Assembly: GCA_903834975.1 (NCBI GenBank)
Contig: CAILKX010000102.1
Span: forward strand, 1 to 34,596
Reading direction: 5' to 3'
DNA length: 34,596 nt
Origin: an uncultured Curvibacter sp.
GTDB taxonomy: Bacteria > Pseudomonadota > Gammaproteobacteria > Burkholderiales > Burkholderiaceae_C
The notes beneath the pieces are model-generated. The model was not told the origin of the DNA, searched no databases, and was given only the letters and a program-made list of their open reading frames with translations. The position numbers were made by a program, and so were the translations under genes. Each line of letters begins with the position of its first letter. The first letter of the stretch is position 1. Of the stretch, positions 1 to 34,596 are shown piece after piece.

Positions 1-1230
1 AACTATTGGTTGATTTTCCCCTTGGTCTTCTGCGAAAACCGCAACGTCGAACAGTTGCAAAGGGCCTTGGAAAAAAGTTTGGGCTACGGCAACGATGAGT
101 TGACGAACTTTGCCCAAGACCTGTTGGGTCAAAGCCAGGGATCGGCATCGGCGCCTCAGCGCCCCTTCCCCCAAGTCGATGGCGTGCGCATGATCAGCCA
201 CAACGGCGGTTGTGGGGGCACCCGCGCAGATGCGCGTGAATTGTGCAAAGTGTTGTCGGCCTATGCCGACCACCCGAATGTGGCGGGCGTCACCGTCTTC
301 AGCTTGGGGTGTCAAAACGCCCAAATCAGCATGTTCCAAGAAGAGCTGAAAAAGCTCAACCCGAACTTTGACAAACCCTGCCTGATCTATGAGCAGCAAA
401 AGTGGGATGGCGGCGAACAAGCGATGATGAAGCAGGTGCTGCAAGACACCCTGAAAGAATTGGCCAAGGCGAATGAAGTGGTGCGCCAACCCGTGCCTTT
501 GTCGCACCTCAAAATTGGCGTTAAATGCGGCGGCTCTGATGGCTTTTCGGGCATCTCAGCCAACCCGACCATGGGCTATGTGTCCGACATGGTGGTCGCC
601 TTGGGCGGTTCCTCGGTCTTGGCCGAGTTCCCTGAGTTGTGCGGCGTCGAAGGCAACTTGATCGAGCGTTGTGTCCACGACGACGACAAGCGTCGCTTCT
701 TGGGGCTGATGCGTGAATTTGAAGCCAAGGCCGAGGCCGTGGGCACCCATTTTGCCGATAACCCCAGTCCTGGCAACATCCGGGACGGTTTGATCACCGA
801 CGCCATGAAGTCGGCTGGCGCGGCGAAAAAGGGCGGCACCTCGCCCATCGTATCGGTGCTGAACTACGGTCAATTGATGGACAAGCCGGGCTTGTCCTTG
901 CTTTGTACCCCCGGGAATGACGTGGAATCGGTCACGGGCATGGTTGCCTCGGGTGCCAACGTGGTGCTGTTCTCTACGGGATTGGGCACGCCCACGGGCA
1001 ACCCCATCGTGCCCGTGTTGAAGATTGCCAGCAACACCAAAGTGGCGACCAAACTGAACGAGTTGATTGACTTTGACTGCGGCCCTGTGGTCGATGGCAA
1101 ACCCATTCCTGAAGTCGCCAAAGCGTTGTTGAACCAAGTCATCGACACCGCCAGTGGTCGCTACCAATCCAAGGCCGATCGATTGGCGCAACACGATTTC
1201 ATTTTCTGGCGTCAAGACATTTCGCTGTGA
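1..1230 (+). CDS. uxaA: Altronate dehydratase (UxaA family), 5' end outside the window
   Basis: Frame is open through base 1 (NYWLIFPLVFCENRNVEQL...), so the TTG at 10 is probably not the true start. UxaA/GarD-like signatures include NGGCGG, GVTVFSLGCQN, KCGGSDGFSGISANP and the C-terminal STGLGTPTGNPIVPVLKIASN. Followed directly by a tagaturonate reductase. Confidence 0.92.
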   Translation, partial: NYWLIFPLVFCENRNVEQLQRALEKSLGYGNDELTNFAQDLLGQSQGSASAPQRPFPQVDGVRMISHNGGCGGTRADARELCKVLSAYADHPNVAGVTVFSLGCQNAQISMFQEELKKLNPNFDKPCLIYEQQKWDGGEQAMMKQVLQDTLKELAKANEVVRQPVPLSHLKIGVKCGGSDGFSGISANPTMGYVSDMVVALGGSSVLAEFPELCGVEGNLIERCVHDDDKRRFLGLMREFEAKAEAVGTHFADNPSPGNIRDGLITDAMKSAGAAKKGGTSPIVSVLNYGQLMDKPGLSLLCTPGNDVESVTGMVASGANVVLFSTGLGTPTGNPIVPVLKIASNTKVATKLNELIDFDCGPVVDGKPIPEVAKALLNQVIDTASGRYQSKADRLAQHDFIFWRQDISL

Positions 1231-2699
1231 GCGGCAAGCCCATGAACTCCCTTCAACGCACCACGCCTTTTAATTTGCCCATCCGGGTCTTGCAGTTTGG
1301 GCAAGGTAATTTTCTGCGTGGCTTTTTCGATTGGCAAATCGACCTGTTGAACGAACGTTGTGGTTTGAATGCCGGGGTCGTAATTGTGCGTCCCACCTCG
1401 CGTTCAACGGCCCCGTTATTGGACAGTCAAGACGGCCTGTACACCACCGTGGTTCGTGGTTTGGACGAACAGGGGCAGGCGGTACAAAACCACCGCCTGA
1501 TCACTTGCGTGCAACGCGAGCTGGACCTCAGCCACCACATGGCAGATTTTTTGTTGCTGGCCCAAAATCCCGACATTCAGTTCGTGGTTTCCAACACCAC
1601 CGAAGCCGGTATTGCCACCAATACCCAAGATCAATTCAGTGATGCACCGCCAAGCGCTTTCCCCGCCAAGTTAACCCGTTGGTTGTATGCGCGTTTTGAG
1701 CACTTTGCCGGTTCTGCCGCATCAGGCGTGGTGTTGTTGCCCATGGAGCTGATTGACCACAATGGCGACGCCCTCAAAGCGGCTGTGTTGTTTTTCGCAA
1801 AGCGCTGGGACTTGGGTTCTGGCTTTGAAAATTGGCTGCAAACAGCCTGTGTCTTTTGCTCGACACTGGTCGACCGCATCGTGCCGGGTTTCCCCGCCGA
1901 TGAAATGCCAACACTGGAAACCGAACTCGGCTACCGCGACCCCTTCTTGGTGACCACCGAGTACTACCACTTGCTGTTGATTCAAGGGCCCGCCAAAGTG
2001 GCTGAATGGCTCAAGTTGCCAGGCTCGGGTTTGAACATTCATCTGGTTGATGACATTGCCCCCTACAAATTGCGCAAGGTCGGCATTTTGAATGCAGGCC
2101 ATACGGCCATTGTGCCACTCGCCTTGCTGGCAGGGCTCAGCACCGTGGGACAGGCCATGAAAGACGAGCCCGTCGCGGCGTTTTTAAAGGGCCTCTTATT
2201 TGATGAGGTCATTCCAACGCTGCCCTTACCTGCAGAGGAGTTGAACGAGTTTGCAAACGAGGTCTTACGGCGCTTTGGCAACCCCTTTATCCAACACCGA
2301 TTGGCCTCCATTGCCTTGAACAGCTGGTCTAAATTTGCGGTCCGGGTGATGCCGCAGATGCGTCAGTTTCACCAATTGCAGGGCCATTGGCCGCCCCACA
2401 TGGTGCTGGCCTTGGCCGCCACCATGCACCTCTACAAAGGCGAGTTGATTGCTTTGTCTGATGAAGCCGCTCACCTCGAATGGTGGAAAACCGCCTGGGA
2501 GCGGTTTGACAGTGGCGAGCTGAGCGCACGCGACATGGTCAGCACGTGGATGGCCAAAAAGAATGTGTGGGGCGACGTCTTGTCGCTGCATGAAGATTTG
2601 ATCGAAGCCATCACCCAGGATTTGGTGATGCTTCAAAACCAGGGCGCCCGAGAAGCGCTCAAGGCAACCCATTCCAGCGGTGCGGTCGTCGCTGCTTGA
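1227..2699 (+). CDS. uxaB: Tagaturonate reductase (mannitol dehydrogenase-like family)
   Basis: RVLQFGQGNFLRGFFDWQIDLLNE N-terminal nucleotide-binding motif and KLRKVGILNAGHTA motif. GTG start overlaps the uxaA stop; an ATG at 1242 is an alternative start. Confidence 0.88.
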   Translation: MSGKPMNSLQRTTPFNLPIRVLQFGQGNFLRGFFDWQIDLLNERCGLNAGVVIVRPTSRSTAPLLDSQDGLYTTVVRGLDEQGQAVQNHRLITCVQRELDLSHHMADFLLLAQNPDIQFVVSNTTEAGIATNTQDQFSDAPPSAFPAKLTRWLYARFEHFAGSAASGVVLLPMELIDHNGDALKAAVLFFAKRWDLGSGFENWLQTACVFCSTLVDRIVPGFPADEMPTLETELGYRDPFLVTTEYYHLLLIQGPAKVAEWLKLPGSGLNIHLVDDIAPYKLRKVGILNAGHTAIVPLALLAGLSTVGQAMKDEPVAAFLKGLLFDEVIPTLPLPAEELNEFANEVLRRFGNPFIQHRLASIALNSWSKFAVRVMPQMRQFHQLQGHWPPHMVLALAATMHLYKGELIALSDEAAHLEWWKTAWERFDSGELSARDMVSTWMAKKNVWGDVLSLHEDLIEAITQDLVMLQNQGAREALKATHSSGAVVAA

Positions 2700-2730
2700 A
2701 TTTTTTTATCTTACTAAAGGAGTCGTTAAT

Positions 2731-5541
2731 ATGAAAAAGAACTTGAGACAATCACAACACCTGCTGTCCGCAGTCGGCATGGCGGTGTTGGGCCTTTGCT
2801 CGCAGGCCCAGGCGCAAGACGCTGCCTTGGAGCGTGTTGAAGTCACGGGCTCCAGCATCCGTCGCGTGGAAAATGAAGCCGCTTTGCCGGTCAGCGTGTT
2901 GAAGGCCGAAGACTTCACCAAGGCCGGCATCACGACCTTGGGCGACTTGCTGCAAGCCTTGCCGCAAGCCCTGTCCTTGCTGCCTTCTAATGCCGGCGCA
3001 GGCACCATCATCAACTTGCGTGGTTTGGGTTCCAACCGCACCTTGGTGTTGTTGAATGGCCGTCGTTTGTCCAACGAGCCGACCTCGGATGGTTTGGCCA
3101 ACATCGACATCTTGCCCATCAGCGCATTGGAGCGTGTCGAAGTTTTGAACGACGGTGCGTCGTCAACTTATGGCTCTGACGCCATCGCCGGTGTGGTCAA
3201 CTTCATCACCAAACGCCAATACCAGGGCGTTGAAATTTCGGGCCAAGCTGGCAAACCCCAACACAGCGGCGGTGGCAATGAGCAAGGCTTCAACATCACT
3301 GCGGGTACGGGTGATTTGAACAAAGACGGCTGGAACGTTTACGCCACTTTTAATCACCATCAAAAAGCCTTGTTGCTTGAAAAAGACCGCCCCATGTTGG
3401 GTCAGGGCAGCCCAGCGGCGACCAGCGTGGGTTCATCGGGTTACGGTAACCCTGCCAACATCAAGGTCGGCAGTGCTTATTACAACCCCTATGGGTCAAC
3501 AGGTTGCACCCCGGGCTATACAGGCGCCACCAGCGGCAACAGCTTGGGTGGATGCATTGTCGATCCCAACGCCTACAACGTGGCATTGTTCCCCAACCAA
3601 CAAGAAAACTTTTACACCAAGGGCACTTTAAAGATTTCGGCTGACCACACCCTGTCAGCTGAGTACAACCGGGGTCAGACTTGGATCGACAGCTTGAAGA
3701 ACCCGGCGACTTCAGCAGGTTCTGGCTCTACTTTCAACGCCTTGGCCGGTTCTGCTTTGCCCGCCAATTACCCCACTTCAGTGCCTGCCTTCACCATCAC
3801 CACAGCCAGCCCTTGGTTCCCCGGCGGTACAGGTGGCGTACCTGCTATTTCCGGTCTTTCGGCTGCTGCGACCAATAAAACCGCTTACACGCTGTTGTGG
3901 TCGGCTCCCGGCGGTTTGGCTGAGCAAATTGACACCCAGCTCAACCAACGTTTTGTCTTGAACGACCAAGGCCGTTTGGAGGGCTGGGATTACAAGGCTG
4001 GATTTGTTGCAGGCTCGTCTGACCGCACTGTTTCAGCCGCACACAATGTTTTTGATGGCTCCTTGTTGCAACAGGGCTTTTTGAACGGATCGATCAACCC
4101 CTTCTCTGCCACTCAAAATGCCACGGGTCAAGCGGCTTTGGATGCAGCACGTCTCGACGGTCAAGCGGTTCGCCGCGCGCGCACCACCATCACCGGTGTG
4201 GATGCCCAGGGTAGCCGTGAGTTGATGGATTTGGACGGGGGTCCTTTGGCTGTCGCATTGGGTGCCAATGCTTTGCATGGCACCTTCCACGACCAGAAGT
4301 TGGCTGCCGGTCAGTACTCGACTTTTGGTTACACCGCGCCCACGCTGGCGGGTGATAACCGGAATGTTTTGTCGGCCTTTGCTGAGTTGAACGCCCCCGT
4401 GACCAAAGAGTTGACGATCAATGGCGCGGTGCGTGACGACCACTACAGCGACGTGGGCAACACCTTCAACCCCAAGCTGAGCTTCCGCTTCCAACCTTCG
4501 CAAGAAGTGATTTTCCGTGGTGCCGCCAGCACCGGTTTCCGCGCGCCCAGCATGAATGACTCGCATGGCTACTCAACCCCAGGTGCGACGAACACCGCCG
4601 GTATTGCCATCAACGACCCCTTGCTGTGCCCCAACGGTGTGCCGCAAACCACTTTGTCGGGTTACAACTCAGGCAGCACGACCCAAGGGACCAACTATTC
4701 TTCTTGCGCGACGACCACCATCAATGGCACGACCAAGAGCAACAACTTGCCGACCCGCACCAGTTCCAATCCTTTGTTGAAACCAGAAACCTCCAAGACC
4801 TTCACCTTGGGCGTGGTTTTTGAGCCTGCCAAGGATTTGAACCTGTCGTTCGACTACTGGCACATTGGCATGAACAACGTGATCAATGCGTTGCCCATGA
4901 CCGCCGTGGCCGCCAACCCAGCTGCGTATTCCAATTTGTTCGTGCGTGATGCCAACAACAACTTGTTGTACATCAACAACGTGACGGCCAACTTGGGTTC
5001 TTTGCGCGAGTCGGGCATCGACGTTACCAGCAACTACCGCTTCCTGGTCCCCGAAGTGGGTCAGTTTGGCATCGGTCTGGACGGCACTTATTTGCTCAAC
5101 TTTGAAAACCAAGTCACGCCTGGCGCGGCTTGGGTCAACAACGTGGGTCAATTCGGTAACGTCACCAACGCGCCGATCGCCAACTCACCCACGCTGGGTT
5201 TCCGCTGGAGACATAACCTCCACGCCGACTGGACCAACGGCGCATGGACCACCCGTGTCACCGAGTTGTTCACCTCCAGCTACCTGGACCAAAACACCTG
5301 CACCGGCGTGACTGTGAATGGTGTTTCGTGCTCGAACCACACGATTCCTTCGTACTCCTTGGTCAACCTGAGTGTGGCTTACAGTGGCATCAAAGACCTC
5401 ACTTTGATTGCGGGTGTCAACAACGTGTTCAACCGTTTGCCACCCGCCACCAACTCGAGCACCTACAGCAACGGTTACGTCAGCAGCAACGCCAGCCCCT
5501 TGTTGCGTTCGTACCTGATGACGGCCACCTACCGCTTCTAA
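2731..5541 (+). CDS. TonB-dependent outer-membrane receptor
   Basis: ATG at 2731 after an AAAGGAG ribosome-binding site; signal peptide; plug domain (VEVTGSSIRR...LGDLLQALPQ...INLRGLGSNRTLVLLNGRR...VEVLNDGASSTYGSDAIAGVVNFITK); C-terminal aromatic YRF. Confidence 0.93.
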   Translation: MKKNLRQSQHLLSAVGMAVLGLCSQAQAQDAALERVEVTGSSIRRVENEAALPVSVLKAEDFTKAGITTLGDLLQALPQALSLLPSNAGAGTIINLRGLGSNRTLVLLNGRRLSNEPTSDGLANIDILPISALERVEVLNDGASSTYGSDAIAGVVNFITKRQYQGVEISGQAGKPQHSGGGNEQGFNITAGTGDLNKDGWNVYATFNHHQKALLLEKDRPMLGQGSPAATSVGSSGYGNPANIKVGSAYYNPYGSTGCTPGYTGATSGNSLGGCIVDPNAYNVALFPNQQENFYTKGTLKISADHTLSAEYNRGQTWIDSLKNPATSAGSGSTFNALAGSALPANYPTSVPAFTITTASPWFPGGTGGVPAISGLSAAATNKTAYTLLWSAPGGLAEQIDTQLNQRFVLNDQGRLEGWDYKAGFVAGSSDRTVSAAHNVFDGSLLQQGFLNGSINPFSATQNATGQAALDAARLDGQAVRRARTTITGVDAQGSRELMDLDGGPLAVALGANALHGTFHDQKLAAGQYSTFGYTAPTLAGDNRNVLSAFAELNAPVTKELTINGAVRDDHYSDVGNTFNPKLSFRFQPSQEVIFRGAASTGFRAPSMNDSHGYSTPGATNTAGIAINDPLLCPNGVPQTTLSGYNSGSTTQGTNYSSCATTTINGTTKSNNLPTRTSSNPLLKPETSKTFTLGVVFEPAKDLNLSFDYWHIGMNNVINALPMTAVAANPAAYSNLFVRDANNNLLYINNVTANLGSLRESGIDVTSNYRFLVPEVGQFGIGLDGTYLLNFENQVTPGAAWVNNVGQFGNVTNAPIANSPTLGFRWRHNLHADWTNGAWTTRVTELFTSSYLDQNTCTGVTVNGVSCSNHTIPSYSLVNLSVAYSGIKDLTLIAGVNNVFNRLPPATNSSTYSNGYVSSNASPLLRSYLMTATYRF

Positions 5542-5568
5542 GTAGCGGTCCAATCAGGCCGGCTCAAC

Positions 5569-6459
5569 ATGAATGCCTATACAAAAAGGGATTGGTTGAC
5601 CGGCTTGATATCGGTGTGGCTCTGGGCGTTTTCAACAACGGCTTGGGCTTCACCGCCTCATTTGTCACCCATCCAAGTGATCTTGGTGGGTGATTCCACT
5701 TTGGCGCCCAAGAATGGTTACGGCGATGCCCTGTGTGCCCGCTTTGTGCCCCAAGTGAAGTGCATCAATTTGGCCAAAAATGGCCGCAGCTCGGGCAGTT
5801 ACCGTGCAGAAGGATCTTGGCAAAGTGTGCTGGACTTGTTGAAGCAAGCCCGAGGGACACTGCCAACTTATGTCCTGATTGAGTTCGGGCACAACGACCA
5901 ACCCGGCAAACCCGGACGATCCACCGATTTGGTGACAGAATTTCCCCGCAACCTCAGCCGCTATGTGCAAGAGGTCCGCGCTTTGGGCGGCCAGCCTTTG
6001 TTGGCCACGCCTTTGACGCGTCGCAATTTCAAGGGCGACCAATTGGTCCACGATTTAGAACCCTGGGCCGATGCCACGCGCCAAGTTGGGTTGGAAGAAA
6101 AAGTCCCTGTGCTTGAATTGCTACAAGTCAGCTCAGCGGCCATCCAAACCTTGGGCCATGCACAGGCGGATACCTTGGCTGTTGAACCGCCCCCGGCGGC
6201 ACACCAGATTGAAATTCAAGGCAGCTCACAAGAGACGAGCGCATCAGGGGTCATAGGTGCCTCAGGCAAGTCAAGTGCCTCAGTCACCTCGGCCAAGGTG
6301 GACTTGAACCAACTCGAGCCTGTCAGCCCCCAAAAAAGCGCCTTTGATCACACCCATGTGGGGCCCATAGGAGCGGCTTTTTTTGCAGAACAAATGGAAG
6401 AACTGATGCGGAAAACCTTGCCTGAGTGGCCACCCTATTTTCAAATTCAAAAGCCATGA
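5569..6459 (+). CDS. Rhamnogalacturonan acetylesterase-like SGNH hydrolase (CE12-type)
   Basis: SGNH blocks VGDSTLAPKNGYG, NLAKNGRSSGSYRAEGSW, IEFGHNDQPGKPG and C-terminal DHTHVGPIGA; N-terminal signal peptide; sits in a pectin locus. Confidence 0.85.
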   Translation: MNAYTKRDWLTGLISVWLWAFSTTAWASPPHLSPIQVILVGDSTLAPKNGYGDALCARFVPQVKCINLAKNGRSSGSYRAEGSWQSVLDLLKQARGTLPTYVLIEFGHNDQPGKPGRSTDLVTEFPRNLSRYVQEVRALGGQPLLATPLTRRNFKGDQLVHDLEPWADATRQVGLEEKVPVLELLQVSSAAIQTLGHAQADTLAVEPPPAAHQIEIQGSSQETSASGVIGASGKSSASVTSAKVDLNQLEPVSPQKSAFDHTHVGPIGAAFFAEQMEELMRKTLPEWPPYFQIQKP

Positions 6460-9176
6460 ACTTCCCCTTTTTGTGTGGCCGTGCGGTGTTGGCTTTGGCT
6501 TTGGCTTTGGGCTTTTTGTCCCTGGGCGCCCAAGCCCAAGATTCTAGAAACGTCACGGAGCCCAAAGTGCCTCCCGCCTGTGACGTTTTGGTGGCACAGG
6601 CCACAGGACCATTGCAAAAAGTCGATGACGATCAAGTCCGCATTCAACGGGCCATTGACCGTTGCCCGTCCGGACGGAGCGTCTATTTGGTTCAGAGCAA
6701 TGAACAAAATGCCTTCACCTCAGGCCCATTGCAATTAAGAACTGGCGTGACCTTGGTGGTGGATGCGGGGGTCACGCTGTACGCCAGCACCGACCCCAGT
6801 CGTTACGACCGGGGTGCACAGACCTGTGGAACGGTAGGCAAAAAAGGGCATGGTTGCCACAATTTCATCACCGCACAAAACACCGCCAACAGCGGCATCA
6901 TGGGCAAAGGGACGATTGATGGCCAAGGCGGCCAGCCCTTGCAAGGGCAAAACGAATCTTGGTGGCAAATTGCGCGGCGCGCGCAACGTGAAGTGTCTGA
7001 GCACAATGTGCCTCGCTTGATCGAAGTCAACCAATCGAAAGAGTTCACGCTATATCAAATCAGACTGGCCAATTCGCCGAACTTTCATGTGACCTTGAAC
7101 AGCGTCGATGGCTTCACGGCATGGGGCGTTGTGCTGGACACGCCGGCAACCGCCCGCAACACCGACGGCATTGACCCCATCTCATCGCGCAACATCACCG
7201 TGACCCGTAGCTTCATTGCGACGGGCGATGACGGCGTGGCGATCAAGTCAAACGCCAGTGGACCCGCCGAAAAAATATCGATTATCGACAACCATTTTTA
7301 TAACGGTCACGGGATGTCGATAGGCAGTGAAACTTATGGTGGGGTTCGTGATGTGTTGGTCAGGCAATTGAGCATGGAGGGCAGCACCTCAGGCCTGCGC
7401 ATCAAAAGCAACGCGTCCCGTGGTGGGTTGGTCGAACGCATTCGCTACGAGCAAGTGTGCCTGCGCGATGTCAAAGTGCCCATTGATTTTTCCGCTTTTT
7501 ACAACAAAATTTCAAACGGCGACTTGCCCCCGATTTTTCAAGCGATCGAACTCGACACCGTCACCAGTTTGACGCCTGGCGATTTGACTTTGTTGGGTTA
7601 CAGCCCAGCCCTGCCGATTCAAGTTCAATTCAAAGACGTGTGGCTCACGGGGCAGGGACATCACCAAGTGATGAATGCACAAACGCAAGGCGTGATTCAA
7701 TTCAGACCCCTTCCGCCACTTGAATCTGGCCGTTGTGCGGGGCAATTTCCTTTATTTCCAAAGACACAAGCGCCGACGATTGGCCGTGTTGGCTCATCGG
7801 GCCAGCCCAGTGGGCGTCCCCAGTTAAGTGCAGCGCAAGCAGCGCACTTCAAATGGAGCGAGGTGATGTCCTATGCGGGTCTGCCCGGTCACGAGCAGCT
7901 GGACCCTTGGGATCCCCTTTCAAACGGCGTCGCAGACTTGAAAGTGATTCAGAAAGGGGTCGAGAAAGGGGCCGAGAATGGGGCTCAAGTTGACTATGTC
8001 GTCGAGGCGCTGAAATCAGGCAACAGTGCCTCAGCGAACACGAAGTCGGTTTTCAAAACCATTCAATCGGCGGTGAACCGAGCGGTTCAGGAGGCCAAAC
8101 TGACAGGGCGTCAGGCGCCCATCCGAATTCTGATTCAGCCAGGGCGTTACGAAGAAATTGTTTATGTGCCGGCCCTGTCTGCACCCATTTGGTTAATCGG
8201 CGCGGGCGCTCAACCCCAAGACACCGTCATCACCGCTTCATTAGAAGCCGCTGACTCAGGCGCTGAATTGACACGACGCCATGGCGCTGAATTCACTCAG
8301 GCCGATGCCGACATTCGCGCCATGTTTGACAGCCTCAAAGAGCGCCCCTTATTGACCACCTTTGGCTCCGCCACGGTGTGGACCCAAAACAGGGGTTTTC
8401 AAATGAAAAATTTGACGGTTGAGAACGCCTATGTTCGCCCGAATCCCATCCCCCCGGGCATGCACCAGGCGGTTGCTTTGATGGTGGACGGGGCCGATCG
8501 ATCGGTGTTTGACCAAGTGCGTTTGTTGGCGTTGCAAGACACCTTGTACCTCAAGGCCCGCGAAGGCGGTCGAACCTCGCGTTCATTCTTTGTCAACGCA
8601 TTCATCCAAGGCGATGTTGACTTTATATTTGGTGATGCAACGGCTTACTTTTACCGCTCCGAAGTCAAGACCTTGGGCAGTCGCGATCAAGCGTATGTGG
8701 CCGCACCCAGCACCCATTTGGATAGCCGTTACGGCTTTGTTTTTGACCAAGTTAATTTCACCCACGACGGCAGTCCCCTTGCTTTGCAGGGGCGCTATCG
8801 GTTGGCGCGTCAATGGTTTCACAACCAGAAATGCACGCCTTATGGCCCCATGTCGATCGAGTCCTATGCATGCCAACTGGCCAAGGCCGATGGGTTCAAT
8901 GGCTCGCAAGGGACGATTCGACCTGAAACCCTGAAAACCGTGGGCAAGGTGGTGGTCATGAACTCCCAACTCGGCGCCCATTTGAGTCCAACCCATCCTT
9001 GGGCCGATTGGAACCAACGAGGCAAGCTGACCTTTCGACCTGCTCAATTTGACCGAGACGGTTTCCTGAAAAACCTTGAGCAGGCTTATCCCAACGAAGA
9101 TCTAAGTTGGGTTGGTACCAACCCAGACCCCACGGCCGCCATTTTTTTGGCCGAATACCAAAATCAGGGACTTTGA
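6456..9176 (+). CDS. Bifunctional polygalacturonase (GH28) - pectin methylesterase (CE8) fusion, secreted
   Basis: N-terminal half has GH28 motifs NTDGIDP, ATGDDGVAIKS, GHGMSIGSE and LRIKSN. C-terminal half has CE8 motifs PGRYEEIVYV, QAVALMVDGADR, LQDTLYLKA, GDVDFIFGDATAYF and ARQW. Signal peptide starts at MNFPFLCGRAVLALALALGFLSLGAQAQ (ATG 6456). Confidence 0.9.
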   Translation: MNFPFLCGRAVLALALALGFLSLGAQAQDSRNVTEPKVPPACDVLVAQATGPLQKVDDDQVRIQRAIDRCPSGRSVYLVQSNEQNAFTSGPLQLRTGVTLVVDAGVTLYASTDPSRYDRGAQTCGTVGKKGHGCHNFITAQNTANSGIMGKGTIDGQGGQPLQGQNESWWQIARRAQREVSEHNVPRLIEVNQSKEFTLYQIRLANSPNFHVTLNSVDGFTAWGVVLDTPATARNTDGIDPISSRNITVTRSFIATGDDGVAIKSNASGPAEKISIIDNHFYNGHGMSIGSETYGGVRDVLVRQLSMEGSTSGLRIKSNASRGGLVERIRYEQVCLRDVKVPIDFSAFYNKISNGDLPPIFQAIELDTVTSLTPGDLTLLGYSPALPIQVQFKDVWLTGQGHHQVMNAQTQGVIQFRPLPPLESGRCAGQFPLFPKTQAPTIGRVGSSGQPSGRPQLSAAQAAHFKWSEVMSYAGLPGHEQLDPWDPLSNGVADLKVIQKGVEKGAENGAQVDYVVEALKSGNSASANTKSVFKTIQSAVNRAVQEAKLTGRQAPIRILIQPGRYEEIVYVPALSAPIWLIGAGAQPQDTVITASLEAADSGAELTRRHGAEFTQADADIRAMFDSLKERPLLTTFGSATVWTQNRGFQMKNLTVENAYVRPNPIPPGMHQAVALMVDGADRSVFDQVRLLALQDTLYLKAREGGRTSRSFFVNAFIQGDVDFIFGDATAYFYRSEVKTLGSRDQAYVAAPSTHLDSRYGFVFDQVNFTHDGSPLALQGRYRLARQWFHNQKCTPYGPMSIESYACQLAKADGFNGSQGTIRPETLKTVGKVVVMNSQLGAHLSPTHPWADWNQRGKLTFRPAQFDRDGFLKNLEQAYPNEDLSWVGTNPDPTAAIFLAEYQNQGL

Positions 9177-11005
9177 TGCAACGACGAGATTTTTTAGCCG
9201 CGGCAAACGCGTCTGCCCTTTGGGCTTCTGGTTTGGCACTGGGGGCCAACCCCATCACCGCAACGGCGCAAACGATAACGCAAACGAATCCATTGGATCC
9301 TTGGCAAGCAGCGGCTGACATCGTGGCGCGGCTCAGCAAGCCCACCCCGTTCAGAGACGAAGACTTTGAAGTCACCCGTTTTGGTGCCAAGCCTTGCGAA
9401 CTCACCTCCGTGATGGGCTTCATTGGGCACCATGAAAAAGCCCTGCAAAAAACACCGGTGCCAGGCTCATTTGACTGCTACCCAGCCTTTGCCAAAGCCA
9501 TTCAGACTTGCCACGAAAAAGGGGGCGGTCGTGTCGTGATTCCGGCCGGGACTTGGTATTGCGCTGGCCCCATCGTGCTCTTGTCGCACGTGCATGTGCA
9601 TTTGAAAGCAGGCGCGCAGGTCTATTTCAGTAACCAACCGGAGGACTATGCCAAGTATGGTCAGTACGCGTGCGGTCCGCGCGGCAATTTGGTGAGAACC
9701 CGTTGGCAAGGCAATGACTGTTTGAATTTTGCCTCCATGATTTATGCCGATGGTCAAGAACACATTGCCCTGACCGGCGAAGACTGGACCAGCATTCTGA
9801 ATGGCCAAGGCGGCATGCCGATGGGCCCGGGGCAAGGGGCTTGGTGGTCTTGGAAAGGCAATGGATCCGCGGGGAGCGATCAACCCTTTTGCGACAGCCC
9901 CAACTCGCTGAATGAGAATACCTTGGCGGTTTTGGCTCCTAATTTGTCGGTTGAACAAAAGGCGATGATTTTGGGTGAAGGCCGTCGTTGGATGGCCGAC
10001 GAGTATTTTTTGCCAGTGCTCTCTGAGGCCGGTGTCGAGCCGCTCAAGCGGGTGTTTGGTCTGGGGCACTATTTGCGCCCCGCCATGATTCATTTGTTGG
10101 ATTGCAAAGACGTCTTGCTGCAAGGCTACCAAGTCACCAACACGCCTTTCTGGCAACACCATCCCGTGAATTGCCACGGTTTGGTGATCCGCGGTGTGCA
10201 CGCCAACAGCCTGGGGCCAAACAGCGATGGTTTTGACCCCGAGTCATGCACCCAAGTCTTGGTTGAAAAATGTTTATTCGACACCGGCGATGACTGCATA
10301 GCGATCAAAGCGGGCAAAGATTTAGACACTCAATTCGGGCCTACCCGAGACATCGTGATTCAAAACTGCACCATGCACAGCGGCCACGGTGCGGTGACTT
10401 TGGGCAGTGAGATGGCCGCCGGTATCGAGCGGGTTTTTGTGCAGGACTTGTTGATGGAAAACAGCCATTGGCAGACCAACCCCTTGAACACCGCGATTCG
10501 TTTGAAAACCAACATGAACCGCGGTGGCTATTTGCGTCATTTTTATGTGCGCCGCATTCAATTGCCCAATGGGGTTCAAACCACGCCGTCCTTTTACAGC
10601 TCATTGCCTGGCTCCCCGTTGCGCACCCGCACCGTGGCTTCGGCTGCTGGGGCGGTGATTACTTTTGACTGCGACTATGCACCCACCAAGGACACGGTGC
10701 GAACCCGTCGACCGCAGGTTTCGGAGGTGCACATTTCTGAAGTCAAGGTGGGGGATGTCGTGAAAGACGGCGTCAAAGCCTCTTGTTACCAAGCCTTTGT
10801 GTTGTTGGGGCCGGTGCCGGCCAGTTTTAACGGAAGTCCCGGTGATGCGGAAATTTTCCCGATCCGAAATGTGACCATTTCTGAGTGTGATTTCGGCCAC
10901 CCAGCGAATGTAGCCAACCCCTATTTTTTGTTCAATGCTCAGGCCATCCAACTCAAAAATGTTCGCATTGGTGAGCAGGTCCTGAACACCGTTTTATCGG
11001 CTTGA
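9176..11005 (+). CDS. GH28 glycoside hydrolase (exo-polygalacturonase-like) with Tat-type signal
   Basis: MQRRDFLAAANASALWASGLALGA twin-arginine leader; GH28 motifs NSDGFDPES, DTGDDCIAIKAGKD, GHGAVTLGSEMAAG and IRLKTNMNRGG. Confidence 0.88.
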   Translation: MQRRDFLAAANASALWASGLALGANPITATAQTITQTNPLDPWQAAADIVARLSKPTPFRDEDFEVTRFGAKPCELTSVMGFIGHHEKALQKTPVPGSFDCYPAFAKAIQTCHEKGGGRVVIPAGTWYCAGPIVLLSHVHVHLKAGAQVYFSNQPEDYAKYGQYACGPRGNLVRTRWQGNDCLNFASMIYADGQEHIALTGEDWTSILNGQGGMPMGPGQGAWWSWKGNGSAGSDQPFCDSPNSLNENTLAVLAPNLSVEQKAMILGEGRRWMADEYFLPVLSEAGVEPLKRVFGLGHYLRPAMIHLLDCKDVLLQGYQVTNTPFWQHHPVNCHGLVIRGVHANSLGPNSDGFDPESCTQVLVEKCLFDTGDDCIAIKAGKDLDTQFGPTRDIVIQNCTMHSGHGAVTLGSEMAAGIERVFVQDLLMENSHWQTNPLNTAIRLKTNMNRGGYLRHFYVRRIQLPNGVQTTPSFYSSLPGSPLRTRTVASAAGAVITFDCDYAPTKDTVRTRRPQVSEVHISEVKVGDVVKDGVKASCYQAFVLLGPVPASFNGSPGDAEIFPIRNVTISECDFGHPANVANPYFLFNAQAIQLKNVRIGEQVLNTVLSA

Positions 11006-11012
11006 GGTTTGC

Positions 11013-11807
11013 ATGACTTTTCAAACGCTTCGCTCGGAGGAGAGGGCGATCAATTTACAATCGACGACCATGAAACCCAGCGGTCGTCAACCCAGAAGCC
11101 CATCGAAAGATTTGGTCGCCAACGCGGCTCAACGTGCGTATCAACTGATTCGCCAGCGCATCTTGGATTTGACCTTGGAGCCCGGCCAACGCATTTCCGA
11201 GCACGATCTGGCCGCTGAAATGGGCCTGAGCCGAACCCCCGTCCACCAAGCGGTTCAACGGCTGGCCGATGAAGGTTTGATTGAGATTTTTCAGCGTGTG
11301 GGCACCTTTGTGGCCCGCATCCCGATCAATGGGTTGGAAGAAGCCATGCTGGTGCGCACCGCGCTGGAGGTGGCGGTGATTGAACGCGTGGCGGATCGCG
11401 CCACCCCTGAGGTCATGACCCATTTGAGAACCATTCTGGAAAAGCAACAAAAATGCGTGGTCCAGATGGATTACCAAGGCTTCCACCAAGCAGACGAAGA
11501 GTTCCATTCCGCTTTGGCTGACATTGCCGGTTTCCCAGGCATTTGGGCCACCATCCAGCAAGCCAAAATTCAAATTGACCGTTTCCGTCACTTGACGCTG
11601 CCTTTGGCAGGTCGCATGGAGGGCGTGGTGCATGAGCACACCGAAGTGGTCAATGCATTGGCTTCCGGCAAAGGGGCTCTGGCGGCAGCCGCCATGCGGG
11701 CGCATTTGGGCCATGTGCTGCCCGTGGTGGAAGTGACGCGGGCTTTCCGCCCTGAGTTCTTTGTGAACCGCACACCCAACGATTCTTCTTTCCCCAGCGC
11801 ATCATGA
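11013..11807 (+). CDS. GntR-family transcriptional regulator, FCD (FadR-like) C-terminal domain; ATG 11070 is an alternative start
   Basis: Winged helix-turn-helix AYQLIRQRILDLTLEPGQRISEHDLAAEMGLSRTPVHQAVQRLADEGLIEIFQRVGTFV followed by FCD-like AMLVRTALEVAVIERVA...DEEFHSALADIAGF...EHTEVVNALASG. Confidence 0.9.
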   Translation: MTFQTLRSEERAINLQSTTMKPSGRQPRSPSKDLVANAAQRAYQLIRQRILDLTLEPGQRISEHDLAAEMGLSRTPVHQAVQRLADEGLIEIFQRVGTFVARIPINGLEEAMLVRTALEVAVIERVADRATPEVMTHLRTILEKQQKCVVQMDYQGFHQADEEFHSALADIAGFPGIWATIQQAKIQIDRFRHLTLPLAGRMEGVVHEHTEVVNALASGKGALAAAAMRAHLGHVLPVVEVTRAFRPEFFVNRTPNDSSFPSAS

Positions 11808-12802
11808 ATTTGACGTTTTCCAGGCCCGGTCGGGCCCAGCCCCTTTTGGTGGCGGTGGGTGAGTGCATGATTGAATTGCGCAACACCGGTTCAGCGAGCA
11901 TGACTCGGGCCTACGGGGGTGACACCTTGAACACCGCCGTTTACTTGGCACGTTTGGGGCAAAGTCCATCTCAAACCCCCACTCATTACCAAGTCGGCTA
12001 TGCCACCGCCATTGGGTCTGAGGATCCCTACAGCGACGAGATGTTGGCCGCCTGGACGGCAGAACACCTCGACACCCGTTTTGTGAACCGCCCGCCCAAC
12101 CGCTTGCCGGGTATGTACACCATCACGGTGGACGAGCAAGGGGAGCGGCAATTCCATTACTGGCGTCAAAACAGCCCCGCCCGTGACTATTTCAATGAAG
12201 GCCCCAGCTTGTTAGAGCAAGGCTTGGCCGAGGTCGATGTGCTGTATTTGAGTGGCATCTCTCTGGCCATTCTGCCCCCTGAAGGACGTCAACGTCTTTT
12301 CAAGGCCATGGCGGCTCTGCGTGCGCAGGGCGGCAAGGTGGTGTTTGATAACAACTACCGCCCCCGACTCTGGGCCTCGGTTCAAGAAGCCCAGGCGGCT
12401 TATGCTCAAGCCTACGCCTGCGCTGATGTCGCCTTGATCACCTTGAATGACGAACAGGCTGTTTGGGCCGAGGACGGTGAAGGGGCCAGCGAGGCGCAAA
12501 TCTTGGCTCGTGTCCAGGCTTTATCCAATGCCGGTTGTGCGGAAGTGGTGGTGAAGCGGGGAGCGGAGCCCACCTTGTTGTTTTTAAACGGTCAAGCACC
12601 GCTGGCCATCCCGACTCAACGGGTCCCCAAAGTGGTCGATACCACGGCAGCAGGCGACTCATTTGCTGCGGGTTATGTGTCAGCACGCCTCAAAGAAAAA
12701 GCACCGCATGAAGCGGTGCTTTCAGGGAATTTGTTGGCCTCTGTGGTGATTCAACACCCCGGGGCCATCATTCCTTTGACGGCAATGTCCTCGGGGCTGT
12801 GA
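11804..12802 (+). CDS. kdgK: 2-dehydro-3-deoxygluconokinase (PfkB-family sugar kinase)
   Basis: PfkB signatures VAVGECMIELRN, GGDTLNTAVYLARLG, FDNNYRPRLW and VVDTTAAGDSFAAGYVSARL; ATGA overlap with the regulator; galacturonate-pathway context. Confidence 0.88.
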   Translation: MNLTFSRPGRAQPLLVAVGECMIELRNTGSASMTRAYGGDTLNTAVYLARLGQSPSQTPTHYQVGYATAIGSEDPYSDEMLAAWTAEHLDTRFVNRPPNRLPGMYTITVDEQGERQFHYWRQNSPARDYFNEGPSLLEQGLAEVDVLYLSGISLAILPPEGRQRLFKAMAALRAQGGKVVFDNNYRPRLWASVQEAQAAYAQAYACADVALITLNDEQAVWAEDGEGASEAQILARVQALSNAGCAEVVVKRGAEPTLLFLNGQAPLAIPTQRVPKVVDTTAAGDSFAAGYVSARLKEKAPHEAVLSGNLLASVVIQHPGAIIPLTAMSSGL

Positions 12803-12824
12803 ATCGCCCCGAAGCTTTGAACCT

Positions 12825-14177
12825 TTATAAGACGACGTGGCCTGAGATCAGCGTGGGCAGCCAGGTCGAGAACATGGGCACATAGGTCACCAAGTTGATG
12901 GCGGTGAAAATCGCCAAGTAATAGGGCCAAGCGGTTTTGGTGGCTTGGTCGATCGAGATTTCACCAATCGCACAGCCTACGAATTGCACGGTCCCCACCG
13001 GCGGATGGACCAAACCCAGCGCGCAGTTCAAGAGCAACATCATGCCGAATTGAACGGGGCCCACGCCCATCTGAATCGCCAATGGCAAGAACAGGGGCGT
13101 TGTGATCAAGATGTGCGCCGCCATGTCCAAGAAGATGCCCAAGAAGACCTGAATGATGTTGATGTACAACAGCATCAGCCAGGGCGTTTGTGTGGCGGTT
13201 AACAAGGCGCTTTCAATGGCCTCAGGGATTTCCAGATTGGCCATCTGCCAGCGCAGCATGTTGGAGACGCCGATCAGCAACAAAATCACGCCCGTGGTTT
13301 TGGCCGCTTTGCCCAACGACAACTTGATCTTGCTCCAAGACATCGTGCGGTAGACAAAAGACGTCAAGAGCAAGGAATACGTGACCGCAATCGCTGCGGC
13401 TTCTGTGGCGGTGGTCACCCCGCCCATCACGCAACCCAAAATCACCGCAATGACGCCCAAGCCGGGCAGGGCGGCAATGAAGGTGCGCAAGACAGTGCCC
13501 CAACCCGGGAAGACTTCCAGCATGGAGCTGCCATCAGCCCGTTTGGGGAAGCCTTTGACGCGGGCTTGCCAGTATGCAGCAATCAGCATGCAGACCATGA
13601 TCCAAAATACGGGGATCAGGCCGGCAAACATCAAATCACCAATGGACACGCCTTTGATGGTGTGTCCATCAATCACGCCCACAGCGGCTTGCGCGGCGAA
13701 GGCATAGATGATCATGTTGTGCGAGGTGGGCATCAACGCGCCGGTCAATGAAGCGTGGGTGGTCACGTTCACGGCGTAGTCAGCGCTGTAGCCTTCCCGC
13801 TTCATGACCGGAATCATGACACCGCCCATGGCCGAGGTGTCGGCCACGGGCGAGCCCGAAACACCGCCAAACAACGTGCTGGCCACCACGTTGGCCAAGC
13901 CCAAACCACCGCGAAGGTGGCCGACCATGCTGCGGGCGAAGTCCAAAATTTTGTCGGCGATGCCGCCGTGCAACATCAGTTCACCCGAAAAGATAAAGAA
14001 GGGAATGGCCAAGAATGAAAACACATTCATGCCCGACACCATCATTTGAATGGCCGTCTCAAAGGGCAGGCCTTCCACAAAGAAGGTGGCAATGCAGCTC
14101 AAGCCAATGGCAAAAGCCACGGGCACACCCATGACCAAAAAGAGCAAAAAGCTCAAACAGAGTACGGTAAGTTCCAC
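12825..14177 (-). CDS. dctM: TRAP transporter large permease (DctM family)
   Basis: FLLFLVMGVPVAFAIGLS, GGVSGSPVADTSAMGGVMIPVMKREGY, TTPLFLPLAIQMGVGPVQFGMMLLLNCALGLVHPPVGTVQF. Probable GTG start at 14177 directly after the dctQ stop; the track ORF extends to 14234. Confidence 0.93.
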   Translation of the reverse strand: MELTVLCLSFLLFLVMGVPVAFAIGLSCIATFFVEGLPFETAIQMMVSGMNVFSFLAIPFFIFSGELMLHGGIADKILDFARSMVGHLRGGLGLANVVASTLFGGVSGSPVADTSAMGGVMIPVMKREGYSADYAVNVTTHASLTGALMPTSHNMIIYAFAAQAAVGVIDGHTIKGVSIGDLMFAGLIPVFWIMVCMLIAAYWQARVKGFPKRADGSSMLEVFPGWGTVLRTFIAALPGLGVIAVILGCVMGGVTTATEAAAIAVTYSLLLTSFVYRTMSWSKIKLSLGKAAKTTGVILLLIGVSNMLRWQMANLEIPEAIESALLTATQTPWLMLLYINIIQVFLGIFLDMAAHILITTPLFLPLAIQMGVGPVQFGMMLLLNCALGLVHPPVGTVQFVGCAIGEISIDQATKTAWPYYLAIFTAINLVTYVPMFSTWLPTLISGHVVL

Positions 14178-14178
14178 T

Positions 14179-14673
14179 TTAAGATTCCAGTGAAGGTTCG
14201 GTGGCTTGCCAATCGATCGCCAAAATGTGCTCAATCGAGAACAGCGCGATCAGGAAAGAGGCAAGGGACAAGGGCAGGTAGCGGAAGGCCTCAGAGATGC
14301 CCAAGGTGGGAATTAAATCGTGCAAGGTGGAGTGCCCCATTTGGTAGCTGCCCACCAGCAAAATCAATCCAAAGCCCAAGCCAATCAGATCGACCAAGAG
14401 CGTCATTACCCGCTTTGAACGGTGGGGCAACATTTTGATGACGGAGTCCAATCCAATGTGACCGCCATCGCGGGCACCCGAAGCGGCTCCAAACATGGCC
14501 ACCGAAATGACCAAAATCAGAGCCACTTGCTCAATGTAGGGTGGGGCATCGTTGAAAGCGTAGCGCATGACCACACCAAAGATCACCGCCAACCCCAACA
14601 GGGCCAAAGACAGCCGAGCCAGGTTCAAAGACAAAGCAGAAAGGCTGGCACACAAGCGCTGAAAAGTCGCCAT
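14179..14673 (-). CDS. dctQ: TRAP transporter small permease (DctQ family)
   Basis: Four-TM small protein with VVMRYAFNDAPPYIEQVALILVISVAMFGAASGARDGGHIGLD, between dctP and dctM. Confidence 0.9.
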   Translation of the reverse strand: MATFQRLCASLSALSLNLARLSLALLGLAVIFGVVMRYAFNDAPPYIEQVALILVISVAMFGAASGARDGGHIGLDSVIKMLPHRSKRVMTLLVDLIGLGFGLILLVGSYQMGHSTLHDLIPTLGISEAFRYLPLSLASFLIALFSIEHILAIDWQATEPSLES

Positions 14674-14683
14674 CTCAGTCCCC

Positions 14684-15679
14684 TTATTTGGCGTTGACCA
14701 CTTCTTGCACCAAGGCCTTCAACTCAGGGGTGGTGGCGAATTTGTCCCACACTGGTTTTTCAACCGCGACAAAACCTTTGTGGTCGATTTCTGAAGCGGG
14801 AACGATCTTCACACCGGCTTTGACCAACGCCTCTTTGGAAGACTTCTCTTTGGCTTCCCACAATTGGGTGTAGTAAGGCACCGACTTCTTAGCAGCGTCT
14901 CGCAAAGAGGCTTGTTCTTGGGGCGTCAAAGTGTCCCAAATTTTCTTGGAAAAAACCAAGACTTCAGGCGACATCATGTGCTGGGTTTCAGAAAACACAT
15001 TGGCGGTTTCGAAGTGTTTGGATTCTTCATAAGAAGGAAGATTGTTTTCAGCACCGTCGATTAAGCCCGTCTTCATGCCCGTGTAGACCTCGGCGTAGGG
15101 CATGGGGGTTGGAGACGCACCCAGCACTGAAATGAAGCTGACCGACAAATCAGAAGGTTGAACCCGTATCTTCAGGCCCTTCATGTCGGACACGTTTTTG
15201 ATGGGTTTCTTGCTGTAAATCGAGCGGGCACCGCTTTCATAAAAAGCCAGGCCAATAAAACCTGCCTTTTCGAATGAGGCCAAAATTTTGTCGCCAGTCG
15301 GCCCATTCATGGTGCTGCGAAAGTGGTTAACGTCTCTGAAAATAAAGGGCAACGAGGGAATCTGAGACGCAGGTACGATACCGTGAAAAGCAGAAACGTT
15401 TGAGCGAACCATGTCCAGCGCGCCGATCTTGACCTGCTCGATGGTGTCTTTTTCAGAACCCAGGGCGCTGTCTGAGAAGACCTTGACCGAGTCCTTTCCA
15501 TTGGAGGCCTTTTTCAGTTCTTCACCCATGTAGACCACGGCTTTGTTCGTCGGGTAGTCTTTGGCGTGCACGTCGGCAGAGCGGAAAGTGCGGGCTTGAG
15601 CCAGTGAGCCACAAACGCAAAGAGCCAGCATCGTGGCCAAACCCAGAGCAGATTTGAAGGGGGGTAAAGTCTTGGTCAT
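14684..15679 (-). CDS. dctP: TRAP transporter periplasmic substrate-binding protein (DctP family)
   Basis: Signal peptide; DctP motifs SDSALGSEKDTIEQVKIGALDMVRSNVS, MKGLKIRVQPSDLSVSFISVLGASPTPMPYAEVYTGMKTGLIDGAENNLPSYEESKH. Confidence 0.93.
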   Translation of the reverse strand: MTKTLPPFKSALGLATMLALCVCGSLAQARTFRSADVHAKDYPTNKAVVYMGEELKKASNGKDSVKVFSDSALGSEKDTIEQVKIGALDMVRSNVSAFHGIVPASQIPSLPFIFRDVNHFRSTMNGPTGDKILASFEKAGFIGLAFYESGARSIYSKKPIKNVSDMKGLKIRVQPSDLSVSFISVLGASPTPMPYAEVYTGMKTGLIDGAENNLPSYEESKHFETANVFSETQHMMSPEVLVFSKKIWDTLTPQEQASLRDAAKKSVPYYTQLWEAKEKSSKEALVKAGVKIVPASEIDHKGFVAVEKPVWDKFATTPELKALVQEVVNAK

Positions 15680-15702
15680 GGGAATGTCTTAAAAGTTCAG
15701 CA

Positions 15703-15748
15703 TGAAATATCACAATATTGCACGTGATATTTTAGTTGTGATATTTCA
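15703..15748. promoter_or_regulatory. Inverted-repeat operator/promoter region upstream of the TRAP operon
   Basis: TGAAATATCACAA (15703-15715) and TTGTGATATTTCA (15736-15748) form a perfect 13-bp inverted repeat with a 20-bp spacer. A third half-site, GTGATATTT, lies at 15724-15732. The block is about 24 bp upstream of the dctP start. Confidence 0.65.
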
Positions 15749-15810
15749 GAAAGACCTGCTCATTTTCTGGGGGAAAACCCGCAGTTTGGGTCGGTGCGGG
15801 GTGATTCATG

Positions 15811-15885
15811 GTCCCCTCGACAGGAATCGAACCTGTATCTAGCGCTTAGGAGGCACTCGTTCTATCCATTGAACTACGAGGAGAC
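15811..15885 (-). tRNA. tRNA-Arg (anticodon CCT)
   Basis: Reverse complement GTCTCCTCGTAGTTCAATGGATAGAACGAGTGCCTCCTAAGCGCTAGATACAGGTTCGATTCCTGTCGAGGGGAC. 7-bp acceptor pairs (GTCTCCT/AGGGGAC, one G-T pair), GTTCGATTC T-loop, CTCCTAA anticodon loop. Confidence 0.95.
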
Positions 15886-15910
15886 GGCCCACCACGGGTC
15901 AGCCAGCCTT

Positions 15911-17101
15911 CTATTTTGACAGCAGTCGCATGGCTTCTTCGAGGCCACGCAGGGTCAGGGGGTACATGCGCTGCGCCATGAGTTGTTGAATCACGGCGAT
16001 GCTTTGTCGGTATTGCCAGACACCTTGGGGTTCGGGGTTGATCCAAGCAAATTTGGGGAAGGCATTGGTTAAGCGTTGCAGCCACTCGGCGCCGGCTTCG
16101 GCGTTGTTGTATTCGACACTGCCCCCGGGTTGCAAAATTTCATAGGGGCTCATGGTCGCATCGCCAATGAAAATCAACTTGTAGTCTTTGTTGTATTTGC
16201 GAATGATGTCCAAGGTGGAAAATTTTTCGGCAAATCGGCGTTTGTTGTTTTTCCACATGAAGTCGTAAACGCAGTTGTGGAAGTAATAAAACTCCAAGTG
16301 TTTGAACTCGGCTTTGGCGGCAGAAAACATTTCTTCCACGCGGGCAATGTGTTCATCCATGGTGCCACCCACGTCCATCAACAGCAACACTTTGACGTTG
16401 TTGTGGCGCTCAGGAATCATCTTGATGTCGAGCCAGCCGGCGTTGGCGGCGGTCGAGCGGATGGTGTCGGGCAAATCGAGTTCTTCGGCCGAACCTTCAC
16501 GCGCAAATTTACGCAAACGTCGAAGCGCCACCTTGATGTTGCGGGTGCCCAGTTCTTGGCTGTCGTCGTAGTCTTGATAGGCGCGTTTGTCCCAAACTTT
16601 AACGGCGCTCTTGTTGCGGCTTTTTTCTTGGCCGATGCGAATGCCTTGCGGGTTGTAGCCATTCGCACCAAAGGGGCTGGTGCCGCCGGTGCCGATCCAT
16701 TTGGAGCCGCCTTCGTGGCGTTCTTTTTGTTCTTCAAAACGCTTCTTCAGCGTTTCCATCAACTCATCCCAACCCAGCTTGTCGATCTTGGCTTTTTCTT
16801 CGGGGCTGAGTTCAAGCTCCAAATTTTTGCGCAACCACTCCAGGGGCACTTCTTTGGTGAAGTCGGCAATCAGCTCCACGCCTTTGAAATAAGCACCAAA
16901 AGCGCGATCAAATTTGTCGAAGTGCTTTTCGTCCTTGACCATCGTGGTGCGGGCCAAATAGTAAAAGTCGTCGATCTTGAAGGCGTCGTCGGAATTCGGC
17001 CCGACCACGTTGGCTTTCAAGGCCTCGAGGAGCACCAAAAATTCCTTGACGGACACCGGCAACTTGGCCGCACGCAGGGTGTAAAAAAAGTCAATCAGCA
17101 T
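15911..17101 (-). CDS. VWA-domain (CoxE-like) protein
   Basis: MLIDFFYTLRAAKLPVSVKEFLVLLEAL N-terminus, KVLLLMDVGGTMDEH VWA core, IFIGDATMSPYEI. Downstream of a MoxR ATPase on the same strand. Confidence 0.85.
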   Translation of the reverse strand: MLIDFFYTLRAAKLPVSVKEFLVLLEALKANVVGPNSDDAFKIDDFYYLARTTMVKDEKHFDKFDRAFGAYFKGVELIADFTKEVPLEWLRKNLELELSPEEKAKIDKLGWDELMETLKKRFEEQKERHEGGSKWIGTGGTSPFGANGYNPQGIRIGQEKSRNKSAVKVWDKRAYQDYDDSQELGTRNIKVALRRLRKFAREGSAEELDLPDTIRSTAANAGWLDIKMIPERHNNVKVLLLMDVGGTMDEHIARVEEMFSAAKAEFKHLEFYYFHNCVYDFMWKNNKRRFAEKFSTLDIIRKYNKDYKLIFIGDATMSPYEILQPGGSVEYNNAEAGAEWLQRLTNAFPKFAWINPEPQGVWQYRQSIAVIQQLMAQRMYPLTLRGLEEAMRLLSK

Positions 17102-17121
17102 GGATCAAGGGGCTCTTGAGT

Positions 17122-17985
17122 TCAGCGATTGCGCTGGTTCATGAAGACCAGTTTTTCGAACAAGGTCACGTCTTGCTCGTTTTTCAGCAAAGCCCCAACC
17201 ATCGGCGGCACGCTGACTTTGTTGTCGGTGGATTGCAATGCCTCGAGCGGAATGTCTTCGGCCACCAGCAGTTTAAGCCAGTCCAATAATTCGGAGGTGC
17301 TGGGCTTCTTCTTCAAGCCGGGCAGGTTGCGCACGTCATAAAAGGTCTTCATGGCGGCGCTCAACAACTCGGATTTGAGGCCAGGGAAGTGCACATCCAC
17401 GATTTGCTTCATGGTGTCGGCTTCGGGGAACTTGATGTAGTGGAAGAAGCAGCGGCGCAAAAAGGCGTCGGGCAGCTCTTTTTCATTGTTGGACGTGATG
17501 AACACCAAGGGGCGTTGCTTGGCGCGAATCAACTCGCGGGTTTCATAGCAATAAAACTCCATGCGGTCGAGTTCACGCAGCAAGTCGTTGGGGAATTCAA
17601 TGTCGGCCTTGTCGATTTCGTCGATCAGCAGCGCAATCGGTTCTTCCGAGGTGAAGGCTTGCCACAACACGCCCTTGACGATGTAGTTGTGAATGTCTTT
17701 GACCCGCTCACCGGTGTCGGAGCCGGCCACCATCGACATTTGGGAGTCTCTCAAGCGACTGACGGCGTCGTATTCATAGAGCCCTTGTTGGGCCTTGGTG
17801 GTCGACTTGATGTGCCATTGCAACAGGGGCATTCCCATGGCGGCCGCGACCTCCTCGGCCAACATGGTTTTGCCCGTACCAGGTTCGCCTTTGACGAGCA
17901 AAGGGCGCTTCAAAGTCATCGCGGCGTTGACGGCCAGCATCAAATCCTGGGTGGCGACGTAGTTTTGTGAGCCATTAAATTTCAT
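17122..17985 (-). CDS. MoxR-family AAA+ ATPase
   Basis: Walker A VKGEPGTGKTMLAEEVA, Walker B ALLIDEIDKAD, EFPNDLLRELDRMEF. Likely start MKFNGSQNYVATQ at 17985. Confidence 0.92.
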   Translation of the reverse strand: MKFNGSQNYVATQDLMLAVNAAMTLKRPLLVKGEPGTGKTMLAEEVAAAMGMPLLQWHIKSTTKAQQGLYEYDAVSRLRDSQMSMVAGSDTGERVKDIHNYIVKGVLWQAFTSEEPIALLIDEIDKADIEFPNDLLRELDRMEFYCYETRELIRAKQRPLVFITSNNEKELPDAFLRRCFFHYIKFPEADTMKQIVDVHFPGLKSELLSAAMKTFYDVRNLPGLKKKPSTSELLDWLKLLVAEDIPLEALQSTDNKVSVPPMVGALLKNEQDVTLFEKLVFMNQRNR

Positions 17986-18026
17986 GGAAAGGGCTTTTTC
18001 AGTGTTCAAGAGGGTCAATCGATTTA

Positions 18027-18044
18027 TATAATCCGTGTGGATTA
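18027..18044 (+). promoter_or_regulatory. Putative sigma70 -10 element upstream of cytochrome c, overlapping a small inverted repeat
   Basis: Consensus TATAAT at 18027-18032; TAATCC-GTGT-GGATTA inverted repeat at 18029-18044; cytochrome c ATG at 18063. No convincing -35. Confidence 0.4.
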
Positions 18045-18062
18045 ACTGATTGTGCTTCCAAA

Positions 18063-18746
18063 ATGAATAAGCTGATGACCCCCCTCTTTGCTCTGGCTGT
18101 CGCTTCTGTGACGGCTTTCACTTTGACGGCTACCCCCGCTGCAGCCGATGAGATCAAAGGGGACGCCAAAGCGGGCGCCCTCAAAATTCAGATGTGCTTG
18201 GGCTGCCACAACATCCCTGGCTATCAAGCGACATTCCCTGAAATTTATAAAGTGCCCAAGATTGCGGGCCAAAACGAAAAATACATCGCCAATGCGTTGA
18301 CCGCCTACCACAAGGACGACCGCAAGCACCCCACGATGAAGGCGGTGGCCGCCTCTTTGAGCGACCAAGACATGGCCGATTTGGCCGCTTACTACAGCGT
18401 TTTGGGCAAAGTCGCCGATGCCAACTTGCCTGAAACCCCCGCCAAAGCCCCCAGCGCCGACGTGGCCGCTTTGATCACCAAGGGTGCCTGCACCTCTTGC
18501 CACGGCACCAACTTCAGCAAGCCCATTGACCCCAGCTACCCCAAGTTGGCGGGCCAAAATGCCGACTACCTGTATGTGGCCCTCAAGGCTTACAAAACGG
18601 AAGGCAATGGCCGTGTGGGTCGCAACCACGGCATCATGAGCGGCGTTGCCAAACAATTTAGCAACAACGAATTGAAGGCCATCGCGGGCTACTTGGGCGG
18701 TTTGGACGGCGACGTCAAGACCGTGACCGAGTCCCGTTTCCATTGA
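18063..18746 (+). CDS. Di-haem cytochrome c (c4-like), periplasmic
   Basis: Signal peptide and two CxxCH motifs (CLGCH, CTSCH), with repeated KxAGQNxxY motifs. Confidence 0.92.
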   Translation: MNKLMTPLFALAVASVTAFTLTATPAAADEIKGDAKAGALKIQMCLGCHNIPGYQATFPEIYKVPKIAGQNEKYIANALTAYHKDDRKHPTMKAVAASLSDQDMADLAAYYSVLGKVADANLPETPAKAPSADVAALITKGACTSCHGTNFSKPIDPSYPKLAGQNADYLYVALKAYKTEGNGRVGRNHGIMSGVAKQFSNNELKAIAGYLGGLDGDVKTVTESRFH

Positions 18747-18749
18747 GCC

Positions 18750-18774
18750 TGACAGAATCCAACGGATTCTGTCA
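18750..18774. terminator. Candidate hairpin between convergent genes
   Basis: TGACAGAATCC-AAC-GGATTCTGTCA: perfect 11-bp stem with a 3-nt loop just after the cytochrome c stop and just before the stop of the opposing DUF1841 gene. No U-tract. Confidence 0.45.
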
Positions 18775-18782
18775 CCGCGTTC

Positions 18783-19217
18783 TCAATCCCGGGTGGCGTG
18801 GCGCTGAACACAGGCCACGTAACCCTCACCATCCGGGTTTCGCCCACTGCTTTGGGCCTCCCACAACATGCGTCCTAAGCACTCCATCGCGGCGTGATGC
18901 GCCTCGTGCAGCGAGTTGCGCTTGTGGGTCAACAACTCCACCGATTGCCGAATCCCCCGGGGCTGGTCAATGCTGCATTGTTCACTGATGGACAAGTGCA
19001 TAGACAGGTGTAAAAACGGGTTGCTGTTGCCGTTTTGACCGTCGTAAACCCGAGCCACCGCCGCGTCCGCATCGGCCAGGTCGGCATGGTATTCAGGGTG
19101 TTCCGCAATCCACTCAGCGGCCAAGACCTCGATGGCCTCCATGGGGGCGTTGGTTTTGGCTTTTTGGTGGGCGGCGCAAAAAAAACGCCGCACCTCTTCT
19201 TGAGATGGGTTGAACAT
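18783..19217 (-). CDS. DUF1841 family protein
   Basis: MFNPSQEEVRRFF...HPEYHADLADADAA...NPFLHLSMHLSISEQCSIDQPRGI...HEAHHAAMECLGRMLWEAQ is the family pattern I recognise. Confidence 0.8.
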   Translation of the reverse strand: MFNPSQEEVRRFFCAAHQKAKTNAPMEAIEVLAAEWIAEHPEYHADLADADAAVARVYDGQNGNSNPFLHLSMHLSISEQCSIDQPRGIRQSVELLTHKRNSLHEAHHAAMECLGRMLWEAQSSGRNPDGEGYVACVQRHATRD

Positions 19218-19293
19218 AGATTGTCATTATCGTGTCTCATCGGGTTGGCCAAGAGCGGCTAGGATGTGGTTTTTGTGTTTGACAGGAGCTGCT

Positions 19294-19911
19294 ATGCCTG
19301 TGGTTGTTGTGGCCAATCCCAAAGGGGGGGTGGGTAAATCCACTTTGTCCACCAATTTGGCCGGCTATTTCGCCAGTCAAGGGTACTCGGTGATGCTGGG
19401 CGACGTGGACCGTCAACAGTCTTCCAGAACCTGGTTGGGCCTTCGGCCTGAGGCGGCGCGGCCGATTCGGCCTTGGGACATCGGCGACGATTTGACCGCT
19501 CGCGTGCCCAAGGGCGTCAGTCATGTGGTGCTGGACACGCCCGGCGGATTGCACGGCTCGAAGTTGAAAGAGGTGATGAAGCTGGCCGACAAGGTCATCA
19601 TCCCGATGCAGCCCAGCATCTTTGACATGTACGCCACGCGAGATTTTTTAGACCGCCTGCAAGACCTGAAAAAAATCGACAAAGTATCGGTCGGCTTGGT
19701 CGGGATGCGGGTGGATGAGCGCACCATTGCCGCCGATCAGCTCAATGAATTTGTGTCGCAGTTGGGCCATCCGGTGGTGGCGTTGTTGCGAGACACGCAA
19801 AACTACGTGCATTTGGCGGCCCGGGGTTTGAGTTTGTTTGATGTGAAAACAACGCGTCTGGAAAAAGACTGGCTCCAGTGGCAGCCCCTGTGTGCCTGGT
19901 TAAATAAATAA
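19294..19911 (+). CDS. ParA/MinD-family ATPase (orphan, no ParB alongside)
   Basis: MPVVVVANPKGGVGKSTLSTNLAGYFA deviant Walker A; VVLDTPGGLHG. Start at ATG 19294 rather than the track's 19210. Confidence 0.88.
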   Translation: MPVVVVANPKGGVGKSTLSTNLAGYFASQGYSVMLGDVDRQQSSRTWLGLRPEAARPIRPWDIGDDLTARVPKGVSHVVLDTPGGLHGSKLKEVMKLADKVIIPMQPSIFDMYATRDFLDRLQDLKKIDKVSVGLVGMRVDERTIAADQLNEFVSQLGHPVVALLRDTQNYVHLAARGLSLFDVKTTRLEKDWLQWQPLCAWLNK

Positions 19912-19929
19912 AAGTGAAAAGGAGTTGAA

Positions 19930-20385
19930 ATGAGGCAATTTGAAACTTTGGACGAGTTGGCCCAGTGCGTGGGGCAAGACATTGGTCAGAGCGAATGGAT
20001 CACGGTCAGTCAAGAGCGCGTGAACCAGTTTGCCGACGCCACGGGCGATCACCAGTGGATCCACCTGGACGTGGAACGCGCCAAGGCGGGCCCTTTTGGC
20101 GGCACGATTGCGCATGGTTTTTTGACCTTGTCCCTGTTGCCCTTCTTTTTTCAAAATGCATTGAATGTCCGCCGCGTGAGCATGGGCGTGAACTACGGTC
20201 TGAATAAAGTTCGTTTTCCCGCTCCAGTGCCGGTGGGCAGCCGCTTGCAGGCCAGTTTGAAATTGTTACAGGCCGACCCTTTGGAGGGCAAGGGCTACCA
20301 ATTCACCTGGGAAGTCACTGTGAAGCGCGAAGGCAGCGACAAGCCGGTTTGCGTGGCCGAAAGCGTGGCGCGTCAATACGCCTGA
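19930..20385 (+). CDS. MaoC-family (R)-specific enoyl-CoA hydratase/dehydratase
   Basis: SQERVNQFADATGDHQWIHLDVERAKAGPFGGTIAHGFLTLSLLP hot-dog fold hydratase motif. Confidence 0.92.
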   Translation: MRQFETLDELAQCVGQDIGQSEWITVSQERVNQFADATGDHQWIHLDVERAKAGPFGGTIAHGFLTLSLLPFFFQNALNVRRVSMGVNYGLNKVRFPAPVPVGSRLQASLKLLQADPLEGKGYQFTWEVTVKREGSDKPVCVAESVARQYA

Positions 20386-20388
20386 GTG

Positions 20389-20853
20389 TTAACTCGTGAA
20401 ACCATTCTGACGCCACGCCTCGTAAACAGTCACGGCCACGGCGTTCGATAAATTCAAACTGCGCTGACCCGGCAACATGGGCAAGCGCAGCCTTTGATGG
20501 GTTGGAAATTGCGCGCGAAGTTCGGGCGCCAAGCCCCGGGTTTCGGAGCCAAATACAAAGTAATCTCCCGGCAAAAATGCCAACTCAAAGGGCGGCCTGG
20601 CGCCGTGCGTGGTCATGGCGAAAAGCCGCTCGGGATGGGGTTGTTGCGTGGCCAAAAAAGCTTGCCAATCGGCGTGCTTTTTGACGTCGGCGTACTCGTG
20701 GTAATCCAATCCGGCGCGGCGCATGTAGCGGTCTTCCATGGAGAACCCCAGGGGCTCAACCAAGTGCAAGGTGCAGCCGGTGTTGGCGGCCAAGCGAATG
20801 ACGTTGCCGGTGTTTGGCGGAATTTCAGGCTCAACTAGAACAATATGAAACAT
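20389..20853 (-). CDS. trmL: tRNA (cytidine(34)-2'-O)-methyltransferase TrmL
   Basis: SPOUT motifs MFHIVLVEPEIPPNTGNVIRLAANTG, YFVFGSETRGLAPEL, LPMLPGQRSLNLSNAVAVTVYEAWRQ. Confidence 0.95.
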   Translation of the reverse strand: MFHIVLVEPEIPPNTGNVIRLAANTGCTLHLVEPLGFSMEDRYMRRAGLDYHEYADVKKHADWQAFLATQQPHPERLFAMTTHGARPPFELAFLPGDYFVFGSETRGLAPELRAQFPTHQRLRLPMLPGQRSLNLSNAVAVTVYEAWRQNGFTS

Positions 20854-20867
20854 GTAGGGATTGTCGC

Positions 20868-21617
20868 CTAGCGCTCCCAGCCCGAGTCAGGGGCCAAGGT
20901 GCGTGCAAAGACCGCTGCATGGACCTCGCTGGCGCCGCATTGGCGCAGCCGCTGGGCCGCTTCACGCAGCGTGGTGCCGGTGGTCATCACATCATCAATG
21001 AGCAAGACCCGAGCCCCTTTTATTTGACGGTGAACCAGGGGTTCCAAAGCCAAAGCGCCGTCTAAATTACGTAAACGCGCCGCACCTTTTAATTCGCTTT
21101 GGGCGGTGGTTTCGCGCAGTTTCATCAACCACTGAGGGCGAGTCCTTTCAGGACTCAGGGCGCGGGCGAGTTCCAGGGCTTGGTTATAGCCGCGTAGGCG
21201 CAAACTGGCTTTGGACAAGGGCATGGGGAGCACGTGCGCCACCGTTTCCAGTTGGGCCTCCAACAAAGGATTCAATTGCATCAAGGCCGCGAACACGGGT
21301 GCCCAGGCGGGGGCTTGATGGAATTTGAAATCCACCACGCAACTGGCCCAAGGAAAGTCATAGTCCACGCAGGCGGTGCAGGAGTCGAGCGCATCAGCTC
21401 GACCTGGCTCATGAAGCCCTTCTAAAGCGAGGCAGCTCGTACAAAGCGGGGATGCCAGTGGCAAAGAAATAGGCACAGTTTCAGCCAAGGGGAGCGCGCA
21501 GCGCTGGCACCTGGGTTGGGGCGAGGCAAAGCGTTGCACACAGTCGGGGCAGATGGCTTGGCTGGGCCAGGCGTGGCAAACCCAACACACGCTGGGAAGA
21601 AGGTCCAAGAAAGGCAT
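20868..21617 (-). CDS. ComF-family phosphoribosyltransferase
   Basis: Cysteine-rich N-terminus (CWVCHAWPSQAICPDCVQRF...CQRC), LRLRGYNQALELAR, and the PRPP motif VLLIDDVMTTGTTLREAAQ. Confidence 0.92.
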   Translation of the reverse strand: MPFLDLLPSVCWVCHAWPSQAICPDCVQRFASPQPRCQRCALPLAETVPISLPLASPLCTSCLALEGLHEPGRADALDSCTACVDYDFPWASCVVDFKFHQAPAWAPVFAALMQLNPLLEAQLETVAHVLPMPLSKASLRLRGYNQALELARALSPERTRPQWLMKLRETTAQSELKGAARLRNLDGALALEPLVHRQIKGARVLLIDDVMTTGTTLREAAQRLRQCGASEVHAAVFARTLAPDSGWER

Positions 21618-21637
21618 GGCCTCAATATACTGAGGGG

Positions 21638-22660
21638 ATGTCCCCTACAGTCCTTTCCCCACCGCCCCTCGACCCGATTGCGGCTCAGCGCTGGCAGAAC
21701 CTCAAAACGCCCCTGACTAGCCGCCCCAGCGCCGCCATCCCCTCCAAAGGGGCTGCAATAAGCCCTTGGCTGCACGAAGAGGTTGGCCGTCGCATGGCAG
21801 AGCGTCTCCAGTGGATCACCTTGCGGCCCGATGCGTGGCTCGATTGGGCGCCCGCTCGGGGTGGTTTGGCAACCCATCAGCAGGTGCAAGCCCTTTATCC
21901 AGCTGCACAAGCATGGGTTCATGAGCCCGCCTCGGTGCGCCGGTTGCAAACCGAAAATGCATTGCGACCGACCGAAGGCCCATCTCAAAGAGGAGGGGGG
22001 CTTCAATGGCTTTCCTTTTTTAAAGGCTTTACAAAAGGCTTTAATAAAAACAAGTCTCAGCCTGCTTTAAAGCCCGGGTTCGAACCCATTTTTGGCCTTC
22101 CGGCGCCCCAGTCCATGGGCATGGTGTGGGCCAATATGGGCTTGCACACCACCGCCGAGCCAGGTCAATGGTTGAGCACTTGGCACCAAGCCTTGAAAAC
22201 GGACGGCTTTTTGATGTTTTCTTGCCTGGGCCCAGACACCTTGATCGAGCTTCGTGCCCTTTATGAAAAATTAGGATGGCCCGCGCCCGCCCAAGCCTTT
22301 ACCGACATGCACGATTGGGGCGATATGTTGGTCGAGGCGGGCTTTGCAGAGCCGGTCATGGACATGGAACGCATCGTTTTGACCTTCGAAACGCCGGAAC
22401 GTTTGTTGCAAGAGCTGCGCGAATTGGGGCGCAATTTAAATCCGCAGCGTTTTGGCGCTTGTCGAGGGCGGCAATGGAAGGCCGAATTGCTGCAAGAAAT
22501 CAAGCCCAGTGAGGCTTCCCGGCCATTGCAGCTGACTTTTGAAGTGATTTATGGACACGCCATGAAACCCTTGCCGCGGAACAAAATGACCGCTGAATCG
22601 GTCATTTCTTTGGACGACATGAAGGCCTCTTTGCGGCAGCATCAAGGCCCGAAAGGGTAA
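21638..22660 (+). CDS. BioC-like SAM-dependent methyltransferase
   Basis: SPWLHEEVGRRMAERLQWI, VWANMGLHTTAEPGQWLSTWHQALKTDGFLMFSCLGPDTLIELR, FTDMHDWGDMLVEAGFAEPVMDMERI. Confidence 0.82.
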   Translation: MSPTVLSPPPLDPIAAQRWQNLKTPLTSRPSAAIPSKGAAISPWLHEEVGRRMAERLQWITLRPDAWLDWAPARGGLATHQQVQALYPAAQAWVHEPASVRRLQTENALRPTEGPSQRGGGLQWLSFFKGFTKGFNKNKSQPALKPGFEPIFGLPAPQSMGMVWANMGLHTTAEPGQWLSTWHQALKTDGFLMFSCLGPDTLIELRALYEKLGWPAPAQAFTDMHDWGDMLVEAGFAEPVMDMERIVLTFETPERLLQELRELGRNLNPQRFGACRGRQWKAELLQEIKPSEASRPLQLTFEVIYGHAMKPLPRNKMTAESVISLDDMKASLRQHQGPKG

Positions 22661-22692
22661 TTTTTTTAAAAACACGTTTAGAGACAATTGAT

Positions 22693-22785
22693 TTGTGTCA
22701 AAATTCGGGGGCTTTGAAGGGGGGTTTTACCCTCTTTAAACGCCTGCTTCTGGTTGCAGCTCTGCTGCTCTGGGTTGGTTGTTAA
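22693..22785 (+). CDS. Possible small hydrophobic peptide (TTG start, 30 aa) directly upstream of coxB
   Basis: Reading frame (M/L)CQNSGALKGGFTLFKRLLLVAALLLWVGC*, ending 15 nt before the coxB ATG. Contains one short hydrophobic segment. Non-ATG start, no clear ribosome-binding site, not in the supplied track. Confidence 0.3.
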   Translation: MCQNSGALKGGFTLFKRLLLVAALLLWVGC

Positions 22786-22800
22786 TTTGAAAAAGTAAAC

Positions 22801-23976
22801 ATGATGAAGCGCATTTCCAATCCCTTGGCCGCTGGCCTTTTGGGTGCTCTAGCTACCTTAGGTACGGGTGTGGCGCAAGCCACTGAAAACTTGCCTGGCG
22901 GTCCTGCCGTGATGCAGATGAATCTGACGCCTGCAGTCACCAAAATCGCCGAGGAGCAGCACTTCCTGCACGCCATGATGATGGCAATTTGCTTGGTGAT
23001 TTTCGTGGCCGTTTTCGCGGTCATGTTCTATTCCATCTGGAAGCACCGCAAATCGGTGGGTCATAAACCCGCCACTTTTAGCGAATCCGTGACGGTGGAA
23101 GTGCTCTGGACAGCTGCCCCCTTCATCATCGTGATCTTTATGGCCCTGCCCGCCACCAAAGTGCTGGTGGCCCAGAAAGACACCACCAACTCTGACTTGA
23201 CCGTCAAAGTGACTGGCTACCAGTGGAAATGGGGTTATGACTACCTCAAGGGCGAAGGCGAAGGCCTCTCCTACATTTCCACCTTGGATACCGACCAGCG
23301 CAACCTGTCCAATGAAGGTGCCAAAGGCGCCATTCCCGTGGACTACTTGTTCCGCGTGGACAACCCCTTGGTGGTTCCTGTTGGCAAAAAAGTGCGCATC
23401 ATCACCACCGCCAACGACGTGATTCACTCTTGGTCGGTGCCGGCGTTCGGCGTCAAGCAAGATGCCATCCCTGGCTTCGTGCGCGACACCTGGTTCAAGG
23501 CTGAAAAGACCGGTACTTTCTACGGTCAATGCTCTGAGTTGTGCGGCAAAGAGCACGCTTACATGCCCATCACAGTGAAGGTGTTGTCGGCAGAAGACTA
23601 TTCAACCTGGGTGCAAGCCGAGCTGAAAAAGGCGGCGGCCAAAGCCGACGATCCAAGCAAGGTTTGGACATACGACGAAATCGTGAAGCGCGGCGAAAAG
23701 GTTTACGCCACCAACTGCGTGGCTTGCCACCAGCAAAACGGCAAGGGCGGTGGTGCTGTCAAGCCATTGGACGGCGCCGCCGTGGTCTTGGCTGAAGACC
23801 ACGCCAAGCAAATTCAAGTGTTGTTGAATGGTCAAAACAACGGCGCCATGCCCTCTTGGAAAGCCTTGTCTGACACCGACATCGCCGCTGTTGTGACCTA
23901 TACCAAAAACAACTGGTCTAACAAGACTGGTCAATTGGTTCAGCCTGCCGAAGTGCTGGCTCAACGTAGCAAGTAA
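22801..23976 (+). CDS. coxB: Cytochrome c oxidase subunit II with C-terminal cytochrome c domain
   Basis: CuA motif CSELCGKEHAYM, haem motif NCVACHQQNGKGG, two N-terminal TM helices. Confidence 0.96.
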   Translation: MMKRISNPLAAGLLGALATLGTGVAQATENLPGGPAVMQMNLTPAVTKIAEEQHFLHAMMMAICLVIFVAVFAVMFYSIWKHRKSVGHKPATFSESVTVEVLWTAAPFIIVIFMALPATKVLVAQKDTTNSDLTVKVTGYQWKWGYDYLKGEGEGLSYISTLDTDQRNLSNEGAKGAIPVDYLFRVDNPLVVPVGKKVRIITTANDVIHSWSVPAFGVKQDAIPGFVRDTWFKAEKTGTFYGQCSELCGKEHAYMPITVKVLSAEDYSTWVQAELKKAAAKADDPSKVWTYDEIVKRGEKVYATNCVACHQQNGKGGGAVKPLDGAAVVLAEDHAKQIQVLLNGQNNGAMPSWKALSDTDIAAVVTYTKNNWSNKTGQLVQPAEVLAQRSK

Positions 23977-23992
23977 TTAAGGGGAAGAATCC

Positions 23993-25618
23993 ATGAGCGC
24001 AGTTCTTGACCACCACGACCATGCCCACGACGGCCATGACGATCACGGCCACGCCATGACCGGCTGGCGCCGTTGGGTGTATGCCACCAACCACAAAGAC
24101 ATCGGTACTTTGTACCTCTTGTTCGCCTTCACCATGCTGATGGTGGGCGGTGTGTTGGCCTTGATGATCCGCTTGGAGTTGTTCCAACCGGGTTTGCAAT
24201 TCTTTCACCCTGAGTTCTTCAACCAATTGACGACCATGCACGGTCTGATCATGGTGTTCGGCGCCATCATGCCGGCCTTTGTGGGCTTTGCCAACTGGAT
24301 GATTCCGTTGCAAATCGGTGCTTCTGACATGGCTTTCGCCCGCATGAACAACTTCAGCTTCTGGCTGATGATTCCTGCGGCCTTGATGCTGGTCACTTCC
24401 TTCTTCATGCCGGGTGGCGCACCTGCTGCTGGCTGGACTTTGTACGCGCCCTTGACCCTGCAAATGGGCCCCACAATGGACAGCGGCATTTTTGCCATGC
24501 ACATCTTGGGTGCCTCATCCATCATGGGCTCGATCAACATCATCGTCACCATTCTGAACATGCGCGCGCCTGGCATGACCCTGATGAAGATGCCCATGTT
24601 CGCTTGGACCTGGTTGATCACGGCTTACCTGCTGATCGCGGTGATGCCCGTCTTGGCCGGTGCCATCACCATGACTTTGACTGACCGCCACTTTGGCACC
24701 AGCTTCTTCAACCCCGCTGCGGGCGGCGACCCGGTGATGTACCAACACATCTTCTGGTTCTTCGGTCACCCTGAGGTGTACATCATGATCTTGCCGGCTT
24801 TCGGCATCATCAGCCAAGTGGTTCCTGCTTTTGCCCGTAAGAAGTTGTTTGGTTACGCCTCCATGGTGTACGCCACTTCTTCGATTGCGATTTTGTCTTT
24901 CATCGTGTGGGCTCACCACATGTTCACGACGGGCATGCCGGTCACGGGTCAGCTGTTCTTCATGTACGCCACGATGCTGATCGCCGTGCCGACCGCTGTG
25001 AAGATTTTCAACTGGATCGCCACCATGTGGCGTGGCTCCATGACCTTTGAAACCCCCATGCTGTTTGCAGTCGGGTTCATCTTTGTGTTCACCATGGGCG
25101 GCTTCACCGGTTTGATCTTGGCCATGGCCCCGATTGACATCCAATTGCAAGACACCTATTACGTGGTGGCTCACTTCCACTATGTGTTGGTGGCCGGCTC
25201 TTTGTTCGCCATGTTCAGCGGCGTCTACTACTGGTTGCCCAAGTGGACCGGTGTGATGTACAACGAAACCCGTGGCAAGATTCACTTTTGGGTGTCTTTG
25301 ATCGCCTTCAATGTGACCTTCTTCCCCATGCACTTCTTGGGCTTGGCTGGCATGCCCCGTCGCTATGCCGACTACCCCATGCAGTTCGCTGATTTCAACG
25401 CCGTGGCGTCGGTGGGTGCCTTCTTCTTTGGTTTCGCGCAGGTTTACTTCTTCTTGTTCGTCGTCTTGCCCACCATGCGTGGCAAGGGCGAAAAAGCGCC
25501 CCAAAAACCTTGGGAAGGTGCCGAAGGCTTGGAATGGGAAGTGCCCTCTCCAGCGCCTTTCCACACCTTTGAAAACCCACCCAAGTTGAACGCTGACGCC
25601 ACCCGCGTCATCGGTTAA
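23993..25618 (+). CDS. ctaD: Cytochrome c oxidase subunit I
   Basis: [65 protein letters not shown] haem-copper oxidase motifs. Confidence 0.98.
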
Positions 25619-25640
25619 TCGAACGCGATTGGTACCTAAC

Positions 25641-25763
25641 GTGGCTCAAATGACACCAGAACAAAAGAAAAGCAACGTCAAAATGGCGTTGATCTTGGCC
25701 TCCGTGGCCCTGGTGTTTTTCATTGGTTTTATCGCCAAGGGTTTCCTGTTGTCCCACCCCTGA
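25641..25763 (+). CDS. Small cytochrome oxidase assembly-type membrane protein (40 aa; GTG start, or ATG at 25650)
   Basis: VAQMTPEQKKSNVKMALILASVALVFFIGFIAKGFLLSHP*: single TM helix between ctaD and ctaG. Below the ORF-track length cutoff. Confidence 0.75.
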   Translation: MAQMTPEQKKSNVKMALILASVALVFFIGFIAKGFLLSHP

Positions 25764-25787
25764 AGGGAGGACAGGCCTCACACTCCC

Positions 25788-26372
25788 ATGCTTGCCTCCT
25801 CGCGTCACAATGTGAACATGGTCGTTAAATTGGCGGTGGTCGTGCTGGGTATGTTCGCTTTTGGTTATGCCCTGGTGCCCTTGTATCGGCAAATTTGTGA
25901 AGCCACGGGCATCAATATTTTGGCCTTGACCGAACGCGATGTTCCGGGCAACTCCGCTTCCAGCAAGGGTGCTTCGGTGCCCACGAACACACAGATTGAC
26001 CTGACGCGGAGCATCACCGTTGAGTTTGACGCCAACGCCCGGGGGCCTTGGCAATTCCAGCCGGCAACCCGTTCCGTGGTCGTGCATCCCGGCGAGTTGA
26101 CCACGGTGATGTATGAGTTCCAGAATGTCCAAAACCGGCGCATGTCGGCGCAGGCCATTCCGAGCTATGCCCCGAATCAAGCGTCCATGTATTTCACGAA
26201 GTTGGAGTGTTTTTGTTTTAACCAATACACCCTGGAGCCTGGCGAGAAACGGTCATGGCCGGTGGTTTTTTACATCGACCCTAAGTTGTCCAAAGACGTC
26301 AAGACCATCACCCTGTCCTATACTTTCTTTGAAGTGGGTGGTAAAACGCCGCCCGCCCCCGTTGGTGTTTAA
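25788..26372 (+). CDS. ctaG: Cytochrome c oxidase assembly protein CtaG/Cox11
   Basis: FGYALVPLYRQICEATGINI and KLECFCFNQYTLEPGEKRSWPVVFYIDPKL copper-binding motif. Confidence 0.95.
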   Translation: MLASSRHNVNMVVKLAVVVLGMFAFGYALVPLYRQICEATGINILALTERDVPGNSASSKGASVPTNTQIDLTRSITVEFDANARGPWQFQPATRSVVVHPGELTTVMYEFQNVQNRRMSAQAIPSYAPNQASMYFTKLECFCFNQYTLEPGEKRSWPVVFYIDPKLSKDVKTITLSYTFFEVGGKTPPAPVGV

Positions 26373-26384
26373 GGGCGCGGTGCG

Positions 26385-26564
26385 ATGAATTGGTTGCGCA
26401 CTTTCAAAGCCGTGGCGTGGTCCTTTGTGGGCATTCGCAAAGGCAGCGAATGGCAAAAAGATGGTGAAGCGATAGGCCTGGTGCCCGTCGTGGTGGTTGG
26501 TTTGGTGTCGGTGCTGCTGTTCGTCGTCGGCCTGATCGGATTGGTTCACTGGGTGACCGCTTGA
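26385..26564 (+). CDS. DUF2970 family small membrane protein
   Basis: MNWLRTFKAVAWSFVGIRKGSEWQKDGEAIGLVPVVVVGLVSVLLFVVGLIGLVHWVTA* (59 aa), between ctaG and coxC. Just under the ORF-track cutoff. Confidence 0.85.
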   Translation: MNWLRTFKAVAWSFVGIRKGSEWQKDGEAIGLVPVVVVGLVSVLLFVVGLIGLVHWVTA

Positions 26565-26629
26565 CGTGGGTCTGGCGTTTATCTGATTTGAAATTTTGAG
26601 TGATTTGTTTTAAGAGGTAGGAGAAAAAA

Positions 26630-27511
26630 ATGAGTTCGACCCCGCACAGTGGAACGCCTTATTACTACGTTCCCCACAGCTCGCGCCATCCTTTCATGGC
26701 CGCTGTGGGTTTGTTGGGCGTCATTTTTGGTGCCTCACAGTGGATCAATGGTGAAGATTACGGCAAGTTCATCTTGTTTGCTGGCCTGGCTTGGTTCTTG
26801 GTGGTTTTGTTCCAATGGTTCTCTGACGCCATTTCTGAAAGCCAAGAAGGCCAATACGGTCGCAAGATCGATTTGTCTTACCGCTGGAGCATGAGCTGGT
26901 TCATCTTCTCTGAAGTCATGTTCTTTGGTGCCTTCTTTGCCGCTTTGTGGTGGTGCCGTATGCACTCGGTGCCGGCTTTGGGCAACTTGGCCAACGAAGT
27001 GCTGTGGCCCGGCTTCAAGGCCGTGTGGCCCAGCGTCATGCCCGGCGCTACCGCCTCGCCCGGGGACATTGTGGAGCCCTTCCAAACCATGACACCGTTC
27101 TGGTTGCCCACCATCAACACCGCTTTGTTGTTGAGCTCTGGGGTCACTTTGACGATTGCTCATCATGCTTTGATCGCAGGTCAACGTTCCAAGACGATTG
27201 GCTTTATGTGGTTGACCGTGGCTTTGGGCATTGTGTTCTTGTTTGTTCAAGGCTACGAATACTCCCACGCTTATTCTGAATTGAACCTGAAGCTCACCTC
27301 AGGGGTCTATGGTTCGACCTTCTTCATGTTGACCGGTTTCCACGGCTTCCATGTGTTCATCGGCATGTTGATGTTGTTGTTCATCACCTTGCGTTTGCAA
27401 AAGGGCCATTTCACGCCCACCAAGCACTTTGGCTTTGAAGGGGCGGCTTGGTATTGGCACTTTGTGGACGTGGTCTGGCTGGGCTTGTACATCCTGGTTT
27501 ACTGGATGTAA
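26630..27511 (+). CDS. coxC: Cytochrome c oxidase subunit III
   Basis: YYVPHSSRHPFMAAVG, FFGAFFAALWW, GFHGFHVFIGMLMLLFI, WYWHFVDVVWLGLYILVYW. Confidence 0.97.
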   Translation: MSSTPHSGTPYYYVPHSSRHPFMAAVGLLGVIFGASQWINGEDYGKFILFAGLAWFLVVLFQWFSDAISESQEGQYGRKIDLSYRWSMSWFIFSEVMFFGAFFAALWWCRMHSVPALGNLANEVLWPGFKAVWPSVMPGATASPGDIVEPFQTMTPFWLPTINTALLLSSGVTLTIAHHALIAGQRSKTIGFMWLTVALGIVFLFVQGYEYSHAYSELNLKLTSGVYGSTFFMLTGFHGFHVFIGMLMLLFITLRLQKGHFTPTKHFGFEGAAWYWHFVDVVWLGLYILVYWM

Positions 27512-27530
27512 GAGGCCGGCCATCTCCCAA

Positions 27531-27558
27531 TAAAAAAGCGCCTCGCGGCGCTTTTTTA
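27531..27558. terminator. Bidirectional intrinsic terminator between coxC (+) and DUF2909 (-)
   Basis: TAAAAAAGCGCCTCGCGGCGCTTTTTTA: GC-rich stem flanked by an A-tract and a T-tract, so functional in both directions. It abuts the 3' ends of two convergent genes. Confidence 0.88.
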
Positions 27559-27777
27559 TTGTCCGGGCTGAATGCCCGTGGGTTGTATCCAACCCATCCA
27601 CCAGGACAACAAAATGGTCAGGAAAACAAAAATAGAAAACCCCACACGCAACGCCAAAGCGCGGGCCATGCGGTTGCTTTTTTGTTCCTCAGAACCCGAG
27701 CCGCGCATCATGAAAAACAGGGCGGCCCCTAAACTGGCCAAGATGGCGACAAACGCTGCAATTACCAAATAAGTCAT
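27556..27777 (-). CDS. Twin-transmembrane DUF2909 family protein
   Basis: MTYLVIAAFVAILASLGAALFFMMRGSGSEEQKSNRMARALALRVGFSIFVFLTILLSWWMGWIQPTGIQPGQ: two TM helices, cox-cluster position. Confidence 0.82.
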   Translation of the reverse strand: MTYLVIAAFVAILASLGAALFFMMRGSGSEEQKSNRMARALALRVGFSIFVFLTILLSWWMGWIQPTGIQPGQ

Positions 27778-28609
27778 GGCCTCATTATCACGCGAACCCC
27801 ATCCGCCAGCGGGAAAGCCGTCGCCAAAACCCCTGAGCCGTGCTCAGTTTTGGGCTTTGGCCTTGGCGACCTTGGTGGTGGTCTCTTTAACCGTTCGGCT
27901 GGGGTTTTGGCAGTTGAGCCGTGCGGCCGAAAAACAAGCATGGCAAACGGCCATGGCCACCCAGCGCGATTTGCCGGTGCTGGACATGAGCCCCAGTCAG
28001 GACCAGAACCTCGCATCGACCCAAGAATGGCTAAAAGACTGGGGTCAACCCCACTTGTTGCACCGCCGAGTCACGGTTCGGGGGACTTGGTTACCGCAGT
28101 TCAACGTGTATTTGGACAACCGACAAATGGACGGCAAGGTGGGATTCTTTTTACTCACGCCGCTGCAACTCGACCACAGCGATCAAGCCATCTGGGTGCA
28201 GCGCGGGTGGTTGCCACGCAATTTTCAGCAACGCGAACAACTGCCGGAGGTGCTGACGCCGAGCGGCCCAGTCAGCCTCACGGCTCGCATCGCCCTGGCG
28301 CCTTCGAAGCTGATGGAACTGGGTTCAACATCCCCCGGCTCAGGGTTTTCCCATTTGCGGCAGAATCTGGATGAATCTGAAATGCGCCACGAAACGGGCT
28401 TGAATCTGCTGAGCGGGTCCTTGGTGCAACTGTCCCCCGAGGGCGATTCCGATGCCCTGTTGCGAAACTGGTTTGAGCCCGCTGCCGACACCGCTAAACA
28501 CAAGGGCTACGCGTTGCAATGGTTTGCCATGGCCCTGGGGGCTGCGGCTTGGTTTTTTTGGTTTGCTTTTTTTAAAGTGTGGCGAAAGAGTGGCAATCGT
28601 GACTGTTGA
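27776..28609 (+). CDS. SURF1 family cytochrome oxidase biogenesis protein
   Basis: LGFWQLSRAAEKQAW, VTVRGTWLPQFNVYLDNRQMDGKVGFFLLTPLQL, IWVQRGWLPRN, C-terminal LQWFAMALGAAAWFFWFAFF. Confidence 0.9.
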   Translation: MASLSREPHPPAGKPSPKPLSRAQFWALALATLVVVSLTVRLGFWQLSRAAEKQAWQTAMATQRDLPVLDMSPSQDQNLASTQEWLKDWGQPHLLHRRVTVRGTWLPQFNVYLDNRQMDGKVGFFLLTPLQLDHSDQAIWVQRGWLPRNFQQREQLPEVLTPSGPVSLTARIALAPSKLMELGSTSPGSGFSHLRQNLDESEMRHETGLNLLSGSLVQLSPEGDSDALLRNWFEPAADTAKHKGYALQWFAMALGAAAWFFWFAFFKVWRKSGNRDC

Positions 28610-29330
28610 AAATTCCCCAGCGACCTCCGCTGTCCCCACGGTGCAAGATCAAGACCACGTGCTTGAATTGACCGTGCACAACCTGCCATCGCCCACCACC
28701 ATCCCGGCCGAGCGCACCCGCATGGGACGCATCAAAATGCTCTTGGTGCTGTTGATTTGCGCCTCGCCGGTGATCGCGTCTTATGTTACTTATTACTTTA
28801 TTCGCCCGAATTCTTTTCACAGTTATGGCGAGTTGATTGCTGGCCAACCCGGCTTGCCTTCAGCGCAGGCGGAGGTGTTGAGCGGACCTCAAACGGGCAC
28901 CACCCTCGATTTACCCCGCCTCAAAGGGCAGTGGCTGCTGCTCAGTGTGGCCGATGCCGCTTGTGACCCCGCGTGTGAAAAACACCTCTTTTTACAACGC
29001 CAAATGCGCGAGTCTTTGGGGGCCGAAAAGGGGCGGGTCGATTGGGTTTGGTTGGTGCCCGACACGCAAGCGCTGCCAGAGCGCTTGAAGCCCGCCTTGA
29101 CCGAAGCCACGGTGCTTCGCGTCAAGCCCGAGGTCCTGCAGACTTGGCTGGCACCAGCGGCCGAGCATCGATTGGCCGATCACCTTTATTTGGTCGACCC
29201 CATGGGCCATTGGATGATGCGCTTTCCCGCGAATTTGGACTTGGCCGACGCTGGACAAGCCAAGCTGGCTAAGAAAGACTTAGACCGCTTGTTGCGTGCC
29301 TCGGCCTCTTGGGACACCGAGGGCCGTTGA
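28599..29330 (+). CDS. SCO-like membrane-anchored protein of the cox cluster (usually annotated hypothetical)
   Basis: GTG start at 28599 overlaps the SURF1 3' end. One TM helix, then LKGQWLLLSVADAACDPACEKHLFLQRQMRESLG and ADHLYLVDPMGHWMMRFPAN, resembling the thioredoxin-like SCO layout (CxxxC, distal DH). Confidence 0.75.
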   Translation: MTVENSPATSAVPTVQDQDHVLELTVHNLPSPTTIPAERTRMGRIKMLLVLLICASPVIASYVTYYFIRPNSFHSYGELIAGQPGLPSAQAEVLSGPQTGTTLDLPRLKGQWLLLSVADAACDPACEKHLFLQRQMRESLGAEKGRVDWVWLVPDTQALPERLKPALTEATVLRVKPEVLQTWLAPAAEHRLADHLYLVDPMGHWMMRFPANLDLADAGQAKLAKKDLDRLLRASASWDTEGR

Positions 29331-29334
29331 GAAC

Positions 29335-30471
29335 ATGGACGCCGCTTCTTCCCTGAGTTTGTTCAACCTGGCCCCCTTGGGACGGGTAGCGCTGGTCGGC
29401 GCCCTGTGTGCCCTGGGCCCCTTGGCCTGGTTGATGTGGTCGCAAAAAACAGGTCAACAAAAATCATTTTGGACGGCTTTGACGGTGACCACCGCTTTTT
29501 TGACCTTCGATTTGATTATGTTCGGCTCCTACACCCGCCTCACTGACTCGGGTCTGGGCTGCCCGGATTGGCCGGGTTGCTACGGCCAAGCCAGCCCGCT
29601 CGCCGCGATGTCAGACATCACCGCTGCCCATGAAGCGCTGCCCACCGGGGCCGTGAGTGAGTCCAAGGCTTGGATCGAAATGGTGCACCGGTATTTGGCC
29701 ACTGCCGTCGGCGCCTTGATCGTGCTGGCGTGGTTGGGGGCGTTGTTTAAGCGCCGTGAGCAACGCGATGGCCGCACTGTTCGGGAAGGTCGGGACCGTT
29801 TTCTGACGACGCTCACGCTGTTCTGGGTGCTGGTTCAAGGCGCTTTTGGTGCTTTCACGGTGACCTTGAAATTGCTGCCTGCGATCGTCACCCTGCACTT
29901 GTTGGGCGGCATCGTCTTGCTGGCTTTGCTGGTGCTGCAGATGGCGAAACAGCGGTCTGCACCCGCCCCGTTTTTGTCGCGAAGGATGAAGGTGGGTCTG
30001 GGGGCTGCTTTGGTGTTGGTGACCTTGCAGGTGCTGCTGGGCGGCTGGGTCAGCACCAACTACGCGGTTTTGATCTGCAACACCTTTCCGCAATGCCAAG
30101 GGGCTTGGTGGCCGGAGATGAATTTCCAGGCAGGCTTTGAAATTTGGCGCCCCTTGGGCATGGACAGCAACGGACAGCCGCTGGTCTTCTCGGCGCTGAC
30201 GGCGATTCATTACACTCACCGGTTGGTAGCCTATTCGGTTTTTGCTTATGTCGGTTTCATGGCTTGGCGCTTGGCCCGCTATGAGCGCCGAGCAGCAAGG
30301 GTCTTGGGCGCCTTGTTGGGCCTGCAAGCGCTGACCGGCTTGAGCAATGTGGTGCTGGGTTGGCCCTTGCTGGCGGCGGTGATGCACACCGGCGGCGCAG
30401 CGGCCTTGGTGGCCGTGTTGGTATGGTGCTTGGGCGTGCCTCGGTTAAATGACAAGTCGACAACGAAATAA
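29335..30471 (+). CDS. ctaA: Haem A synthase (COX15/CtaA)
   Basis: GSYTRLTDSGLGCPDWPGCYGQ, WIEMVHRYLATAVG, LGGWVSTNYA, FQAGFEIWRPL, AIHYTHRLVAY. ATG at 29335 preferred. Confidence 0.95.
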   Translation: MDAASSLSLFNLAPLGRVALVGALCALGPLAWLMWSQKTGQQKSFWTALTVTTAFLTFDLIMFGSYTRLTDSGLGCPDWPGCYGQASPLAAMSDITAAHEALPTGAVSESKAWIEMVHRYLATAVGALIVLAWLGALFKRREQRDGRTVREGRDRFLTTLTLFWVLVQGAFGAFTVTLKLLPAIVTLHLLGGIVLLALLVLQMAKQRSAPAPFLSRRMKVGLGAALVLVTLQVLLGGWVSTNYAVLICNTFPQCQGAWWPEMNFQAGFEIWRPLGMDSNGQPLVFSALTAIHYTHRLVAYSVFAYVGFMAWRLARYERRAARVLGALLGLQALTGLSNVVLGWPLLAAVMHTGGAAALVAVLVWCLGVPRLNDKSTTK

Positions 30472-30494
30472 ATGGTCTTGATGGGGTTTTTTAA

Positions 30495-31388
30495 ATGAGC
30501 GCTGTCGTTCCTTTGTCCAGGCTGTCTTTGCTCAGCCAGTACTACCAACTGACCAAGCCGCGCGTGGTCCAGTTGATAGTGTTTTGCGCCCTCATCGGCA
30601 TGGTGCTGGCCGTGCCTGGCGTGCCCCGTTGGGGCGACGTTCAGCTCGGCTTGATTGCCTGCGTCGGCATTTGGCTGGTGGCGGGAGCGGCGGCGGTGTT
30701 CAACTGTTTGGTGGAAAAAGGCATTGACGCCAAAATGCGCCGAACGGCTTGGCGTGCCACCGCCCAAGGCCAGCTCAGTGATTGGCAAGCCTTGGCTTTT
30801 TCGACCGTGCTTTGCAGCCTGGGTTCGGTGGTTCTTTATGTTTGGGTGAACCCCCTGACGATGGTGTTGACCTTCGCTACTTTTGTGGGTTATGCCGTCA
30901 TTTACACCGTGATTCTGAAACCCCTAACGCCCCAAAACATCGTCATCGGCGGGGCCTCTGGTGCCATGCCCCCGGTGCTCGGCTGGGCGGCGATGACGGG
31001 CGAGGTCAGCGCCGAGAGTTTGATTTTGTTCCTCATTATTTTCTTGTGGACGCCGCCCCATTTTTGGGCCTTGGCGCTATACCGCGTCGAGGATTACCGA
31101 AAATCGGGCTTGCCGATGTTGCCCGTCACGCATGGCAACGCCTTCACACGTTTGCAAATTTTGCTCTACACCTTTGTGCTGTTCGCGGCGTGTGTGATGC
31201 CCTTTGCTTACGGCATGAGTGGCGTTTTTTATTTGGTTTGTGCCGTGTTGTTGAGCCTGGGGTTCATTGGCTACGCTTGGAAATTGTGGCAAAACTACTC
31301 CGATGAGCTGTCAAGGGCCACTTTTCGCTTTTCCTTGTACCACCTGAGCTTGTTGTTCGCCGCTTTCTTGGTCGACCACTATCTTTGA
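30495..31388 (+). CDS. ctaB: Protohaem IX farnesyltransferase (haem O synthase)
   Basis: [86 protein letters not shown]. Confidence 0.97.
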
Positions 31389-31407
31389 AGCCATACCGTT
31401 TGAACCC

Positions 31408-32058
31408 ATGAAGTCTGGTCTATCTTTTCTTTTGAAGTCGGGCCTCTGGGCGCTCCTCAGTCTACTGACTTTGGGTTTGAGCGCCTGCCATTCTGAGCGT
31501 CCCCAATTCAAGTCCGTGGACATCACCGGCGCCGACTACGCCAACCAACTGGAATTGCCCGACACCTCCGGTCAAGTGCGCCATTTGAGCGATTTCAAAG
31601 GCAAAGCGGTGGCGGTATTTTTTGGTTACACCCAATGCCCCGATGTCTGTCCCACCACCTTGGCCGAGTTGGCGGAGGTCAAGCGGGCCTTGTCGAAGAA
31701 CGACACCAAGGGCGGTGAGCGTTTGCAGGTGGTGTTCGTTTCTCTGGACCCTGAGCGCGACACGAATGAGGTGTTGCAAGCCTATATGGCGGGTTTTGCG
31801 GAGCAGGGTGGCGAATCAGGCGCAAACGCCGGTTTTGTGGCCCTTCGCCCTGCCAACCCCGCGCAATTGGAGGCGGTTGCCAAGACCTTCAAAATTTATT
31901 ACAAAAAGGTCGAGGGCAAGACGCCAGGCAGCTACACCCTTGACCACACGGCGGCCACCTACCTGTTTGACCCGCAAGGCCGGGTCAGGTTGTTCAGCCG
32001 CTACGGCAGTGGCGCGAAAGCGTTGTTGGACGACGTCCAACTGCTGTTAGCGGATTAA
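31408..32058 (+). CDS. SCO1/SenC family copper chaperone
   Basis: Lipobox-like LGLSAC; VFFGYTQCPDVCPTTLAEL; FVSLDPERDTNEVLQAYM; YTLDHTAATYLFDPQGRVRLF. Confidence 0.93.
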   Translation: MKSGLSFLLKSGLWALLSLLTLGLSACHSERPQFKSVDITGADYANQLELPDTSGQVRHLSDFKGKAVAVFFGYTQCPDVCPTTLAELAEVKRALSKNDTKGGERLQVVFVSLDPERDTNEVLQAYMAGFAEQGGESGANAGFVALRPANPAQLEAVAKTFKIYYKKVEGKTPGSYTLDHTAATYLFDPQGRVRLFSRYGSGAKALLDDVQLLLAD

Positions 32059-32072
32059 GTGGACTAAGCGAA

Positions 32073-33035
32073 TTAAGCGAATTCAACCAGAGCGGTCTTC
32101 ATCTTTTTCATGGCCGCCACTTCGATTTGGCGGATGCGCTCGGCGCTGACACCAAACTCAGCCGCCAATTCGTGCAGCGTCATGCCGCCGGTGCCGTTGT
32201 CATTCACCTTGAGCCAGCGCTCTTCGACGATGCGGCGGCTGCGGGCATCCAAGCTTTCTAAGGCCAACGCCAAGCCTTCGCTGGTCAAGCGGTCATGGTG
32301 CTGGGCTTCGAGCACGGCGGTGGGCTCGTGGTGCGCGTCGCTCAAATAGGCAATTGGTCCAAAGGCTTTTTCAGAATCTTCGTTGGGGCTCGGGTCAATC
32401 AGCACGTCACCGCCCGACAAGCGCATTTCCATTTCTTGCACATCTTCGCGCTTCACGTTGAGGCGTTGGGCCATCAGCGTGACCTCGCTCTCGGTCATGG
32501 TGTCGCGGTGGGTGCCCTCGTCGTCAGCAGCATCGGCTTTGAAACCTTGCTTCATGGAACGCAAGTTGAAGAATAATTTGCGCTGGGCTTTGGTGGTCGC
32601 CACTTTGACCATGCGCCAGTTCTTCAAAATGTATTCGTGGATTTCAGCCTTGATCCAGTGCATGGCGTAGCTCACCAAGCGCACGCCTTGATCGGGGTCA
32701 AAGCGCTTGACGGCCTTCATCAGGCCCAGGTTGCCTTCTTGAATCAAATCGCTGTGTGGCAGCCCATACCCCAAGTATTGGCGTGAAATGGACACGACCA
32801 AGCGCAGGTGGGACATGACCAAACGGCCGGCGGCTTCCACATCGTTGTGATCGCGCAGGTCGCGGGCCAATTGTTGCTCTTCTGCGGGCGTCAGCATCGG
32901 CATGCGGTTAACGGCCGTGATGTAGGCGTCGAGGTTGCCCAGCGGGGGCAACAAGCCCCAGCTCAGGGCGGCGGTTTCTTTTTGAGCAACTGGCAGCGCC
33001 AGTGCGGGCGTTAAGTCTTGGTTTTGAAGGGACAT
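32073..33035 (-). CDS. rpoH: RNA polymerase sigma-32 factor RpoH
   Basis: HLRLVVSISRQYLGYGLPHSDLIQEGNLGLMKAVKRFDPDQGVRLVSYAMHWIKAEIHEYILKNWRMVKVATTKAQRKLFFNLR (RpoH box) and the region 4.2 helix-turn-helix. GAAAGGA ribosome-binding site 7 nt before ATG 33035 favours this over the track's 33056. Confidence 0.96.
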   Translation of the reverse strand: MSLQNQDLTPALALPVAQKETAALSWGLLPPLGNLDAYITAVNRMPMLTPAEEQQLARDLRDHNDVEAAGRLVMSHLRLVVSISRQYLGYGLPHSDLIQEGNLGLMKAVKRFDPDQGVRLVSYAMHWIKAEIHEYILKNWRMVKVATTKAQRKLFFNLRSMKQGFKADAADDEGTHRDTMTESEVTLMAQRLNVKREDVQEMEMRLSGGDVLIDPSPNEDSEKAFGPIAYLSDAHHEPTAVLEAQHHDRLTSEGLALALESLDARSRRIVEERWLKVNDNGTGGMTLHELAAEFGVSAERIRQIEVAAMKKMKTALVEFA

Positions 33036-33089
33036 TCCGGCATCCTTTCGAGTCATTTTGAGAGGTATTTTACCTCGGTAGACGCTATA

Positions 33090-33116
33090 TTAGCACTCTC
33101 TTTGGCCGAGTGCTAA
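33090..33116. promoter_or_regulatory. CIRCE element (HrcA operator) upstream of rpoH
   Basis: TTAGCACTC-N9-GAGTGCTAA: TTAGCACTC at 33090-33098, spacer TCTTTGGCC, GAGTGCTAA at 33108-33116. Both arms match the canonical CIRCE exactly. Confidence 0.93.
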
Positions 33117-33296
33117 TCAAGAAAACGGCAAAAAAGCCACAAAGCCGACGACTGACTATTGAGAGCCGTCGAAAGGCTGCAACAGAAAAGCGCAGAGCGA
33201 AAGCCAAGCCAGGGGAGGGGTTTTAGGGAATTGGGGTCGCATCAAAACCCCACCCCTATTCCACCCCATTCATGCCCATTCCAACCGGTTTCGACT

Positions 33297-34355
33297 TTAT
33301 TCCAGCAGCGCCTGTGCAAATTCTTGGGCCTTGAAGGTTTGCAGGTCTTCCAATTGCTCGCCCACGCCGATGAAATAGACCGGAATGGGGTGCTCGCGGG
33401 CAATGGCCGCCAAGACGCCGCCTTTGGCGGTGCCGTCGAGTTTGGTGACGATCAAGCCGGTCAGTCCCAGCGCTTCGTCAAAGGCACGGACCTGAGCCAA
33501 GGCGTTTTGGCCCGTGTTGCCGTCAATCACCAGCAGCACCTCATGGGGCGCCGAGGCATCGGCTTTGGTGACAACCCGTTTGATCTTTTTCAGCTCTTCC
33601 ATCAAATGGGTTTGGGTGGGCAAACGGCCGGCTGTGTCCACCAAGACCACATCTTTGCCACGGGCCCGGCCAGCGTTGACGGCGTCAAAACTCACGGCGG
33701 CGGGGTCACCCCCTGCTTGGCTGACGATTTCAACCGTGTTCCGGTCTGCCCAGACGCTGAGTTGTTCACGTGCTGCGGCGCGGAAGGTGTCGGCGGCGGC
33801 CAGCAGCACTGCCGCCCCGTTTTGGGCCAGATGCTGGGTCAGCTTGCCGATTGAGGTGGTTTTGCCGGCACCGTTGACTCCCGCCACCATGATGACGGTC
33901 GGGGTTTGCGGGCCGATGCTCAGTGGTTTTTCCAGGGGTTGGAGCAGTTGCGTCAAGGCCTCGATCAGCAAGGTTTTGACTTGCGCAGGCTCGACGGCCT
34001 TGCTGTCTTTAACGCGGCGCTTGAGATCGTCGAGCAGGTAGGTGGTCGCCTTGACCCCCGTGTCCGCCATCAACAAGGCCGTTTCGAGTTCTTCATACAA
34101 AACCTCGTCGATCTGGGTGCCGGTGAACACCGAAGCCAGTTGTCCGCCAGTTTTGCGTAGCCCGGATTTGAGGCGCTGCAACCAGCTTTCTCTTGGAGGC
34201 CGTTCAAAGTCCAGCGCCACCTCGGCCTTTGTTGGTGCAGATACAACTGCCTCAGCAGTCACTGGGGCAGTAGCTGGGACAGTAGCAGGGGCCGCGGCTG
34301 GGGCCGAAGCAGGGGCCGAGGCTGGGGCTATTTTTTTCTTGAAAAAGGAAAACAT
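33297..34355 (-). CDS. ftsY: Signal recognition particle receptor FtsY
   Basis: Ala/Pro-rich N-terminus then NG GTPase domain: VAGVNGAGKTTSIGKLTQHL, DTFRAAAREQL, VLVDTAGRLPTQTHLMEELKKI, TKLDGTAKGG. Start MFSFFKKKIAP at 34355. Confidence 0.96.
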   Translation of the reverse strand: MFSFFKKKIAPASAPASAPAAAPATVPATAPVTAEAVVSAPTKAEVALDFERPPRESWLQRLKSGLRKTGGQLASVFTGTQIDEVLYEELETALLMADTGVKATTYLLDDLKRRVKDSKAVEPAQVKTLLIEALTQLLQPLEKPLSIGPQTPTVIMVAGVNGAGKTTSIGKLTQHLAQNGAAVLLAAADTFRAAAREQLSVWADRNTVEIVSQAGGDPAAVSFDAVNAGRARGKDVVLVDTAGRLPTQTHLMEELKKIKRVVTKADASAPHEVLLVIDGNTGQNALAQVRAFDEALGLTGLIVTKLDGTAKGGVLAAIAREHPIPVYFIGVGEQLEDLQTFKAQEFAQALLE

Positions 34356-34366
34356 GGATTGGTTCT

Positions 34367-34383
34367 TAGAATGACCCATTCTA
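34367..34383. promoter_or_regulatory. Mirrored divergent -10 elements between ftsY and the M16 peptidase
   Basis: TAGAATG-ACC-CATTCTA: perfect 7-bp inverted repeat giving TAGAAT as a -10-like hexamer on both strands, in the 27-bp gap between divergent starts. Confidence 0.4.
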
Positions 34384-34596
34384 TGAAAATGCAAATGCCC
34401 ATCTTGCCCTTCCTCAAAATTCACACCGTGGCCTTGTTTTTGGCCTTCATGTCGGCTTGCCTGGTGACGCCGTCAGTCGCCCTGGCGCAAGCCGAAGGCC
34501 TGTCCGAGTTCAAGCTGGCCAATGGCATGACCCTGATCGTCAAGCCCGACCACCGAGCGCCCACGGTCGCCCACATGCTGTGGGTGGGCGTCGGCG
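34383..34596 (+). CDS. M16-family zinc peptidase, 3' truncated by the window (alternative in-frame ATG at 34371)
   Basis: MKMQMPILPFLKIHTVALFLAFMSACLVTPSVALAQAEGLSEFKLANGMTLIVKPDHRAPTVAHMLWVGVG: signal peptide and the typical M16 N-terminal strand. Confidence 0.85.
   Translation, partial: MKMQMPILPFLKIHTVALFLAFMSACLVTPSVALAQAEGLSEFKLANGMTLIVKPDHRAPTVAHMLWVGVG

Follow-up and report, generated by a model that had tools for sequence, protein, structure and literature searches.

A GH28–CE8 fusion protein, probably an exported bifunctional pectinase, in a pectin-utilisation locus of a Curvibacter-related bacterium

PmeC5 of Butyrivibrio fibrisolvens combines a CE8 domain with a PL9 pectate lyase in a chain of 2089 aa (PMC12109409). 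The open-licence literature was searched by title and abstract for a GH28–CE8 protein; none was announced there, the terms GH28-CE8 and CE8-GH28 were unmatched, and the many described homologues of the same architecture that the first-pass annotation had allowed for were not found. Because GH28 and CE8 are both well-known families, the fusion described here is an incremental finding of modest novelty.

The window (the whole stretch of DNA that was analysed, 34,596 nucleotides) is the entire contig C102 of a freshwater-type bacterium related to Curvibacter. One uninterrupted frame (6456–9176, forward strand) encodes a 906-residue protein in which a complete N-terminal GH28 polygalacturonase domain is followed in the same chain by a complete C-terminal CE8 pectin methylesterase domain. 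The single chain of about 906 residues with this domain order, as first proposed, was thus borne out by the open frame and by Pfam matches for both families. The features of the locus are as follows.

10–2699, forward: altronate dehydratase (5′ end truncated) and tagaturonate reductase (PF20629, PF04295; NF002969, 577 bits against a cut-off of 359)
2680–5541, forward: TonB-dependent receptor, likely an oligogalacturonide importer (PF00593, PF07715; syntenic in relatives)
5569–6459, forward: GDSL-family esterase, putative pectin/rhamnogalacturonan acetylesterase (PF13472, E = 1.4e-9; weak PaeY match; syntenic)
6456–6539, forward: predicted signal peptide of the fusion, about residues 1–28 (...LGAQA/QDSR), general secretory type, read by eye from the translation
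6540–7727, forward: GH28 domain, predicted endo-polygalacturonase, residues 29–424 (PF00295; 1BHE; Foldseek)
7728–7811, forward: variable linker, about residues 425–452 (about 28 aa; dN/dS, indels among homologues, low pLDDT)
7812–8045, forward: N-terminal extension of the CE8 module, residues 453–530 (RPQLSAAQA...DPWDPL...DYVV; NF models and stand-alone relatives)
8046–9176, forward: core and C-terminus of the CE8 pectin methylesterase, residues 531–906 (PF01095; alignments to 4PMH, 3GRH and 1QJV)
9176–11005, forward: second GH28, exo-polygalacturonase/galacturonidase-like (PF00295, E = 3.7e-17; BT4155-type model, E = 2.8e-55, under its cut-off)
11013–12802, forward: GntR/FCD regulator and KDG kinase-like PfkB kinase (PF07729, PF00392, PF00294)
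12825–15679, reverse: TRAP transporter DctM, DctQ and DctP, possibly for galacturonate (PF06808, PF04290, PF03480)

Judged by these genes, the neighbourhood is a pectin/galacturonate utilisation locus; the remainder of the window is ordinary chromosome. The ATG of the fusion overlaps the stop codon of the upstream GDSL gene (CCATGA) and its own stop codon shares bases with the start codon of the next GH28 gene downstream, at 9176 (TGATG), and because of these overlaps the three genes are probably translationally coupled. With its Tat-like start, MQRRDFL, the downstream exo-GH28 may be exported by another route than the GH28 of the fusion. The KDG kinase-like PfkB protein matched NF052444 with E = 1.3e-104 and 350 bits, just below the cut-off of 400. 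The altronate dehydratase (10–1230) has lost its 5′ end at the contig edge, the GDSL esterase carries a Ser/Ala-rich and probably disordered insert (about residues 205–260) right before its DHTH motif, and an AAA ATPase and VWA/CoxE-like pair (15911–18018, reverse strand) adjoins the TRAP transporter. In the genome, which is 97.7% complete, the fusion is the sole CE8 match, and just one GH28 gene exists besides it; no PF00544 pectate lyase was found there, and the type II secretion secretin GspD was present over its cut-off. On these grounds the fusion is probably the main homogalacturonan-attacking enzyme of the organism.

At the N-terminal end the AlphaFold model has a helix at residues 6–22, and the start of the mature fusion lined up with mature PehA ('DSRTVSEPK') in the phmmer alignment to 1BHE. 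The signal peptide as read agrees with the predicted export of a GH28 plus CE8 protein; it precedes the GH28 domain, and inspection by eye found no lipobox cysteine in the N-terminus of the fusion and hence no outer-membrane lipoprotein signal of the PemB kind. In the Pfam check proposed earlier both halves scored over the curated cut-offs, the first with PF00295 over residues 115–405 (E = 6.4e-55, 186.9 bits against 22.9) and the second with PF01095 in two stretches, the best covering residues 633–771 (E = 4.4e-27, 95 bits against 27). The motif sets named in the first-pass annotation were likewise in place, at residues 235 (NTDG), 257 (GDDG), 284 (GHGM), 315 (RIK), 671 (QAVAL), 694 (QDTLY), 722 (DFIFG) and 784 (ARQW). 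All 12 of the 12 expected active-site residues were present, and they were invariant in six aligned fusion proteins.

The closest solved structure to the GH28 half was PehA (1BHE; 337 bits over residues 29–409 in phmmer), on which the model superposed in Foldseek with a TM score of 0.96 by target length and an r.m.s.d. of 1.6. Alignment to 1BHE gave the catalytic set D237, D258, D259, H285, R315 and K317, i.e. the three Asp, the His and the Arg-x-Lys, and from this nearest relative we infer an endo mode of action. For the CE8 half the nearest solved structures were 4PMH (E = 6e-30) and YbhC 3GRH (E = 2e-27) in phmmer, and the nearest curated NCBIfam models were of the PemB/YbhC type; it reached neither the PemB equivalog NF041901 (152.5 bits against a cut-off of 700) nor the YbhC equivalog NF007822 (207 bits against 436). 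Being below the NF041901 cut-off, it is regarded as PemB-like and not as PemB.

Membership of the PemB/YbhC branch raises the question of whether the CE8 half is dead, or another hydrolase, and serves for binding or anchoring: in E. coli YbhC, H replaces the first Gln and N the nucleophile Asp (the PemA Asp178 position). In PemA, Gln153, Gln177, Asp178, Asp199, Arg267 and Trp269 are the binding and catalytic residues (PMC10530356), and in the alignment to 1QJV the fusion retains, unlike YbhC, the complete corresponding set Q671, Q694, D695, D722, R785 and W787. The Arg/Trp pair stands in ARQW where GRPW is usual, which counts against the bifunctional reading. These six residues were invariant in nine proteins (six fusions and three stand-alone relatives), and the CE8 core is under purifying selection (below). 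A dead, YbhC-like CE8 half was rejected on the intact active site and we regard it as very improbable.

The segment of about 100 residues between the two domains (about residues 429–528), which had been singled out in the first-pass annotation, proved to be for the most part a normal CE8-type N-terminus from about residue 453 onwards; what stood of the claim was a variable linker of about 28 residues (425–452). The alignment of NF007822 begins at residue 452 and that of NF041901 at residue 454, and the RPQLSAAQA...DPWDPL stretch, or close variants of it, opens the stand-alone CE8 proteins of a Burkholderiaceae MAG (L040), Pseudoduganella rivuli (L041) and Pelomonas sp. KK5 (L043) soon after signal-like segments. 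In a comparison of the window with the Curvibacter MAG L035 (93% DNA identity), dN/dS was 0.105 for the GH28 domain, 0.099 for the CE8 core and, over its 28 codons, 1.26 for the linker; purifying selection acts equally on the two halves (dN/dS about 0.10) and not on the linker. A special 100-residue middle domain was ruled out by the NCBIfam alignments, the stand-alone relatives and dN/dS. The pLDDT of the AlphaFold model was below 50 across residues 436–510, and the model consists of two separate beta-helices, matching 1BHE and 4PMH/3GRH by Foldseek, whose relative orientation is not fixed at a pTM of 0.50.

The same one-frame fusion, here termed type A, was found at eight further loci with 49–93% identity: in the Curvibacter MAG L035 (93%), the Rhodoferax MAG L037, Undibacterium curvum (L038) and Massilia sp. 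TS11 (L039), in the near-identical Burkholderiales MAG loci L036 and L042 and in two more genomes of the order (L044 and L045). Unfused adjacent GH28 and CE8 genes do occur in the genome G1079, the nearest unfused equivalent, where the CE8 gene lies about 200 bp downstream of the GH28 gene, and an assembly or frameshift error could in principle have merged two such neighbours in the window. This was ruled out by the single frame at the eight further loci, which include the isolates U. curvum and Massilia sp. TS11; between the window and L035, moreover, the linker and both halves remain in frame despite indels, and we give an artefact virtually no credence.

The genome survey ran from the family up to the phylum level and stayed within the phylum of the window. 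Type A was carried by two of 301 family-level genomes (the window's own included) and by two more of 399 order-level genomes, and by none of 369 class-level and 399 phylum-level genomes outside the order. Counted over the Burkholderiales sample of about 690 genomes, type A in four (own included) and the second type described below in one give about 5/690, which upholds the suspected rarity of the fusion in betaproteobacteria. The architecture is rare but not unique: four or more named genera or lineages carry it, and there is a second type of independent origin. A plasmid-borne, mobile type A was rejected, no plasmid record covering 80% of the query.

In this second type (type B) a GH28–CE8 chain carries a CE8 domain that belongs to a different branch of the CE8 tree, and by this placement type B arose independently of type A. 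The two loci are as follows.

L008, 1258–3690: type B, 811 aa, in one genome of the window's family
L086, 5923–8220: type B, on plasmid pAtAB2-73d of Rhizobium sp. AB2/73, beside repC

The two proteins are 50% identical; that of Rhizobium (WP_209160125.1, 766 aa) is annotated only as 'pectinesterase family protein', and an unannotated record of Agrobacterium sp. S7/73 holds the same match. Among plasmid records the full GH28–CE8 chain was found as type B only, on these Rhizobium/Agrobacterium plasmids. A scan of 298 genomes from the order to which G1079 belongs found no fused type B.

The order TonB receptor, GDSL esterase, fusion, exo-GH28 is conserved at the type A loci with enough sequence. 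In L040, L041 and L043 the GH28 half is absent at exactly its usual place in the locus and the stand-alone CE8 keeps its position beside the exo-GH28; in the genomes of L041 and L043 the GH28 matches were weak and exo-type, and no PehA-like GH28 was found. In the CE8 tree the fused Rhodoferax protein and L043 form a pair (100/99), and L040 and L041 lie among fused proteins; the GH28 halves of all type A fusions group together (94/94) in the GH28 tree. The trees are most simply read as a single fusion event, after which the GH28 half was lost at least twice, although the root and the internal branches of the group are weakly supported. In three genomes of another Burkholderiales family (f23; L047, L048 and L049) a PemB-like CE8 lies in frame behind a GDSL/CE12-like esterase, with the Pfam domains confirmed for L048. 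This is a second two-enzyme fusion drawn from the same operon neighbours, and fusion thus seems to recur in the slot upstream of CE8.

The fusion is likely to be a bifunctional exported pectinase in which CE8 demethylates and the tethered endo-GH28 cuts, with both activities, their order and the cell location predicted from sequence. The protein would be exported via its signal peptide, perhaps onward through the type II secretion system. The CE8 domain would strip methyl esters off homogalacturonan and the tethered PehA-like GH28 would next cleave the exposed galacturonate stretches internally; the oligogalacturonides would be imported via the adjacent TonB receptor and trimmed by the downstream exo-GH28, and breakdown would proceed through tagaturonate, altronate and KDG. 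The two beta-helices are independent and joined by a linker that is short and flexible, and the benefit would lie in proximity and fixed 1:1 co-delivery, with no shared active site.

The demethylate-then-cut order is plausible. As the CE8 half is of the PemB/YbhC type, below both equivalog cut-offs, its substrate could be oligomers, which leaves room for the reverse order: GH28 would begin by cutting stretches of low esterification, after which the PemB-type CE8 would demethylate the oligomers so released, in the periplasm or near the surface of the cell, for the exo-GH28 and the importer. In Dickeya, PemB is a lipoprotein of the outer membrane with a preference for methylated oligomers. The PemB and YbhC models are the nearest to the CE8 half, as are, among structures, YbhC 3GRH and 4PMH; the stand-alone CE8 also stays beside the exo-GH28 where no PehA-like GH28 was found. 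The fusion, however, is without a lipobox, PehA-like enzymes are normally fully secreted and a type II secretion system is present in the genome. We hold the reverse order to be possible, if somewhat doubtful.

The fusion is probably a compact (906 aa) natural pairing of two activities that attack homogalacturonan one after the other. Relatives that are unfused, fused to another partner or fused in an independent event provide natural controls, and any advantage of tethering a demethylesterase to a depolymerase is thereby open to direct test. It is tentatively suggested that the CE8 of Burkholderiales pectin loci may be a swap point (in one and the same operon slot alone, fused to an endo-polygalacturonase or fused to the neighbouring GDSL acetylesterase) that yields two-step 'pretreat and cut' enzymes, and that tethering might measurably speed up their action on natural high-ester pectin.

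Among known systems, PmeC5 is like the fusion a natural secreted chain that joins a pectin methylesterase to a homogalacturonan depolymerase; it differs in having a lyase and not a hydrolase as the partner, in its far larger size, in its adhesin-like domains and in its unrelated organism. The PehA endo-polygalacturonase of Pectobacterium (1BHE) resembles the fusion in the full-length GH28 alignment, the catalytic residues and the pattern of the mature N-terminus, but is a single-domain enzyme, whereas in the fusion the PehA-like GH28 precedes CE8. Proteins of the PemB/YbhC type (NF041901, NF007822; 3GRH) resemble the CE8 half, N-terminal extension included; the latter differs in scoring under the equivalog cut-offs, in not being a lipoprotein, in its fusion to GH28 and, compared with YbhC, in keeping the full active site. 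WP_209160125.1 of Rhizobium sp. AB2/73 shares the GH28-then-CE8 order with the window protein, its CE8 coming from another branch.
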